Assembly (NCBI RefSeq): GCF_037976325.1
Contig: NZ_CP150265.1
Coordinates: 5,203,501-5,267,500, forward strand
Direction of reading: 5' to 3'
Length of the DNA stretch: 64,000 nt
From: Paenibacillus sp. FSL K6-3182
GTDB lineage: Bacteria > Bacillota > Bacilli > Paenibacillales > Paenibacillaceae
Part shown: in pieces, positions 1-64,000 of the stretch
Layout of the letters: the number at the start of each line of letters is the position of its first letter
Numbering within the stretch: position 1 is the first letter of the stretch
Translations under genes and position numbers: made by a program
Notes under the pieces: generated by a model
What the model saw: the letters and a program-made list of their open reading frames with translations, nothing else
Told to the model about the DNA's origin: nothing
Databases searched by the model: none

Positions 1-88
1 ACGCCTTCGGCGTACTTTAGACGCTGAAGTAGCTTTGACGGTGAAATATAAGATAAGTAATAGAAAATGATATACTTTCTTATATTTC
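1..88 (+). repeat. Dispersed structured repeat, copy A (left edge may be cut)
   Basis: This is the first of three near-identical copies in the window; the others are at 2452-2537 and 35780-35876. It begins with a short hairpin (ACGCC-TTC-GGCGT) and has an AT-rich inverted repeat at its 3' end, where AAATATAAGATAAGTA can pair with TATACTTTCTTATATTT. Copies B and C have CAAGCAAAAA just before this point, so copy A probably starts about ten bases left of the window. It supplies a spurious ATG at 67 for the gene that follows. Confidence 0.75.
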
Positions 89-111
89 GCAAAATTCGGA
101 GGTGTATTACG

Positions 112-543
112 TTGTCGATATTAGAACAGCTAGTCACTAGCTTTATAGCTTCAGCAGCCTTCGGCCTCATCTTCAACGTACCGAAGCGAACGCTTGTGCA
201 CTGCGGCGTTGTTGGCATGATAGGCTGGTTCATTTATATTTCCTGCACAGAGCTGTCGCTGGATACCATTCCTGCGACGTTAATTGCTGCTTTTATCGTA
301 ACCGTAGTGAGCCAGCTATTCTCAAAGCTATACAAAACGCCCATCATCGTCTTCAGCGTATCCGGCATTATTCCATTAGTTCCCGGCGGACTCGCCTACG
401 ATGCTATGAGAAACGTCGTGGAAGACAATTATGACATTGCCGTGCAGCTAGCCGTAAAAGCATTCATGCTCTCAGGAGCCATTGCAATTGGCCTTATTTT
501 CTCAGAGGTCGTCAATCAGCTCATCCGTAAAACGGAACGTTAG
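112..543 (+). CDS. Threonine/serine exporter family membrane subunit (YjjB/ThrE C-terminal type)
   Basis: Small integral membrane protein of about 143 residues matching the YjjB-like half of split ThrE-type exporters (DUF3815/ThrE_2). Visible features are several hydrophobic helices and the typical N-terminal pattern SFIASAAFGLIFNVPKR, followed by a central PLVPGGLAYDAM loop. In the split family this subunit works with a YjjP-like partner whose gene is normally just upstream, outside this window. I place the start at TTG 112, because GGAGGTG at 98-104 is correctly spaced; the ATG at 67 lies inside the dispersed repeat and has no ribosome binding site. Substrate specificity is inferred from family only. 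Confidence 0.8.
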   Translation: MSILEQLVTSFIASAAFGLIFNVPKRTLVHCGVVGMIGWFIYISCTELSLDTIPATLIAAFIVTVVSQLFSKLYKTPIIVFSVSGIIPLVPGGLAYDAMRNVVEDNYDIAVQLAVKAFMLSGAIAIGLIFSEVVNQLIRKTER

Positions 544-549
544 CATAAT

Positions 550-1401
550 TTATTGAGATGGAATCGAATACCTGGAACGCAATATATTAGCCATTTCTAT
601 GATTTGTTCTTTTGTCGGCATTACAAGCTTCGACTCTGCTTCTCTCATACCCGCTTCCGTCTGCTGCGAAGCTATGACTCGTTTGACCGCTTTGACAAAA
701 GCATCTCCGGCTCCTGCGCCAAGCGGTGTCAATTGCTCCAAACTAGCCGTGCTTTCAGCAGCCACAAGCGGATAATCGTTTTCGTTTTCCCCCTGCGCAG
801 CTTTATCATAGAAGGATCGAACGAAGCTGGCCCGCTCCTGGCCAGATCCATCCGCTACAATAAAAGCTTGTACAATAAAGGCATGCGTCTGCCGACGCTG
901 TGCGATTCCGCAAAACTTATACCCGCCAATGCTCAAATCAAATTCGCCAGGACAATAAGCGCCTTTGATTTCCCCTTTATCTACCTTGCAGCTCGTCTCC
1001 TGTAATGCATGACGAATCAGCCCATACATTTTTTCAAAATCATCATGAAAATGAAAGGAGTCCAACGCCTTTTTCGGCATGATCAGCGATATATTAATGA
1101 CCCCCAAATCAAGCGGTACCGCAGCTCCTCCCGAATTGCGCACAGCAGTAGACCAGCCTTCCGATTGAAGAGCCATTTCAGCGTTGGCAGCGCCTGGCAA
1201 TCGGCTGTCGCGCAGTCCCATAACAAATGCTCTTGGGTGTCGCCAAATATGGCAAATGGCTGGACCTCCCTGCCCTGTTTTTCTGCAAAGCAGCTCATCC
1301 AGCGCAAATGGATATAACACATCTAATTCATCCAGCTCATTCATGCGGTCGAGCAGCAGCACATTTTCCAAACCATAATCCCTTATTGAATCCCGTTCCA
1401 T
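550..1401 (-). CDS. lipL: Octanoyl-[GcvH]:protein N-octanoyltransferase
   Basis: Lipoyl-assembly amidotransferase of the BPL/LplA/LipB superfamily, 283 residues. In Bacillus, LipL moves octanoyl groups from GcvH to E2 subunits of the 2-oxoacid dehydrogenases. The signature GAYCPGEFDLSIGG puts the catalytic cysteine at residue 150, the same number reported for B. subtilis LipL, and is followed by KFCGIAQRR. The N-terminal RNSGGAAVPLDLGVINISL segment matches the fatty-acyl binding half. It is convergent with the ThrE-type gene, with only six bases between the stops and no visible terminator. The start ATG has GAGAGGG upstream. Confidence 0.92.
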   Translation of the reverse strand: MERDSIRDYGLENVLLLDRMNELDELDVLYPFALDELLCRKTGQGGPAICHIWRHPRAFVMGLRDSRLPGAANAEMALQSEGWSTAVRNSGGAAVPLDLGVINISLIMPKKALDSFHFHDDFEKMYGLIRHALQETSCKVDKGEIKGAYCPGEFDLSIGGYKFCGIAQRRQTHAFIVQAFIVADGSGQERASFVRSFYDKAAQGENENDYPLVAAESTASLEQLTPLGAGAGDAFVKAVKRVIASQQTEAGMREAESKLVMPTKEQIIEMANILRSRYSIPSQ

Positions 1402-1575
1402 ATGTCGTCCAACCCTCTCTGCTAATCCCTTACTCCGTATACTTGCTAAGTTATATCTATTTTAACGATAAATGAGCAATCGCGCATCATTTATACCGCT
1501 CCCTTATTGCTAATGGTGAAAGCATTCACTACAATAAGGATATTGTCATGCAGCGCCAAGGGGGTAACATTAGAT

Positions 1576-2442
1576 TTGGAAGCAATAAATGAAAAAGTCG
1601 CATACGAAAACCCATTGCTGTCGCTGCGCGTTTTTCGCCCCATTCGCAGTCTGGACGGTTATACAAACTGGCATTATCATAAACAGGTTGAGCTGCTGCT
1701 CATTCTTGAGGGTGAGCTGGACGTTTACGTCGATGAAGAAAGCTTTCACCTGACGTCTGGCGACATCGTGCTTATCGGAGCTTCGGAGCTGCACTCCGAT
1801 CGCAGCCATAACTTGCTCGATTATATTGTGCTTCAATTCGATCTGGAACCGTTTTTTGATCAAAGCACGATTCCCTATATGCGGTACTTCTCAGAAACCC
1901 AAACACCGCTCAGTAAAGCGAATTATATTTTCCAAGAAAACAACACGGCAAAGCAGCAAGCTGTCTCTTACATTCATCAGCTATTGCACGAGACGACTCA
2001 TAAGGAAACTGGCTACGAGCTGGCAGTCAGCGTTTTAGTCAAGCAAATATTGCTGCTTTTGCTTCGCAACGACAGCCGCAAAGTGTTGATTGAGCAAGAT
2101 AACTTTGAGCGCATTCGCCTGAAACCGGTGCTCGATTATATCGAAAATCATCTGACGGATCGTATCCAAGTTGAAGAGGTTTGCAAGATCGCCAATATGA
2201 GCTATTATTACTTCGTAAAATATTTCAAAAAAACGATCGGGCTTTCCTTTACGGAATATGTGAATTATCGCAAGGTGAAATGGGCTGAACGAATATTGCT
2301 GACGAAGGATTTGAGCATTTCGGAGGTTGGTGAGCGAATCGGGATGCCGAATATGGCACATTTTTATAAAATGTTTAAAAAATACAACGACTGCTCGCCT
2401 AAGCAATTCCAGCGTAAGATGCTTGTGCTTAACCGGCAATAG
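1576..2442 (+). CDS. AraC-family transcriptional regulator with cupin sensor domain
   Basis: Regulator of about 288 residues. The N-terminal half is an AraC-type cupin (NWHYHKQVELLLILEGELDVYVDEE, then a GDIVLIG strand) likely to bind a small ligand, often a sugar. The C-terminal hundred residues are a double helix-turn-helix (VEEVCKIANMSYYYFVKYFKKTIG and the second recognition segment ending MFKKYNDCSPKQFQRK). The upstream TTG at 1507 lacks a ribosome binding site, whereas TTG 1576 follows AAGGGGG at about ten bases, so I prefer 1576. No adjacent transporter or hydrolase identifies its target. It is divergent from lipL. Confidence 0.85.
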   Translation: MEAINEKVAYENPLLSLRVFRPIRSLDGYTNWHYHKQVELLLILEGELDVYVDEESFHLTSGDIVLIGASELHSDRSHNLLDYIVLQFDLEPFFDQSTIPYMRYFSETQTPLSKANYIFQENNTAKQQAVSYIHQLLHETTHKETGYELAVSVLVKQILLLLLRNDSRKVLIEQDNFERIRLKPVLDYIENHLTDRIQVEEVCKIANMSYYYFVKYFKKTIGLSFTEYVNYRKVKWAERILLTKDLSISEVGERIGMPNMAHFYKMFKKYNDCSPKQFQRKMLVLNRQ

Positions 2443-2451
2443 TCTGCTTAT

Positions 2452-2537
2452 CAAGCAAAAATGCCTTTAGCGTCCTTTGGATGCTGAAGCAGCTTTGAGG
2501 GAGAAATATAAGATAAGTAGGAGAAAATGAATACTTC
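2452..2537 (+). repeat. Dispersed structured repeat, copy B (degenerate)
   Basis: Second copy of the repeat seen at 1-88 and 35780-35876. It starts with the shared CAAGCAAAAA and keeps the central GAAATATAAGATAAGTA block. The first hairpin is mutated, and the right arm of the AT-rich inverted repeat is mostly lost, so this copy looks decayed. It lies between the AraC-type gene and the PhoP terminator. Confidence 0.7.
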
Positions 2538-2544
2538 CATTAGA

Positions 2545-2585
2545 AAAAGCTCGTCCACCCTATAATTTCGGGGTAACGAGCTTTT
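2545..2585 (-). terminator. Rho-independent terminator overlapping the phoP-type stop codon
   Basis: AAAAAGCTCGT pairs with ACGAGCTTTTT, with an extra inner stem (ACCC/GGGT). On the minus strand the left arm is encoded by the last codons of the response regulator gene, the TAG stop lies in the loop region, and a T-run follows. The symmetrical A/T flanks would also stop transcription from the plus-strand AraC-type gene. Confidence 0.85.
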
Positions 2586-3282
2586 TTGGCATAACGAGTT
2601 TATAACCTACACCACGGATCGATTCGATTTGTACAGATTGCTGACCAAGCTCCAGCTTCTTCCGCAATGAGCTCACATGAACATCAACCGTACGCTGGCC
2701 GCCGATATAATCGAAGCCCCACACGACATTCATAAGATCATCCCGCGTAATTACCATGCCTGGACGCTGTACTAAATAAAGCAGAACCTCGAACTCCTTC
2801 GGTCTAAGCGGAATCGTATCGCCGTTTAAGATGACCTCATACTTCTCGGGGTAGATGGACAAATCACCAGCTGTGATGACTTTCTCTGAAGACTCGATCG
2901 GCTTGCTATCATCAAGCTGTGTCCGACGAAGCACCGCGGATACGCGTGCTAGAAGCTCAGCCACGCCAAACGGCTTCGTAATATAATCATCAGCACCATG
3001 CTTCAGTCCTTGCACAACCTCTTCTTCCGCATTGCGAGCTGTTAAAATAATGACCGGTGTTCTTACGCCATTTTGGCGAAGACGGTTTAATATTTCAAAG
3101 CCGTTCATGCCAGGAAGCATGATATCTAAGATGACCAAATCGAAATTGCGCTGCAAAGCCGTCTGCAAGCCTTCCCCGCCATGATCGATAACGGTCGTTT
3201 CATAGCCCTCTTGGGTCAAATTGTACGACAAAAGCCTTGCTAATGTCGGTTCATCTTCAATGACGAGCACTTTATGCGACAT
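2560..3282 (-). CDS. phoP: PhoP/PhoB-type response regulator (OmpR family)
   Basis: DNA-binding response regulator of 240 residues. The receiver domain has the acidic pair EDE near residue 10, the phosphoacceptor aspartate in LVILDIMLPG (about residue 53) and the conserved lysine in ITKPFG. The C-terminal winged helix ends with the OmpR signature TVDVHVSSLRKKLE and RGVGYKL. It resembles PhoP/PhoB phosphate regulators. The gene is 109 bases downstream of its presumed kinase and has GGAGGTAAC before its ATG. No pst or phosphatase genes are nearby, so the phosphate role rests on sequence resemblance alone; other OmpR regulators are possible. Confidence 0.75.
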   Translation of the reverse strand: MSHKVLVIEDEPTLARLLSYNLTQEGYETTVIDHGGEGLQTALQRNFDLVILDIMLPGMNGFEILNRLRQNGVRTPVIILTARNAEEEVVQGLKHGADDYITKPFGVAELLARVSAVLRRTQLDDSKPIESSEKVITAGDLSIYPEKYEVILNGDTIPLRPKEFEVLLYLVQRPGMVITRDDLMNVVWGFDYIGGQRTVDVHVSSLRKKLELGQQSVQIESIRGVGYKLVMPKKLVTPKL

Positions 3283-3304
3283 GTTACCTCCAACCTGGCG
3301 AATG

Positions 3305-3323
3305 GCGGCGCCAAAGACGCCGC
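3305..3323 (-). promoter_or_regulatory. GC-rich hairpin in the kinase/regulator intergenic leader
   Basis: GCGGCG and CGCCGC form a compact stem with a seven-base loop just upstream of the response regulator ribosome binding site. No T-run follows in the direction of transcription, so it is not a standard terminator. It could affect mRNA stability or translation of the regulator; function is unknown. Confidence 0.45.
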
Positions 3324-3391
3324 ATCCGCATATTTAGAACGTTTAGCTTTAGTTTATCACGGATTCATGAAGAATAGGTAAATCTTTTTTT

Positions 3392-5167
3392 CTATTGCAG
3401 TACAGGCAGCTCGATCGTGAATGTAGATCCTACACCAACGTCACTTGTTACAGTAATTGTACCTTTATGAAGCTCAACGAGATGCTTAACGATCGATAAT
3501 CCAAGCCCCGTACCGCCTGAGCTGCGCGAACGTGCTTTGTCTACGCGATAAAACCGTTCAAATATACGCGGCAGATCCTTTTTCGGAATACCGATGCCGG
3601 AATCGCTAATTTGAATGCGAATATGATCATCGCCCAAACCTTCAACCTTTAAGGATACTCTGCCCCCTTCAGGCGTATAGTTAATCCCGTTCGATAACAA
3701 ATTCATAATGATTTGACGCAAACGATCCTCATCGGCTTCAACATAAAGACCCGGCTCGATGTTCATGCTGAGCTCAATTCTTTTGCGTACCGCTTCTGAT
3801 TCCATCAGCTTAATCGATTTGTGAACGAACGTATCCACTTCTACAGGCGAGAACACAAGCGGCACTCGCCGTGACTCGATTTTGGACAGCTCCAATATAT
3901 CTCCGATCAATCGGTTAAGCCGATCTGACTCATCAAATATAATTTGCAAGAAAGAACGTGCTGTTTCCTCATCGTTAACCGCGCCGCCAAGCAGCGTCTC
4001 AGCAAAACCTTTTACTGCAGTAATCGGCGTTTTCAGCTCATGGGAGACGTTTGCGACAAATTCACTGCGCATCCTCTCCAATCTGCGAATAGCGGAAACG
4101 TCCTGCAATACGAGCAGCACTCCAGAGAAATCATTCCCCTCCGGATGAATCGGCACCAGATTAAGCTCCAGCAGCCTCTCCTCTGGAAAATAAAACGTAA
4201 TTTCCTCACGCAGATGCTGTTTGCTTTTAAGACCCTCTTGAATCATTTGCGACAGCTCGTATTGCTGCTTCGCTTCTGCATAATGACGGCCAACGAGCTC
4301 ACGAGCGGAGAAGCCGAGCACTTCCTCTGCACGTCTGTTCATCAATACGATTTTTCCATTTAGGTCAATCATGACGATTCCATTAATCATATTATCAAGA
4401 ACACTCTCAAGCTGATTCTCATTTTGTTGGATACGCGTCATTTGAACTTGCAAGCTGTCTGCCATAGCATTAATAGCATTTCCAAGCTCACCAATTTCAT
4501 CTTGCTTCATCACTTTTACTCTTGCCAAATAATCCATATTTTTGATGCGTTTAGCAACCTTCGTAATTTGCTCCAGCGGTTTTGTCAGACCAAGTGCCAG
4601 GCGGTAGCTAATAAAAGCTGCAATAAGGAAAAGTACAAGCAAGCCTAAGAACAGCATCATCGTCAATTGACGTATGCTTTCATCAACTTCCTTCAAACTC
4701 ATCGCAAGGCGAATCACATCAGGCGCTTGACCCGGCACCACCGTTACAGGAATAGCAACATACATCATATTTTGTCTAACCGTTTCACTAGCCCGAATCG
4801 ATCTTCCTGTTCCTGTAGCCAATGCTTCCTTAATTTCGGTACGGTTTAGATGATTGTCCATATCCCGAGGATCTCCATTTGAATCACCTAACACGACACC
4901 GTCATTGCGAATAAAGGTTACTCGAGCACCCGCATAACGCTGGAGCTCCTTTGCCTCATTTGTATAATAGTCATATAAGGAGGAAATTTCACCTGATTTC
5001 CAATTCATTTTTGCCGAGATGATCTGCATCTCACGAACCATATTGTCTTCAAGCGCTTTGATATGGTTTTCTTTGAACGTTTTGACCATAAATAATCCTG
5101 CTGCACTGACCGATAATGCGATCATCGCAATCATGATGAGCGTCAGCCTAGTGCGGAAGCTGTTCAT
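3392..5167 (-). CDS. phoR: PhoR/PnpS-type membrane sensor histidine kinase
   Basis: Kinase of about 591 residues. Domains in order: an N-terminal transmembrane helix, an extracytoplasmic sensor of about 130 residues, a second membrane helix, HAMP, a PAS domain (MINGIVMIDLNGKIVLMN), HisKA with the phospho-accepting histidine in FVANVSHELKTPI, and a HATPase with N, G1 and G2 boxes (GTGLGLSIVKHL). This layout is that of PhoR/PnpS kinases. The second ATG (5167) fits AAGGAG better than the ATG at 5173. It follows the symporter-like gene by 38 bases and precedes the response regulator, the reverse of the usual regulator-first order. Confidence 0.78.
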   Translation of the reverse strand: MNSFRTRLTLIMIAMIALSVSAAGLFMVKTFKENHIKALEDNMVREMQIISAKMNWKSGEISSLYDYYTNEAKELQRYAGARVTFIRNDGVVLGDSNGDPRDMDNHLNRTEIKEALATGTGRSIRASETVRQNMMYVAIPVTVVPGQAPDVIRLAMSLKEVDESIRQLTMMLFLGLLVLFLIAAFISYRLALGLTKPLEQITKVAKRIKNMDYLARVKVMKQDEIGELGNAINAMADSLQVQMTRIQQNENQLESVLDNMINGIVMIDLNGKIVLMNRRAEEVLGFSARELVGRHYAEAKQQYELSQMIQEGLKSKQHLREEITFYFPEERLLELNLVPIHPEGNDFSGVLLVLQDVSAIRRLERMRSEFVANVSHELKTPITAVKGFAETLLGGAVNDEETARSFLQIIFDESDRLNRLIGDILELSKIESRRVPLVFSPVEVDTFVHKSIKLMESEAVRKRIELSMNIEPGLYVEADEDRLRQIIMNLLSNGINYTPEGGRVSLKVEGLGDDHIRIQISDSGIGIPKKDLPRIFERFYRVDKARSRSSGGTGLGLSIVKHLVELHKGTITVTSDVGVGSTFTIELPVLQ

Positions 5168-5205
5168 TAACATTCACTCCTTATGTTTAATCATGCACAC
5201 ATCGT

Positions 5206-6183
5206 TTATGGTACATGCGTCGCAGTACTTTCGCTACCCTTGTGATTATTAAGTTTTTGTAAAACATAATGGTACACTGTTGCTAAAGGCTGCTGAATAA
5301 GAATCGACAACACAACAGGCACAACAGCTATTGGACTGAAATAACCGAGCGCCAGCACAATGCCAAGAGAAATGTTGCGCATTCCTGTTGCATAGGAAAC
5401 GGTCACCTGCTGCTCGTGTTTGCGAAGCGGCGCCGTTCCAATGTAGCCGAAGGCGTAACAAGCACTAACCAGCAGCACAACAATCGGAACGAGCAGCAGC
5501 ATATCCTGCTTCAGCTCTCCTAAATGAGGCGCAATAGCCGATGCATTTAACGCGACAACACCGACGAAACAAAGCTTGGAAAGCGGTGCTGTAAAGGGCT
5601 GCACGATACTTTGAATACGTCCTCGACTCATTTGATTAAGGGCGACGCCAATGATCGTAGGAAGTACAATAATAACGAGTAAATCAACAATAATAGGTCC
5701 TGCCTTCACTTCAACAGCGGAGTCAAAAAACAGATGGATACCCGCCGGCACTACCAGTGGACTAAGCGCTGAATCGAGCACAACCATGGCTAGCATAAGC
5801 GGAACGCTGCCTCCTGACATGCCAACCCATAGCACGGTAGACACTCCGATTGGTATAAGCGTAAACAAAACGAGGCCCACCACATAGGGCGAATCTGCAC
5901 CAAATGCGAGTGCCCCAAGTCCATAGGCTACCAGCGGAGATACGACATGAGCAATCAAAAAGGTAAGCCCCATAATGCCCGGCCGCTTCAATACCTCTCG
6001 CAATTGTCCTAATCCGCAGCCAATAGCCATCGTTAGCGTGACATAGGCAAATAAGTAAGGAACCATTTCAATTAAAGGCTGAAGCTGTGTTGCAAATAGA
6101 AAGCCAAGTATCAACGATCCTGGAATAATGATGAACATCCATCTCTCAAATTGCTGGTTAAAAGCTAAACCCCATTCACGCAT
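5206..6183 (-). CDS. Bile acid:sodium symporter family (BASS/ACR3-like) transporter
   Basis: Integral membrane protein of about 325 residues with roughly ten hydrophobic helices and the family pattern of paired Gly/Pro-rich segments (FTLIPIGVSTVLWVGMSGGSVPLMLAM and SYATGMRNISLGIVLAL). Proteins of this superfamily move organic anions, arsenite or keto acids with sodium; the substrate here cannot be told from sequence. I use the ATG at 6183 because GAGGG precedes it; a longer upstream reading would run into the divergent HD gene. It probably begins an operon with the PhoR/PhoP-type pair, which is unusual company for a phosphate sensor. Confidence 0.78.
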   Translation of the reverse strand: MREWGLAFNQQFERWMFIIIPGSLILGFLFATQLQPLIEMVPYLFAYVTLTMAIGCGLGQLREVLKRPGIMGLTFLIAHVVSPLVAYGLGALAFGADSPYVVGLVLFTLIPIGVSTVLWVGMSGGSVPLMLAMVVLDSALSPLVVPAGIHLFFDSAVEVKAGPIIVDLLVIIVLPTIIGVALNQMSRGRIQSIVQPFTAPLSKLCFVGVVALNASAIAPHLGELKQDMLLLVPIVVLLVSACYAFGYIGTAPLRKHEQQVTVSYATGMRNISLGIVLALGYFSPIAVVPVVLSILIQQPLATVYHYVLQKLNNHKGSESTATHVP

Positions 6184-6298
6184 GATCTTTCCCTCATTTA
6201 CCTCTTCTAGTCGATTTTGTACATAAGCTATATAATAACATAGACACTCCGCACATGAACGGAAACTCTTGAACTTCGACAAAAAAGGAGCCCGATTT

Positions 6299-7441
6299 AT
6301 GAAAAACGGTAAATTCACCAATACAATTATTCGGATGCAATATGTACCAAGATGGAGCGAATATGCTCCACGATTTGAGGATAACGCCTCCGCTCATAGC
6401 TTTAGATGCGCTGCATTGTCTATTTTGATTGGTATTATTGAAGAAAAAATATTCAAGCAGCCGTTAGATAAGCTGAAGCTTGTAGGAAGATGCTTATGGG
6501 GTGATCTCAAAAACACGGGCACCGGCTCCATTAAACATGTCACCAAAAAAGAATCGCTCGTTATGAATCATATCCGAGACTTCGAGATGGAACTTAGCAA
6601 GGAGATTGTCTCGTACCTATCCAAGTCTCTACAGGCAAAAGCTTTCGATTTTATCGTCCATGCACAAGATGATTCACCTATTGGACGATTAGTTGATGCC
6701 ATCGATACGCTGGATGCCTATTTGTATTGCCACAGAGAATCCCGGTATGACACGAATCCTTTCTTTCATGCCAAATATAAGGAGCTCGAACAAGTGCTGC
6801 GAAGCACAGAGCTTCCATCCATACACTGGCTGCTCGATGAATACGATAAACATGATGGCTTTTATGAATTTATCCAATACATTATGAATCTCGATACCGT
6901 AAAAAGATGGAACGGCAGCTATAATCTCGTTCCTGACAATGATGCGACACATTCCTTCCGAGTCGCTTCACTTGCTTTGTTTAATGGGCTGCTTGAAATC
7001 GAGCGCTTCGGCAATAAAAATATCGATCTCTTTAAGCTGCTCGCCAAAGCTGCCCTTCATGATTTGCCTGAAGCTTTATCCGGCGATGTCGTATCAAATT
7101 TCAAGCACAATAATCCAGACATCAAACACGCTTTCGAGCAATACGAGAAAGAAACCGCTCAGTTCATGATTAATAAGCTTCCATCGTTTTTTCATGAAGA
7201 TATGACCGAATTCATAGTACACAGCAAGTCAGCAGATGCAAATGGCGAGCTCGTTGATATTTCCGACAAGCTGGACGCCTTAATCAAAGCAAGCCTTGAG
7301 ATGCGAAATAACCCTCATTACGCTGATACTTATTATAACCAGCTGGTGAAGGTTCAGCATCGCTATGAGAATGACTGTGTTGTTTTTTTCCTGGCTTATA
7401 TTTTGCATGATTTAACCTATTCCAATTTAATTGGACAATAA
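6299..7441 (+). CDS. Tandem HD-domain protein (two YfbR-like domains)
   Basis: Protein of about 380 residues made of two YfbR-like HD phosphohydrolase units. The C-terminal unit keeps all metal ligands: the histidine in ATHSFRVA, the HD pair in AALHDLPEALSGD, and the distal aspartate in LVDISDKLDAL. The N-terminal unit has the same layout (SAHSFRCA and LVDAIDTLDAY), but the HD pair reads WGD, so a metal ligand is lost. YfbR proteins are 5'-deoxynucleotidases, so a nucleotide phosphohydrolase activity in the second half is plausible. AAAAAAGGAG precedes the ATG at 6299. It is divergent from the symporter gene. Confidence 0.82.
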   Translation: MKNGKFTNTIIRMQYVPRWSEYAPRFEDNASAHSFRCAALSILIGIIEEKIFKQPLDKLKLVGRCLWGDLKNTGTGSIKHVTKKESLVMNHIRDFEMELSKEIVSYLSKSLQAKAFDFIVHAQDDSPIGRLVDAIDTLDAYLYCHRESRYDTNPFFHAKYKELEQVLRSTELPSIHWLLDEYDKHDGFYEFIQYIMNLDTVKRWNGSYNLVPDNDATHSFRVASLALFNGLLEIERFGNKNIDLFKLLAKAALHDLPEALSGDVVSNFKHNNPDIKHAFEQYEKETAQFMINKLPSFFHEDMTEFIVHSKSADANGELVDISDKLDALIKASLEMRNNPHYADTYYNQLVKVQHRYENDCVVFFLAYILHDLTYSNLIGQ

Positions 7442-7457
7442 ATGTTCCATACAAAAT

Positions 7458-7481
7458 GGCCGCGAGATATATCTCGCGGCC
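7458..7481. terminator. Perfect palindromic terminator between convergent genes
   Basis: A 24-base perfect palindrome (GGCCGCGAGATA and its complement) sits 16 bases past the HD gene stop and 15 bases past the NagZ stop. The T-tracts on either side are modest, so it is probably a bidirectional terminator of intermediate strength. Confidence 0.75.
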
Positions 7482-7496
7482 CAGCTTTGGTTTATA

Positions 7497-9113
7497 TTAG
7501 CTATGAATAGCAGCACTCCAGCCGAATGGGTACGCAGCCGAAATTTCTAACGGCAGCTTGCCTTGCGGCTTAAGATCACCTAACAATACTCTCGCAGCAG
7601 CAGCTAGCGCGAGTGGACGACACTCATACACTGCCATGTACGTTTTTACTTCCGGGTATAGCAATAGATCAAGCGGGTTCCGAACCGACACAGCTATCGT
7701 ACGCTCCGGTGCCAATTTTACGACCTCGCGTGCAATATCGCGCTCTACGGGATGCTTGGAAGCGTCGTAAGTGACAACGACGATTTGTGAGAATGTTTCC
7801 AAATCAGCGAGTGGATGATCATCATCCATTTGACGCTCGACGATATTAGCTCCATACTCTCCAAGAAAGTGACCTAATGAGCCGTCACCTGAAAGCATTT
7901 CGTCAGCCACCGAAACAGGGACAATTTTGGGCCACAATACGAGCGTGCTTTTCTCGCGGCTTAATGGCAGCAATGGCCCATCGTCTTTTACTAATGTAAC
8001 TGAAGCCTCGCTCCATTTAATTGCAACAGCTCGATTTACTTCCGTACCAATTTCCCACTCCACTTGTGACCACGGCAGCAATGGCTCCTCAAGCACAAGC
8101 TTCTCCTTAAGTGTCATGATCCGATTAAGCGCCTCGTTAATACGAGCTTCTGCAAGCTCACCGTTCTCAACAGCACGCACAACGGCTTCAAGGGCAGCCC
8201 ATTGTTTATCAAATGTATGGCTGATCAGCACCATATCGGCTCCCGCTTGCAGCGCTTTAATAGCGCCCTGCTCTGGACCATAGGTTTTATCAATCGCATC
8301 CATCTCTAAACAATCTGTCACAACAATCCCGTCATAACCAAGCTCTTTGCGCAGTAAACCCGTGATGACAGGCTCAGACAAAGTCGATGGCACGCCTGAT
8401 GGATCAAGCGCCGGCAAGCAAACATGTGCTGTCATAATGCAATCCGTGCCTGCTTCAATTGCAGCCAGGAACGGCTTCAACTCAATCGCGTCTAACCGAT
8501 CACGCCCATGCAGCAATATCGGCAGCGCATGATGGGAATCCACCGCCGTATCGCCATGCCCTGGAAAATGTTTAACAGTCGCTGCAACTCGTGCAGCTTG
8601 ATAGCCTGCTACTGCGGCTGCTCCGAGTTCCGCAACGACATCAGAGCGGTCGCTATACGAACGTACATTAATAACAGGATTATCCGGATTATTATTAACA
8701 TCAATACAAGGCGCATAATTCATCGTAACACCCAATTGACGAAGCTCTTCACCACATACAAATGCTGTCTCTCTAGCGCTCTCCTTATCGCCGGTTGCAC
8801 CAAGTGCCATGTTGCCCGGCATAAGTGTTACACCGTCAACTAGTCTTGCAACCATGCCGCCTTCTTGATCAATCGCTACGAATAGAGGCGGATTGCCAGC
8901 TTTTCTTGCGATGCTTTGAAGCTCGCCGCTAAGCTTGTGCACCTGCTTAGCATCCTTCACATTGCGGGAAAAATAGATCGTTCCGCCAATGCCGCTCGTT
9001 TCAATTAACTGCTTAATTTGCGCCGTTGGCTCAAAGCCATGAAAGCCAAATACAAATAATTGTCCAACCTTCTTCTTCAAGCTCCAGTTATCCCACTCAC
9101 GCGTTGTCGTCAA
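7497..9113 (-). CDS. nagZ: Beta-N-acetylhexosaminidase, glycoside hydrolase family 3
   Basis: NagZ-type enzyme of 538 residues that removes terminal beta-linked GlcNAc from chito-oligosaccharides or muropeptides. The N-terminal TIM barrel has the signature KHFPGHGDT at residues 181-189, followed by the acid/base loop histidine (DSHHALP), and the nucleophile Asp267 in VVTDCLEM. A C-terminal domain of about 200 residues follows. No signal peptide is present, so it acts in the cytoplasm on imported sugars. It is last in an operon with an ABC importer and YesM/YesN regulators. Translation starts at TTG 9113, preceded by a GGGGAAG site. Confidence 0.93.
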   Translation of the reverse strand: MTTTREWDNWSLKKKVGQLFVFGFHGFEPTAQIKQLIETSGIGGTIYFSRNVKDAKQVHKLSGELQSIARKAGNPPLFVAIDQEGGMVARLVDGVTLMPGNMALGATGDKESARETAFVCGEELRQLGVTMNYAPCIDVNNNPDNPVINVRSYSDRSDVVAELGAAAVAGYQAARVAATVKHFPGHGDTAVDSHHALPILLHGRDRLDAIELKPFLAAIEAGTDCIMTAHVCLPALDPSGVPSTLSEPVITGLLRKELGYDGIVVTDCLEMDAIDKTYGPEQGAIKALQAGADMVLISHTFDKQWAALEAVVRAVENGELAEARINEALNRIMTLKEKLVLEEPLLPWSQVEWEIGTEVNRAVAIKWSEASVTLVKDDGPLLPLSREKSTLVLWPKIVPVSVADEMLSGDGSLGHFLGEYGANIVERQMDDDHPLADLETFSQIVVVTYDASKHPVERDIAREVVKLAPERTIAVSVRNPLDLLLYPEVKTYMAVYECRPLALAAAARVLLGDLKPQGKLPLEISAAYPFGWSAAIHS

Positions 9114-9144
9114 TGCTTCCCCATCCCTTCACTTATCAACCCTA

Positions 9145-10785
9145 TTACGACGGCTCATTCAAAGCCTCGTTATGTTGTCCACCCTCTTGCCGTCTCGTAC
9201 GATAATCGGTAGGATTCTCACCTGTATATTTCATAAATACTTTTGTAAAATATCGCCGCTCCGCATAACCGACTTCCTTCGCGATTTGTGCAACGCTCTT
9301 GAGTGATTCCCCAAGCATTGCCTTCGCGCGCTCCATCCGTTGCCGCGTTACATATTCGATAAACGTTTCGCCAAAAGTCTGCTTGAACAATAAACTAAAA
9401 TAAGAGGTGCTTAAACCGACATGAGTTGCCGTTTCTTCAACACTTAGATCGCGATAAAGATTGCGGTCCAAAAAGGCTTTCGCTTCAGCCATTGAACGTT
9501 CCGATTGCTTTTTCTTATCCATAGATTTCTCCGAAACCGTATTCGTAACTTGACGAATAACTGATAATAAATCCTTAATGCCAAAGCGGCGATCCAATCT
9601 GCGCCAAAGCATATCCTCTTGCTCGCGAGTAAATACGCCCATTTCTTTCATCTCACGCATAAGATGCAGGACAAAGAAATGAAGCAGCGGCTTCACACGA
9701 TTTAATGAAGGCTCATTCATTCGCTGCAAGAGCAGCGTAATACTTTGAAGCTCGCTGTCTACGCTTATCGTATCCCCGCGTTTAACCGCTCCAATTAATT
9801 TCTCCGCGGTATCCCAAAACGCTTGATCTGCTTGTGATGATTTTTGCTGAGCGGATGGATAAATAGCGATAATGTCATGGACAGGCGTAAGCTGCATCCC
9901 TTGCTGTACAAGCTTATAGGCTTGGGATAAGTCAGCAACCGCTGCAAACTTATGATAAATACCTGCAAATAAATTCAGCTTTACATGGCTCTTAATCGCA
10001 GACAATAACATGTCTGCCCAGTTTTTAATGAAGGCAATATCAAATTCAGCTGTTTTCTCCGTTTCAATGAGCACACACCACTCACCATCTCGAATTTGAA
10101 TGACCGCATGATGCAGCCCATTTTGCTGCAGCTTCTCACGCAGTACATTACATACAGCAAAATTCCACAGCTTTCTTTCCTTATCGGACCAGTCACGCCA
10201 ATCCTTCGTCTTCTCCGAGCTTACATCAAGATCAAGCACAATTAAGACGAACTGCTGCCGCTTGAGCTGCTGTTCATCTCCGGTCAAGAGCCAATTATCT
10301 GCAGTAACATCGGTATAATCCATAATAATATCGTACAAAATTTTCTCGCTAGCGAGATCGATCATCCGGCCGAGCTTCTGCTTCTCTTCCTGCTGCAGCT
10401 TCTGCTTACTGCGCTGAGTAGACATTACTCTAGCAATAACACCAGTCAATTCATCATAAGGTATCGGCTTTAACACATAATCATTGACGCCAAATTGAAT
10501 TGCTGTTCGCGTATAAGCGAAATCCTGATATCCCGACAGCATAATAATATCGCAAGCCATTGCTTTATCACGGATATGCCGAACAAGCTCCAAACCATCC
10601 ATAACCGGCATGCGAATATCGCACAGCAATAAGTCAAAGTGTTGCTGCTCCATAAGCTCTAACGCTTCAACACCATTTTTAGCTGTACCGCCAACAGTAA
10701 GCCCTAGCATTTCCCAGGGAATAACTTTTTCTAAATTTCTCGTAATATGTGCCTCATCGTCAACTAGGAGTACTTTACCCGTCAT
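9145..10785 (-). CDS. YesN-type response regulator with AraC output domain
   Basis: Response regulator of 546 residues. The receiver domain carries the DDEAH acidic pocket, the phosphoacceptor aspartate in LLLCDIRMPVMDG and the lysine in YVLKPIPYDEL. A middle region of about 300 residues is of the kind seen in YesN proteins. The C-terminal AraC helix-turn-helix pair reads SVEETATHVGLSTSYFSLLFKQ and ends YTGENPTDYRTRR. It shares ATGA with the stop of the kinase gene, so the two are translationally coupled. YesN-type regulators usually control the neighbouring sugar importer, here the GlcNAc-oligosaccharide-like operon. Confidence 0.92.
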   Translation of the reverse strand: MTGKVLLVDDEAHITRNLEKVIPWEMLGLTVGGTAKNGVEALELMEQQHFDLLLCDIRMPVMDGLELVRHIRDKAMACDIIMLSGYQDFAYTRTAIQFGVNDYVLKPIPYDELTGVIARVMSTQRSKQKLQQEEKQKLGRMIDLASEKILYDIIMDYTDVTADNWLLTGDEQQLKRQQFVLIVLDLDVSSEKTKDWRDWSDKERKLWNFAVCNVLREKLQQNGLHHAVIQIRDGEWCVLIETEKTAEFDIAFIKNWADMLLSAIKSHVKLNLFAGIYHKFAAVADLSQAYKLVQQGMQLTPVHDIIAIYPSAQQKSSQADQAFWDTAEKLIGAVKRGDTISVDSELQSITLLLQRMNEPSLNRVKPLLHFFVLHLMREMKEMGVFTREQEDMLWRRLDRRFGIKDLLSVIRQVTNTVSEKSMDKKKQSERSMAEAKAFLDRNLYRDLSVEETATHVGLSTSYFSLLFKQTFGETFIEYVTRQRMERAKAMLGESLKSVAQIAKEVGYAERRYFTKVFMKYTGENPTDYRTRRQEGGQHNEALNEPS

Positions 10786-12593
10786 AGCTGATCACCTCTG
10801 CTCTTCGGAATTACACAGCGAATAACGGTCCCGCTGCCTTCTTGACTACAAATCCACAAACCGAACGCAGGACCATAATGTATGCGCAAGCGATCTGCAA
10901 CATTTCGTAATCCAAGTCCTCTTCTCTCACCCATTTGCGCAGCATCGGTCTGCTTGCTTTCAGAGTCTGACTCTGCTGACAGCTTAGTCAGCACTCTGGA
11001 GCTCATGCCTAATCCGTTGTCACGAACCATAATGACGATCTGATGAGGCTCAGCAGTTACATCAATTGATATCCTGCCTTGTCCGTCTTCATAACCATCA
11101 AACCCATGCTGAATGCTATTTTCTACGAGCGGTTGAAGCGAAAGCTTTAGTATGGAGAAATCAAGTGCTTCTGCCGGGACATTCAATTCGTATGAGAAAA
11201 GCTCCTCGAAGCGGTATTTCTGTATTTCCAAATAACTGCGGACATGCTCAATTTCTTGGCTGATCCTTATTTCTTCGGATTGATGCATGCTTGTGCGAAG
11301 CAAATTGCTTAATCTGCGCACCATCAACATAATTTTCGCGCCTTCATTTTGTGCTGCAAGAGCATTAATCGATTCGAGCGTATTAAATAGGAAATGCGGT
11401 TTAATCTGTGCCTGCATAAGCATCATTTCCGCATGCTGCTTACGTGCCTGCTCTCTGCGCACTTCACTAAGCAAATTGCCGATTCGCTCAACCATACTAT
11501 TGAAGCTGTTGGCCAGTAGAACGGTTTCATCCTTACCTTGAGCTGTTACTCGAATATCAAGCAACCCCTGCTCAACCAATCTCATTTTACGAACAACTTT
11601 AATGATCGTTTTCGCTACTCGGTTAACAAAAAAGACGTTGAACAATACCGCCGATAGCAAACCAAGGACCGTAATCATCCCAATCCACTGAACAAACCGA
11701 ACATTTTCGTTAGTAAGTGAATCCCAAGGCTTTATGGACACAAGGATCCAACCATTGCGATCCAATTGATAGGAAGAAACAAGACTGTCTATACCTTCAA
11801 ACTTTTCTCGCGAGCTGTTGTAGTTATTCGTGTGCTGCGGCAATGAATCGGTCTGTTCGTTTATATTATGACCATCCATCTTTTTTTTGCTGTCTAGCAT
11901 AATAAGGCCTGCTTTATTGACAATGAGGTATCTTGTTTCGGCTGCATTGGATTGCGGGTTTTGAAAGGTTTTGAGCATGCTCGATATTTCTTCCGTTTTG
12001 TACTGCGTAATCATTACGCCCAAATCATTAAATGACTCAATATCCTTAACAACACGAATTTGTGTAAATAGAGGCGGTTCAACACCTGTCAGCTCACGCT
12101 GTTCATAAGGTCCAATCCAAAGCGGACGTCCGCCAAGATTCATAACATCCTTATAGACGGAATGCTGCTTGAGCATATCAAAGGAAATAGGCTTGAACGT
12201 CGTCGGATCGTTGCGGTAAGAGCGGAACATCGTCCCATCCTTCGCATACAGCACAACAAAGCTGACAGCAGGGTGTTGGAACAAAATCCGTTTCATTTCT
12301 TTCTCTGCTTGGTTAATTTGAATGAGCGTGCCGGCATCATTGGAATTATACGAGCTGTATTTCAGTGTTTCCTGCACCTCTGTGCTCGTTAAATTACCAT
12401 CGGATAGCTGATCAAGCTCTCGAAAGAAATAATGAATATTGCCTCCTACAGCCCTGAGCGAAATTTCGGTTTGCTCGCTATACTTTTTCTCCAGCAGCGT
12501 CTCAGAATTAATAAATGAGAATATGCCGAGGCCAATCATCGGAATGACGATTAGAAATATGAATGCAAGCATCAATTTCGGTCTCAAGTTCAT
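10782..12593 (-). CDS. YesM-type sensor histidine kinase
   Basis: Sensor kinase of 603 residues. It has an N-terminal membrane helix, an extracytoplasmic Cache-like region of about 270 residues, a second helix near residue 300, HAMP, and a His_kinase domain with the phospho-accepting histidine in QIKPHFLFNTLESINAL. The GHKL ATPase has the N-box QPLVENSIQHG and G-box GLGLRNV. This is the LytS/YesM class that pairs with YesN regulators. It lies 19 bases after the second permease gene and overlaps the regulator by four bases. The ligand is probably the sugar-loaded binding protein or the sugar itself (inference). Confidence 0.92.
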   Translation of the reverse strand: MNLRPKLMLAFIFLIVIPMIGLGIFSFINSETLLEKKYSEQTEISLRAVGGNIHYFFRELDQLSDGNLTSTEVQETLKYSSYNSNDAGTLIQINQAEKEMKRILFQHPAVSFVVLYAKDGTMFRSYRNDPTTFKPISFDMLKQHSVYKDVMNLGGRPLWIGPYEQRELTGVEPPLFTQIRVVKDIESFNDLGVMITQYKTEEISSMLKTFQNPQSNAAETRYLIVNKAGLIMLDSKKKMDGHNINEQTDSLPQHTNNYNSSREKFEGIDSLVSSYQLDRNGWILVSIKPWDSLTNENVRFVQWIGMITVLGLLSAVLFNVFFVNRVAKTIIKVVRKMRLVEQGLLDIRVTAQGKDETVLLANSFNSMVERIGNLLSEVRREQARKQHAEMMLMQAQIKPHFLFNTLESINALAAQNEGAKIMLMVRRLSNLLRTSMHQSEEIRISQEIEHVRSYLEIQKYRFEELFSYELNVPAEALDFSILKLSLQPLVENSIQHGFDGYEDGQGRISIDVTAEPHQIVIMVRDNGLGMSSRVLTKLSAESDSESKQTDAAQMGERRGLGLRNVADRLRIHYGPAFGLWICSQEGSGTVIRCVIPKSRGDQL

Positions 12594-12612
12594 CTAGGAG
12601 GCTCCTTCTTTC

Positions 12613-13458
12613 TTATCCCTTCACACTGCCTGCAGTCATACCTTCAATGATTTGACGCTGCAAGAACACATACACAACCAGGACCGGAATAATGCTTATG
12701 ATTACCGCAGCAGACAGCGATGCAAAGTTTGTGCGGTAGCCATCATTAAAGGTTGCCATACCCGTTGGCAGTGTTTTGAGTGATTCAGATGTTATAAATA
12801 GTTGGGACAAAATATATTCGTTCCAGTTGCCAATGAAATTCAAAATAAATACAGTAACTAGTGCCGGCATCGAAATCGGAATAATAATTCTAAAGAACAG
12901 GCCGCTTGCGCCTAGCCCGTCCATAATGCCAGCTTCCTCAAGCTCATTTGGAATCGAAAGCATAAATGCATAAATAATAAACACGGTTATCGGCAAAGCA
13001 TATGTGGTGTATACCAAAATTAATGACCAATGCGTATCATATAATGGCTGTCCAAACAAATGGATCTTTTGAATTAAACGGTACAACGGGATAAACAATG
13101 CACCTGCTGGGACGATTAAGCCAAGTAAAATGAAATTATAAACAGCTTTATTCATCTTCGTGTATTTCATCCGCGCAATCGCAAATGAAGTCATCGCTGC
13201 AAATAGGAGCGTCAATACACAAGCTGCAACGGTTACAATTGTACTATTCAGCGCATATTTACCAATATTAGCCGTTTCCCAAGCAGCGATATAGTTATCA
13301 AAGTTAAAGCTAGTTGGCAAAGACCATGTATTTACTGTTATTTCACGGTTTGTTTTGAATGATGACATGAATAACCATAACAGAGGGAAGAGCACTACTG
13401 CAACATACCCCATTAAAAATGTATGCATCCACCATTGTGTGCCTCGGGAACGTTCCAT
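12613..13458 (-). CDS. Carbohydrate ABC transporter permease (MalG/AraQ type)
   Basis: Inner-membrane permease of 281 residues with six predicted helices. The cytoplasmic EAA loop reads EEAGIMDGLGASGLFFRIIIP and contacts the ATPase. It belongs to the CUT1 sugar importer family. The ATG overlaps the TAA stop of the preceding permease by one base (TAATG). As usual for CUT1 systems of this bacterial group, no ATPase is encoded locally; a shared MsmX-like ATPase elsewhere is expected. Confidence 0.93.
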   Translation of the reverse strand: MERSRGTQWWMHTFLMGYVAVVLFPLLWLFMSSFKTNREITVNTWSLPTSFNFDNYIAAWETANIGKYALNSTIVTVAACVLTLLFAAMTSFAIARMKYTKMNKAVYNFILLGLIVPAGALFIPLYRLIQKIHLFGQPLYDTHWSLILVYTTYALPITVFIIYAFMLSIPNELEEAGIMDGLGASGLFFRIIIPISMPALVTVFILNFIGNWNEYILSQLFITSESLKTLPTGMATFNDGYRTNFASLSAAVIISIIPVLVVYVFLQRQIIEGMTAGSVKG

Positions 13459-14339
13459 TAGTACTGCACCTCCTCGCTTTTTGTGATGCGCTGTAAAATA
13501 CCCGTAAGAATCAAAATAATAATGAACATCGCAACACCGATCGCGCTGCCATATCCAAGTTCAAGAGAGCGGAAGCCAACTTTAAGCATATAAGTCGCCA
13601 TAACTTCTGTGGATTGGAAAGGACCGCCGTTCGTCATGATTTGTACGATATCAAGCACCTTCATCGTTCCCGAAACAGAAAGAAGCAGCATTACAAATAG
13701 GATTGGTCTTACAAGCGGCAATGTGATCATCCATGTTTCTTGCCAGCCGGTTACGCCATCCAGCTTAGAAGCTTCGATAATTTCTTTCGGAATGTTTAGA
13801 ATTGCTGCCAAACAAAGTACTATGAAGAAGCCGATATTTTGCCATGCATTCGCGATAAGAATCGAGAGCATTGCAAGCTTGGGATCCGACAACCATTCGC
13901 GCGCCCAGCTTTCTGGTGCAACAAGACGAATTAATTGATTGATCATTCCTGAATCATAGTTGTACAAAACGCCGAACAAAATGGCTACAGTAGCCGTCGA
14001 TATAACAACCGGCACAAACACGGCCGATTTGTAAAAGTCACGCATCCGTCTAACTTTACTAATAATGATCGAAATCAAGAAGACGAGCGGAATGTTCACG
14101 ATTAGGGAAAACGCCATGAAATAAAAGTTGTTTAAAAGTGCTTTTCTAAAAATTTCATCCTGCCACAATCTCGTAAAGTTATCAAATCCGATAAACACCT
14201 TCTCAGTAATGCCATCCCAACGAAAGAAACCGTAAAAAAAAGATACGATAACGGGATAAACAAAAAACAAAGCATATAAAGCAAGCGTCGGAATAATGAA
14301 CGCCACGTAAGTAATCGGATTTTTGAGCGCTCTGTTCAT
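13458..14339 (-). CDS. Carbohydrate ABC transporter permease (MalF/UgpA type)
   Basis: Permease of about 293 residues with six membrane helices and the EAA loop EASKLDGVTGWQETWMITLPL. It forms a heterodimer with the next permease. The ATG at 14339 is preceded by AAAGGAGGA; a longer reading to 14396 would translate through the upstream hairpin. It is separated from the binding-protein gene by 94 bases containing that hairpin, which would favour higher expression of the binding protein. Confidence 0.92.
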   Translation of the reverse strand: MNRALKNPITYVAFIIPTLALYALFFVYPVIVSFFYGFFRWDGITEKVFIGFDNFTRLWQDEIFRKALLNNFYFMAFSLIVNIPLVFLISIIISKVRRMRDFYKSAVFVPVVISTATVAILFGVLYNYDSGMINQLIRLVAPESWAREWLSDPKLAMLSILIANAWQNIGFFIVLCLAAILNIPKEIIEASKLDGVTGWQETWMITLPLVRPILFVMLLLSVSGTMKVLDIVQIMTNGGPFQSTEVMATYMLKVGFRSLELGYGSAIGVAMFIIILILTGILQRITKSEEVQY

Positions 14340-14366
14340 AATGTCCTCCTTTTGTCCTAGCGTTAA

Positions 14367-14402
14367 AAGAGGGTGCCCTCCAGGAAGGAAGCACACCCTC
14401 TT
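14367..14402 (-). terminator. Intra-operon attenuator-like hairpin
   Basis: AAGAGGGTG and CACCCTCTT form a nine-base-pair stem between the binding-protein gene and the first permease gene, followed on the minus strand by a short T-run (CTCTTTTAA). Such leaky terminators are common after solute-binding-protein genes and reduce read-through into the permeases. Confidence 0.7.
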
Positions 14403-14433
14403 GCATAGCAGGATCGAATGTAATGTGTTGCGA

Positions 14434-15804
14434 TTACTTAGCTGCGTTCGCTTTATCTTGTGATGCTTGAATTTTTGCAGCTACTTTTTCTGGTGTGCTT
14501 ACTTTACCAATAAGCTCTTGAATACCAACGTTAATGTCAGCGCCTACTGCTGGTTGAACGATTGCATCATAAGCTTTCCATGAGCTGGAAGCGTTAGCCA
14601 TAACCGTCAAGATTTCAGTTGTAAGCGGATCAACACCAGATAGATCGCTTAGTTTCAAAGAAGGAAGCAATTTGTCTTCTACCAAAGTACGTTTTTGAAC
14701 CTCTTCAGAATAGAAGTTAGCGATAAATTTCTTAACTGCTGCAATTTGATCTTCAGTTAGCGTAGCAGAGAAACCAAAGCCGTTTGAGTATGATGCATTG
14801 ATTGATGTTTGGTCGCCAGCGCCGCCTTCGATTGAAGGGAACGCGAAGTAACCGATTTGACCTTTAAGGTCGCCTGCTTCGTCGCCTGAGAAGCGGTTAG
14901 CATCCCAAGTTCCTGTGAATACCATTGCTGCTTTACCGGAAAGCAATTGCGCGCCTTGATCTGCGTATGCAAGACCTAGAGCACCTTTAGTGAAGAAATC
15001 TTTGTTAACAAGCTCAGCATAAGAAGCTAGACCTTTAACGAAGTTAGGATCAGTCCATTTTGCAGTACCAGCAACAACATCGCTGAATGCTTGGATACCA
15101 ACGTTACGCTCCATAACTGTGTTCCAAAGCATACCGTTTACCCAGCCGTCTTTAGCAGCCAAACCAAGTGGTGTGTAGCCAGCTGTTTTGATTTTTTCGG
15201 AGATTTCAACCAATTGCGTCCAAGTTGTAGGAATTTCCAAGCCTAGCTCAGAGAAAATTTTCTTGTTGTAGAAAATCGCTTCGCTATAGCCGCCGAAAGG
15301 AAGGCCATATACTTTGCCATCTACAGTGAACTCGTCCAAGCTTGCAAATTTGTCTGTCAGACCAAGTTCTGCAATGATTGGTGTCAAGTCAAGCATGCGG
15401 TTAGCTTTTACATAAAGGTTAAGGTCTGCTCCACCGAATACTTCAAAAATATCAGGAGGGTTGCCAGCAGCCATTTCAGCTTTCAGCTTTTGATCGCGGT
15501 TAACGATCTCGTCGATACCTTCAAGCTTGAAAGTAAGACCTTTATTTTCGTCTTGTGTTTTTGCAACAACATCTTCAAGAATTTTCAAACGAGTTTTGCT
15601 TGTTTCTTTAATTTGAGTGTGGCGAAGGGACAATGTTACGTCCTTTGCTGGTGCATCGGTTGCTGGAGCATCCGTTGCTGCATTCGTTGGAGCATTTGTT
15701 GCAGCGCCTTCATTTCCTTTACCAGCATTGTTACCGCCGCACGCCGATGCGACAATCATAAGGGAAAGCAGCGTAGTGGCAATTAGTGTAGATCTCTTTT
15801 TCAT
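14434..15804 (-). CDS. Extracellular sugar-binding lipoprotein of ABC importer
   Basis: CUT1-type solute-binding protein of about 456 residues. The signal peptide (MKKRSTLIATTLLSLMIVASAC) ends in a lipobox with cysteine near residue 22, followed by an Ala/Thr/Asn-rich linker to the binding lobes. Later motifs such as GKVYGLPFGG and LLSGKAAMVFTGTWD are typical of family 1 sugar-binding proteins. The start at ATG 15804 follows GAGGAGGT. It is the first gene of the importer-YesM/YesN-NagZ operon. The NagZ and GlcNAc-type PTS genes in the window suggest GlcNAc-containing oligosaccharides as ligand; the sequence does not prove it. Confidence 0.9.
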   Translation of the reverse strand: MKKRSTLIATTLLSLMIVASACGGNNAGKGNEGAATNAPTNAATDAPATDAPAKDVTLSLRHTQIKETSKTRLKILEDVVAKTQDENKGLTFKLEGIDEIVNRDQKLKAEMAAGNPPDIFEVFGGADLNLYVKANRMLDLTPIIAELGLTDKFASLDEFTVDGKVYGLPFGGYSEAIFYNKKIFSELGLEIPTTWTQLVEISEKIKTAGYTPLGLAAKDGWVNGMLWNTVMERNVGIQAFSDVVAGTAKWTDPNFVKGLASYAELVNKDFFTKGALGLAYADQGAQLLSGKAAMVFTGTWDANRFSGDEAGDLKGQIGYFAFPSIEGGAGDQTSINASYSNGFGFSATLTEDQIAAVKKFIANFYSEEVQKRTLVEDKLLPSLKLSDLSGVDPLTTEILTVMANASSSWKAYDAIVQPAVGADINVGIQELIGKVSTPEKVAAKIQASQDKANAAK

Positions 15805-15945
15805 TGGGAAGACCTCCTCGTTTATGGTGTTGCTTGTTTGCCTCGCACATTTATTATAGTCCTGCAGAACCAATTCAAAGGAGGTCAAAAAAACGACGAG
15901 TTAGGGAGACAATTCTCTCATTTTTCAAAAGAGGGATAAAATCTT

Positions 15946-15979
15946 ATAGCCCGTCGGGTTACTTTTCCCGACGGGCTAT
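15946..15979 (-). terminator. Terminator after the SNF2/small-ORF transcription unit
   Basis: ATAGCCCGTCGGG and CCCGACGGGCTAT form a 13-base-pair stem with an eight-base loop. It lies just past the stop of the small ORF at 15998 and is followed on the minus strand by an AT-rich stretch (AAGATTTTATC). It separates this unit from the importer operon. Confidence 0.8.
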
Positions 15980-15997
15980 GTAAATTAATCTTACGTT

Positions 15998-16189
15998 TTA
16001 GTAACGCATATCCTTCGTTATCCCTCTAACAACCTCATAAAATCGCTGCCACTCTGGAATAGAACCTTGTATATGGTTATTTTCCACTATAATATTGTTT
16101 TCATTATGTGATATTTTATCTTCACTATTCGTTTTTTGACCTTCAAGCTGCAATTTTTCTTGCTTTGCACGTAAACTGCCATCCGACAA
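15998..16189 (-). CDS. Small hypothetical protein downstream of SNF2 helicase
   Basis: Predicted 63-residue hydrophilic protein, Asn/Glu/Lys-rich in the middle and with a more structured-looking C-terminus (PEWQRFYEVVRGITKDMRY). I do not recognise a family. It starts nine bases past the helicase stop at TTG 16189, with GAGGG correctly spaced, and ends just before a strong terminator, so it fits as the last gene of the SWIM-SNF2 operon. The TTG start and short length leave real doubt. Confidence 0.5.
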   Translation of the reverse strand: MSDGSLRAKQEKLQLEGQKTNSEDKISHNENNIIVENNHIQGSIPEWQRFYEVVRGITKDMRY

Positions 16190-16198
16190 TTATATCCC

Positions 16199-19099
16199 TC
16201 ATCCCTTTAGCCAGCCTTTTCGCAGTGCAAAAAGCTCCCTAAGATCCTCAGTAGACATTTCCGTAATCCACTGCTCCGATTGACCGACCACTTGATCGTT
16301 AAGCGACTGCTTTCGTTCAATCATCTCGTCGATCTTCTCTTCAAGCGTTCCGAGTGTAATAAACTTATGCACTTGAACCTTCTTCGTCTGGCCGATTCGG
16401 AATGCCCGGTCGGTCGCTTGGTTCTCAACGGCAGGATTCCACCACCGGTCAAAATGGAAAACATGGTTTGCAGCGGTCAGATTAAGACCCGTTCCCCCTG
16501 CTTTTAGTGAAAGGACAAATGCAGAGCACGGCTCCTCCGCATTTTGAAACTGCTCAATCATTTGATCCCGCTTCACCTTAGGCACGCCGCCATGCAAATA
16601 AGGAACCGGCAAACCTATTCGTTCCTCAAGCAGCTGCTTCAGTTGGTGCCCCATATCGATATATTGGGTAAAGATAAGGCAGCGTTCACCTTCGGCAGCT
16701 ATTTCCTCGCACATTTCAAGCAGCCTTGCTACTTTATTCGAACGTTCTATTTCCCATAAAGCAGCGCTATCCTCATGATTAAGCAGGGAAGGATGATCAC
16801 ATAATTGTTTCAGCTTGGTTAAAGCTGCAAGAATGAGGCCTCTGCGCTGCATTGGACCTAGTTTATCCAAATTCTCAAGGAGGTCTGCGACTAAATTTTC
16901 ATACATCGCGCCTTGTTCAGCTGTCAACGTCATATACAGCTTCGTTTCATTTTTATCCGGCAAAGACAGCTGAATCGAAGGGTCCTTCTTAATTCTTCGC
17001 AGCATGAATGGTTTAACCCAGCTTTGAAGGCCAGCAATAAGCTTCTCATCTCGTGTTTTCTCTATCGGTGTAACGATCTCCTTGCGGAACTCGGTCATAT
17101 TGCCAAGATAACCTGGATTTATAAAATCATAGATCGACCAGAGCTCTGTCAATCGATTTTCCATCGGCGTTCCTGTCAGTGCCAGGCGATGATTCGAAGG
17201 GAGCCTCCTTATTGCTGTAGATTGTTTTGTATATACGTTTTTAATATTTTGCGCTTCGTCGAGGCAAAGAGCATCCCAATCCACTAAACACAAATCATCT
17301 TCATCCAGCTGTGCCAAGGAGTAAGAAGTTATGACCAAATCTGCCCCTGAAACGGAATCGCGGAATGATTCGCCTTTCTCCCGTTTGTTGCCGTAATGCA
17401 GCATGACATTAAGCGAAGGCGCAAAACGCTCGAGCTCCTTCTCCCAGTTGCCTATTACTGAAGTTGGGCAAATAAGCAGCGAAGGCCCTCCCATTTGAAG
17501 TTTCTTCTCCTTAATATAGACAAGGTAAGCCATAAATTGAATCGTTTTTCCGAGTCCCATATCATCTGCAAGCACACCGCCAAGCCCGAATTTCCTAAGA
17601 AAAAGCAGCCACGATACGCCTTCATGCTGGTATGGTCGAAGCTCTCCCAAAAACGTCGCTGGAATTTCCGCCTGCGGTATTTCCTTAATTTGCTGCAGCT
17701 GCGTGAGCCATGCCGTTAAATGGTCATTCAGCTCAACTTCCGTGTCCATAGACGAATCAAGCTCACCGCTGTCATCGAGCGGGATGCCACCTCTTAAATG
17801 CATTTCCAGCACATCACGGAAAGATAGTCCTTTTCGCTTACCCATCCGCTTCAGCCACTGTTTAATTTGCGTCACATCCTGTGGGTCCAAATGAACCCAT
17901 TCGCCGCCGACATTGAAGAGACGACGGTTTTGCTCTGCCAACTGTAGAAATTCGGCTTCGGTCAAATTCACATCACCAAGAGCCAGCTTCCAATCAAATT
18001 GTACGATTTGATCAAGTCCAAACATGGGCTGAGCCGCTGAGCCAACTGAAGATTTCATCTTCGCCTTCAAACGAAGCTTGCGATTGCGAACCGCTTCCCA
18101 CCAGCTAGGCAATAAGACCGGACAACCTGCCTCCAGCAGTTGAACGCTTGCATGCTCAAGAAACTTCCATGCTTCATTATCCGATAAGGTGTATCTTAGC
18201 TTGCCGTCGTTTTCCACTTCTGTTAGATCAGGAAGAGCATTCATCCATTTCTGCTGCTCCTTAGCCAGCTTGCCATCTAGAAGCGGAAGCCATTCTTGCG
18301 GAATGATTTGTCCATCATCCGTATCCGCTTCCCAGCCATCCTCACTGATATTCTGGCGAATAGGCAGCCACGGTCCACCATCACGATTTTGCAGAGCGGG
18401 TCGAAGCCTCCAAATGGAAGACTCCTGCGGCTCCACTAGCTGAAGCGCAATTCGGAATGGGAGGACATCTTTCATAAGCCCAATGGCAATGAGCCAATCT
18501 TCCTCATCAACTGCTTTTCTCCTCAGCACCGCTTCTCCAGAAGCATTGCCTATTTCCCTCCAAGCCTGTGCAGCCTGTTCGTTTTCTTCAATCATTTGCT
18601 CAATTGCTCCGCTAATCCACTGTTCAATTCCTTTATCGCCGTTCTGATTAGCAGCTGCTACAATAGCACTCCATTGCTGGTTGCGCTCGGTATCCTGCTC
18701 AGGAATAGCCATTCTCCAGCTTCGCTTCTCTTCCGTCCAACGCTCCCAATCAGGCATATACCAACCATTAAGAAGCGCAATTCTTATTAACTCTGCCATT
18801 TGCATCAAGACCGTCAAACGCTCCGTCCACTCTACTTGAAGCAGGCGAACATGCTGAGGCGAGGATAAATAATCAATGGCAAGGAGCGGCGGAACCTTCA
18901 GCATCTTACGCTCACCAACACTGACTTCCTCTACATCCGCTCCATACCAAGATGCCTTGTGCCATGCGAACAATAAGGATCGCAGCTTGCCATCCGCGGA
19001 ATCCTTGCGATCGACAGCGCTTAACCAAATGGACGTACCCTCTTCTTCGTTCCAAAATCCGTCTATCGTCAACTTGCGCGCGCCAATGTAAGTTCTCAT
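16199..19099 (-). CDS. SNF2-family DEAD/DEAH-box helicase
   Basis: Swi2/Snf2 ATPase of about 966 residues. An N-terminal region of about 450 residues precedes the helicase core. Core motifs include motif I LADDMGLGKTIQ, motif II CLDEAQNIKN, motif III ALTGTPMENRL, motif V SLKAGGTGLNLTAANHVFHFDRWWNP and motif VI ATDRAFRIGQ. It probably translocates on double-stranded DNA. The start ATG at 19099 overlaps the SWIM gene stop (ATGA), so the two are coupled and probably work together. Bacterial SNF2/SWIM pairs are widespread but their task, repair, transcription recycling or defence, is not established. Confidence 0.92.
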   Translation of the reverse strand: MRTYIGARKLTIDGFWNEEEGTSIWLSAVDRKDSADGKLRSLLFAWHKASWYGADVEEVSVGERKMLKVPPLLAIDYLSSPQHVRLLQVEWTERLTVLMQMAELIRIALLNGWYMPDWERWTEEKRSWRMAIPEQDTERNQQWSAIVAAANQNGDKGIEQWISGAIEQMIEENEQAAQAWREIGNASGEAVLRRKAVDEEDWLIAIGLMKDVLPFRIALQLVEPQESSIWRLRPALQNRDGGPWLPIRQNISEDGWEADTDDGQIIPQEWLPLLDGKLAKEQQKWMNALPDLTEVENDGKLRYTLSDNEAWKFLEHASVQLLEAGCPVLLPSWWEAVRNRKLRLKAKMKSSVGSAAQPMFGLDQIVQFDWKLALGDVNLTEAEFLQLAEQNRRLFNVGGEWVHLDPQDVTQIKQWLKRMGKRKGLSFRDVLEMHLRGGIPLDDSGELDSSMDTEVELNDHLTAWLTQLQQIKEIPQAEIPATFLGELRPYQHEGVSWLLFLRKFGLGGVLADDMGLGKTIQFMAYLVYIKEKKLQMGGPSLLICPTSVIGNWEKELERFAPSLNVMLHYGNKREKGESFRDSVSGADLVITSYSLAQLDEDDLCLVDWDALCLDEAQNIKNVYTKQSTAIRRLPSNHRLALTGTPMENRLTELWSIYDFINPGYLGNMTEFRKEIVTPIEKTRDEKLIAGLQSWVKPFMLRRIKKDPSIQLSLPDKNETKLYMTLTAEQGAMYENLVADLLENLDKLGPMQRRGLILAALTKLKQLCDHPSLLNHEDSAALWEIERSNKVARLLEMCEEIAAEGERCLIFTQYIDMGHQLKQLLEERIGLPVPYLHGGVPKVKRDQMIEQFQNAEEPCSAFVLSLKAGGTGLNLTAANHVFHFDRWWNPAVENQATDRAFRIGQTKKVQVHKFITLGTLEEKIDEMIERKQSLNDQVVGQSEQWITEMSTEDLRELFALRKGWLKG

Positions 19100-20706
19100 G
19101 TAACTATTTTCCCTTTCCACAGCTCTTCCTGAAATGCTCGCAATCGCTGATGCTTACTTACAAGTCCAGAAATATATTGATTCCATCTCACTTCATCTTT
19201 ATCTGCTTTATATAACCGCTCCAGCTTCTTAAGCTGCTTAACCGCAATACGGTAGCCTTGACGGTTCCGTGATTGGATGGACGATTCAACCAATTGATGA
19301 TACATGGGCATTAGCGCGCGAGGCGCAAGCTTAGCAATTTCTCGAAGCGCATGAGCGCCGACATCCTCAGGGCTTGATCCAATCAGCATTTGCAAATCAG
19401 CCCATTCATCATAACGCTTCTGGTCGAGCCAATGGTCAGATAATTCTGAATAAGAATGGGGCAGCAATTGCTTCATATAATCGGTCCATATCGGCATTTC
19501 AGGCCGGTCAAGATCTGCTCTTCGGCATAATGTAACGAACGGTCCCACCGAACGGCCATTTTTCGATTTATTGATTCGCTCGAACAAGAAGCTCATCCAC
19601 TGCTCTACAAGCTCCCATTTCCCTTCTTCCATCCGCTGTGCGGCGCAAGGATACATCACTTTCTGAGAACGCTCAAAGCTTGTTAATGCAAAATGAGCAA
19701 TTGCCTTCTCATCCTGTTTGTCAAAAAAATACATGATGCCAATCGCAGTATGCAAAAATGCCTTATTGACGTCTTCGACATCTTCATTCATCGACAGCTC
19801 AACCATTGACGCTAACTCACGTTCAAACCAGCTGCGGCTCTCTGAAAGCTTCTCGCATAAAACTAAATAGATATACTCCCAGTCAAAAAGCTGCTTTTCG
19901 GTACTCGATGCCCATACTTTCACTCGAGCGATTAATGCATCCGCCCAAGCTTCTTCCCGCAGCTCCATTGCTTCGGGAGTTAGCTCGGATACCAATGTAT
20001 ATAAATGCTCCACCCAAGGCTCTGCCATCCGGATGAACGACATTTCATGATAATATCTGCTGAACGAGTCCACCGTATTAATCGCTCGCTCTGCTTGCTC
20101 CAGCACAAAGATGATGGCTGTTGACCAATGCAAACGCTGCATCCTTTTTTCCCAATCCTTAGCAAGCCCCTTTAATGAGGACAATAATGGTTGAAGGGCA
20201 TGGAGAGAGTGCCGGCATTTCCGCCAAACGTCGCCATGTGTCGCTTCCATCCATTCCAGCCATTCCTCAGCTGAAGCTTGTTCACCGGGCTCGCGAGGCA
20301 AAGCAGGCGCTGCTTCGGGCGGCGGTGCTGCAGCCTGTGTATTTTTGAGCAGCGCACTCGCGGAAGACAACCCCAGCAAGCGAAAATAAGATCGCTCCGC
20401 CAGTGTATGTCCCCCTTCCTGCTGACTGCAATATTGAAAGTAAACAGCAGCCATATGCTTGCAAAATCCTGTATAGGGACAAGTACATGAGCTATAACGC
20501 AGCTGACCAGCATCAAGGATGACCGCATAAAGATCCGATCCTTGCACGACCCCATAAAGATGATCATGGCTCCCCTCATTCGCGCTGTTCACTTTACCTT
20601 CCATGTAATAATGCCAGCCCCGCTTCATAATCGTTGTCTCAACATGGACGTTCAGTTGTTGCTCAATTAGCGCGTGCAGCTTTTCATTGAGGTGCATCAT
20701 AGACAT
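19096..20706 (-). CDS. SWIM zinc-finger protein
   Basis: Protein of 536 residues with a SWIM zinc-finger near the N-terminus: C74 and C76 (CTC), then C82 and H84 (CKH), the CxC-x5-CxH pattern. The rest is helical and rich in Trp, Glu and Leu, with no other recognised domain. SWIM fingers bind DNA or proteins. It shares an ATGA overlap with the SNF2 helicase gene, consistent with a protein complex. AAAGGAAGCGGG lies before the ATG at 20706. It is the first gene of the operon. Confidence 0.88.
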   Translation of the reverse strand: MSMMHLNEKLHALIEQQLNVHVETTIMKRGWHYYMEGKVNSANEGSHDHLYGVVQGSDLYAVILDAGQLRYSSCTCPYTGFCKHMAAVYFQYCSQQEGGHTLAERSYFRLLGLSSASALLKNTQAAAPPPEAAPALPREPGEQASAEEWLEWMEATHGDVWRKCRHSLHALQPLLSSLKGLAKDWEKRMQRLHWSTAIIFVLEQAERAINTVDSFSRYYHEMSFIRMAEPWVEHLYTLVSELTPEAMELREEAWADALIARVKVWASSTEKQLFDWEYIYLVLCEKLSESRSWFERELASMVELSMNEDVEDVNKAFLHTAIGIMYFFDKQDEKAIAHFALTSFERSQKVMYPCAAQRMEEGKWELVEQWMSFLFERINKSKNGRSVGPFVTLCRRADLDRPEMPIWTDYMKQLLPHSYSELSDHWLDQKRYDEWADLQMLIGSSPEDVGAHALREIAKLAPRALMPMYHQLVESSIQSRNRQGYRIAVKQLKKLERLYKADKDEVRWNQYISGLVSKHQRLRAFQEELWKGKIVT

Positions 20707-20831
20707 TCACCCGCTTCCTTTCCGTTCACTTGCATTCTTACTATTATACCAAGCCAATAAGGCTGGTGCCATCATTTGACGTTAAAAGCTGGATTACAAT
20801 TGCAAATGAAATAAGCTACAGCATAAAAAAA

Positions 20832-20864
20832 GCCTTGCCGGCGAAGATCTCCGCTCGGCAAGGC
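20832..20864 (-). terminator. Terminator downstream of orphan kinase gene
   Basis: GCCTTGCCG and CGGCAAGGC form a nine-base-pair GC-rich stem, followed on the minus strand by seven T residues. It lies immediately past the kinase stop at 20876. Confidence 0.88.
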
Positions 20865-20875
20865 ACAAAACAATA

Positions 20876-22630
20876 TTATAATGGCATCTTCACAGTAAAC
20901 GTTAATTTCCCAGCCGGCTCTGCAGCCACATAAACATCACCTTTATATTGCTTCGCAATCGTTTTTACAATCGATAAGCCTAAGCCTTGATGATCCTGCT
21001 GCTTAGTGGAATAACCCGCTTCAAATATAGGATTCGAAATGGCAAACTCCGCATCGTCACAATTATTTGTTACCGTAAACTCCAGCATAACCGCCGTTTG
21101 TTTGCCGATAAGTGTAACATGGCGTCGATCCTCCGAGTATTTCAATACCTCATCAAAAGCATTATCGATCAAATTGCCAAGCATACGATTGACATCAAGC
21201 GTTCTAACGCCCATTTCCTGCATATTCAATCCGGTAAAGGAGCAGCTGAATTGAATTTTGTTGCTTTCCGCTTGTGAAATTTTGGAACGAACCAAAGCTG
21301 CTATGGCCGGATTGCCAATATTGATAATATCGTTCATTAATCGAATATCACCGGTCAGCTCCTTCGTATAAGCAACGAGCTCATGCGATTTGTTAAGCTC
21401 TGCGAGAGAGTGAATGGTCTGGACATGATTCAAGAAATCATGCCTCTGCGCTCGAATAGACTGGAACATTTGATTAATCTCTTCCACATAGGTTTCCTGC
21501 GTGACGCGAACAACCTTATCGCGAGAATGCCTATAATATCTCATCGCAAATACAGCTATCAACAAACTGAAAAAGGTAACAATTAAAATGATAATGCCTA
21601 AATTCAGAAACTGAGAGTCCAGCTTATCCTGAATGACGTGATAATCAGAGGTCATCATTAGCACATAGCTATTCATAGGCTGACCGTCACGATCCGTAAT
21701 ATTAATACCATGCTCATTAACAAATACCGGAATATACATTTTGAAAATCTCTTTGCCGCCGATATTCTCTCTTAAGGTGACCGTCTTCTTAGAAAAGTAA
21801 GCTTTGCGGACTAAATTCGTATCCTGCTTTGATTTAATATTATACGTGCCGTAAAAGATCGGTTCCTGCACTTTATGGCCTTGAACCTCGCCTTGCGGAT
21901 TAATCGTATTTTTCCCATCAGGAAATGTCTCCGGATTAATAAAAGCAATTTCAAGCAATGAATCGCTGCTTTGAATTGAATTTTCAATCATGCGGTGAAC
22001 ACCTGTCGCATTCTCATACTTTTGTTGTCGCTCATAATCTACATAAGGATCAATAATATAGTTTGTAGCTCCGTCGTAGTAGTAACCCCATTTGTTAAGC
22101 TTATCAACATTTGTTGCAGATACCTCATAAGGTCCGCTCCAGAAGTTCGGAAGGGATTGTCCAAGCCAGTTTACCGATGCATTTTTGTTTTCGAATAGCT
22201 GGTTGAACACCTCGTACCATGGCTTCCATTCTTTTGTACTAATATTGGTTTGCTTAGCATTGGATGATTTGTATAAAACAATGTCATCAGGCAATTTTTT
22301 GAGAAGGGTAATGTGGCTTAGGTCCAGCTTATCGCGCAGCTCCATGAGCTGCTCCGTCGTTACTTTCTCAATATCGGGATCAAGCGCATATTGAATTGCA
22401 ATCGAGGCGGCACGAAGTTCACGGCCAATCTGGTTTTGAAACTGTTCCGAGCCTTCGCGGGATTGCTCGAGCGAAATCTCCAGCCGCTTGGCATGTGTTA
22501 GAAGCTCTTCATTAAAGGAATCTTCCAGCGTTTTTTTTGTGAGAAAATAATAAGCCGTATTATTTAATAAAACTAAAACGACGATAATACTAATCGCCAC
22601 AAGCCAAATGTTGCGTTGCATCTCAAGCAT
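20876..22630 (-). CDS. Spo0B/CitA-type sensor histidine kinase, orphan (first copy)
   Basis: Membrane kinase of 584 residues. It has an N-terminal helix (about residues 10-30), an extracytoplasmic region of about 310 residues, a second helix near 345-365, a Spo0B-like dimerisation helix with the candidate phospho-histidine in RAQRHDFLNHVQTIHSL, and a GHKL ATPase (NLIDNAFDEV, HQGLGLSIVK). This class includes CitA/DcuS/MalK-type sensors, normally encoded next to a CitB-type regulator. No response regulator is adjacent. A second kinase of the same class is at 30144-31454. The ligand is unknown. Confidence 0.85.
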   Translation of the reverse strand: MLEMQRNIWLVAISIIVVLVLLNNTAYYFLTKKTLEDSFNEELLTHAKRLEISLEQSREGSEQFQNQIGRELRAASIAIQYALDPDIEKVTTEQLMELRDKLDLSHITLLKKLPDDIVLYKSSNAKQTNISTKEWKPWYEVFNQLFENKNASVNWLGQSLPNFWSGPYEVSATNVDKLNKWGYYYDGATNYIIDPYVDYERQQKYENATGVHRMIENSIQSSDSLLEIAFINPETFPDGKNTINPQGEVQGHKVQEPIFYGTYNIKSKQDTNLVRKAYFSKKTVTLRENIGGKEIFKMYIPVFVNEHGINITDRDGQPMNSYVLMMTSDYHVIQDKLDSQFLNLGIIILIVTFFSLLIAVFAMRYYRHSRDKVVRVTQETYVEEINQMFQSIRAQRHDFLNHVQTIHSLAELNKSHELVAYTKELTGDIRLMNDIINIGNPAIAALVRSKISQAESNKIQFSCSFTGLNMQEMGVRTLDVNRMLGNLIDNAFDEVLKYSEDRRHVTLIGKQTAVMLEFTVTNNCDDAEFAISNPIFEAGYSTKQQDHQGLGLSIVKTIAKQYKGDVYVAAEPAGKLTFTVKMPL

Positions 22631-22755
22631 CTTGCCCTTCTATTTATTATAGCTTCCATTATGGATCATCCTAAACTAAACGACAATATGACAATCACTA
22701 ACAAATGATTACAAATACATGAATATCAACCAAAGCGCTAGTATTTCGTTCTAGG

Positions 22756-23430
22756 TTAAACCGTCCATTTTTTGAAAAACAATCGAACGGCCCACTTGCG
22801 CTCCTGCCGCTTTTTGTAACGAGGAAGCATACGATAAATACGAAGTCCTTCTTCAATGGCATTTTTAGCTTCAGCCGTATTGCCTAATTTCTTATATATC
22901 GTAGTAAGTTGATCATATGCCTCGCAAGATGAGGAATTTATCGATTGAAAGGATTGGATATGCTTAAGCGCTTGCTCTGTTTGGCCATTCGAGAAATGAG
23001 CCGCTAGATTCAAGTATGGTGCACCGTATTTGACGCGTGGATTAAGCTCTAGCCCCCGAAGTATGCTTGCTACCCCATTTTCCTCATCACCGGTATATAA
23101 ATAACTAGTCCCTAAGTCATCCCAAAATTCAGCTGATTCATCAAGCATTGGCTGCAGCGGGACAAGCCATGTCAAAGCCTCTTTATACTTCTTTCTCTCA
23201 ATTAAAAGACGAGCCAACTCATGCTTGGAGGACACATCATTTGGCGACCGATCAATTTGCTGTTTCAATTTTTTTATTCTTGATATTCTTTTTAGTGGTT
23301 TAAATATGCTTGGCATTAACCCGACAAACCGACGATCAAGCACATACAGCAGGAGAAGCATGACAAGAATGGCTATAAACGGATTGCCAAACAACCAAAA
23401 TAAAAATATTAAAAGACTAAATTTTAACAT
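22756..23430 (-). CDS. Membrane-anchored tetratricopeptide-repeat protein
   Basis: Protein of about 224 residues. A strongly hydrophobic N-terminal hairpin (about residues 3-33) is followed by a basic linker and three to four TPR-like helix pairs (for example HELARLLIERKKYKEALTWLVPL, and YDQLTTIYKKLGNTAEAKNAIEEGL). The TPR part probably faces the cytoplasm and mediates protein contacts. AGGAGG precedes ATG 23430. No partner is suggested by the neighbours, the orphan kinase and catalase. Function unknown. Confidence 0.75.
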   Translation of the reverse strand: MLKFSLLIFLFWLFGNPFIAILVMLLLLYVLDRRFVGLMPSIFKPLKRISRIKKLKQQIDRSPNDVSSKHELARLLIERKKYKEALTWLVPLQPMLDESAEFWDDLGTSYLYTGDEENGVASILRGLELNPRVKYGAPYLNLAAHFSNGQTEQALKHIQSFQSINSSSCEAYDQLTTIYKKLGNTAEAKNAIEEGLRIYRMLPRYKKRQERKWAVRLFFKKWTV

Positions 23431-23645
23431 ATGGTCCTCCTGCACGCTTTGTAATTAAACATTCAATTCGTAAGCAAATCCATCATTTATTGTACAAATA
23501 TGGTTCTATCATACCATAATCTTCACATTTTTCGAGCAAAAATAGCATTTCATTACTATATCTAATGTATGAATAATAAAAACTTGTATGACTTAAACTA
23601 CACGCTAGAAATATCAATTGCATTAAATTGGAGGATGAGAACATC

Positions 23646-25220
<1,575 letters not shown>

Positions 25221-25257
25221 AAATGATGAAAGTGATATTTTTCAAGTGAATACCCTC

Positions 25258-25286
25258 TTGACGAAAGCGTTTTACATTCTTATGAT
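25258..25286 (+). promoter_or_regulatory. Sigma-A promoter of the pts operon
   Basis: TTGACG at 25258-25263 and TATGAT at 25281-25286 are separated by exactly 17 bases, a good match to the housekeeping consensus. It lies 67 bases before the antiterminator RNA element, so transcripts would begin just ahead of that leader. Confidence 0.75.
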
Positions 25287-25352
25287 GTTAATATTCAAAT
25301 GAATGGTGTTCAACATCATTTTATCGATTAAAACGATCAATCATATGAAATT

Positions 25353-25383
25353 GGCGTGTTACTCACTAAAAGAGGCATGAGCC
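25353..25383 (+). promoter_or_regulatory. RNA antiterminator (RAT) element of GlcT type
   Basis: GGCGTGTTACT at the left and GGCATGAGCC at the right form the conserved two-sided RAT motif, closely resembling as I recall it the B. subtilis ptsG leader motif (GTGTTACT...AGGCATGAG). Its right side overlaps the left arm of the adjoining terminator, so formation of the antiterminator hairpin would exclude the terminator. This is the expected binding site of the CAT domain encoded directly downstream. Confidence 0.82.
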
Positions 25384-25444
25384 AAGAACAGATTACCTTC
25401 TAATTTCCTTTTAGAACGGTTTTCTTTTCTTGGCTCTTTTTTTT
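25379..25444 (+). terminator. Conditional leader terminator of the pts operon
   Basis: GAGCCAAGAA (25379-25388) pairs with TTCTTGGCTC (25427-25436), followed by eight T residues. It sits between promoter and the first gene, and its left arm overlaps the RAT element, the standard layout for BglG/GlcT-type antitermination control. Confidence 0.85.
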
Positions 25445-25484
25445 GCCAGATGGGCACCTTAATGACAAAGGAGGGATTTCAAGT

Positions 25485-26045
25485 ATGGCTCGCGCCTTTC
25501 GGGTTGAACGCGCAATCGGCAACAATGTGTTATTAACAATTGATGTGCAAACGGAGAAAGAATACGTCATTTTTGGCAAAGGATTAGGGTTCAGTCTTAA
25601 AGCCGGACAAATCATTGATCGAACTGATAACCGCATAGAAAAACGATTTCGTTTGGATGATTCCGAACAAATGAAGAAATATCACACGTATCTTGAAGAA
25701 ATCGACCCAACCATCATTGATATGACAGAGCGAATTGCCGATTACATCAAACAGAAAACGGGTGTCGAAGTAAACCCGAAACTATATTTCACACTGCCGA
25801 GCCACATCCAATTTGCTGTTTATCGGCTTCACAATGGCATGGATATTGTAAATCCCTTTCTGAACGAGACGAAACAGAGCTTTCCTTTAGAGTTCGAAAT
25901 TGCCGCCAAATTGGCTGAGTGGATTAGTGAGCAATTCCACGTTGGCATCCCGGAAGAAGAGATAGGGTTTTTGTCGTTTCATGTTTATTCTGGAATTCAC
26001 AATGTACCGGTAGGGCAACTTATTAAACAAGCAGACCAACACTAG
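25485..26045 (+). CDS. BglG/GlcT-type antiterminator with a single PRD
   Basis: Protein of about 186 residues with an N-terminal RNA-binding CAT domain (residues 1-60, ERAIGNNVLLTIDV and GKGLGFSLKAGQII) and only one PTS regulation domain. Histidines in LPSHIQFAVYRLHNG and in FLSFHVYSG match the two phosphorylatable positions of PRD1. Family members usually carry two PRDs and about 280 residues; here TAG follows PRD1, with the next gene's ribosome site 2 bases later, so this looks like a true short form. It lies downstream of its own RAT element and so should control itself and the pts genes. AAAGGAGGGA precedes ATG 25485. Confidence 0.85.
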   Translation: MARAFRVERAIGNNVLLTIDVQTEKEYVIFGKGLGFSLKAGQIIDRTDNRIEKRFRLDDSEQMKKYHTYLEEIDPTIIDMTERIADYIKQKTGVEVNPKLYFTLPSHIQFAVYRLHNGMDIVNPFLNETKQSFPLEFEIAAKLAEWISEQFHVGIPEEEIGFLSFHVYSGIHNVPVGQLIKQADQH

Positions 26046-26057
26046 GAGGATATTATT

Positions 26058-26558
26058 ATGCTATCTAAACTTTTTGGAAAGTCAAAACAAAAAACAATTG
26101 AAGTATCAGCCCCCTTGTCAGGAAAGGTCGTACCGTTAACCGCTGTTCCTGATGAAGCTTTCGCAGGCAAACATATGGGTGACGGACTTGCGATTGAGCC
26201 GTCTGAAGGGACTATCGTCGCACCTTTCGATGGTACTGTATCTCATCTTATTCATACCAATCATGCCATTATTATTGAGCATGCATCAGGCCTGCAGCTT
26301 CTCATTCACATCGGTATCAATACTGTAGCACTAAATGGCGATGGTTTTGAGGCTCATGTAGCTTCCGGTGACACCTTTCAAGCCGGTGATGCACTTATAA
26401 CATTTGATCGCGCCAAAATCGAAGCCGCAGGTTATCCATCCATCACACCTATCGTTGTCGCAAACGAGGATGATGTGAAGCAATTGGAACACTTGCTTAC
26501 CAGCGGTTCTGTTACAGCTGGCAAGGAGCTTCTGCTTAAGGCAACTATGAACGGCTAA
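26058..26558 (+). CDS. PTS glucose-family EIIA domain protein
   Basis: Stand-alone EIIA of the glucose superfamily, 166 residues. It accepts phosphate from HPr and passes it to EIIB. The phosphorylated histidine is H84 in LLIHIGINTV, with the helper histidine H69 in HTNHAII, corresponding to His90 and His75 of E. coli EIIA-Glc. The N-terminal SAPLSGKVVPL strand is typical. It supplies the EIIA that the following EIICB lacks. AGGAGG lies before the ATG, 12 bases after the antiterminator stop. Confidence 0.93.
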   Translation: MLSKLFGKSKQKTIEVSAPLSGKVVPLTAVPDEAFAGKHMGDGLAIEPSEGTIVAPFDGTVSHLIHTNHAIIIEHASGLQLLIHIGINTVALNGDGFEAHVASGDTFQAGDALITFDRAKIEAAGYPSITPIVVANEDDVKQLEHLLTSGSVTAGKELLLKATMNG

Positions 26559-26601
26559 AGAAGCACCCCTACACTTGGATAAGAAAAGAGGACGAATAAC
26601 T

Positions 26602-28053
26602 ATGCTAGCCTTCCTACAAAAAATAGGTAAAGCATTAATGCTTCCAGTCGCCGCTCTTCCAGCGGCTTCCATCCTGCTTCGTTTCGGTAATATTGACTAT
26701 GTGAAAGACTTTCACATGGGCAGCGCAGGAGAGTTTATTAATCAATACATCGCACCGTTTCTTGCTGCTGGCGGCGCCGCAATTTTCGATAACTTACCGC
26801 TCATATTTGCCGTCGGTGTTGCCATCGGACTTGCTGGTGATGCAGTTGCCGCACTGGCTGCCGTTATCGCGTACCAAGTGCTTGTAACCGTTCAAATTAA
26901 AGTGCCGCTCGTCTTTACCAACATTGTTGGAAAAGATGTTGAACTCAACATGGGCGTCCTTGGCGGTATTATTGCTGGTTTGATATCAGCGTACTTATAT
27001 AAAAGATTCCATACGATCAAGCTGCCCGACTGGCTTGGCTTCTTCAGCGGCAAACGATTTGTCCCTATCATAACCTCGCTCGTTATGGTTATCGTTGCTC
27101 TCTTACTCGGTCTTGTTTGGGGTCCTATTCAAATGGCGCTGGATACTTTTGGCCGCTGGGTCGTTGGTTTTGGCGGAATCGGCTCCTTCGTTTTTCTTAC
27201 AGCAAACCGACTGCTTATTCCTACCGGCTTGCATCATGTTATTAATTCCATCGCTTGGTTCCAAATCGGTGACTATACAGATGCAACAGGCAAAGTAGTA
27301 CACGGTGACTTGTATCGCTTTTTCGCTGGAGACAAAACAGCGGGCATGTTTATGACTGGCTTCTTCCCGATTATGATGTTTGCACTGCCAGCAGGCGCGC
27401 TTGCAATTATCCACACAGCTCGCAAAGAGAAGCGCAAACTCGTTGCTTCCATATTTATTGGTACGGCATTCGCTTCATTCCTGACAGGGATCACAGAACC
27501 GCTTGAATTTGCTTTTATGTTCGCAGCACCGTTTCTATTTGTCATTCATGCCATCTTAACGGGGTTATCCGGCTTCATCCTCTATCAGCTGGAGGTTAGG
27601 CATGGGTTTGGCTTCTCAGCAGGCTTTATCGATTATGCGATCAATTATCAGCTCGCGACGAATCCGCTGCTCATTATTCCGGTGGGTCTTGCCTTTGCCG
27701 TCGTGTATTATTTCTTATTTCGCTTTATCATCGTCAAATTCAATATTAAGACGCCAGGTCGTGAAGATGAGACGGCCGAGGACAAAGCCGATAACAAAGA
27801 AAAGACTGCAGCCGCATCTGGCAGTAAAGCAGAAAATGTGCTGCATGCGCTCGGCGGATCTTCAAATATCGTCGGTCTAGATGCTTGTATTACACGTCTT
27901 CGCTTAGTCGTGAAGGATGAATCGATTGTCAATGATACACAGCTCAAGGGCATGGGCGCAGCAGGCATTATCCGTTTAGGCAAAGGCGCAGTGCAAGTTA
28001 TATTCGGCACGCAGTCCGAGCAGTTGAAAGACGAAATTAAAAAAATAATGTAA
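26602..28053 (+). CDS. nagE: PTS EIICB component, N-acetylglucosamine type
   Basis: Sugar-translocating EIIC (about residues 1-380) fused to EIIB (about 400-483), 483 residues. Features of the NagE/NagP branch include LPAASILLRFG, RLLIPTGLHHVINSIAWFQIG, GDLYRFFAGDKTAGMFMTGFFP and the TGITEPLEFAFMF loop; the phosphorylated EIIB cysteine lies in GLDACITRLRL. The EIIC resembles GlcNAc permeases more than PtsG, so uptake of GlcNAc as GlcNAc-6-phosphate is likely; glucose cannot be excluded, given the GlcT-like leader. The start is ATG 26602, after AAAAGAGGA. Confidence 0.85.
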   Translation: MLAFLQKIGKALMLPVAALPAASILLRFGNIDYVKDFHMGSAGEFINQYIAPFLAAGGAAIFDNLPLIFAVGVAIGLAGDAVAALAAVIAYQVLVTVQIKVPLVFTNIVGKDVELNMGVLGGIIAGLISAYLYKRFHTIKLPDWLGFFSGKRFVPIITSLVMVIVALLLGLVWGPIQMALDTFGRWVVGFGGIGSFVFLTANRLLIPTGLHHVINSIAWFQIGDYTDATGKVVHGDLYRFFAGDKTAGMFMTGFFPIMMFALPAGALAIIHTARKEKRKLVASIFIGTAFASFLTGITEPLEFAFMFAAPFLFVIHAILTGLSGFILYQLEVRHGFGFSAGFIDYAINYQLATNPLLIIPVGLAFAVVYYFLFRFIIVKFNIKTPGREDETAEDKADNKEKTAAASGSKAENVLHALGGSSNIVGLDACITRLRLVVKDESIVNDTQLKGMGAAGIIRLGKGAVQVIFGTQSEQLKDEIKKIM

Positions 28054-28077
28054 CAACAAACCTATTAGGAGTGAAAA

Positions 28078-28356
28078 ATGATGAAAAACAGCTTTGTTAT
28101 ACAAAATCCATTTGGCATACATGCAAGACCAGCACGCAAGATCGTTGAAGCAGCAAAGGCATTCACAGGAACAGTTACACTAGAGAAGGATGGCAAAAGC
28201 TTCAATGCCAAAAGTCTAGTTCATGTCATTTCCGTTGGGGCAAAACTTGGAGACAGCATTTCCGTTTCTGCTGAGGGTGAGCACGCTGAGGCTGTTGTAG
28301 CTGCTATTGGAGAGATTCTTGTCTCTATTGAGGCGCATGCAGAAAAGGGGCAATAA
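28078..28356 (+). CDS. ptsH: Phosphocarrier protein HPr
   Basis: HPr of 92 residues. It carries phosphate from enzyme I on His15 (GIHARPA) and has Ser46 (NAKSL), the site used by HPr kinase for catabolite control. The sequence after Ser46 (SLVHVISVGAKLGDS) differs from the usual SIMGVMSLG, a change at the surface that meets HPrK and CcpA. TAGGAGTG precedes the paired ATGs. It is four bases ahead of ptsI in the pts operon. Confidence 0.93.
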   Translation: MMKNSFVIQNPFGIHARPARKIVEAAKAFTGTVTLEKDGKSFNAKSLVHVISVGAKLGDSISVSAEGEHAEAVVAAIGEILVSIEAHAEKGQ

Positions 28357-28359
28357 GAG

Positions 28360-30090
28360 ATGATGCTTCAAGGAATTGCCGCATCTCCTGGATATGCGAT
28401 CGGCGTAGCTAAAGTATTGTCTACAAAACCTATCCAGATCGAGAAGGTTCACTTGGAAGACAATCGATTGGACGATGAAATTAAACGTTTTGAAGCTGCA
28501 ATTGCTTCAACTCATGAAGAGCTTGAAGCCATCCACGCCAAGCTGATTGCTCAGAACAAAGAGCATGAGGCAGAAATATTTGAAGCGCATCTGATGCTAC
28601 TCGAGGATGAAGAGCTCATCGACCGCTCGAAAGAGATCGTGAGATCCGAACGGATCAATGTTGAATTCGCCTTTTTCAACACCTCTGAAGAGATTGCAGA
28701 AATGATTGGCGGGCTGGATGATCCCTACTTGAAGGAAAGAGCAGCCGATATTCGTGACGTAAGTCGGCGTGTATTAAACAAGCTGCAAGGCATTTCATCA
28801 ACATCCTTGAATGATGAGTCAGGTTCTATCATTCTGTTTGCAGAAGATTTAACACCTTCGGATACGGCTCAGCTCGATCCAAGCAAAGTAATTGGCTTCG
28901 CAACGCAAGCAGGCGGGCGTACTTCCCACTCTGCCATTATTGCAAGGTCTATCGGCATTCCTGCCATTGTCGGAATCGGCAGCTCCATGGAGCAGGCAGT
29001 GAAAAACGGCCAAACCGTCATCATTGACGGGACAGATGGGCATATTTACGTGGACCCCGATAATGAAACGTTAACTCGATATTCACAATTGCAGAAGCAG
29101 CAGCTTGAGAGCAAGCAATTTTATCAAACCTTTATAAATCAGCCTTCCGTAAGCAGCGATGGCGTACAGGTTGAACTTGTAGCAAATATCGGCTTAGTTA
29201 AGGATGCCGAGCTTGCCGCTGCGGCAGGAGCTGAAGGCATCGGACTATTTCGAACCGAGTTTCTATATATGGACGCAGCTGGGCTGCCCTCCGAGGATAC
29301 ACAGTTTGAAGCTTATCGCAAAGCAGCAGAAGCGTTTGGAAACGATGCGCCTATCGTCATTCGAACGATAGATATTGGCGGAGACAAGGAAATTGCATAC
29401 CTCAACCTGCCTAAAGAAGACAACCCTTTCCTTGGTTACCGTGCCATTCGTATCTGCTTGGATCGACCGGATATGTTCAAGACACAACTTCGGGCGATTT
29501 TGCGGGCCAGCGCATACGGCAACTTAAAAATTATGTTCCCTATGATTGCTACACTGGGTGAATGGCGCCAAGCTAAAGCTATGCTGGAAGAAACAAAGCA
29601 GGAACTGACCGAAGCAGGTATTCCCTTTAACTCTGGGATCGAAGCCGGCATCATGATCGAAATTCCAGCAGCGGCTCTGCTAGCGGATTTATTCGCCAAG
29701 GAAGTTGATTTCTTCAGTATCGGAACAAACGATTTAGTTCAGTACACATTTGCTGCAGATCGTATGAATCCTAAGCTTTCCTATCTAAACGATCCGCTTC
29801 ATCCAGCTATTTTACAGCTCATTAATCGTGTTATTACAGCCGCTCATGCTCATGGCAAATGGGTGGGGATGTGCGGTGAAATGGCGGGCTCGAAGCATGC
29901 ACTGCCGATCCTGCTCGGTCTAGGTTTAGACGAGTTTAGTATGAGCGCAAGTGCAATACTTCCTGCTCGCGCTTTGCTCGCAAATCTATCTCAGCAGGAA
30001 ATGAAGCAGATAGCTCAGGCCGTTCTGGCACTAAGCTCAGCTGAAGAGGTTAAAGGCTATGTGGAGCAGCATGTTTCTGGATTAACATAA
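28360..30090 (+). CDS. ptsI: Phosphoenolpyruvate-protein phosphotransferase (enzyme I)
   Basis: Enzyme I, 576 residues, starting the PTS phosphate relay from phosphoenolpyruvate. The N-terminal HPr-binding helical domain is followed by the phospho-histidine region GGRTSHSAIIARSIGIPAIVG. The C-terminal PEP barrel contains EGIGLFRTEFLYMD and the catalytic cysteine in WVGMCGEMAG. Full family length. It is the last gene of the operon, three bases after ptsH, and is followed by a bidirectional terminator. Confidence 0.96.
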   Translation: MMLQGIAASPGYAIGVAKVLSTKPIQIEKVHLEDNRLDDEIKRFEAAIASTHEELEAIHAKLIAQNKEHEAEIFEAHLMLLEDEELIDRSKEIVRSERINVEFAFFNTSEEIAEMIGGLDDPYLKERAADIRDVSRRVLNKLQGISSTSLNDESGSIILFAEDLTPSDTAQLDPSKVIGFATQAGGRTSHSAIIARSIGIPAIVGIGSSMEQAVKNGQTVIIDGTDGHIYVDPDNETLTRYSQLQKQQLESKQFYQTFINQPSVSSDGVQVELVANIGLVKDAELAAAAGAEGIGLFRTEFLYMDAAGLPSEDTQFEAYRKAAEAFGNDAPIVIRTIDIGGDKEIAYLNLPKEDNPFLGYRAIRICLDRPDMFKTQLRAILRASAYGNLKIMFPMIATLGEWRQAKAMLEETKQELTEAGIPFNSGIEAGIMIEIPAAALLADLFAKEVDFFSIGTNDLVQYTFAADRMNPKLSYLNDPLHPAILQLINRVITAAHAHGKWVGMCGEMAGSKHALPILLGLGLDEFSMSASAILPARALLANLSQQEMKQIAQAVLALSSAEEVKGYVEQHVSGLT

Positions 30091-30100
30091 AATTTCAGCA

Positions 30101-30142
30101 AAAGAGGCTGTACTGCATCAGAATGCGGTACAGCCTCTTTTA
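30101..30142. terminator. Bidirectional terminator between ptsI and orphan kinase
   Basis: AAAGAGGCTGTAC and GTACAGCCTCTTTT form a 13-base-pair stem with A and T runs on both sides. It separates the convergent ptsI and kinase genes. Confidence 0.88.
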
Positions 30143-30143
30143 T

Positions 30144-31454
30144 TTAGATTCGGATTTGAATACGAACCTTGCCTTCTTCATATTGAAATTTAAGCTCACC
30201 CTTATATTTCTCCACGGTTCTCCTTACTATAGAGAGACCGTTTCCTCGTAAAACAGAACCCTTTGCTTTCGTAGTAAAACCATATTGGAAGAAGCACTTT
30301 TGCTCCTCATCCGTAAGCACGGCTGGATTCTCGATTATAAATATATATTTTCCATGTTCCACTTTACATTGCACTTGAATCTCCTGCGATATATACCCAG
30401 CATTTGATTCCACCGCTTCAATCGCATTATCCAACAAATTAGAAAATAATTTGACTAAGTCCATCGACTCTATTTTATCGAATGCATCATAATCTGTAGC
30501 GAAGCTGATGATTATATTTTTCGAATGCGCCAGCTCCCTCTTGCTCTGGAACAGCACCATTAAAATCGGATTTTTTATATGCAGCGATAGGTTTAACGTT
30601 TTGGATTCCTCGGTTAGCTGTTTTAAATAATCATGTGCTTTATCATACCTTCGGATGTCCATTAATCCATTCAACACCTGGAGATGATTCATGAGATCAT
30701 GACGACTTGATTTGATGGTCTCTACAATTTTGCCCAACTCGGAAATGTATACCTTCTCAGATTCACGCATGTCCTGATGAAGCCTGGCTTTGTACCATTT
30801 GTTAAGCACATAGACACCAGCGAGCAGCAATAAAGCAAACAGGACATCCACTCCGAAAATAAACATATTATTTTGGACAACATACTTGCCCACATGGCCT
30901 AAATCCTTCGCAGCGATATCGATCCCCACAACACCAAGCACCGTGCCATCCTCATCAAAGAATGGAACCCCGACGGACATATAGGATTCGCTTATCCTAT
31001 CATGTAACACTCCTGTGGAATATTTTAGCCCTTTTTTAGCCATCTCCACTTGATTAGAAGGAACGGTACAAGGAAAACCAATCGGTATATCTTTTATATG
31101 ATTTGGAAATGCGCTAATCATTACTTTGGAAACATCGGTATCATCTAAAAGCAGAATATAAATATAGAGCGCATTTATACGTTTCCGATACTCCTCCAAA
31201 TACAATTTTATTTTTTTACGATTCTCATCATCCGTTTTGGTTAGTAGAAATTGCTTATAAGCAACTTTATCTAAACCATTTGCTGCATCCGTAGCGATTT
31301 CCGTATACTGCTTCGCCAGCGTGATCTCCGCTGACTTCGTTGTGTAGTGATAGGTGGAGATGAGTTTAAGTCCGACAAGCATACTTATTATTGCGATGGA
31401 TAAAACGATAAAATAAATCATTCTTTTTTTTGTATACACTAGGTCTGGTTTCAT
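30144..31454 (-). CDS. Spo0B/CitA-type sensor histidine kinase, orphan (second copy)
   Basis: Membrane kinase of 436 residues. It has an N-terminal helix (about 10-35), an extracytoplasmic PAS/Cache-like sensor (FPNHIKDIPIG, GVPFFDEDGTVLGVVGIDI), a second helix near 200, a Spo0B-like helix with the candidate phospho-histidine in KSSRHDLMNHLQVLNGLMD, and a GHKL ATPase (FSNLLDNAIEAVE, GNGLSIVRR). The class matches the kinase at 20876-22630, but the sensor region is much shorter. No response regulator is adjacent. The partner and ligand are unknown. Confidence 0.85.
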   Translation of the reverse strand: MKPDLVYTKKRMIYFIVLSIAIISMLVGLKLISTYHYTTKSAEITLAKQYTEIATDAANGLDKVAYKQFLLTKTDDENRKKIKLYLEEYRKRINALYIYILLLDDTDVSKVMISAFPNHIKDIPIGFPCTVPSNQVEMAKKGLKYSTGVLHDRISESYMSVGVPFFDEDGTVLGVVGIDIAAKDLGHVGKYVVQNNMFIFGVDVLFALLLLAGVYVLNKWYKARLHQDMRESEKVYISELGKIVETIKSSRHDLMNHLQVLNGLMDIRRYDKAHDYLKQLTEESKTLNLSLHIKNPILMVLFQSKRELAHSKNIIISFATDYDAFDKIESMDLVKLFSNLLDNAIEAVESNAGYISQEIQVQCKVEHGKYIFIIENPAVLTDEEQKCFFQYGFTTKAKGSVLRGNGLSIVRRTVEKYKGELKFQYEEGKVRIQIRI

Positions 31455-31516
31455 TAGCTTAATCCTTTTCAGTACATCAATAATTGATAATAATCAGAAA
31501 TTTCAGAGGCGGCATA

Positions 31517-33106
31517 CTAGTCAGCCATTACCGTCTTGTTTCTTCCAGCGTGCTTGGCCTTATAGAGAGCTTGATCTGCAAGTAAAAATAATTCATCTGC
31601 TGTTTGTGCATGGGAAGGAAACTGAGCTACGCCAAGGGAAACGGTAACCATCTGCTTGAGATGATTTTCGCTGCTCGCCATTGTTGTACGAATTCGCTCA
31701 GCAGTTTCAAAGGCAACATTCGGCGCGGCATTCGGCAGCAGGACAACGAACTCTTCCCCTCCGTAACGGCTGCAAAGGTCATCAGGTGATACAGAAAACC
31801 TGACAATATCAGCCAAATGCTGAAGCACTCTGTCGCCTTCCTGATGCCCATATGTATCATTAATGGTTTTAAAGCGATCAATATCCAAGACGACGATGGA
31901 GTAAGGTTTCTTTTCTTCTATCCATTTTTTCATAATCGTTTCTAACGTTCTTCTATTATTTAATCCGGTCAAAGCATCCGTCATAGCCGCTTGTGTCAAC
32001 CGATCAGTTTCCGTTTTAATACCGTTCATAGCAAGTATGACCGTGCTCGTTAATAAATCGGCTTCTCTGTTCCAATGATGCTTCATGGCGGGTATGGGAA
32101 CTTCTTCTTTTCCCATTTTGCTGACGATATTCGCAAGCGTTACAAAAGGTTTAGCCAATCGGCGGGCAAAAAAGGTCGTCACGAGCATCAAAAGAATAAA
32201 GGGTATGAGCGTGTATAATAGGATCGCTTGTATATGATTGTTCAACTGCTCCTTCACTATGCTTATTGGTGAAAGCACAACAACCCCCCATTGATTCTCT
32301 GGGACGTAGGAGTAACCGGCAAGCCATTTCACACCAACTTCATCTACGGCGAGCTCTTGTCCGCTCTGCCCCTTAATCAACTTCTGAACGATCAGATTCG
32401 AGGTACTATCCTTTCCAATCTGACTTTTATCAGGATCGTACATTAAGTGGCCATCTGAACCTACTACATAGAAATAGGAACCGTTATGGTCAAGGTTATC
32501 ATTACCGAATATCATATTTAGAACGTTATTTTGTTGCAAATAGAGGCTTCCACCGATATAGCCCCGGTATACACCCTTTTGATCAAACAAAGGCTCACTA
32601 ATAAACACCATGAGATTTTTCGTAGTCGCGCTAGTATAAGGCTTTGACAAATATGGCTTTCGTGACGCCAATGCTTCCTTCGCAGCGGCTGTTTTTATAG
32701 GCTCGCCTGCCTTGCCAATCGACGAAGGGGACAGTGTACGCATGACACCATTCTCATCAACTACGACAATCGAATTAAAATAGTTGCTGCTATTGCGAAT
32801 GAGATCAAGATATTTTCCTGAATCTGATTGCTTCATATCACTATTCAAAGAATAAAAGTCTGCCGCGTTTTTAAGACTGCTTCGCATCGACTCAAATAAT
32901 GAATCCATTGTCATGCTCATTTTTGATGCGGTTGAAAGATTAAGTGTAAGTGTTGTTTCATACAACGCTTGTTTCTTGGACTGGTAGGATGCAATAAGCA
33001 AAATGGTTAACATGAGTAAAACCGAAGCAGAGACTAAACCAATCATTAGCGTCGTCAGGCTCACTTTTCTCTTTTGAATAGCTTGTTTTACATGTAAAAG
33101 CGACAC
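31517..33106 (-). CDS. Diguanylate cyclase with dCache sensor
   Basis: Predicted c-di-GMP synthase, 529 residues. Two membrane helices (about 20-45 and 290-310) flank a dCache extracytoplasmic sensor. A HAMP-like stretch follows, then a GGDEF domain with an intact active site (RYGGEEF) and the substrate-binding DIDRFKTINDTYGHQEGD. The usual product-inhibition RxxD site five residues ahead of GGEEF reads SPDD, so feedback inhibition is probably absent. No ligand is evident. It is adjacent to gerE but transcribed separately. Confidence 0.9.
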   Translation of the reverse strand: MSLLHVKQAIQKRKVSLTTLMIGLVSASVLLMLTILLIASYQSKKQALYETTLTLNLSTASKMSMTMDSLFESMRSSLKNAADFYSLNSDMKQSDSGKYLDLIRNSSNYFNSIVVVDENGVMRTLSPSSIGKAGEPIKTAAAKEALASRKPYLSKPYTSATTKNLMVFISEPLFDQKGVYRGYIGGSLYLQQNNVLNMIFGNDNLDHNGSYFYVVGSDGHLMYDPDKSQIGKDSTSNLIVQKLIKGQSGQELAVDEVGVKWLAGYSYVPENQWGVVVLSPISIVKEQLNNHIQAILLYTLIPFILLMLVTTFFARRLAKPFVTLANIVSKMGKEEVPIPAMKHHWNREADLLTSTVILAMNGIKTETDRLTQAAMTDALTGLNNRRTLETIMKKWIEEKKPYSIVVLDIDRFKTINDTYGHQEGDRVLQHLADIVRFSVSPDDLCSRYGGEEFVVLLPNAAPNVAFETAERIRTTMASSENHLKQMVTVSLGVAQFPSHAQTADELFLLADQALYKAKHAGRNKTVMAD

Positions 33107-33242
33107 AGCGATACCTTCTTTGATTTATGATATTACTAATTATTCGACGAGATTCGACAAATACCTCTTTCCTAGCTGGTTTATTTTCCATAATTAGATA
33201 ATCAATTTCAATAATTGCCCATTAATCGATTTAAAAAAATAA

Positions 33243-33268
33243 GACAGCACCTTGTCACAGTGCCGTCC
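33243..33268 (-). terminator. Terminator downstream of gerE
   Basis: GACAGCAC and GTGCCGTC pair with one mismatch across a nine-base loop, followed on the minus strand by TTATTTTTTT. It begins 16 bases past the gerE stop. Confidence 0.78.
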
Positions 33269-33283
33269 GATTAGGTTGCTATG

Positions 33284-33508
33284 TTAGATTTGTAATTCAC
33301 CAAGCTTGATTAGCTCGACAACCGCTTGTGAACGACCTTTTACGTTCAGCTTTTGCATGACATTAGAAATATGGTTGCGGACGGTCTTCTCGCTGATGAA
33401 TAGTTGTTGTGCAATATCTCTTGTTGTCTTGTCCTGTACTAACAGCTCGAATACCTCGCGTTCACGATGCGTCAATAAAAACTTGCTCTTATGGTCGCTA
33501 CCCTTCAA
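33284..33508 (-). CDS. gerE: Spore germination/coat regulator GerE
   Basis: LuxR-type DNA-binding protein of 74 residues with no receiver domain. In B. subtilis, GerE acts late in the mother cell, adjusting sigma-K promoters for spore coat and crust genes. The sequence LLTHREREVFELLVQDKTTRDIA, then FISEKTVRNHISNVMQKL and GRSQAVVELIKLGEL, is strongly similar to B. subtilis GerE along its whole length. Translation starts at TTG 33508 after GGAGGGGTGA. A good sigma-K-like promoter lies upstream (33572-33599). Confidence 0.95.
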   Translation of the reverse strand: MKGSDHKSKFLLTHREREVFELLVQDKTTRDIAQQLFISEKTVRNHISNVMQKLNVKGRSQAVVELIKLGELQI

Positions 33509-33571
33509 TGTTTGTCACCCCTCCTTGCGCGGGTTTTTATGGTTTAACAAGGTTAAGGGATACAGTCAACT

Positions 33572-33599
33572 TATACTATGAAGGGGCGATACCATTGGT
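33572..33599 (-). promoter_or_regulatory. Sigma-K-like promoter of gerE
   Basis: On the minus strand, AC is followed after 17 bases by CATAGTATA, matching the sigma-K pattern AC, N16-17, CATAnnnTA. gerE is sigma-K dependent in B. subtilis, so this serves as a positive control for the similar motifs in the glycan region. Confidence 0.7.
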
Positions 33600-33633
33600 G
33601 CTGTTATGAAGGGAAAATGGGCTCTGCTGCCCA

Positions 33634-34305
33634 TTATATTTTTGCATGAATGATGAGCCGATGCGTGGGGTTTACTATGGGATCACAGGTGATCAAAGTC
33701 AGCAGCTTATCTTTATTGTTGTAATTTAGAACAGATACATCTGTCGGATCTACAATGGATACTTTATAAACGGTGTATGTGAAGCTTTCATCTTTTGTAT
33801 CCACGACGATTTTATCTCCGACCTCAACTTCCCCAAGCCGATTAAACAGCCTTCCCTTAGAGCGCATCCGATGGCCGGCTATAGCTGTGTTGCCGACTTT
33901 GCCTATTGCTGTTGTTTCCTTTAAGTGAGCTGTAGCCGATTTCATATTCTTCTGGGTGGCTCCCTCAACGACAGGCAGCTTAAGCTTTATTTTATCAATC
34001 TTAATCGTTGCAATGGGGGCAATCTTCTGTGCTTTTGGCGCCTCTGTAGGAGTTGCTTCTGGTGTAGCTGCTTCCGTCGGCGATTGAATCGGCGTCTCGG
34101 TCGCTGCGGATTGCTCGTTGAAGAGATCCGTCAATTGCTCATATTGCTGCTGCGCTTGCTGCTCTGCGCTCACATCAAAGCTCGCCTCATCCCAAGTAGC
34201 CATCAGCTTATCCTGCTGACGGTTCTCGTACCATTCATTCGCTTTTGGATAGAGCAATATGAGAATACCAACAATCACTAATGCATAAGAGAGTATTCTT
34301 TTCAT
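33634..34305 (-). CDS. Class D sortase
   Basis: Membrane-anchored transpeptidase of about 223 residues. An N-terminal helix (about residues 3-20) and a Glu/Gln/Thr/Pro-rich linker precede the sortase barrel. Catalytic residues are visible: histidine in TAIAGHRM, cysteine in LLTLITCDP, and arginine in THRLIIHAKI. Class D enzymes attach LPxTA-type substrates to peptidoglycan and in some spore-formers act in sporulation. No substrate with a sorting signal was found nearby. I start at ATG 34305, after AAGGTGGGG. It is separated by 16 bases from GtrA. Confidence 0.88.
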   Translation of the reverse strand: MKRILSYALVIVGILILLYPKANEWYENRQQDKLMATWDEASFDVSAEQQAQQQYEQLTDLFNEQSAATETPIQSPTEAATPEATPTEAPKAQKIAPIATIKIDKIKLKLPVVEGATQKNMKSATAHLKETTAIGKVGNTAIAGHRMRSKGRLFNRLGEVEVGDKIVVDTKDESFTYTVYKVSIVDPTDVSVLNYNNKDKLLTLITCDPIVNPTHRLIIHAKI

Positions 34306-34321
34306 TTTTCCCCACCTTCCG

Positions 34322-34768
34322 CTAGCTGGCCTCAGTCTGTGGTCCTTTCGCCTCGAAAACCCATTTCTTGCTTCCGTAAAAGTTAAGCGCAACGGTTACC
34401 ACCGTTACAATCAGCTTTGAGACGACCTCATTCAAACCCCACCACTCGTTCAAGGCCATAAGCAGCAGTAAAGTAATACCTAGTATGATACCGTTCCATA
34501 CGATGAATCTCATACCTCTATTTAGCTGCTGCGGGCTTGAAGCTTCATTTTCCCTCTTCCTAAAAGTATATCGGCTATTTAGCACATAGCTGTTAATCAT
34601 TCCAGCTCCGTATGCAATTACCTGTGCAAGTAAATAATACGCTCCAAACCAAATGAGGAGTGTAAACATAAGAAAATCGATCAACGTATTAAGAAGTCCA
34701 ACTAAATTGAACTTTACAAATTGTGCGATGAATCCTCTAGCTGCTCGTTTTGATGTTGCGTTAGACAT
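34322..34768 (-). CDS. GtrA-family membrane protein
   Basis: Small protein of about 148 residues with four membrane helices and the GtrA pattern KFNLVGLLNTLIDFLMFTLL, SYVLNSRYTF and FYGSKKWVF. GtrA proteins are believed to flip or handle polyprenyl-phosphate-linked sugars made by a GtrB-type GT2. The ATG at 34768 overlaps the stop of the preceding GT2 gene by eight bases, indicating coupling. The pairing GT2-GtrA-PMT is typical of systems that glycosylate surface proteins or teichoic acids with a lipid-linked sugar. Confidence 0.88.
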   Translation of the reverse strand: MSNATSKRAARGFIAQFVKFNLVGLLNTLIDFLMFTLLIWFGAYYLLAQVIAYGAGMINSYVLNSRYTFRKRENEASSPQQLNRGMRFIVWNGIILGITLLLLMALNEWWGLNEVVSKLIVTVVTVALNFYGSKKWVFEAKGPQTEAS

Positions 34769-35762
34769 ATTTTTTAACCCGATCTTGTTCAGCAGACTCT
34801 GAGGATTGATTGTCTTCTTTCGCAGGAAACCCTTGAGCTTCGCGAACGATGTATAGAGGGCGGTTTTTGGATTCTTCATAAATCCGGCCAATATATTCCC
34901 CGATTATGCCTAAAAGCATCAATATAATGCCGTTAAACAAAAGATTTACTGCCACAATGGAAGCCCAGCCAGCTATCGTGGTGCCCGTAAACAGCTTCTG
35001 GAATATAACGACTAACAAATACAAGAAGCTCGTAATTGATAATGTAAAGCCAACATAAGTGGCAATTTTCAAAGGTTTATAAGAGAAGGAGGTTATTCCG
35101 TCAATGGCAAAAGAAATCATTTTTTTCAGCGGATATTTGGTTTCGCCTGCAAAACGTTCTTCCCGTTCATATTCGACCATCGTCTGACGGAAACCGATCC
35201 AGCTTACCAAGCCGCGAACGAACCGATTTTTTTCCTTCAAGCCGCGCAGCACATCGCATACCTTCCGGTCGATCAATCGGAAATCCCCCGTATCTACGGG
35301 AATATCCACATTCGTTAAGCTGCGCAGCGTGCGATAAAACAGCTTAGCGGTTATTTTCTTGAACATCGTCTCGCCTTTGCGCTTAAGACGTTTGCCATAA
35401 ACAACCTCAAAGCCTTCCTTCCATTTGGCGATCATATCGATAATGACCTCAGGAGGATCTTGTAGATCAGCATCAATGACGACGATCGCATCACCCTGCG
35501 CATAATCCATCCCCGCTGAAATCGCGATTTGATGACCAAAATTACGTGAAAAATTAATCATTCGGACATTTGGATCGAAATCGCAGATCATGGAAATTAA
35601 TTCGACCGTACGATCTTTACTTCCATCGTTGACGAAAATAAGCTCATAACACTCGTTCGTGCTGTCCATGACCAGCTTCAGCCGCTCGTACGTATGCTCG
35701 ATAACCTCTTCTTCGTTGTACATAGGAACGATAATACTGTATTTTACAGCCGATTTTTTCAT
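34761..35762 (-). CDS. GtrB/DPM1-type polyprenyl-phosphate glycosyltransferase (GT2)
   Basis: GT2 of about 333 residues: a catalytic domain (SIIVPMYNEEEVIEHTYERL, DADLQDPPEVI as the metal-binding region, and GDFRLIDRKV) followed by two C-terminal membrane helices (about 235-300). Enzymes of this type add a sugar from a nucleotide donor to undecaprenyl phosphate. The product would serve the PMT-type enzyme encoded next to it. The ATG at 35762 follows AGAAAGGGG. Its upstream side is occupied by the dispersed repeat at 35780-35876. Confidence 0.88.
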   Translation of the reverse strand: MKKSAVKYSIIVPMYNEEEVIEHTYERLKLVMDSTNECYELIFVNDGSKDRTVELISMICDFDPNVRMINFSRNFGHQIAISAGMDYAQGDAIVVIDADLQDPPEVIIDMIAKWKEGFEVVYGKRLKRKGETMFKKITAKLFYRTLRSLTNVDIPVDTGDFRLIDRKVCDVLRGLKEKNRFVRGLVSWIGFRQTMVEYEREERFAGETKYPLKKMISFAIDGITSFSYKPLKIATYVGFTLSITSFLYLLVVIFQKLFTGTTIAGWASIVAVNLLFNGIILMLLGIIGEYIGRIYEESKNRPLYIVREAQGFPAKEDNQSSESAEQDRVKKYV

Positions 35763-35779
35763 CCAGATACCCCTTTCTT

Positions 35780-35876
35780 CAAGCAAAAACGCCTTCGGCG
35801 TCCTTAGACGCTGAAGTAGCCTTGACGGTGAAATATAAGATAAGTATGAGAAAACGATATACTTTCTTATATTTTA
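35780..35876 (+). repeat. Dispersed structured repeat, copy C (most complete)
   Basis: Third copy of the repeat at 1-88 and 2452-2537, starting with CAAGCAAAAACGCC. It has the first hairpin (ACGCC-TTC-GGCGT), an overlapping alternative hairpin (GCGTC-CTTA-GACGC), and the 3' AT-rich inverted repeat. It lies between the PMT-type gene and the GT2 gene; the PMT stop codon (35874-35876) falls at its right end. Confidence 0.8.
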
Positions 35877-38800
35877 AAATAACCAGCTTGGGAACCAGCG
35901 CAGAACATGCTCTACATACCAGCTCTTTACAGTCATACCGGATAGCGCAGGATAGTACATCACAAATAACAATATCGCTACTGCCACAAAAACATTTCGA
36001 ATCAGCTTAAAGTTTGGCCGTTTCTCTTCGATTATTTTAAACATATAGACCAAGCTCAGAATAATGAACGGCACCATTGCAAAATAGTGATAAAGGAACG
36101 TAAGCCTTGTTACAAGCATCCAAGGCACATATTGCGCTAGAAACGCGATCCATATCGTATACATCGCTTTATCTTTCCGTTTGATACTCATCCATATCGT
36201 CGCTGCCATCGCAAAAATGCCTGCCCACCAAATAAGCGGATTGCCCATCGCTACAATTGTGGATTTCATACCTGCTGCCATATTGTCGCCTGAGTAATAC
36301 CATACCGGCCTCTTCATGAACGGCCACTCCCACCATGAGGATGAGAATGGATGCGTTGATACCAGCTTGCTATGATAACTGAACATATGCTTCTGGTAAT
36401 CAACTAGACTTTTTAAGGTATATCCTTCATCCATTACAGTCAGCACTGGAATGTAAGATAACGCATAAATCGCTAGCGGTATAACGATATAAAATACGAG
36501 ACATACAGCAAGCGTTATGATCGTATAACGAGGAAATACGTTTATAATATGCTGCAGCTTGTCTTGGCTAAAGCCAGACTCTCTTTTGTTCTCTTTCAGA
36601 ACTCGCTTGGCAGCTGCATACTCCTTATAACGATCAAATAATGATAAACCGAGCATAATAGCTAAGCCTGCGCCCCCATAGAGCACAATCCATTTGGAAG
36701 CTACACCGATTCCAAAAAAGAGACCGGCTAAAAACAACGGCAGCAAAGTAACACTCAGCTTTACCCTGTAGAAGCTTAAGGAATAATATTTGTGCATGAA
36801 ATAAAACATCAGCATAATGAAAAACACGCCGTAAACGTCAATCGTTGCAATTCTAGTCTGCGTAAAATGCATAAAATCTGCTGCTAGCAACGCAGTCGCC
36901 ACACCAGCATAAACAGTCGTTTTAAACAGCCTTCTCGCGAATACATACATTAACGGCAGCATTGCAATGCCAAACAGCGTACCGGCAATGCGCCAGCCAA
37001 ACGGATTAAGCCCAAACAGCTTAATACCGATCGCAATTATAATTTTGCCAAGCGGTGGATGTGTATTCTCGTAAGCTACAATATGCTCCATATGCTCATA
37101 AGCAGTACGGGCATGATAAATTTCATCAAAATAAGATCCGTTCATATAAGTCGCTTCATATTTCGCGCGCTGCTGTTCATCAAAGAGCAAAGGTACGCTG
37201 CCTCGTTTGGCATCCTTCGCCTGCTCATCATTTATTCCAACGATTGATAACGGTATTTTGTTGCCTTGCTCGTAAAAAGCCATCTCATGCATGGAGAAGC
37301 CTGTTTGAACCGTCGTAAGCTTCACATACCGAGCTGCGAGCGCCGCTGGCTGACTGTTCCAAGTAAATACAGCAACATGGCTGCTGTCGACTTCCATGAG
37401 ATTGTCCCAGTCGGTACCATTTTGACTAAATTCATATTTGTATTTTCCTGTTCCAACTCCGCCAAAGCTGTTGATGCGATCAAGCTGCTTAACCTCGCCC
37501 AAATCAACGTAAAAGCTTTGACCAACGGTCGAAGGCTGCCATGCGGTTGTCGGCCCCTTCAGCTCGCCAAGCTGGAATAGCGCGACGACCGCATAAATTA
37601 ACGTAATCGCACCCATCCATATCCAATCCTTGCGCACGAGTCGTTCATTCTCTTGCTTCACTCGTGAGATCGCTTCAGCTTTGAAAGCTGTTAGTGTCTT
37701 GTGATCCGACTGCTTGCGTTCTTCCTCCAGCAGCGGGGCGATAGGCTTCAACCTTCCGCGTGCATAATTATCATATCCGATATATAACAAGTAAAGCATC
37801 AATCCAACATTTGCTAACGAGCACAATAGAACAATTCCATTAAAAGGCACGTTCGTGCTCACTTTGCTGTAGTCAAGCACATAAGCAATATTGATGAAAC
37901 TCGTCAAGCTAAATCCGAAATACACCATCAACATCCTGCGATCGAGCGATTGTATAAAAGCAAAGATTCCAAGCAGCATTACTGGAAACAGATAACGCTC
38001 ATGCATCTTCGTTACACCCAAAAATACGACAACGATAAGCACCATCGCTATAAAATAAGAGCGCTTTGACGATTCCTTGTCTCGCTTTAACAGTGCAAAA
38101 AAAGCGGAGATCGCTACGGCTGCAAAAATGAAGATATTCCCCCATGTTTTGAACGAAAACAGCAGCCACGTATCCGTAATCGGCTTCCAATTGGCATCGC
38201 TTAACGCATAGAAGTTGAATGCATTTAGCGTCGCGTACGGATAAGAAGACAAGGTTCCTGAATACAGCTTAATGAGGCCCGACAAGCCGCTGTTGCCCCA
38301 GAAGAAAGGCAAAGCGAGCAATATAAACGTAGTGAAGCCGTAAAATGCACTGACCGGAATCTTCTTCCAATCTTTGCGATATACGAACCACAACAGCAGC
38401 ACAGGCATGAATATAAATGCCTGCGGCTTAATAAGCGCCGCAATTGCAAACAAAACCGAAGCGCGCTCTATTTTATTTTCGACCAGTCCATGAATAGCCA
38501 GCACGAGTGCCAGCGCAAATATTGAATCCACTTGCCCCCATGCGGCAGAATCCACAATAATAGCTGGATTGAATAAGAAAAGAAGCGCTAATCCTAACGC
38601 TATCGAATAGCCTGCTTTCTTCTTGCCTATCTGGACAATGAAATAAGCAGCAGCCAAATCGGCTAAAATCGCCGGGAGCTTAAATAGAAGCAATGCCGCA
38701 TTTGATCCTGAATCTAGCGACAGCATATCTTTTATTAAACCTAATACATACAGAATATAAATATAGCCGGGAGGGTAATCTACAAACATTCCCGAATGGT

Positions 38801-39680
38801 AAAATCCAGAAAGCCCCTGCTTCGCAGCTTGGTCAGCCCAAGCCATAAACAAAGCGATATCATTTGCATAACCACTGCTTGAAACAGCAATCCAGAGCCG
38901 CAAAATTAGTGCCCCAAGGAACACGAATACAAGAATGATTTTATGTAAATGTTGTTTCTCGTCAAGCCAGCTTCGCTCTCGAAACAGCTTCTTATAGATA
39001 AGTGCAAAAAACAAGGTGAACAGTGCACCAAACAAAATAAGTGGAAGGACTGAGCCGCCCGAAGTCGATGTTTCAGTTCCTTGGCTTGTCTCCGTAGGGA
39101 CTAAGCTGAACACCTCTGCACCGGATGGCGCCTTAGATACTTTCTCTACACTGACGTCATCAAAATAAGCTTTCCCGGTATTAATGCTCCCGTATCCGCC
39201 TAAACTAGCGCTAAAGGTAATACTCTTTTGGTCCTGGCCCGTCTTCGCATAAAATTCAACGTAAGCCCATTTTCCATTTGTATCCTTCACTTCAGGATAA
39301 GTTACTGCTACGCCTTCAACGAAAAATAGAGCTCCTGTTGCATCCAAGCCTACTTGTTCCGTCTTCACGTACCCAGAAAATTTATATGTTGTTTTTGGTT
39401 TTACATTTATCGTCTGTGTCCACCGCGAGTGATTAGCTTGCTTGTTCTCAAGCACGGCTGAATAAGTTCCTGTATGCGCTTCGGTATTATCAATCGTATA
39501 CGAAGTAATTTGCTCTTCCTTCAAATACGCATCATGCGTCCAATCGGAAGGCGCTCCCTCCGCAACATTTTCAAAACCGGCATTTTTAAGCAGATTGCTT
39601 GCTGCGTTTGATACTGCCGCTGGCCATAGAAGGGTTAGGAGAAGGATGGTTATTGTAGCGCGACTAAACATATTCATCAT
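35874..39680 (-). CDS. Large multidomain protein O-mannosyltransferase (PMT-type fusion)
   Basis: Membrane protein of about 1268 residues, far above the usual PMT length. It has a signal peptide ending near AASN, a carbohydrate-binding-like jelly roll (about 30-190), and a first polytopic glycosyltransferase-like unit with many helices (about 215-660). A discoidin/F5-F8-like domain (about 720-830) follows, then a C-terminal PMT unit with the hallmark loop FDEIYHARTAYE and a long membrane tail. PMT enzymes transfer sugars from polyprenyl-phosphate donors to proteins outside the membrane. The neighbouring GT2 and GtrA would supply the donor. The start is ambiguous; ATG 39680 follows GAGGTGG. 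Confidence 0.82.
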   Translation of the reverse strand: MMNMFSRATITILLLTLLWPAAVSNAASNLLKNAGFENVAEGAPSDWTHDAYLKEEQITSYTIDNTEAHTGTYSAVLENKQANHSRWTQTINVKPKTTYKFSGYVKTEQVGLDATGALFFVEGVAVTYPEVKDTNGKWAYVEFYAKTGQDQKSITFSASLGGYGSINTGKAYFDDVSVEKVSKAPSGAEVFSLVPTETSQGTETSTSGGSVLPLILFGALFTLFFALIYKKLFRERSWLDEKQHLHKIILVFVFLGALILRLWIAVSSSGYANDIALFMAWADQAAKQGLSGFYHSGMFVDYPPGYIYILYVLGLIKDMLSLDSGSNAALLLFKLPAILADLAAAYFIVQIGKKKAGYSIALGLALLFLFNPAIIVDSAAWGQVDSIFALALVLAIHGLVENKIERASVLFAIAALIKPQAFIFMPVLLLWFVYRKDWKKIPVSAFYGFTTFILLALPFFWGNSGLSGLIKLYSGTLSSYPYATLNAFNFYALSDANWKPITDTWLLFSFKTWGNIFIFAAVAISAFFALLKRDKESSKRSYFIAMVLIVVVFLGVTKMHERYLFPVMLLGIFAFIQSLDRRMLMVYFGFSLTSFINIAYVLDYSKVSTNVPFNGIVLLCSLANVGLMLYLLYIGYDNYARGRLKPIAPLLEEERKQSDHKTLTAFKAEAISRVKQENERLVRKDWIWMGAITLIYAVVALFQLGELKGPTTAWQPSTVGQSFYVDLGEVKQLDRINSFGGVGTGKYKYEFSQNGTDWDNLMEVDSSHVAVFTWNSQPAALAARYVKLTTVQTGFSMHEMAFYEQGNKIPLSIVGINDEQAKDAKRGSVPLLFDEQQRAKYEATYMNGSYFDEIYHARTAYEHMEHIVAYENTHPPLGKIIIAIGIKLFGLNPFGWRIAGTLFGIAMLPLMYVFARRLFKTTVYAGVATALLAADFMHFTQTRIATIDVYGVFFIMLMFYFMHKYYSLSFYRVKLSVTLLPLFLAGLFFGIGVASKWIVLYGGAGLAIMLGLSLFDRYKEYAAAKRVLKENKRESGFSQDKLQHIINVFPRYTIITLAVCLVFYIVIPLAIYALSYIPVLTVMDEGYTLKSLVDYQKHMFSYHSKLVSTHPFSSSWWEWPFMKRPVWYYSGDNMAAGMKSTIVAMGNPLIWWAGIFAMAATIWMSIKRKDKAMYTIWIAFLAQYVPWMLVTRLTFLYHYFAMVPFIILSLVYMFKIIEEKRPNFKLIRNVFVAVAILLFVMYYPALSGMTVKSWYVEHVLRWFPSWLF

Positions 39681-39741
39681 CGTTCCGATTTCCACCTCAT
39701 ATTTGGAATAAAGTTGTCCATTTTATAATGAAATACAACTT

Positions 39742-39768
39742 AACTCTATGTGATATTAACCTCATGGT
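39742..39768 (-). promoter_or_regulatory. Candidate promoter of the PMT-type gene
   Basis: Two overlapping readings are possible on the minus strand. AC, 16 bases, CATAGAGTT fits a sigma-K-type promoter except for the final A. TTGACC, 17 bases, TAGAGT fits a weak sigma-A promoter. The sequence cannot decide between them. Confidence 0.45.
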
Positions 39769-39904
39769 CAATGAAAAAGTGAAATTTCCACCGCTTTTTT
39801 AGCACGACGGAAAAGTCGACAGCAATAATAAAAAAGCATCCCTAATGGGATGCGCGAAATGCCACAATGGAATGCATGTTCTTCTGCATACAAGCACTCT
39901 CGAT

Positions 39905-41132
39905 TCAGCTTGAGGCTGGAGGCAGCATACCACCCTTTCCATCGGCTATGCCTACGATTTCTGAAGGTTTTCTTATATCCGCGACAACGATATCGTTTTT
40001 CTCGCCGATCATGCCTCCCGCCACATAGCTTTTGCCATCTATGACTCTTGTTCCAGCGATATGCCTCATAAAATATTCTGTATTCAACATCGCATCAATG
40101 ACATAAGAAAACGCAATGCGCACATCGAGCCGAATAATGGTTATCGCTAATCGCCTAGCTGTTGCGATCGCATCCTCCTTAACCGTTCCGATGCCGCCGT
40201 CCACAATAAGCGCATGCTTAGCTAGGGTTGTGACCGCAGCCTCGTCTATAACAGGGAACCCCTGCGTAAATCCTATAAGAATATCAGCATTTTTGACGGA
40301 TTCCGCGATGTTGTTCTCATTGTATATCAGCCCGGTGCTGTACCTTGGAAGAATGGCATTCAAAGCTTGCGCAATGATTGCCCCTGCTGATGTAAACGTC
40401 AGCTCCTCGCTCGGCGAGCGTCAACGCAAGCTTTGAGCCTAAGATTCCCGCGCCAATAATCGAAACCTTCTTCTGTTTCAGCTCAGGAACCAGCTCGTTG
40501 ATTAGAAGATCGCATGCCAGCGAGGTAATATCGTTTCCTTTATAGGCTTTTATCTCACTCTGCAGCACACACGCTTTGGCGACAGTCAGAAAATCACCCG
40601 CTTCCGCGTTTTTAGCTTCGGCGTCAATGAAAATGTAATCGACCTTACCATCGGCGTATTCACAAATAGCCTTTACATGCTCTCGCTCTGCAACAATATA
40701 GAAACAGACTACAAAAGTCTGCGATTCTCTGGCAGGTCCAATGATAAACGACGGGTTGTTATGCCTCGCGGTAGATCCGATGGTGGCAAGCGCCAATCGA
40801 TTGCTTTCATGTGCTTTTTTTACACAATCATCAATTGCCCGCATGAAAAGCAGTAACTCCGCTGCGTAGAGAATGACAGCTGCCGCCACCGCTTTAAACA
40901 CCCTAATGAGTTCGTGCACGCCTGCATATTTCCATAAGGTTTTGTAAGACTTGCTGATGACAAGGAAGAAGTAGCTTGTAATGATAAAAAGTCCAGCAAC
41001 TGCCACATCAGTAACCGATAATGATTGAGGCAGAAGCTCGCCATAAATCAAATATAAAGCAAACATCCAGCTTCCAAGGAGCAGCAAGCTGTCGATGATG
41101 GATAAGACCAGCATCCTTTTTCTATATGTCAT
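39905..41132 (-). pseudogene. Frameshifted chimeric gene: CapD-type membrane segment joined to NAD-binding dehydrogenase-like part
   Basis: The first about 95 residues are four membrane helices like the N-terminus of CapD/PglF-type polysaccharide enzymes (FFLVISKSYKTLWKYAGVHELIRVFKAV). The remainder does not continue as CapD; it leads to a Rossmann fold (VSIIGAGILGSKLALTLAERGADVYI) and a dehydrogenase-like tail (NADILIGF, ALIVDGGIGT, GGMIGEKNDIVVADI). The reading frame breaks near 40405: one frame ends at 40317, and the homologous continuation is in another frame to 39905. The ATG shares four bases with the manC stop. Either a decayed gene or a one-base sequencing error; the family of the second part is not recognised. 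Confidence 0.65.
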
Positions 41133-42454
41133 ACGTCCACTCCGCTGGTCGTCTCTATTTGTACTTCCACTAAAGTAAGCTCCGTTAAAGCGGCTATGCT
41201 GTAGCTTGTTGTCGACTCCATTTCCAAGCAATCCCCGGGAGCCACGTTTAGCGGTTTACCATCCACAATCGCTATGCCTTTGCCGGCTTGAACAGTCCAT
41301 ATAACCCTTCGAGAGGACAATGGATCCGGAACATAATGCTCTCCTGTATGAACTACAATTTTTTTCACAAGCGTCTCTCGGTTGTCTTCCAGCTTAAACA
41401 CGTCCAAAAGGCGATACCAGCCCCAGCGAAGCTCCTCGTACATCAATCGCTGATCGATAGGCTGCATCATTTCCTTAATGCGGGGACTCGCAGATTTATC
41501 GGATACGAGGATGCCATTCGGACTTGCTGCAACAACGATATTCGATAAACCAAGCACCGTCACCAAAATATCCAATTCATTAAGCACATGCGTATTGTAC
41601 GAATCGTCGCTTATAAGACCCTGCCCGATCACATTCGTATCCATTTCCTCCGTCAGCGTGTTCCAAGTGCCGAGGTCCTTCCACTCATTTTCATAGGCGA
41701 TGGCTCTGAGCTGCTTCGCTTTTTCCAACACTTCATAATCAAAGCTGTTTTTCGGCAGCGCAGCATATTGGCGGGATAATTGTTGATAGGAGGTTGGGTA
41801 ATTCCGATCGCGTAGAAGCGAGAGCAAATAATCAAGTTTGAAGGCAAACACGCCGCAATTCCATAGTGCGCCATTTTCTATTAGATCCTTGGCAATCAGC
41901 ACTGGCGGCTTCTCGACAAAACTTGTAATCACGATGCTATTATAAGTTTGTGATGCGAGATTCATAGGAGACGGAATCATATAGCCATATTTCTCAGAAG
42001 GATAAGTCGGACGTGATCCAATTAAGGCAACCTCCGCATCCGTTCCTCTCAAAACCTGCTCTAATTCCTTGATCTTTTCGAAAAAATCAGCATTTACATA
42101 GGGGTCTACAGGCAGCACGCATACGATCTCGTCCTTAGATGCCTTCACGATTGAATTCAAATAAGCGGAAACCAAAGCAATAGCCGGAAAGGTATCTCTT
42201 CTCTCCGGTTCCACGATGATCGGAACTTGGTTGCCAATCTGGCTTCTAATCAAATCCACCTGAGAGGAGCATGTGGCGATATAGGATGAAGCCTCAAGGC
42301 CAGCCTCTTGCAGCTGTCTCCACACCCGTTGAACCATCGATTCTCGTTCGCCGTTCTCCCCTTTGAGCACCTTTAAAAATTGCTTCGTTCGCGAGCCGTT
42401 CGAGAGCGGCCATAATCGTTTACCGGAGCCTCCCGAGAGCAAAATTATTTTCAT
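41129..42454 (-). CDS. manC: Mannose-1-phosphate guanylyltransferase
   Basis: ManC-type enzyme of 441 residues making GDP-mannose from mannose-1-phosphate and GTP. The nucleotidyltransferase signature LLSGGSGKRLWPLSNGSRTKQFLKV is at the N-terminus, with FVEKPP and LWNCGVFAFKLDYLL further on. A C-terminal cupin-like tail (HTGEHYVPDPLSSRRVIWTV...PGDCLEM) resembles the fused isomerase domain but lacks much of its core, so isomerase activity is doubtful. It overlaps gmd by one base (TAATG) and the chimeric gene by four. Confidence 0.9.
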   Translation of the reverse strand: MKIILLSGGSGKRLWPLSNGSRTKQFLKVLKGENGERESMVQRVWRQLQEAGLEASSYIATCSSQVDLIRSQIGNQVPIIVEPERRDTFPAIALVSAYLNSIVKASKDEIVCVLPVDPYVNADFFEKIKELEQVLRGTDAEVALIGSRPTYPSEKYGYMIPSPMNLASQTYNSIVITSFVEKPPVLIAKDLIENGALWNCGVFAFKLDYLLSLLRDRNYPTSYQQLSRQYAALPKNSFDYEVLEKAKQLRAIAYENEWKDLGTWNTLTEEMDTNVIGQGLISDDSYNTHVLNELDILVTVLGLSNIVVAASPNGILVSDKSASPRIKEMMQPIDQRLMYEELRWGWYRLLDVFKLEDNRETLVKKIVVHTGEHYVPDPLSSRRVIWTVQAGKGIAIVDGKPLNVAPGDCLEMESTTSYSIAALTELTLVEVQIETTSGVDV

Positions 42455-43527
42455 TAGCCTCGCGCTCCTTTTAGTGCATTCATATCCTGCATAACCATTT
42501 CTTTAACAAGCGCTTGAACATCATATTTAGGTTTCCACCCTAATTGTTTCTTTGCCTTCTCAGGACTTCCGAGCAGCAGCTCAACCTCGGTAGGCCGATA
42601 ATATTTGGCATCCACGGCAACAACCTCCTTGCCGACCGGAAGCGAATAGGCTGGATTATGGCATGCCTTTACATAGGCCACTTCGTCTTCCTTTTCACCT
42701 TTAAATGCTATTTCCACACCGATCTCGGCAAAAGCAAGGCGAACAAACTCTCTAACCTCTGTCGTGTATCCTGTTGCTATGACAAAGTCTTCCGGCTCGC
42801 TCTGCTGAAGAATCAGCCACATCGCCTCGACGTAATCTCTTGCGTGTCCCCAGTCTCGCTGCGCATTTAAATTTCCTAAGTAAACCTTGTCTTGCAGTCC
42901 ATGCGCTATACGGGCTACAGCTTTCGTTATTTTGCGTGAAACGAATGTTTCTCCTCGCAAAGGACTTTCATGATTAAAGAGAATACCATTGGACGCGAAC
43001 ATGCCGTAGGCCTCGCGGTAGTTTACTGTGATCCAATAGGCATACAACTTGGCAACTGCATAAGGACTGCGGGGATAAAACGGTGTTTTCTCGTGCTGCG
43101 GAATTTGTTGGACAAGCCCGTAAAGCTCAGATGTGGAGGCTTGATAAATTTTTGTTTTTTGCGTAAGCCCGAGCAGTCGTACAGCTTCCAGTATGCGCAG
43201 CGTTCCGATGCCATCTGCGTTGGCTGTATACTCTGGCGTATCAAAGCTGACATGAACATGGCTCATCGCTGCCAAGTTGTAAATTTCATCCGGTTTCACC
43301 TGTTCAATAATTCGCACTATGTTTAAAGAATCCGTTAGGTCTCCATAATGAAGAAAAAATCTTTGTTCATTAATGCTGGAATCATTCAACAAATGGTCGA
43401 TTCTTCCGGTATTCGGCAGAGAGCTTCTTCTCTGCAATCCGTGTACAATATATCCCTTATCTAACAGCAATTCAGCTAGATATGCGCCGTCTTGTCCCGT
43501 AATCCCTGTTACAAAAGCAATCTTCAA
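42454..43527 (-). CDS. gmd: GDP-mannose 4,6-dehydratase
   Basis: Short-chain dehydrogenase of 357 residues converting GDP-D-mannose to GDP-4-keto-6-deoxy-D-mannose. The NAD(P)-binding [15 protein letters not shown], the catalytic [10 protein letters not shown] and [15 protein letters not shown] (Tyr-xxx-Lys), and the [19 protein letters not shown] loop are all family hallmarks. Translation probably starts at TTG 43527, with GAAGGGG upstream. First gene of the gmd-manC-chimera operon, divergent from fcl, with which it completes GDP-fucose synthesis. A sigma-K-like motif lies upstream. Confidence 0.95.
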
Positions 43528-43562
43528 AGCATCTGCCCCTTCCCTATCATCCCAATTAGTAA

Positions 43563-43589
43563 CATAGTATGTCTCTCAAACGAATTGGT
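43563..43589 (-). promoter_or_regulatory. Sigma-K-like promoter of the gmd operon
   Basis: On the minus strand AC, 16 bases, then CATACTATG. This fits AC, N16-17, CATAnnnT, with G in place of the last A. It is 36 bases ahead of the TTG start. Confidence 0.5.
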
Positions 43590-43721
43590 ATGGACGTAAT
43601 GGAAGCTTCTCAAACTCAATTCTATAAATAGGCAAAGACATGCTCACATTAAGAGCCGATTACATAATCTGATAAGTAGAATTATATATTCAGGTTAAAT
43701 AGGAAAGGTCGGAGGCTGATA

Positions 43722-44657
43722 ATGAGTCAATTGAAAGGGAAAAAAATTATGGTCACCGGAGGCTCCGGCTTCTTAGGCTCGCATGTCGTCGAGCTGCTTG
43801 CTAAATACGATGCAGCGGACGTTATTGTACCGAGGAGCCGGCAATATGATTTAACTAGCCAGGCCGCATGTTTGTCCGTCATTCAAGACTATAAACCGGA
43901 TATCGTCATTCATTTGGCCGCAAAAGTAGGCGGGATTGGAGCCAATCGCGCAAATCCAGGTTCTTTCTTCTATGACAACCTGTCGATGGGCATCCACCTC
44001 GCAGAGGCATCGCGCCTCCATGGCGTCGAAAAGTTTGTAGCCTGCGGAACGATTTGCTCTTACCCCAAATTTGCCAATGTTCCATTCAAGGAAGAAGAGC
44101 TATGGGACGGCTATCCTGAAGAGACAAACGCACCTTATGGCTTAGCCAAAAAAATGCTGCTCGTTCAGTCTCAAGCTTATCGCAAGCAATACGGCTTTAA
44201 TTCCATCTTCCTTCTACCCGTTAATCTGTATGGTCCAAGAGATAACTTTGATCTGGAAACCTCGCATGTCATTCCTGCGCTTATTCGCAAATGCTTAGAG
44301 GCGAAAGAACAGAATGCTGATTACATTGAGGTTTGGGGCACAGGAATTGCAACAAGAGAGTTTTTATATGTGGAGGACGCTGCAACAGCTATTCTGCAAG
44401 CCGCAGAGCAGTTTAATGGCGAAGAGCCTGTCAATATTGGCACAGGCCGCGAAATCTCGATTAAAGAGCTCGTTCATTTAATTGCAGAGAAAACAGGCTA
44501 TACCGGAAATATACGATGGGATGCAAGCAGACCCGACGGGCAGCTGCGAAGATGCCTTGACACATCCAAAGCAGAGCAGCTATTCTCCTTCAAGGCACAG
44601 ACAGATCTGCCGGAAGGGTTAGAGAAAACCGTCAAATGGTATATCGATCAGCAATAA
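43722..44657 (+). CDS. fcl: GDP-L-fucose synthase
   Basis: Epimerase/reductase of 311 residues that converts GDP-4-keto-6-deoxymannose to GDP-L-fucose. Features are [35 protein letters not shown], the conserved [21 protein letters not shown] with active cysteine, and [12 protein letters not shown] (Tyr-xxx-Lys). GGAGGCTGAT precedes the ATG. It is transcribed away from gmd. A weak sigma-K-like motif (AC, 15 bases, CATAATCTG) lies upstream at about 43645-43670. Confidence 0.94.
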
Positions 44658-44664
44658 ATACGGT

Positions 44665-44720
44665 CATAAAAACAAAAGCCACAGCGACTATCCCTAGTCG
44701 CTGTGGCTTTTGTTTTTATG
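44665..44720. terminator. Bidirectional terminator, 26-base perfect inverted repeat
   Basis: Arms at 44665-44690 and 44695-44720 are perfectly complementary (core GCCACAGCGACTA) around a four-base loop, with A/T runs at both ends. The stop codon of the minus-strand GT2 gene (44716-44718) lies in the right arm. It ends both fcl and the long seven-gene operon. Confidence 0.92.
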
Positions 44721-45822
44721 ATGCCCGCTTCTTTCCTTTTATTGCGCTCCCTTTTTTCCGTGGCTGGACACTCCCCTTACGCTTGCTCCGGCTGACAGCT
44801 CTCCTGCTCGATGCGCCTTTACTACTTTTTTTTCTTCGCATGGCGGTTGTTTTTTTTCCTAACCTTTTACGTCCGTTTCTTCTTAACGGCTTCGTTCTCC
44901 CTATGCTTGAAGCTGGTTTGGCAACTGGCAGATTAGCCTGATAATAGCTTGAAACCTCAGCAAAATACGAATTCAACACATTTTCAAGGCTCTGCTGGGA
45001 ATAATGGTTCGTTTCGATATTTTTTGCCCGAAGCTTATCGAACCAGCTTGTCACCCCTTGAACAAAACCGTCTGTTGCCTGCAAACGTCTCTCGCATACG
45101 TCCATATGAAGATTAAGCTCATCCTCCGTAGGCAGGAGCCCCATCTGAATCAGCTGATTGAATACAATTTTTTTCCCGATCATTTGTTGTTCCGCATTAT
45201 GCTTCGCGCCTATTTGCTCACTATGAATGCGGTAATGAAGCAGTACATCAGGTATATTCGTGATACGGGTTAATTGCGCCATTCTCGACCACAGCTCATA
45301 ATCCTCCGTATGAGGGCTTTGATAGTCATAGTAAAGCGAATAGCTCTTAACAACGGAGCTCCGCATCATGACCGTTGGATGATTTAGAGAGCAATAAAAC
45401 AAAAGCCCTGCCTTAATGTCCTCATGGTCGGTTGGATGCTTAACCCAAATATCGGTATGCATATATTTCATCGCTGTGCCGCAAAGGCCTATATCCGGGT
45501 ATTGATTCATAAGCTCAACCTGCCTAGCCAAACGATCAGGAAAAGCAAAATCATCACAATCCATTCTAGCAATATATTCGCCTTGAGCAAGAACAAGCCC
45601 CTTGTTTAGCGTGAAAATAAGTCCGTAGTTTGATCCATTGCTAAAGAAACGGATTCTTGTATCCGAGTAAGAGGCAATGATTGCGGCGCTCTGATCATTG
45701 GAGCCGTCATCAATAATTAAAAACTCAAAATCTTGAAATGTCTGATTTAAAATGCTTTCGATTGCTTCGCGCAAAAACAATTCACCGTTATAAACCGGCA
45801 TCAAAACCGTTACCTTTGGCAC
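44716..45822 (-). CDS. GT2 glycosyltransferase with basic C-terminal tail
   Basis: About 368 residues. The N-terminal GT-A domain has VTVLMPVYNGELFLREAIESIL, DGSNDQS and the metal site ARMDCDDFA. The last 70 residues are extremely rich in Lys, Arg and Ser (for example RRNGRKRLGKK and SRSKRKGSVQPRKK), unlike ordinary GT2 enzymes. I start at GTG 45822 because AGAAGGAGGCGGG lies directly before it; the upstream ATG has no ribosome site. It is the last gene of the seven-gene operon and ends inside the terminator. The acceptor and sugar are unknown. Confidence 0.82.
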   Translation of the reverse strand: MPKVTVLMPVYNGELFLREAIESILNQTFQDFEFLIIDDGSNDQSAAIIASYSDTRIRFFSNGSNYGLIFTLNKGLVLAQGEYIARMDCDDFAFPDRLARQVELMNQYPDIGLCGTAMKYMHTDIWVKHPTDHEDIKAGLLFYCSLNHPTVMMRSSVVKSYSLYYDYQSPHTEDYELWSRMAQLTRITNIPDVLLHYRIHSEQIGAKHNAEQQMIGKKIVFNQLIQMGLLPTEDELNLHMDVCERRLQATDGFVQGVTSWFDKLRAKNIETNHYSQQSLENVLNSYFAEVSSYYQANLPVAKPASSIGRTKPLRRNGRKRLGKKTTAMRRKKSSKGASSRRAVSRSKRKGSVQPRKKGSAIKGKKRAS

Positions 45823-45931
45823 CTTCCCGCCTCCTTCTACACACTCACTACTATACAATGAATGATAGATGCAGATGGTTTGGACAAAAGCCTTAGGGCA
45901 TCTTCATCGTTCTTTCAACAATGTCGCTGTT

Positions 45932-47380
45932 TCAGTATAATCTCGGATGATTCGCTCGTATTTGCTGAACAATCATCGCATGCTTCTGTCCCGCATCATA
46001 GGACAACGAATGGCCATGACGCCGATATAATAACAAGGCTTCATGAATGGCAGTCCCACGCCAGCCCCTCTCGCATAACGAAATCCAGAAATCCCAATCC
46101 TCATAGCCGTGTATCATCGCTTCATTGTAACCGCCTACTGATAACCAAGCACTTTTGCGAACAAGCGACGTGACACAAACAATATTTTCAGAAAGCAAGC
46201 GGTTAAAATCAAATTCAGGCGGAATCCAAACCCACGATTGATCGCCGAAATACTCCAACCCGACAGTTGCGAACCCAACCTCCGGTCTCGCTTCTAATAT
46301 GCGGTAAGCCTTCTCTATTAAAGTAGGCTGTATTTTGTCGTCCGCATCAAGGGGCAATATATATTTCCCTCTTGCTTCGCGTATGCCAACATTTCGTCCA
46401 TACGGCAGACCGATATTCGTCTGAACATGAATGACTCTCGTTTTTGGCCGCTGAAGGCGTTGAAGCACATCGATTGTGTACGGGTCGGTAGAGCCGTTAT
46501 TTACGACAATAATTTCAATTTCTTGAAAGATCGAGTTTAAGCAAGAATCTACGGCTTCCTCCACATATTGGCCGTAATTGTAACAGGGAATGACGATGCT
46601 TACGATTGGCGTGAGCTCAAGATCTTGACCAAGTCGCCTGCGTAGCATTCTCCTAACCTCCCATTCGTCTCGCAGCCAGCTGAGCCATAGCTTATCCAAG
46701 CGGTTCTCGTGAAACAACTCTGGATGGTTACTCACAATTTGTTTACTGAGCAGATCATGCTTGGAACCATCCGAATCGGCGCTTAATACACGATAAGCCA
46801 GCGGGGCGTCATTTACGGCTATACTGATCCAGCCCTTTTTCGAAAGCGAAATCCAAAAGTCCCAATCCTCATAACCATCCGTCATCCCCTCGTTATAGCC
46901 GCCAGCTTCAAGCCAAGCCTGCTTCCGAAAGAGAGCGCTTATGCATATAATATTTTCAGCTAACAAGCGGCCAAAATGAAAGACCGGCGGCTCCCAGCTA
47001 TAATGAACAGCCCCGAAAGTATGATAGCCTGGCGAAGCAATGCCTGCCATTGGATTTTGCTCAAGCAGGCGAATCGCCTTGTCAAGAAAGCTGTTATGGA
47101 GCAAATCATTTGCATTCAGCGATACGATGAAGTCGCCCTGCGCTGCCTTAATCCCCGCATTCCTCGCAGCCGGGAGTCCACTGTTCCTCTCATAAATGAC
47201 TCTCGTCTTTGGTTTATTTAAACTAGTTAATAGATCGATCGTCGCTGGCTCTGTTGATCCATAATCCATGACGATTACTTCAATCTCCGAATAGGAAGAA
47301 GCTAAGCAGGAATCGATGGTTTGTTCAATAAATCTACCCTCATCAAAGCACGGGATTACTATGCTGACCTTCACATTCAT
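45932..47380 (-). CDS. Tandem two-domain GT2 glycosyltransferase
   Basis: About 482 residues with two consecutive GT-A domains of the same ancestry. The second (VSIVIPCYNYGQYVEEAVDSCL, VNNGSTDPYTIDVL, PLDADDK) keeps the metal-binding DxD. The first (VSIVIPCFDEGRFIEQTIDSCL, YGSTEPATIDLL) reads SLNAND, with Asn for the first and third positions, so it may be inactive or metal independent. The two probably arose by internal duplication. ATG 47380 follows AAAGGAG. It sits mid-operon between two other transferase genes. Confidence 0.85.
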   Translation of the reverse strand: MNVKVSIVIPCFDEGRFIEQTIDSCLASSYSEIEVIVMDYGSTEPATIDLLTSLNKPKTRVIYERNSGLPAARNAGIKAAQGDFIVSLNANDLLHNSFLDKAIRLLEQNPMAGIASPGYHTFGAVHYSWEPPVFHFGRLLAENIICISALFRKQAWLEAGGYNEGMTDGYEDWDFWISLSKKGWISIAVNDAPLAYRVLSADSDGSKHDLLSKQIVSNHPELFHENRLDKLWLSWLRDEWEVRRMLRRRLGQDLELTPIVSIVIPCYNYGQYVEEAVDSCLNSIFQEIEIIVVNNGSTDPYTIDVLQRLQRPKTRVIHVQTNIGLPYGRNVGIREARGKYILPLDADDKIQPTLIEKAYRILEARPEVGFATVGLEYFGDQSWVWIPPEFDFNRLLSENIVCVTSLVRKSAWLSVGGYNEAMIHGYEDWDFWISLCERGWRGTAIHEALLLYRRHGHSLSYDAGQKHAMIVQQIRANHPRLY

Positions 47381-47394
47381 CGGGCAAGCTCCTT

Positions 47395-48075
47395 TCATTC
47401 TGGTGTAACTTTCCTGTCTGGCAGCATAAAGTAATGATACATATCCTTTGTCACCGGCAAGCTATATTTCACCGTCAACAGCGAAAGAATCGACTGGTCG
47501 TAACGATGATCGATAAATTCCGGGAAGTTCGGCAGGCCGCTGCTATTTTCAGCATTTGAAATCACTTTATAATCTTGGCAATAAAACAGCCATTCTTCTA
47601 ATAGGCTTCTGCTTTTCTCATTATTGTAAAACATAAAAAATCCAGCCCAGACCTGCTCTGTTTCCCAATAACTCGAGCTGTCGCACTGCATAAGCACGAA
47701 GCTGTCTCTTTTGGTCCAGCTTTTATTTAAATAGTAGGCTGTTTTAAAAAAAGCAAATCCGCCGTTATCGGCGCAGTGGGCAAATAGCGGATACAGTGGA
47801 CTGGTGAACCGCGTGTCCGCATCCGAATACAGCACCAGCGCTCCTTCTTCCACTTTCGATAAAGAGTCCAGTAAAATATACGGCTTCCAGCACCATAGGC
47901 CAAAACCTTTCTCATGCTGCAAAATTGCTGCATTGTTACGAGCAAAAGCCGTTCCTTCGAGATCGCTTGGATGATATGAAATGACACGATCAACGCCATA
48001 TTGCAGCGCAGTCGCGTTTAGTCTATCTTGATAAGATTGAAATTCTGGCGATGCAAAACTTACTAAATAAATCAT
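47395..48075 (-). CDS. Nucleotide-diphospho-sugar transferase-like protein
   Basis: Protein of 226 residues with a GT-A-like look: an N-terminal Rossmann-like strand (MIYLVSFASPEF), GLWCWKPYILLDSLSKV, and a probable metal-binding DxD in VLYSDADTRF. A later DHRYDQSILSLL segment resembles acceptor-side loops of GT32/GT8-like enzymes. I cannot place it firmly in a family. It is in the long operon, 21 bases after the fused GT gene, and is preceded by AGAAGGAAG. A role in glycan assembly is inferred from these neighbours. Confidence 0.7.
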   Translation of the reverse strand: MIYLVSFASPEFQSYQDRLNATALQYGVDRVISYHPSDLEGTAFARNNAAILQHEKGFGLWCWKPYILLDSLSKVEEGALVLYSDADTRFTSPLYPLFAHCADNGGFAFFKTAYYLNKSWTKRDSFVLMQCDSSSYWETEQVWAGFFMFYNNEKSRSLLEEWLFYCQDYKVISNAENSSGLPNFPEFIDHRYDQSILSLLTVKYSLPVTKDMYHYFMLPDRKVTPE

Positions 48076-48096
48076 TCATGACCACTTCCTTCTAAC

Positions 48097-49980
48097 CTAT
48101 GATCCATCAATGCGAGTTCGATGAATCCATGCATAATCTTTGTTTGTACTCGGCGTCCATCTTGCATAAAAAATATTCGTATTTCGCTCCATCACCTCCT
48201 GGAACATCCTGCTCATCCCTGTATCGTAATGGGCCATTGTCAAAGAACGGTTCTCTACATTGGACATCATGCAATATACCTTATAGCCGTAATGCTTAGC
48301 CCGAAAGCAAATATCCATGTCGTCTTGATACAAAGGCGCGTAGCCTTCATCCAAGTATCCATACTGCTCCAAAAATGATTTTCGAATGACGAGCGGTCCC
48401 CGCATGCAAGCATCCACTTCAAAAACTCGGTTTTTCAAATTCGGATCTGCTTTCTCATCCTGCCTCCAATACACCTCGTTTGCAGAACACGAGATTTGCC
48501 CTGGTCCGCTGAGCGTCGTTCCTCTCGGGTAAAAGTTAACGCCTGATAAGCAGCCGACAATGGCACAACTCGTATTTTTGTCCATAAACTGTACAACCTC
48601 ATAAAAGATATTTTTATCGTTAACATAATTGTCATCCTGCAGAATGACGCAATAAGCACCGGATGATTTTTTTAAGCCGATGTTGTTCGTTTTAATCTCA
48701 AAAATATTGGGCGTCGTTTCATAAGCAATACTGTAATCCACTTGAACGGTCTGAAAAAATTGCTTCACCACGTATTCGCTTTGATCGTAGCAGCCATCAA
48801 AAATAATTCGGAGTTCAGCATTTTTATATTCGCTCACAGCACGGTGCAGCTCCGCTATTAGGGGAACAATCGTAGCTTCTTTATTAAAAACTGGCAGCGT
48901 AATGCTTATTTTCGGATATAGATTCCCGTTCAGGCAATCCTTAATCGTCTTGTCCAGTAACTGCTTATAAGGAAGGTGATATTCCTTTACATATTCAATC
49001 GTCTTCTTTTTCCAGTCCACAATCTCTTGATCACTCAGCTGAAGCGTGCGCTGCAGCAGCTGTTTTTGCTGCAAATGATCCAATGGGTCGAATACTCCGA
49101 TGGGTGAAAAATCGATGCCGGACTGCGCGGTTACAAGCGGTATAGCGCCGTGGATTAGTCCCTGTAAAATCGAAGAATCATATTGGCCTAACGAGGGGTA
49201 AACGATAAAATCAGTGTTCGAGAGCAGTTCTGCGCTCTGAGCTTCATTAAGCTCATCACCGTGAACAGACAGCTTATCGCCGAGCACAGCTTTTAATTGC
49301 AGCAGCCTATTGTTGAAAAACCTATTTGCAGGCTGCCCCACAACATGCAGCTCTAAATTTTGACTCGCGATGTCTGAACTCGAAAAGAGTAGAAAGACAG
49401 CTTCAAAACCATTGCTTAATCCGAGTTTTGGAGCGATATACGTGTACACTCTTCTTTGCCCCGTTTTTACATTTTCCGAAGATGGCAACGTATTGGGTTG
49501 ATCTAAAGCAGCAATCCCGCCTAACAACATTTTTATTTTCCATTTTGGCAGTCCGCGTTTGATGTAAGAATTGTAGGTTTCAATATTTCCAATTCCGATA
49601 ATGAAATCAGCTTGATTGATAGACTGTTCCAGCTCGTCAACATTTGGTGCAGCAGTCTCATGGAAAACATCATCTGGCAGGTTATGGCCAGCCTTTAATC
49701 TAGACGTGCTGTGGTTGATTTCTTGGGGGTGCAGCCCTGTCGTTATCAATATACTTTTCTTTATATGGCATAGCCCTTTTATACGCGAGAGATGATAGGA
49801 GCCGCCGACATACAGATCGTAGCTTTGACCTTGCAGTATCCGCACATCAAAATATGAGGCATTGAACAGCGTTACTGCGCCTATTGGAGCGAGTAAATCA
49901 TGGAGCGCAGCGGTGAGTTGACCGGCTGCCTTACTGCCCGCAGCTGCCTCATCCGCCTCATAACAAAGCAAGATTCTCAT
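48097..49980 (-). CDS. Fused GT4-like and GT2 glycosyltransferase
   Basis: Protein of 627 residues with two catalytic halves. Residues about 1-330 are GT-B (GT4-like), with a C-terminal lobe YIAPKLGLSNGFEAVFLL and NTDFIVYPSLGQYDSSILQGLIHGAIPL. Residues about 350-627 are GT-A (GT2), with ITLPVFNKEATIVPLIAEL, ILQDDN and DMDICFRAKHYG. Such a fusion could add two sugars in sequence. ATG follows GAGGAGGG. It is the fourth gene of the operon beginning with the CDP-glucose genes. Confidence 0.82.
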   Translation of the reverse strand: MRILLCYEADEAAAGSKAAGQLTAALHDLLAPIGAVTLFNASYFDVRILQGQSYDLYVGGSYHLSRIKGLCHIKKSILITTGLHPQEINHSTSRLKAGHNLPDDVFHETAAPNVDELEQSINQADFIIGIGNIETYNSYIKRGLPKWKIKMLLGGIAALDQPNTLPSSENVKTGQRRVYTYIAPKLGLSNGFEAVFLLFSSSDIASQNLELHVVGQPANRFFNNRLLQLKAVLGDKLSVHGDELNEAQSAELLSNTDFIVYPSLGQYDSSILQGLIHGAIPLVTAQSGIDFSPIGVFDPLDHLQQKQLLQRTLQLSDQEIVDWKKKTIEYVKEYHLPYKQLLDKTIKDCLNGNLYPKISITLPVFNKEATIVPLIAELHRAVSEYKNAELRIIFDGCYDQSEYVVKQFFQTVQVDYSIAYETTPNIFEIKTNNIGLKKSSGAYCVILQDDNYVNDKNIFYEVVQFMDKNTSCAIVGCLSGVNFYPRGTTLSGPGQISCSANEVYWRQDEKADPNLKNRVFEVDACMRGPLVIRKSFLEQYGYLDEGYAPLYQDDMDICFRAKHYGYKVYCMMSNVENRSLTMAHYDTGMSRMFQEVMERNTNIFYARWTPSTNKDYAWIHRTRIDGS

Positions 49981-50024
49981 CTTAATTTACCCTCCTCATT
50001 TTTAACAGCAATCTATTCTCATTC

Positions 50025-50945
50025 CTATTGCTGCTGCTCTATTAATCTTTTAATTCCCTCCTCTAGTGTTATTTTTGGCTTCCACTTCGGCACGGCTACC
50101 CCCTTGTTCCATGGAATCATAATTTCTCGCGGATGGTAGGGTCGTCCTCCCCAATTCACCTGTAATGGTACATCCATTATTTTTTCGATAATGCCCGCTA
50201 ACTCCTTTAGTGGAATGAGCTGCTGTGAAGATACGGAATAAACCTCGTTCTTAACTGCCTCTTCATTTAGCAGCTGCTGGGCTGCGAGCATATAAGCTTC
50301 AACAACATCATCAATGTGTACAATATCAATCAGCTGCTCTCCAGGTGACATCGCGAGCGGTTTTTGTTCCTTCCCTGCCTTCAGCAGCAACGAAATGATT
50401 TTGGATCTCGTATCGTTTGGACCGTAATTATCGAACAGCTCCAGTGTAATTACACGTAACGGCGACGACTCACAATAATAAGCTAAAATATCCGTAAACG
50501 CTTGTTTCGAGGCATCATACAGCGATTTTGGGCTATAAAGCTTATTGTCAAAATGCTGTGAGAAGGTTCCCGTATTAATGAATGCATAAACATGCTGCGA
50601 CAACATCGCCTCCACTAGCTGCGTACCGAAAATAATATTGCTTGTCAGCATCTCTTCTACCTGTCTTGGCGCATACGTAACTGTGGCGAAGGATGCTAAA
50701 TGAATAACAAGATCGGGCTTTGCAGACTCGACAATTGCGAACATACTGTCAATCGTCCCATCATGCCGATGTATGATGATAGCACCCTGGACATCCTCCA
50801 ATTGCTTAAGGCTCGACTCATTTCTAGCGATAATGTGCACCTTCCACCCTTCCGCCAAAAGCTTCCGAACGAGGTGTGAGCCAATAAAACCCGTGGCTCC
50901 GGTGACTAAAGCTGTTAAGGCTGTACGGGAATTTTTTTCTATCAT
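50025..50945 (-). CDS. NAD-dependent sugar epimerase/reductase, probably CDP-sugar
   Basis: SDR protein of 306 residues. The NAD(P)-binding GATGFIGSHLV and catalytic YDASKQAF (Tyr-xxx-Lys) are clear, with GGRPYHPREI near the C-terminus. It resembles RfbJ-like reductases that act on CDP-4-keto-6-deoxyhexoses, which fits its place 12 bases after rfbG. No 3-dehydrase (RfbH) is present here, so the product would be a CDP-6-deoxyhexose, not a 3,6-dideoxy sugar. Activity is inferred. Confidence 0.82.
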   Translation of the reverse strand: MIEKNSRTALTALVTGATGFIGSHLVRKLLAEGWKVHIIARNESSLKQLEDVQGAIIIHRHDGTIDSMFAIVESAKPDLVIHLASFATVTYAPRQVEEMLTSNIIFGTQLVEAMLSQHVYAFINTGTFSQHFDNKLYSPKSLYDASKQAFTDILAYYCESSPLRVITLELFDNYGPNDTRSKIISLLLKAGKEQKPLAMSPGEQLIDIVHIDDVVEAYMLAAQQLLNEEAVKNEVYSVSSQQLIPLKELAGIIEKIMDVPLQVNWGGRPYHPREIMIPWNKGVAVPKWKPKITLEEGIKRLIEQQQ

Positions 50946-50957
50946 CGATGTCCCCCC

Positions 50958-52043
50958 TCAGCTTGTTTTCCCGGCATATTCATGCCATTGCTTCAAACAA
51001 ACCTGCCGAATATCTTCGTTGCCTTGATAGGCAAGCGTCCACTCAACCACCTTATCCAGCGCCTGATCAAGGGTCCATCTTGGTTTCCAGCCTAAGCGTC
51101 GCTGCGCCTTCGAGCAGTCCAGCTTCAGCTCATGGGCTTCATGCGGGTGCTTGCCTATATCCGTATGCACCACTACGCCGCCCCATTTCGCACCAAGTAT
51201 TTCAACAATCTGGCCTACCGGCCTTGCATCCTCATCGCGAGGACCGAAATTCCAGCCTTCCGCATACTCTGATCCGTTCGCATAAAGTTTCTCTGCAAGC
51301 AGCAAATATCCGCTTAAAGGCTCAAGTACATGCTGCCAAGGTCTTATCGCATGCGGGTTTCTAATGCTCACCGCACTGCCGTCCATGAAGGCACGAACCA
51401 TATCTGGAACTAATCGATTCTGAGCAAAGTCTCCGCCCCCGATGACATTGCCCGCTCTTGCCGTTGCAATGCCGACACCGTGAACCTTCTCATCCTTGCT
51501 ATGAAAGAAGGAATTGCGATAAGAGGCTGTAACAAGCTCCGAGCAAGCTTTGCTGTTTGAATATGGATCATAACCGCCCAGCCTATCGCTCTCCCTGTAG
51601 CCCCATGCCCATTCTTGATTTTCATACACTTTATCTGTCGTTACATTAACAACCGCCTTAATGCCCGCTCCACTCTCCACAGCAAGCTTTACCGCATCAA
51701 GCAGATTAACCGTACCCATGACGTTGACTTCAAAAGTATAAGCAGGCGTTTCGTAGGAGGGCTTAACCAGAGCTTGAGCTGCCATATGAATAACGATATC
51801 AGGCTCAGCAGCTAACAAAACCTTGCTCAGCCTTGCTGAATCTCTAATATCACCGGTAACGGACTGAATCATCGCATCGATATTGCAAAGCTCATATAAA
51901 TTAGGCTGCTGCTGCGGTGCTAGCGCATAACCAGTCACCTTGGCGCCCATCGCTGCCAGCCACAAGCAAAGCCAGCTGCCTTTAAAGCCGGTGTGTCCAG
52001 TAATGAACACTTTTTTATTGCGCCAAAAGCTTGGATTCATCAT
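50958..52043 (-). CDS. rfbG: CDP-glucose 4,6-dehydratase
   Basis: SDR enzyme of about 361 residues producing CDP-4-keto-6-deoxy-D-glucose. Recognised by FITGHTGFKGSWLCLWL, HMAAQALVKPSYETPAYTFEVN, and NVTTDKVYENQEW with YSNSKACSELV (Tyr-xxx-Lys); GVGIATARAGNVIGGGDFA also matches. AAAGGAG stands 5-8 bases before ATGATG (52043). It follows rfbF by 10 bases. Confidence 0.94.
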   Translation of the reverse strand: MMNPSFWRNKKVFITGHTGFKGSWLCLWLAAMGAKVTGYALAPQQQPNLYELCNIDAMIQSVTGDIRDSARLSKVLLAAEPDIVIHMAAQALVKPSYETPAYTFEVNVMGTVNLLDAVKLAVESGAGIKAVVNVTTDKVYENQEWAWGYRESDRLGGYDPYSNSKACSELVTASYRNSFFHSKDEKVHGVGIATARAGNVIGGGDFAQNRLVPDMVRAFMDGSAVSIRNPHAIRPWQHVLEPLSGYLLLAEKLYANGSEYAEGWNFGPRDEDARPVGQIVEILGAKWGGVVVHTDIGKHPHEAHELKLDCSKAQRRLGWKPRWTLDQALDKVVEWTLAYQGNEDIRQVCLKQWHEYAGKTS

Positions 52044-52053
52044 GGACACTCCT

Positions 52054-52845
52054 TTATTTTTTCCAAAGCGCTTTTTCTGATTTCCATAAACCTTCTAAAT
52101 AGTTTTTATCTCTAAGCGTATCCAGCGGCTGAAAGAACCCCTCATGCTTATAAGCCATAAGCTGTCCATCATTAGCTATCTTCTGCATGCAGTCCATCTC
52201 CAGATTTGTATGATCGCCTTCAATATAATCAAGCAGCTGCGGTTCCATTACGAAAAAACCTGAATTAATCCAGCTCCCGTCGCCTTTTGGTTTCTCCATA
52301 AAATCAATAACCTTGTTGCTGTCCTTTATATCGAGAGCGCCAAATCTGCCGCTTGGCTGCGTAGCCGTTACTGTAGCCAGCTTGTTATGAGAGCAGTGAA
52401 AAGCTGACAGCTTGCCAATATCGATGTCCGAAACCCCGTCGCCGTACGTCAGCATAAATGTTTTGTTTCCTAAATACGGCTGAACTCGCTTTAGCCTGCC
52501 GCCCGTCATCGTTTCTTTGCCTGTGTCGACCAACGTGATTTTCCAAGGTTCAATGGAAGATTCATGAATTGTCATTTCGTTTCGATTCGATAAATCAAAG
52601 GTCACATCCGAGTGATGCAAAAAATAATGATAGAAATATTCTTTGATGAAATAACCTTTGTAGCCCAAACAAATCACAAAATCAGTAAAGCCGTAATGCG
52701 CATAGGTTTGCATGATATGCCATAAGATTGGCTTATCCCCAATGTCGATCATCGGTTTTGGTTTCATGAGCGACTCCTCGCTTATTCTAGTGCCGAACCC
52801 ACCTGCTAGAATGACCACTTTCGTATTTTTATCTATCGTCCGCAT
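52054..52845 (-). CDS. rfbF: Glucose-1-phosphate cytidylyltransferase
   Basis: Nucleotidyltransferase of about 263 residues making CDP-glucose. Signature GGFGTRISEESLMKPKPMIDIG, WHIMQTYAHYGF and the metal region TYGDGVSDID are diagnostic for RfbF. I use ATG 52845, with GAGGATG upstream. It is the first gene of a seven-gene operon (rfbF-rfbG-SDR-four transferases). Upstream on the minus strand a partial sigma-K-like motif (AC, 15 bases, CATAGGAAG) lacks the final TA. Confidence 0.94.
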   Translation of the reverse strand: MRTIDKNTKVVILAGGFGTRISEESLMKPKPMIDIGDKPILWHIMQTYAHYGFTDFVICLGYKGYFIKEYFYHYFLHHSDVTFDLSNRNEMTIHESSIEPWKITLVDTGKETMTGGRLKRVQPYLGNKTFMLTYGDGVSDIDIGKLSAFHCSHNKLATVTATQPSGRFGALDIKDSNKVIDFMEKPKGDGSWINSGFFVMEPQLLDYIEGDHTNLEMDCMQKIANDGQLMAYKHEGFFQPLDTLRDKNYLEGLWKSEKALWKK

Positions 52846-53000
52846 AGAAACATCCTCTCTTTCTCTCAAATATACTTTGCCATCTTCCTATGTTTATTCA
52901 TTCAATAGTTTGTTGTTCTGATGAATACCCAGTCTGTGAAAATTTAATAGATGCGATCAAGCAATGGAATACAGGCGCTTCACGCCTATCGATTGCCCGT

Positions 53001-53027
53001 ACCATGCCAAATTATCGACATAGAATA
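53001..53027 (+). promoter_or_regulatory. Sigma-K-like promoter upstream of the basic-tailed transferase
   Basis: AC at 53001-53002, 16 bases, then CATAGAATA at 53019-53027, a full match to AC, N16-17, CATAnnnTA. The start codon is 39 bases downstream. Confidence 0.6.
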
Positions 53028-53066
53028 CATTGAACGAGGTTTCTTGAAAATAAGGAGGGATAACGC

Positions 53067-54146
53067 TTGTCTCAAACCGTTGTCAAACGAAAACCAGCTT
53101 CGAATAAGCGGATGAAACGACAAAGTAAAAAAATAAATCGCACGTCCGCAAATACGCGTCGCAGAGCTTCTCGCAAGGGGAAGATGCTGCTGCGGTCAAA
53201 TCGAATAAACAAACGAGCAAGAGGATGGAAACGCGGCATCCTCGCCCGTAAAGTACCAGCTGCTCCAATAGCTCCTGCTGCTCCTGCTTCTACTCTTGTT
53301 GAACAGCCAAGCGACGGAGGGGCAGCGCCTATTTTAATACCGCTGACGGGTATTATTTTCAGCAAGGATCGAGCCCTCCAGCTGGATGCAGCCCTGCGAT
53401 CGCTTTACTTGCATGCCCTCGATATTTCCAATTTTCACATGAAGGTCCTTTACAAGACATCGAGCGATTTTTATGAATCACAATATGAACGACTCAAAAA
53501 CGAATACCCGTTGGTACAATTTATTAAAGAGGAGCAATTCAAAGAGCAGGTTATCGCTTCGATGGAACCCTATACCTATGTTCTATTCATCGTGGATGAT
53601 TGCTTGTTCGTTCGCGATTTCACGCTGCAGTCCGTCATGAACACATTAGCTGCGCACAACGATTTGATTGGCTTTTCCTTAAGACTGGGACCAAACATTC
53701 GTTACTGCTACACGATGAGTGCTGAACAGTCTATTCCATGGCATCACATTATCGAGTATGGCTATCGCAAGTTTGACTGGACATCGGCGCAGTATGAATT
53801 CGGCTATCCGATTGAAGTTTCCAGCTCGGTATACCGCACAACTCATCTTCTTCCTCATCTGAGAAACTTGGATTTCTCCAACCCCAATACGCTTGAAGGA
53901 TGTATGGCAGGACGTGCGCAGGAGCTGTCTGAGGGGCGCCAGTTTCTAGCATGCAGCGAAGTATCCTTAGCGTTTTGCAACCCGCTCAACGTCGTTCAGA
54001 ATGTCTATGCCAACCGCGCAGGAAGCAATAAGGAATACTCGCCGCAAGAGCTTGCTTTGCTATTTGAGAACGGTGATCGTATAAACGTAAACAAATATGC
54101 AAACTATATCCCAGCCGCATGCCACGAGCAGGTAGACATCTTTTAA
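53067..54146 (+). CDS. Glycosyltransferase-like protein with basic N-terminus
   Basis: Protein of 359 residues. The first about 60 residues are strongly basic (KRKPASNKRMKRQSKK, RTSANTRRRASRKGK), followed by an Ala/Pro linker. A GT-A-like domain begins near LIPLTGIIFSKDRALQLDAAL, with a likely DxD in YVLFIVDDCLF. The family is not clearly recognised; similarity to GT2-type nucleotide-sugar folds is general. TTG 53067 is preceded by AAGGAGGGATA. It is a single plus-strand gene with its own sigma-K-like promoter and a terminator. Confidence 0.75.
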   Translation: MSQTVVKRKPASNKRMKRQSKKINRTSANTRRRASRKGKMLLRSNRINKRARGWKRGILARKVPAAPIAPAAPASTLVEQPSDGGAAPILIPLTGIIFSKDRALQLDAALRSLYLHALDISNFHMKVLYKTSSDFYESQYERLKNEYPLVQFIKEEQFKEQVIASMEPYTYVLFIVDDCLFVRDFTLQSVMNTLAAHNDLIGFSLRLGPNIRYCYTMSAEQSIPWHHIIEYGYRKFDWTSAQYEFGYPIEVSSSVYRTTHLLPHLRNLDFSNPNTLEGCMAGRAQELSEGRQFLACSEVSLAFCNPLNVVQNVYANRAGSNKEYSPQELALLFENGDRINVNKYANYIPAACHEQVDIF

Positions 54147-54170
54147 TAGCTGTTCCTATCATTCATCCAC

Positions 54171-54217
54171 AAAAAAAACGTAAGCAGCTCGGAAAAATCC
54201 GAACCGCTTACGTTTTT
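54171..54217. terminator. Bidirectional terminator between convergent transferase genes
   Basis: AAAACGTAAGC and GCTTACGTTTT pair, with an inner TCGG/CCGA stem, and A and T runs on both sides. It separates the plus-strand basic-tailed transferase and the minus-strand GT6 operon. Confidence 0.88.
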
Positions 54218-54225
54218 TTATGCCG

Positions 54226-55305
54226 CTAGCTTCTCAAAAAGCTATGGCCGCCGAAGTTGTTTTTATCGCGAATTAATATTTTCATTGGAAACGGAAGCTG
54301 CTGGCCCTCCACGTAACCATAGGATGGATTCATCACTTTAGGAGACTTGTCGATTAAATATTTATTTAAATGCGATTCGTCATGCCAAATGGCATTGATC
54401 CCATTATTCATATCCGTTCTAATATTGTCATCCAGAACACGAATGAGATTCGTATAGTGCTCCGTTCGGCCGCCGTTCAACCCACCCATAAAGTAGTAGC
54501 TTCCTGCGCCCTCCGGAATATAGGCTAAGCTTTGTTGATTTTTCTCAAAATCAAGCTCGTGGCGCGCTTTATTGTAGAAGCCTGGATGCTGGACCGCAAC
54601 GATGCCCTCGTGAATAGGCAATATTTCTTCCCTTACAACATCAACGAATTGCATATTGGCATTAAAGAAAAATACAAAATCACATTCCTGCTGCAGCTGA
54701 TGCACCACGTTTCTAAACATCGCATATCGCAGCAGCGTATTGCCCGGCCATCCAAGATTATCCTGAGGAATCTTCAAAATGTTCGATCTCTCTTCATCAA
54801 CGATGTGGTCGGCATCTGTGAATACATAATAGTTTTTCTGGTAGCCCGGCAAGAAATAAGCTTCGGCGCTCCGATAAAAGTTTTCCCAGAAAATACTGTA
54901 TTTCCCTGTGCATATATAAAGAATCCCGATTCGAGATCCGGCTACACTCGCAATTTCTGCTTCACTCGGCATTTGTGTAGTCAGATAAGGGGATGCATTT
55001 GCGCTTTCTGGCTGTGCTTGCGAGAGGACAGCACCTTGATTGGTCATATAAGACTCTTGATGCGCATCCTCAAAACCTTTAGAATGCCCTTCTCTATACC
55101 CTTGCTCATAACCTGTGTGAAACGGTCCGCTTCTTTTTCTCCCTCTTGCACCGCTTCTCAACCCTTTTTTTAATGTTTTACCTCGCCGTTTCCCTTTTTT
55201 TACACCATATTTGTTTTTGCGGCTGCTTAATTTCCCGCCGGCTTTCAACGTTTTTTTTACGCTCGTTTTTTTAATAGCTGTACTTTTTTTTCGTTTCGTC
55301 AGCAT
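54226..55305 (-). CDS. GT6 (ABO blood-group-like) glycosyltransferase with basic GY-repeat N-terminus
   Basis: Protein of 359 residues. The first about 60 residues are Lys/Arg-rich, followed by GYEQGYREGHSKGF. The rest is a full GT6 domain: YYVFTDADH, WPGNTLLRYAMF, HPGFYNKARHELDFE, SYYFMGGLNGG and NGINAIWHDESHLNKYL, close to mammalian ABO and alpha-1,3-galactosyltransferases. The metal-binding DxD is replaced by NAN (FFFNANMQF), as known for other bacterial GT6 enzymes. GT6 enzymes add Gal or GalNAc alpha-1,3, often to fucosylated acceptors. AGGAGGAC precedes ATG 55305. Last of a four-gene operon. Confidence 0.93.
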   Translation of the reverse strand: MLTKRKKSTAIKKTSVKKTLKAGGKLSSRKNKYGVKKGKRRGKTLKKGLRSGARGRKRSGPFHTGYEQGYREGHSKGFEDAHQESYMTNQGAVLSQAQPESANASPYLTTQMPSEAEIASVAGSRIGILYICTGKYSIFWENFYRSAEAYFLPGYQKNYYVFTDADHIVDEERSNILKIPQDNLGWPGNTLLRYAMFRNVVHQLQQECDFVFFFNANMQFVDVVREEILPIHEGIVAVQHPGFYNKARHELDFEKNQQSLAYIPEGAGSYYFMGGLNGGRTEHYTNLIRVLDDNIRTDMNNGINAIWHDESHLNKYLIDKSPKVMNPSYGYVEGQQLPFPMKILIRDKNNFGGHSFLRS

Positions 55306-55329
55306 GCTGCCGTCCTCCTAAACTTGAAA

Positions 55330-56661
55330 TTATATATTATTAGCCTTAATGATCGGAGGAGCTACAATAGGGAAGCCTTCCGAATACTGGTTTTTGTCGG
55401 CCTGCGTTAAAGGACGAACATAACGCTGCTCCAGTCCCCATGCCTTATAGGCATATTTTGTCGTCATCCGGTGCAGCTTGCCCTGTATAATCTGGTACAT
55501 TTCGCCGTCTTGCGTTTTTACTAAACTGCCTTCAGCGAAATTGGTTGTGAGCGCCGATAATGCAGCTATTCTCTGCTGCAGCACTGCAATCGAAATGTCT
55601 CCTCCTATCGGCCAGTTCCATAAATCAAGCTGCGGCAATCTTACTGCATCCACATGCATTAAGTCTGAAGACCGCACGATATATCGATATCCATTTTCTA
55701 CCCAATAGACATTCGAATCGGTTCCTTTAACAACGATATGGCTAGGGTAAAAGTTTGTTCCTGTTCTCTTTTCATTAGGCGATGCCGAATTCATTACCGC
55801 CTCCAGCCTGCTGATCTGATCCCAGTCGCCCCATTTTTCACGAAAAAAAGCGTTATTAAGCAAGGAAGCATCCAGAAACGAACGCATCGTCACACTGCCA
55901 TAATGATGGATGAATGTATCCTCCGCAATTACTAGATCGAGACCAAGCAATTGTATCCGAAGATAAAAGTCTACATCCTCGCAGGTCCCAATGACATATC
56001 CCTCATCCATATACCCGACTCTTTGAAGCACCTCTCTGGATAAAAGCAAGCAAAAGCCCATTATGGCATTCGTTTTTCTCCATCGTACCGGGTTAATATG
56101 ATTGTAATTTTGGGCAAACTGCTGCATTTCTTTCATGTTTTTGTAGCTGACATCAATCTTTTGATCATTCGACAAATAATTGGTTACCGGACCAACAAGA
56201 CCAATCGATGGGTTGCTGTTCAAGCACGACAATAAATTCGACAGCCAGTTTTTCGTCACGATCGTATCATTGTTAAGAATGAGAATCGACGTACCTTTTG
56301 CCATCATCAGGCCTTGATTGACACCACCGGAAAAACCTAAGTTCTCTTGAAAAATTTTATAGCGCAATCGCCCTGCCCGCGACTTTAAATAGGCAGCCGT
56401 TCCGTCCGTTGAGCCATTATCAATAATGATGATTTCATAAGATTGCGGCGTATATTTATGAATGCTCTCTATACAATTTCGTAAATAGTTCAACTGGTTA
56501 TAGGTTGGAATAATAATGCTTGTGCCTTCAAAAGGCTGCTGATAGCTTGCTGCTCCACTCGCCTTGCCATCCCGATAACCAGCTGCATAGCTCGCTTGAA
56601 AGTTGGTTCGCTTTATTTTACGGACTGCTTTTATACGCCTGCGCGGATATCGCTTGCGCAT
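55330..56661 (-). CDS. GT2 glycosyltransferase with basic N-terminus and VYxV-repeat tail
   Basis: Protein of 443 residues. An Arg/Lys-rich start (MRKRYPRRRIKAVRKIKR) leads to AAGYRDGKASG. The GT2 domain follows (TSIIIPTYNQLNYLRNCIESI, NGSTDGTAAYL, ILNNDTIVTKNWL, CEDVDFYLR). The last about 110 residues contain two units of the pattern V-K-x-x-D-x-x-x-Y-x-V/I-x-x-G (VVKGTDSNVYWVENGYRYIV and LVKTQDGEMYQIIQGKLHRM), as in some surface-associated repeat proteins. GAGGTGA precedes the ATG. Sugar and acceptor are unknown. Confidence 0.84.
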   Translation of the reverse strand: MRKRYPRRRIKAVRKIKRTNFQASYAAGYRDGKASGAASYQQPFEGTSIIIPTYNQLNYLRNCIESIHKYTPQSYEIIIIDNGSTDGTAAYLKSRAGRLRYKIFQENLGFSGGVNQGLMMAKGTSILILNNDTIVTKNWLSNLLSCLNSNPSIGLVGPVTNYLSNDQKIDVSYKNMKEMQQFAQNYNHINPVRWRKTNAIMGFCLLLSREVLQRVGYMDEGYVIGTCEDVDFYLRIQLLGLDLVIAEDTFIHHYGSVTMRSFLDASLLNNAFFREKWGDWDQISRLEAVMNSASPNEKRTGTNFYPSHIVVKGTDSNVYWVENGYRYIVRSSDLMHVDAVRLPQLDLWNWPIGGDISIAVLQQRIAALSALTTNFAEGSLVKTQDGEMYQIIQGKLHRMTTKYAYKAWGLEQRYVRPLTQADKNQYSEGFPIVAPPIIKANNI

Positions 56662-56693
56662 CTCGATTCACCTCCCACGATCTTGTTTAGCTA

Positions 56694-57797
56694 TCATGAT
56701 GGAAAGACGATTTGAAGCAGCTGGCTGAGCCGCTTCTCGTAGGTATGCTGCTCCAGCGTTTTTATAAATCCTCTTAATGCGATTTGGTTCCTCTTTTGCT
56801 CGTCCTGCAGGTAATATGCAATTTTATCAGCCAGCTCATTTGGTGAAGAGTACGTTTCAAGCTCAGTTCCCGGTACATAAAAATCGCTTAAATCCTGACG
56901 AACATCTGTAAGCTGAAATGCTCCGGCAGCCGCAATTTCATACGTACGAGGGTTGATCGACAAGCCGGGAAGGTTGCGGCTATTTTTGTTATGCACCTTG
57001 TCGTCATGGGAACGATGAATATTGATGACAATCTTGGCGCCATTGTAATAGCTCGCTGCCTCTTCTGAGCTGATCCATGAAATGCGGATGCCTTTGCTTA
57101 GGCTTTTGTAACGCTTAAGCCTTTTCCAGAACAAGCCGATAATTCTTGTATCGCGCTGTGCTAGTGCAGGAGCAATTCGATCTATTAATCTGACTCTGTT
57201 ATGAAAGGCATTCCCAATAAAGCAAATATCGCTTTGATAATGAGAGGGTACATATTTAGGCTTATACACGGCTGGGTTAACTGCCAGCGGCAAATAATGA
57301 ACCTGACAGCCGAGCTGCCGATAGATTGGAATAGCAGCCAGCTCATGGGTAAATAACCATTCATACTGCGGGGCAATGACCGTTGTTACATCGGTTACAT
57401 AAGGCTCATCGACGAGCCATATTGCTGTTTTAACACCGATCGAACGAATGCCTTTGATTTGGTGGACTGGCACCTGAGTGCCATGCAGTACCAGCACTAA
57501 ATCCGGTCTTCTCCTGCTTGCCAGATCAATAAGATTATCCGATGGAGATGCGATGATCAGCTCGCTGACCATACCTCTGAGAGCATCCGTAACCGCCTGA
57601 TCCATATCTGGAAAAGGGCCTCTTAATCCCGCGCGAACATATAATACTCGCAGAGATCGAAGCACGCTTGCAGGCCGCGGTATTTTCTGAATTAACGCCT
57701 CACAGGTACCCACATGGTAACCATGTTTCCAGCCAGATTCGCGTCCCGCATCCCACTCGTTTGCTGCTGAATTGTTTATTTTCCGTTTCTGCTTCAG
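56694..57797 (-). CDS. CgeB-family glycosyltransferase (spore surface type)
   Basis: GT-B enzyme of about 367 residues related to CgeB/YkvP, spore outer-layer proteins of Bacillus. Family marks are DICFIGNAFHNRVRLI, INPRTYEIAAAGAFQLTD and the closing DFYVPGTELETYSSPNEL. I extend the start to CTG 57797, since the first GTG (57713) has no ribosome site while AAAGAGGTGA lies just ahead of the CTG. No ATG, GTG or TTG occurs in frame between the previous stop and 57713. The extension adds KQKRK and GRESGWKHGYHVG, the same basic-plus-GY module as its neighbours. It is 33 bases downstream of the GT4 gene. Confidence 0.82.
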   Translation of the reverse strand: MKQKRKINNSAANEWDAGRESGWKHGYHVGTCEALIQKIPRPASVLRSLRVLYVRAGLRGPFPDMDQAVTDALRGMVSELIIASPSDNLIDLASRRRPDLVLVLHGTQVPVHQIKGIRSIGVKTAIWLVDEPYVTDVTTVIAPQYEWLFTHELAAIPIYRQLGCQVHYLPLAVNPAVYKPKYVPSHYQSDICFIGNAFHNRVRLIDRIAPALAQRDTRIIGLFWKRLKRYKSLSKGIRISWISSEEAASYYNGAKIVINIHRSHDDKVHNKNSRNLPGLSINPRTYEIAAAGAFQLTDVRQDLSDFYVPGTELETYSSPNELADKIAYYLQDEQKRNQIALRGFIKTLEQHTYEKRLSQLLQIVFPS

Positions 57798-57830
57798 AAG
57801 TATCTCACCTCTTTCTGTAACGAATACTCT

Positions 57831-59009
57831 TTATACATTTCTAATTAGTGCCTGCTCCAACAAATCTATGCTTCGATCCCATTCCCACTTCTTTACCGTC
57901 TCGCTCCCGCCAGCTCTTAGGTGTTCGCGCAGAGACTTGTCTGCTATCAAACTTTGTACTGCATTCGCTGCTGCTCTAATGTCATTTGGAATGACCAAAC
58001 TATTATAATGATTGACCAGATATTCATCCGTCCCCGTTACATCAGCAACGACTGGAACTCCTCCGCAAGCCATCATCTCAAGTGGAGGATAGAGGAAGCT
58101 TTCAACCCTGCTCATTTTGAGCAAAATATCACAGCTAGAGTAAATATGCTTCATCGTTTCATAGGATACACTCTCAAAGAAGCGGTCACAGCGCCAAGAT
58201 GCAGCGGGACGCCCCGACGAGCTGACACACCAAACCTCACAGTTCAAATCCCGCACTGCCGTAAAAGCATCGCTCATTCCTTTGTAAGGAACGTTAATAG
58301 GGCCCTCCAGCAATACTCTAACCTTGCTGCTTTTTGGTGCAAGCGGCTCTGCCTCATACATAAGTGAGGTATCGAGTCCGTTAGGGATATAGATCGCTTG
58401 CTTATTAAACGTACGCTGCAGCCAGCGCTGCAGCCAGCCTGCCATCGTCAGAAACGTAAAATCATTCGTTTTGTACGTTTGATAGGCCAGCTTCGATTGC
58501 TCCGACGATGGCGAATAAAATCTGGATTCATCCGATTGAATGAAATAAAAGCGTTTCTTTGCTTCTATTCTTCTTGCAGCGCCGAGTGTAGCCCAAAAGG
58601 TCGCAATCACAATATCACGATCCGCAGGAGCGCGGGATTCTGTGACGATGGGCACCTCAACAGGATGCCAGCTAACCTGCGTATTTCCATCCATGGAAAC
58701 TAATACGACATCATAACCGCGCTGCTTCAAGCGGTTGGCATGCTGAAGAATAACCGCTACGCCACCGGAAATGGAGCATCCTGGGATGACGTATGCAATT
58801 TTCGGCTTACAGACGCCGCCTACTACAGCAATCCAGCGGCCGTCACGATAGCCGTCTTTCCATCCAGCTTTGTAGCCTTCTGACTGGCTGCTTATCGATC
58901 CTGCCCGCCAATCTTTCCTTCCATTTTTGACCAAGCTGCTTTTTCTACCAATTCTCCTTTTTGGCTTCAGCATCATCTTAGGTCGGACCTTAAGATTTTT
59001 GAATTTCAT
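57831..59009 (-). CDS. GT4 glycosyltransferase with basic GY-repeat N-terminus
   Basis: Protein of about 392 residues. The basic first half of the N-terminus (VRPKMMLKPKRRIGRKSS) is followed by SEGYKAGWKDGYRDGRW. Then comes a GT-B fold of family GT4 (IAYVIPGCSISGGVAVILQHANRL, IYIPNGLDTSL, and VESFLYPPLEMMACGGVPVVADVTGTDEYL with the donor-binding glutamate). I use ATG 59009, after GGAAGGA. It is first of the four-gene operon GT4-CgeB-GT2-GT6. I found no convincing sigma-K motif upstream. Confidence 0.88.
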   Translation of the reverse strand: MKFKNLKVRPKMMLKPKRRIGRKSSLVKNGRKDWRAGSISSQSEGYKAGWKDGYRDGRWIAVVGGVCKPKIAYVIPGCSISGGVAVILQHANRLKQRGYDVVLVSMDGNTQVSWHPVEVPIVTESRAPADRDIVIATFWATLGAARRIEAKKRFYFIQSDESRFYSPSSEQSKLAYQTYKTNDFTFLTMAGWLQRWLQRTFNKQAIYIPNGLDTSLMYEAEPLAPKSSKVRVLLEGPINVPYKGMSDAFTAVRDLNCEVWCVSSSGRPAASWRCDRFFESVSYETMKHIYSSCDILLKMSRVESFLYPPLEMMACGGVPVVADVTGTDEYLVNHYNSLVIPNDIRAAANAVQSLIADKSLREHLRAGGSETVKKWEWDRSIDLLEQALIRNV

Positions 59010-59148
59010 AATCTTTTTTCCTTCCCTTATATCTGTAATGGCGGTATACTTAGTGACTCTATGCATTCAACCCTATCTCATAATATGTTTGATCCTTTTT
59101 ACCGCCACGGCGTCTGTTACCATGAAGTTTCATCGCTCCTAATCGTTG

Positions 59149-59187
59149 CAAAAAAATAGACTGGGACACAGGTAATGTCGCAGTCTA
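59149..59187 (-). terminator. Terminator downstream of rmlA-like gene
   Basis: TAGACTG and CAGTCTA with inner GACA/TGTC form the stem, followed on the minus strand by seven to eight T residues. It closes the rmlA-like unit, so the GT4 operon needs its own promoter. Confidence 0.8.
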
Positions 59188-59196
59188 GCTGGCCTA

Positions 59197-59919
59197 CTAT
59201 TCTGTTTTCTCATCCGCTAGACGCAATCCCGCTTTCTGCAGCGAAGCGAACGTACCCGCATCATGCCACCACCCTTTCAAGATGCTGTGCTTGAGCGCCC
59301 CTCTCGCCGCATAAAAGTTGTTTACATCGGTAATTTCAAGCTCCCCTCTCCCCGAAGGGCGCAGTGTCTTAATTACATTAAAAACATCAGCGTTGTACAT
59401 ATAAATACCCGTTACACAATAATTAGAGCCGGGATTCGAAGGTTTCTCCTCAATGGATACAATACGCCCGCCTTCAATTCTCGGAACGCCAAATCTTTCT
59501 GGATCAGCTACTCTCTTAAGTAATACCTTCGCCTCTTCCGATGATGCTTCAAAAGAAACCATATATTCAGATAATGAATCCTCGAACAAATTGTCTCCGA
59601 GCAGAACGACAAATTTTTCATCCGCAGATACGAACCCAGCTGCCAAAGCTAATGCCTCAGCAACACCGCCAAACTGATCCTGCACTCTAAATACGAGATT
59701 AACGCCCCATTCGTGGCCGCTCCCCAAAAAATCAACATACAAGCCTGCTGATTGTTTTCCTATAACGAGCAAAATATCTTTAATCCCTGCATCCGCCAGC
59801 TTTTTAATCGCATAATATATCATAGGATGCTTTCCGACTGGCAATAGATGCTTATTCATAAATTTCGTTAGCGGATAAAGTCTCGTGCCTGACCCGCCAG
59901 CCAGTATAACGCCTTTCAT
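59197..59919 (-). CDS. Glucose-1-phosphate thymidylyltransferase-like nucleotidyltransferase
   Basis: Protein of about 240 residues with the RmlA/RfbA signature ILAGGSGTRLYPLTKFMNKHLLPVG, the metal region VLLGDNLF, and IEEKPSNP. It would activate a hexose-1-phosphate as dTDP-sugar. No rmlB, rmlC or rmlD occurs in the window, so the sugar product is unknown. GGAGGTGG precedes ATG 59919 by eight bases. Upstream is CATATACTT at about 59961-59969, a partial sporulation-type -10 motif. Confidence 0.85.
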   Translation of the reverse strand: MKGVILAGGSGTRLYPLTKFMNKHLLPVGKHPMIYYAIKKLADAGIKDILLVIGKQSAGLYVDFLGSGHEWGVNLVFRVQDQFGGVAEALALAAGFVSADEKFVVLLGDNLFEDSLSEYMVSFEASSEEAKVLLKRVADPERFGVPRIEGGRIVSIEEKPSNPGSNYCVTGIYMYNADVFNVIKTLRPSGRGELEITDVNNFYAARGALKHSILKGWWHDAGTFASLQKAGLRLADEKTE

Positions 59920-60150
59920 CCAGCAGTCCACCTCCCCTCACTCTACTGAAACTCCCTTATAAGTATATGAATTTAAAAGATTTAAGAGTGGATGGATAAC
60001 CACATGCGCTAAGATTTGGACGTTGTTGATCAAAAATCATGACGATAAAGGGGCTTGTACGGCTGCCTTTTTTAAGAAGGACAAGCTTCAAATCTATATT
60101 TTATTAATAAACTAGATTTAGAGAGACATTCAAAACTAGAGGTGATGCAA

Positions 60151-60969
60151 TTGATTCGAAAAGCGATTATTCCTGCCGCAGGCTATGGAATTCGCAATTT
60201 ACCCATAACCAAGGCTATACCCAAAGAATTGTTTCCCATTGGAAACAGACCCGCAATCGACTATGTAGTTAAAGAAGCAATCGATGCAGGAATTACCGAC
60301 ATTTTAATTATATTATCTCGCAATAAGACAGTAATTATGAACTATTTTGACCGTTCGATGGAGCTGGAGGCTCATTTGCGTACGATTCACAAAGAAAGCA
60401 TGCTGCCTATCATTGCTCCCGCCAAAGTCAATATTCAATATATTCGTCAATATGAAGCACTCGGTCTTGGTCATGCCGTTTCGCTTGGACAATCATTTGC
60501 TGCAAACGAGCCCTTTGCTGTTCTGCTGCCGGATCAAATAAACCTGTATCAAAACTCTTTACTCCTACCATTGATTCGAAACTACGAGAAGCACAGAACC
60601 AATGTCATTGGACTGCAATCGGTTGACCCCAAGCTGTTGTCCCAATACGGCGTGGCGTCTGCTGTTCAAGTTCAGCGCCGAATTTACGAGGTCGCTTCCA
60701 TAGTAGAGAAGCCAGCATATGATCCTCCGTCCCAGCTCGCGGTCATGGGCAGATATATTCTTGAACCTGGCATTTTCGAATTATTAAAAACAACGAAACC
60801 CGGAATAGGCGGAGAGATTCAATTAACCGATGCTTTAAATCAGATGGGCATGACACGCAAAGCAATCGGATATGTATACAAGGAACGCTGGTACGATACG
60901 AGCATCGAGCATGACTACTTGAAAATTCAACAGCGTGCATACCAGCTCCATAAAAAGCAAAAGCAATAA
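60151..60969 (+). CDS. GalU/GtaB-like uridylyltransferase paralog with altered active site
   Basis: Protein of about 272 residues aligning end to end with UTP-glucose-1-phosphate uridylyltransferase (RKAIIPAAG, GLGHAVSLG, SIVEKPAYD, GGEIQLTDAL). Several conserved catalytic positions differ: the nucleotide loop is GYGIRNLP, not GLGTRFLP; the metal site is LLPDQ, not LLGDD; and the DVGxKxGY segment is DTSIEHDY, lacking the conserved lysine. It may have changed substrate or be a non-catalytic regulator. TTG 60151 is favoured by AGAGGTGAT directly upstream. Confidence 0.82.
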   Translation: MIRKAIIPAAGYGIRNLPITKAIPKELFPIGNRPAIDYVVKEAIDAGITDILIILSRNKTVIMNYFDRSMELEAHLRTIHKESMLPIIAPAKVNIQYIRQYEALGLGHAVSLGQSFAANEPFAVLLPDQINLYQNSLLLPLIRNYEKHRTNVIGLQSVDPKLLSQYGVASAVQVQRRIYEVASIVEKPAYDPPSQLAVMGRYILEPGIFELLKTTKPGIGGEIQLTDALNQMGMTRKAIGYVYKERWYDTSIEHDYLKIQQRAYQLHKKQKQ

Positions 60970-60972
60970 AGC

Positions 60973-61008
60973 AAAAAATAAGGATAGGCCGTTGCCATCC
61001 TTATTTTT
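60973..61008. terminator. Bidirectional terminator between GalU-like and GT2 genes
   Basis: AAAATAAGGAT and ATCCTTATTTT pair across a ten-base loop, with A and T runs outside. The minus-strand GT2 stop (61001-61003) lies in the right arm. Confidence 0.88.
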
Positions 61009-61786
61009 GTTTGCTGGTCTGATTGACTATTCTTCGGTATTGATTCGTCTGCGCAATTTTTTTGGCACGAAGCAATCGAATCGTTTTTTTCGTAACCTTC
61101 CATGTATGCATTGTTTGATTGGATCTTCTAATTGCTGCAAAATGGCTGGGACTTGTGAAAGCCAGCTTATAGCCTTTTTTGATGCTGTCCTTCTGAAACC
61201 TCATATCCGTTCCCTTCCGAAGATGTTTGAAAGAAACGTCCGGATACAGCTTTTTTTTGAACAGCATCGTCGCTCCTGCTACTCTATTTTTACTAGGCAT
61301 CGTTGCAAGCATCAGCCTTGAAGAATGCTTAAAGTACATATAAAACTTATTTTTCCCTATCAAATCCGCTTCCGTTTTTTCAAGTCGCAGCATCGCCTCA
61401 GTCAAATAATTCGGAGCGTAATAATCATCATCGTCGAATTTGGCTATAATCTCATATTGGGCTTTGCTAATGCCGTAATTTAAGCATTTCCCAAGCGACC
61501 AATTGGCCGGCAGCTTGTATATCGATACATTTCCAAAGCTGCTGGCCTGTTTTTTGTAAAGTTCAATGTTCATTCCATCGTTATTGAGCAGCACGATCAT
61601 CTCCTTCACCCTCCACTGCTGACGCTTGAAGTTAGTGAATAGATTTTGCATAAAGAGGGGTTTATTCGTTGCTGTAACTATGGTTACACCTGAGGTCATC
61701 CTCCCCTGACCGGAAAAATGCTCCTTATCCATGCCGGCTGCATCGTGCCTCCTTACTCGGTCATAAACAGCTAGTGATACTCTCAT
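61001..61786 (-). CDS. GT2-like glycosyltransferase
   Basis: Protein of 261 residues with a GT-A fold: VTIVTATNKPLFMQNLFTNF at the start, then LNNDGMN, and AKFDDDDYYAPNYL as the metal-binding acidic cluster. Its C-terminal part is basic (RAKKIAQTNQYRR). The ATG shares four bases with the stop of the dehydrogenase gene, so the two are coupled. The donor might be the uronic acid made by that dehydrogenase (inference). Confidence 0.85.
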   Translation of the reverse strand: MRVSLAVYDRVRRHDAAGMDKEHFSGQGRMTSGVTIVTATNKPLFMQNLFTNFKRQQWRVKEMIVLLNNDGMNIELYKKQASSFGNVSIYKLPANWSLGKCLNYGISKAQYEIIAKFDDDDYYAPNYLTEAMLRLEKTEADLIGKNKFYMYFKHSSRLMLATMPSKNRVAGATMLFKKKLYPDVSFKHLRKGTDMRFQKDSIKKGYKLAFTSPSHFAAIRRSNQTMHTWKVTKKTIRLLRAKKIAQTNQYRRIVNQTSKQK

Positions 61787-63096
61787 GATCCGCCGCTTCC
61801 GAGCGTGACGATTCTTGATTTGCCCGTAATCCCTTTGACTACATTTCGGGTGTCATATACAAACGGAGCATGCTCCAAAACAAGTTCCAGCGGCAAAGAA
61901 GTATGATCAGTAGCAATGATAACACAATCTGTATTTGAAAGTGTTTCTGCGCTTAGCTCCAAGCTAACAAGCTTATGCTCATCTACTTTCAGCGATGGTA
62001 CGTATGGATCATGGTAAACTACATCCGCACCTTTTAGATGCAGACTTTGAATCAAACCAATAGCCGCTGATTCCCTGTAATCAGCTATATCTGGCTTATA
62101 GGCTACTCCATATATCATAATTCTCGTTTCCGAGAGCGCTTTAGGCGCCAAATAATGTTCAAGCTGCTGTGTAATATATAGCGGCATTCCATCATTAATT
62201 GTATTTGAAATGTGAATAAAATCAGAAGTAATGCCATACTGCTTCAGCTTCCATGCTAAATACGAGGGATCCACCGGAATACAGTGACCGCCAATTCCAG
62301 GCCCGGGATAAAACGTGTTGTATCCAAACGGCTTCGTACTGGCTGCCTCGATAATTTCCCAGACATTCAAATGGATTGCATCGCATATTAATGCCATTTC
62401 ATTAATGAAAGAAATGTTGACCAGTCGATAAGCATTTTCCAATATTTTTGTCATCTCCGCTGTATCCGTGGAGGAAACGGGATGCACACGAATAAAAATT
62501 TGATTGTATAATTCCTTCACTCGCTCCAAGCAGCCGGGCGTTACGCCGCTAATTACCTTTGGAATACTTTCTACATCAAAATGTTTATTTCCAGGATCTA
62601 CCCGTTCAGGCGAGTAGGCAATATGATAGTCTATCCCTGCGTTAAGCCCGGTTTGATTCAAAACAGGTAGGAGCACTTCTCTTGTAGTGCCCGGGTAAGT
62701 TGAGCTTTCTAATATGACTAGCTGCTGCCGCTTAAGTCTACTGCTGATTTTTTTGGCCGCTTGCGTCAAATAGCTCAAATCAGGCGTTCCATGCGCAGTT
62801 AAAGGCGTTGGCACACAAATAACGATCGCTTCAGCTGCATCCATTAGATGAAACTCATTTGAAACGGTAAAGCGGTCAGATAAATTCGCTTCTTGTATAT
62901 CCTGATCCTTAATTTCGTTTATATAGCTTTTTCCTAATTGAATCGACTCTACTTTTCTTCTATCCAAATCAATTCCGACAACGTTAAACCCCTTACGAAC
63001 AAAAAGCAGAGCAAGTGGCAGACCCACATAACCAAGCCCCACAATAGCTACCGTTCTCTGCTTTTCAATCGCGTTATGATTATGCAAATCGCTCAT
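61783..63096 (-). CDS. UDP-N-acetylhexosamine 6-dehydrogenase (WbpA/WecC type)
   Basis: Nucleotide-sugar dehydrogenase of 437 residues. NAD binds at VAIVGLGYVGLPLALLF; the catalytic cysteine lies in GPGIGGHCIPVDP; ESSTYPGTTREVLLP and YSPERVDPGNKH match UDP-GlcNAc/UDP-ManNAc enzymes more closely than UDP-glucose dehydrogenases. The product would be a UDP-HexNAc uronic acid. It starts a two-gene operon with the following GT2 and has a sigma-K-like motif upstream. Confidence 0.92.
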   Translation of the reverse strand: MSDLHNHNAIEKQRTVAIVGLGYVGLPLALLFVRKGFNVVGIDLDRRKVESIQLGKSYINEIKDQDIQEANLSDRFTVSNEFHLMDAAEAIVICVPTPLTAHGTPDLSYLTQAAKKISSRLKRQQLVILESSTYPGTTREVLLPVLNQTGLNAGIDYHIAYSPERVDPGNKHFDVESIPKVISGVTPGCLERVKELYNQIFIRVHPVSSTDTAEMTKILENAYRLVNISFINEMALICDAIHLNVWEIIEAASTKPFGYNTFYPGPGIGGHCIPVDPSYLAWKLKQYGITSDFIHISNTINDGMPLYITQQLEHYLAPKALSETRIMIYGVAYKPDIADYRESAAIGLIQSLHLKGADVVYHDPYVPSLKVDEHKLVSLELSAETLSNTDCVIIATDHTSLPLELVLEHAPFVYDTRNVVKGITGKSRIVTLGSGGS

Positions 63097-63142
63097 ATTC
63101 TAATCTCTCGCCTTCTCTCTAGTAATTTTTAATCAGCTTAGA

Positions 63143-63169
63143 TAGTATATGAAACAACTTATTAATAGT
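63143..63169 (-). promoter_or_regulatory. Sigma-K-like promoter of the dehydrogenase operon
   Basis: On the minus strand AC, 16 bases, CATATACTA: a full match to AC, N16-17, CATAnnnTA. It lies 46 bases from the ATG. Confidence 0.6.
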
Positions 63170-63243
63170 TTGGACAGTTTGGATACAAAATGCTGCCACC
63201 GTGATCACAGTCCAATTCTCCACTTCCCTTGCATTCGCCTTAT

Positions 63244-63271
63244 ACCTTCCTTTCAAATGCCGCATATGCTA
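63244..63271 (+). promoter_or_regulatory. Sigma-K-like promoter of the right-edge gene
   Basis: AC at 63244-63245, 17 bases, then CATATGCTA at 63263-63271, a full match to the same pattern. It is 43 bases ahead of the ATG at 63315. Confidence 0.6.
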
Positions 63272-63314
63272 TCGATAATCTGCAGCAAGCAAATGCTTCG
63301 AGAGGGGTAACGAT

Positions 63315-64000
63315 ATGGCTGGAAAATACCGCAAGCGCAGCAGACATTTTGACGTCATTATGATGTCTGACTTTAGATTGCCGGGTGGAACAACCTCATC
63401 CAACGTAGAAGAAATGAAAGCTCAAAAAAGAGCAGGTTTAACAACAGGGCTGATTCACATGTCCGGCCAGCCAAGAAGCAAAACCAGTACAATTAACCCC
63501 AAAATCAAGCGTATGGTCGATGGGCGGAGCATTCGAATGCTGAATACAACCGCCAGAGCTACCTGTGAAACTCTAATTATTAGACATCCGCGAATTCTTC
63601 ATGTGAGAAGAAGATATAAACCGAACGTATCGGCAAAGAGAATACACGTCATCGTCAATCAAACCCCAAGAAAGGATTATGGCAGATACGGCCGGTTAGT
63701 TTATAACATTAGTCGCTGCGAGCAGCGGGTCAAACAATTTTTCGGAAAATCCAGCACATGGCATCCAATCGGCCCTCAAGTGAGAAAAACGCTTTATAAG
63801 CACCATTCAGGTGATTTGAAGAACATTAAATTGGCTTCTGCAGATTGGGTCAACATCATTAATACGAGGGAATGGAGACGGAAAAACCGTCCTTCTCACA
63901 GAGGCGTGATCAAAATAGGCAGACACTCCAGAGATGCTTATGTGAAATGGCCTTCCAATCGAACGGATCTTCTAAAAATTTATCCCGCTTCATCAAAATA
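63315..64000 (+). CDS. Basic glycosyltransferase-like protein, partial (runs off the window)
   Basis: Open reading frame without a stop up to the right edge, at least 228 residues. AGAGGGG precedes ATG 63315. The start is basic (MAGKYRKRSRHF), followed by VIMMSDFRLPGGTTSSNVEEM, a segment like the opening of GT-B enzymes. The visible part is unusually rich in Arg and Lys throughout. The family cannot be fixed without the missing end. It is divergent from the dehydrogenase operon and has its own sigma-K-like promoter. Confidence 0.7.
   Translation, partial: MAGKYRKRSRHFDVIMMSDFRLPGGTTSSNVEEMKAQKRAGLTTGLIHMSGQPRSKTSTINPKIKRMVDGRSIRMLNTTARATCETLIIRHPRILHVRRRYKPNVSAKRIHVIVNQTPRKDYGRYGRLVYNISRCEQRVKQFFGKSSTWHPIGPQVRKTLYKHHSGDLKNIKLASADWVNIINTREWRRKNRPSHRGVIKIGRHSRDAYVKWPSNRTDLLKIYPASSK

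Follow-up and report, generated by a model that had tools for sequence, protein, structure and literature searches.

A basic, GX3-repeat module shared by glycosyltransferases of several families at one Paenibacillus locus

The window, i.e., the whole stretch of DNA that was analyzed, comprises 64,000 nt of Paenibacillus sp. FSL K6-3182 (GCF_037976325.1, NZ_CP150265.1, positions 5,203,501-5,267,500, forward strand). Between 54226 and 59009, four glycosyltransferases (GT4, CgeB-type, GT2 and GT6) carry at their N-termini a K/R-rich tail and, after it, GxxxG repeats that contain aromatics (Table 1). The sequences thus bear out the original prediction of a basic segment plus repeat on all four, with a short tail in the CgeB-type enzyme, which lies outside the set of genes with K/R of at least 8 of 20. 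In GT6, a K/R tail of about 60 aa is followed by GYEQGYREGHSKGFEDA; in GT2, MRKRYPRRRIKAVRKIKR precedes SYAAGYRDGKASG. Catalytic domains of these enzymes, and of the GT-D enzymes mentioned below, were matched by Pfam above cut-off. The enzymes had been described as having four different folds. Four families are indeed separated by Pfam, but there are only two folds, GT-A (GT2 and GT6) and GT-B (GT4 and CgeB-type).

Table 1. Module parts, basic tails and associated features in the window
Feature	Position	Strand	Remarks
GT4-type glycosyltransferase, N-terminal module	57831..59009	-	Pfam PF00534 Glycos_transf_1, E 7e-14
GT4 GX3 repeat GYKAGWKDGYRDG	58840..58877	-	two overlapping pattern matches; alignment; other-genera profile E 1.3e-4
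GT4 basic tail	about 58900-59009	-	
CgeB-type glycosyltransferase (Pfam DUF3880 + Glyco_trans_1_2)	56694..57797	-	probable conserved CTG start at 57797
CgeB-type GX3 repeat AGRESGWKHGYHVG	57709..57749	-	mostly 5' of mechanical ORF start; other-genera profile weak, E 0.1
GT2 glycosyltransferase, N-terminal module	55330..56661	-	Pfam PF00535 E 4e-31
GT2 (55330) GX3 repeat SYAAGYRDGKASG	56554..56592	-	other-genera profile: no recovery at E<=1
GT2 (55330) basic tail	about 56605-56661	-	
GT6 glycosyltransferase, N-terminal module	54226..55305	-	Pfam PF03414 E 1.7e-40, residues 126-342
GT6 GX3 repeat GYEQGYREGHSKGFEDAHQE	55054..55113	-	other-genera profile E 1.2e-4
GT6 basic tail	about 55125-55305	-	
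Basic N-terminal tail, no GX3, of gene 53067-54146	53067..53252	+	kept basic, sequence diverged, in 3 orthologues
Basic C-terminal tail of GT2 44716-45858	44719..44901	-	basic in 4 orthologues; sequence diverged except in nearest
Conserved block, sigmaK-like -10 CATATTATG, upstream of GT4 gene	59079..59108	-	GTGGC 16 bases before -10

The GT4 gene probably starts at ATG 59009; the mechanical ORF starts at 59066. For the CgeB-type gene, the mechanical ORF runs from GTG 57713 and the module lies in frame just upstream (LKQKRK...AGRESGWKHGYHVG). The most likely start, judged from sequence, is the CTG at 57797, which has a good ribosome site. The same CTG start is seen in L056, L058, L060 and L062, and an ATG takes its place in L064 and L086.

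Several enzymes carry a basic tail, N- or C-terminal, without GX3. These include two predicted cases that we recovered: the long basic N-terminus lacking the repeat in the gene at 53067 (labelled glycosyltransferase-like, with no Pfam match) and the C-terminal tail of the GT2 at 44716. Basic tails diverge quickly in sequence among orthologues. Because tails occur alone, and at either end, the tail and the GX3 helix are separable.

Just past the window, further genes encode a second tagged GT2 and the module as a stand-alone protein, next to the gene for a WIAG-tail repeat protein of 2212 aa. The stand-alone protein is 91 aa long and ends 9 residues past the last repeat glycine. The N-terminal part is K/R-rich in stand-alone proteins (25 aligned), and the core of the module is strongly conserved. 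AF2 models the protein as coil (1-56) and one helix (57-88), with low confidence for the module (mean 65.5); the coil could reflect disorder of the N-terminal part. In the model of GT6, 193 residues reach a pLDDT of at least 90 but residues 1-107 fall below 50, and within the module only residues 78-87 are helical, likewise at pLDDT <50. No tandem repeats were found at the DNA level in the stand-alone gene of this genome. By BLASTP, the first small gene before it is not similar to the other two small genes.

A DNA pattern for G-aromatic-xx-G-aromatic-xx-G has 4 matches in the window (0.54 expected; none of 100 shuffles reached 4), one in GT6, one in CgeB and two, overlapping, in GT4; the GT2 at 55330 has none. 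By regex, no basic ORF with GX3 was found in nine control loci of the same genome (150,006 bases), and only one of 146 control genes has K/R of at least 10 in 20 terminal residues. A profile built only from modules of other genera (32 in all, of the stand-alone, CgeB and GT-D types) was run on the whole 7.56-Mb genome. It recovered the stand-alone protein (E 4e-14) and the second GT2 (6e-4), as well as GT6, GT4 and, weakly, CgeB (Table 1). The next match after the module locus is at chance level (E 0.37). By these sequence searches, the module is confined to one locus in this genome.

Absence of the module from sister genomes had been named as an outcome that would speak against a shared signal. 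Instead, it was matched in 34 of 51 genomes of the genus (17 without) and in 207 of 245 genomes of the family (38 without), representing 17 of 19 genera. Among 299 sampled Bacilli genomes there were nine out-of-family matches; the six inspected are FliH or unrelated proteins, with no true module. The scanned loci yielded 344 regex matches, 131 of them short, with catalytic clusters of GT2 (81), CgeB (81), GT-D (35, identified by Pfam PF22882), GT4 (6) and GT6 (5), plus four singletons. At the sequence level the module is therefore present on five enzyme families, and carriage by several glycosyltransferase families suggests a role in enzyme positioning. Of the 120 GT6 homologues listed, out of 1756 matches, seven have the module. 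Among 53 genomes with fetched loci, which were selected for having module matches, a regex carrier is present in 52, an enzyme carrier in 49, a stand-alone protein in 51, and an enzyme carrier together with a stand-alone protein in 48. P. polymyxa also has a stand-alone gene.

In one genome (G024) the module is open, and behind it lies a GT6 remnant with many stops and frame breaks. In another (G004) the module forms a clean ORF, and the 34 kb searched contained no match to GT6. We conclude that the module is detachable, given the stand-alone genes and the modules that stay open where GT6 has decayed or is missing from the locus.

A sporulation context for the cluster is supported, on sequence grounds, by sigmaK-like promoters, a nearby gene for a YhcN/YlaJ sporulation lipoprotein and the gene content of the cluster. 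The sigmaK consensus is KCACM at -35 and GCATANNNTA at -10 (PMC3416734). The pattern GTRDC-N17-CATANNNTR, which was composed after the sequences were seen and has a -35 that is only partly consensus-like, precedes the WIAG gene in all 21 cases examined; the strict form CATANNNTA occurs in 7 of the 21 (0.6 in shuffles). A sigmaK-like promoter also precedes the operon with the stand-alone module. CATANNNTR was found in 6/6 GT4 loci, but these loci are related and the opposite strand has it in 5/6; the N17 pattern has no match at the conserved block upstream of GT4. Directly before stand-alone genes, a sigmaK-like -10 is at chance level (7/127, with 9 on the opposite strand), and before GT2 genes the two strands hardly differ (16/82 versus 13).

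The module is genomically linked to WIAG-tail genes and co-occurs with them, which speaks for a spore role, but the association does not seem obligate. Outside the family, 54 Bacilli genomes have WIAG-tail genes, and none of these genomes has a module match; thus, the WIAG protein does not need the module, and the case for WIAG as obligate module partner is weakened. Within the family, 11 genomes have WIAG but no module match, and four show the reverse. No GX3-tagged glycosyltransferase was seen in 10 WIAG loci from the 54 genomes, where three ORFs had a loose GX3 flag and none was glycosyltransferase-like. Basic C-terminal tails without GX3 are carried by some of the glycosyltransferases that lie near out-of-family WIAG genes.

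In B. subtilis, cge, yfn and ytc are spore-surface polysaccharide genes with CgeB-type and nucleotide-sugar enzymes. Together with sps they are comparable to the genes described here, but differ in that no true module was identified among the six inspected out-of-family matches. The spsM and spsIJKL genes are described as sigmaK-controlled mother-cell sugar genes that build the spore surface (PMC4191935).

The original prediction of a shared localization or assembly signal is well supported by the family-wide occurrence, the detachability and the sporulation context. Binding to an anionic surface of the forespore, as originally suggested, is a possibility, and tail and helix, being separable, may or may not act as one signal. 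We favor, at a probability of about 0.5, a two-part portable docking tag that would assemble glycosyltransferases in a surface complex late in sporulation. One part would be the basic tail, probably intrinsically disordered and fast-evolving; the other a short GX3 helix (a glycine at every fourth position, mostly followed by an aromatic), as in FliH and in Yae1/Lto1 dimers. In the mother cell, the GX3 helices may pair tagged glycosyltransferases of several families with each other and with the stand-alone protein, which could serve as hub or coat subunit. The basic tails would anchor this assembly on an acidic or phosphorylated spore-coat partner, and the enzymes would be held where the candidate acceptors are glycosylated, namely the surface polysaccharide, the WIAG-tail repeat protein or both. 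It is possible, although we propose it only tentatively, that this amounts to a docking code specific to the Paenibacillaceae. A module-only scaffold would read the GX3 helices carried by at least five glycosyltransferase families and so give an ordered spore-surface assembly line, with the glycan set by matching helices, newcomers gaining the tag and tag-only remnants staying as scaffold parts.

We know of no other case in which soluble glycosyltransferases from several families share one portable tag. No paper on the module was found in searches of open-access full texts. The module is short, occurs on five enzyme families and as its own gene, and outlasts one of its enzymes. Docking to the forming spore, if true, would explain how soluble mother-cell glycosyltransferases could be retained at the spore surface, give a function to genes now labelled hypothetical or FliH, and provide a tag by which enzymes might be displayed on spores of Paenibacillus.

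Alternatively, the module may be a structural spore-surface protein, basic, disordered and CotG-like, into which enzymes are incorporated by carrying it, as a matter of architecture rather than recruitment. We consider this rather unlikely, although the stand-alone protein is present in 51 of the 52 genomes with a regex carrier and the module frame stays open despite GT6 decay or absence. There is also a precedent in CotG, a coat protein that is supercharged and disordered and belongs to a family alike in properties, not sequence (PMC9765600). Like CotG, the module is highly positive; it may also be disordered and is presumed to be at the spore surface. However, CotG-like proteins have central tandem repeats, which were not found in the stand-alone gene, and the module is not beside cotH in this genome (its two cotH genes lie at 1.95 and 2.31 Mb, the module at 5.27 Mb). 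Fusion to glycosyltransferases of several families also argues against a coat building block.

It is improbable that tail and helix are two unrelated traits without a common assembly, the Ser/Lys/Arg tails being CotH-type kinase substrates or solubilizing and GX3 serving homodimerization only. Tails without GX3 at either end, including those near out-of-family WIAG genes, and the two CotH genes are consistent with it, but it leaves unexplained why the module exists on its own, why its core is so strongly conserved and why it is restricted to a single locus in this genome.

Some database names (2/8 proteins found) would make the stand-alone protein FliH or a FliH-derived export regulator. The repeat of FliH/YscL, a regulator of the flagellar/type III secretion ATPase, is indeed of the same AxxxG(xxxG)mxxxA type, with Tyr/Phe at x1 and predicted helicity, and in FliH Tyr and Phe together exceed 45% at x1 (PMC2674601). 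Across 775 GxxxG units of the module, Tyr (36%) and Phe (27%) make up 63% at x1, and several of the longest runs likewise have Ala at both ends. Unlike FliH, the module has no FliH body, has a basic tail in front and is borne by glycosyltransferases; the stand-alone protein of this genome lacks the C-terminal FliI-binding domain. Its best NCBIfam FliH match (E 5e-4) scores 19.6 bits against a cut-off of 260, and it does not reach the cut-off of any of the four listed FliH models. The four FliH-like out-of-family proteins inspected are longer (245-294 aa) and have no K/R-rich tail. With these differences and its link to glycosyltransferases, we reject the FliH identity as highly improbable.

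The Yae1-Lto1 adaptors, two different proteins, pair via GX3 motifs (PMC4523923). The module has such motifs and weak Pfam Yae1_N matches (stand-alone E 0.011, 15.8 bits; GT-D carrier E 0.0056, 16.8 bits), below the PF09811 gathering score of 27.5. It differs from deca-GX3 in being bacterial and shorter, with no Fe-S role implied.

Chance low-complexity composition at a recently drifting locus, with which the quick divergence of the basic tails would agree, is rejected as a negligible prospect by the shuffles, control loci, control genes, whole-genome profile and matches in 17 genera. Across 99 codons of the module, third positions vary most (e.g., 28, 30, 48 by codon position), a difference that is suggestive only.

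The original prediction, that unrelated glycosyltransferases share a terminal Lys/Arg-rich tail with an aromatic GxxxG (GX3) repeat, describes a real phenomenon, and one larger than first described. All four modules were found in the sequence, at the N-termini of GT6 (54226), GT2 (55330), CgeB-type (56694..57797) and GT4 (57831) genes, and so were the basic ends of 53067 (N-terminal) and 44716 (C-terminal). The CgeB-type module begins upstream of the mechanical GTG start, and a CTG is, from sequence, the most likely start codon of the gene that carries it. This CTG and its ribosome site are kept in five loci (the window, L056, L058, L060 and L062), and the codon is ATG in two others (L064 and L086). 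Under automatic start calling, the module would be lost from the product.

Two additional carriers, a protein made of the module only (stand-alone) and a second GT2, were identified in locus L017 of the same genome, with three small genes and a WIAG-tail repeat protein (NCBIfam, 93.3 bits vs. a cut-off of 33) between or beside them. Family searches gave no convincing match for the three small genes, the first of which showed no BLASTP similarity to the others, and Pfam gave no significant match for the GT8-like gene. A gene for a YhcN/YlaJ sporulation lipoprotein is nearby. The motif (F/Y)(F/Y)VDN lies in the first 22 residues of 18 of 21 WIAG-tail proteins (L017 and L260-L279), a common N-terminus that is possibly a surface leader. 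In the L017 protein it is followed by an acidic Glu/Gln-rich stretch, which could be a partner of the basic tails.

Coordinates of the window, locus L017 and their features
Feature	Position	Strand	Remarks
Window	G000:C1:5203501-5267500		own genome, 7.56 Mb, single contig
L017	G000:C1:5263501-5283500		two additional module carriers
Probable CTG start, CgeB-type gene	window 57795-57797	(-)	conserved
GT8-like gene (our label)	L017:4457-5596		basic C-tail
Stand-alone module, 91 aa	L017:7805-8080		TTG start at 8048 plausible
Three ~100-aa genes	L017:8037-9013		apparent operon with stand-alone module
Second GT2, with module	L017:9078-10478		
WIAG-tail repeat protein, 2212 aa	L017:10677-17315		SVTTSKL...GSVGTEQLADG repeats

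The cleanest test of specificity is a search of the whole own genome with profile A6, made from 32 of 56 listed modules (other genera only; stand-alone, CgeB or GT-D only; GT2 and three antisense rows omitted, the remaining rows used in part). The stand-alone module, GT6, GT4 and second GT2 were all recovered at E <1e-3, followed by CgeB at 0.1 and a single next match at 0.37; the GT2 at 55330 was not recovered. The DNA pattern for G-aromatic-xx-G-aromatic-xx-G has 4 matches in the window vs. 0.54 expected, and falls in three of the four modules. No ORF fitting our search pattern for basic plus GX3 ORFs was found in nine control loci (150,006 bases). At least 10 K/R among 20 terminal residues occur in 1 of 146 control genes, and in 44716, 53067, 54226, 55330, 57831 and L017:4457; L017:9078 has 9 (reached by 4/146 controls) and the CgeB gene fewer than 8.

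The carrier scan (window, L017, L056-L100, L131-L150 and L194-L259; L180-L193 omitted) yielded 344 ORFs fitting the pattern, including a few that are antisense noise. Clustering by catalytic part gave GT2 (81), CgeB (81), GT-D (35), GT4 (6), GT6 (5) and 4 singletons; 131 of the ORFs are short. Among the 53 genomes with fetched loci, each picked for having module matches, 52 have a carrier (the exception is G019); in rough classes, 49 have an enzyme carrier, 51 a stand-alone module and 48 both, with a GT2 cut at the stretch end tallied as short in G033 and G037. Loci L066, L075 and L147 of other Paenibacillaceae hold more clusters; taken together, their additional carriers include one GT-D gene, multiple CgeB-type genes and further copies of the stand-alone module.

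At the place syntenic to GT6, genome G004 has a clean stand-alone module, with no GT6 match within the 34 kb searched; in G024 an open module is followed by a stop and then GT6 remains with stops and frame changes. The core GYEQGYREGHAKGFEDAHQE is retained in both. Among the 120 GT6 homologues listed, 7 have the module; a GT6 of Paenibacillus sp. Soil787 is without it. AlphaFold2 gave GT6 pLDDT <50 over residues 1-107 and at least 90 for 193 residues, and thus the module is predicted to lie outside the enzyme fold. The stand-alone protein was modeled as coil (residues 1-56) and a single helix (57-88), with a mean pLDDT of 65.5. The tail stays basic but diverges in sequence among orthologues of 53067 (3 loci), of 44716 (4 loci) and of the GT8-like gene (11 separate loci, as L287 duplicates part of L056); thus it is conserved in charge rather than sequence, and it may be N- or C-terminal. 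Elsewhere in the own genome, a GT4 (L020:10286-11809) carries a C-tail that is strongly basic, with K/R at 13 of 20 residues.

Profile A2 matches 34 of 51 Paenibacillus genomes, and A3 matches 207 of 245 Paenibacillaceae genomes in 17 of 19 genera. Across 299 Bacilli genomes there were 34 matches, 25 inside the family and 9 outside. Of the six of these nine that were read, L174, L177, L178 and L179 are, by our reading, FliH, L173 is a G-repeat protein and L168 is a protein rich in Asn, Gln and Gly. A scan of named genomes gave 165 stand-alone relatives; the 80 kept are from Paenibacillus, Cohnella, Thermobacillus or Paenibacillaceae, except two titled Bacillus sp. FJAT that appear to be G031 and G029 of Paenibacillus. 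Two stand-alone database proteins (P0001 and P0002) are entered as FliH, a name that is probably wrong.

The pattern GTRDC-N17-CATANNNTR, derived post hoc from the same 21 loci (own genome and 20 family genomes with WIAG), occurs upstream of the WIAG gene in 21/21; the initial form, GTGDC-N15-18, fits 17. There were no matches across the window and nine control loci. The two L017 matches are upstream of the WIAG gene and of the three-small-gene operon, of which the stand-alone module is the last gene. Another 65 cluster loci, related so that matches are not independent, gave 38 matches: by our reading, 22 upstream of WIAG genes, 8 at the small-operon place (gene content verified in L017 only) and 8 elsewhere. 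The sigmaK consensus is printed as KCACM/GCATANNNTA in PMC3416734, and a C. difficile sigmaK promoter has CATATAAT and AC (PMC3789822). By hand count, 203 family genomes have both WIAG-tail and module, 11 WIAG only, 4 module only and 27 neither (Fisher p 4.6e-23, ignoring kinship of genomes). No module matches were found in the 54 non-family genomes with WIAG-tail proteins.

Most likely, the basic tail and GX3 helix would dock glycosyltransferases into a surface complex formed late in sporulation, of which the stand-alone module would be the hub. The main rival reads the module as a building block. In L092 a collagen-like G-x-T-G repeat protein (9687-10280) adjoins a GT-D carrier, and thus the same tag may serve another surface fibre. 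Outside the family (L290, L291 and L294), basic C-tails without GX3 occur in some of the glycosyltransferase-like genes close to WIAG-tail genes, so the tails may predate the helix.
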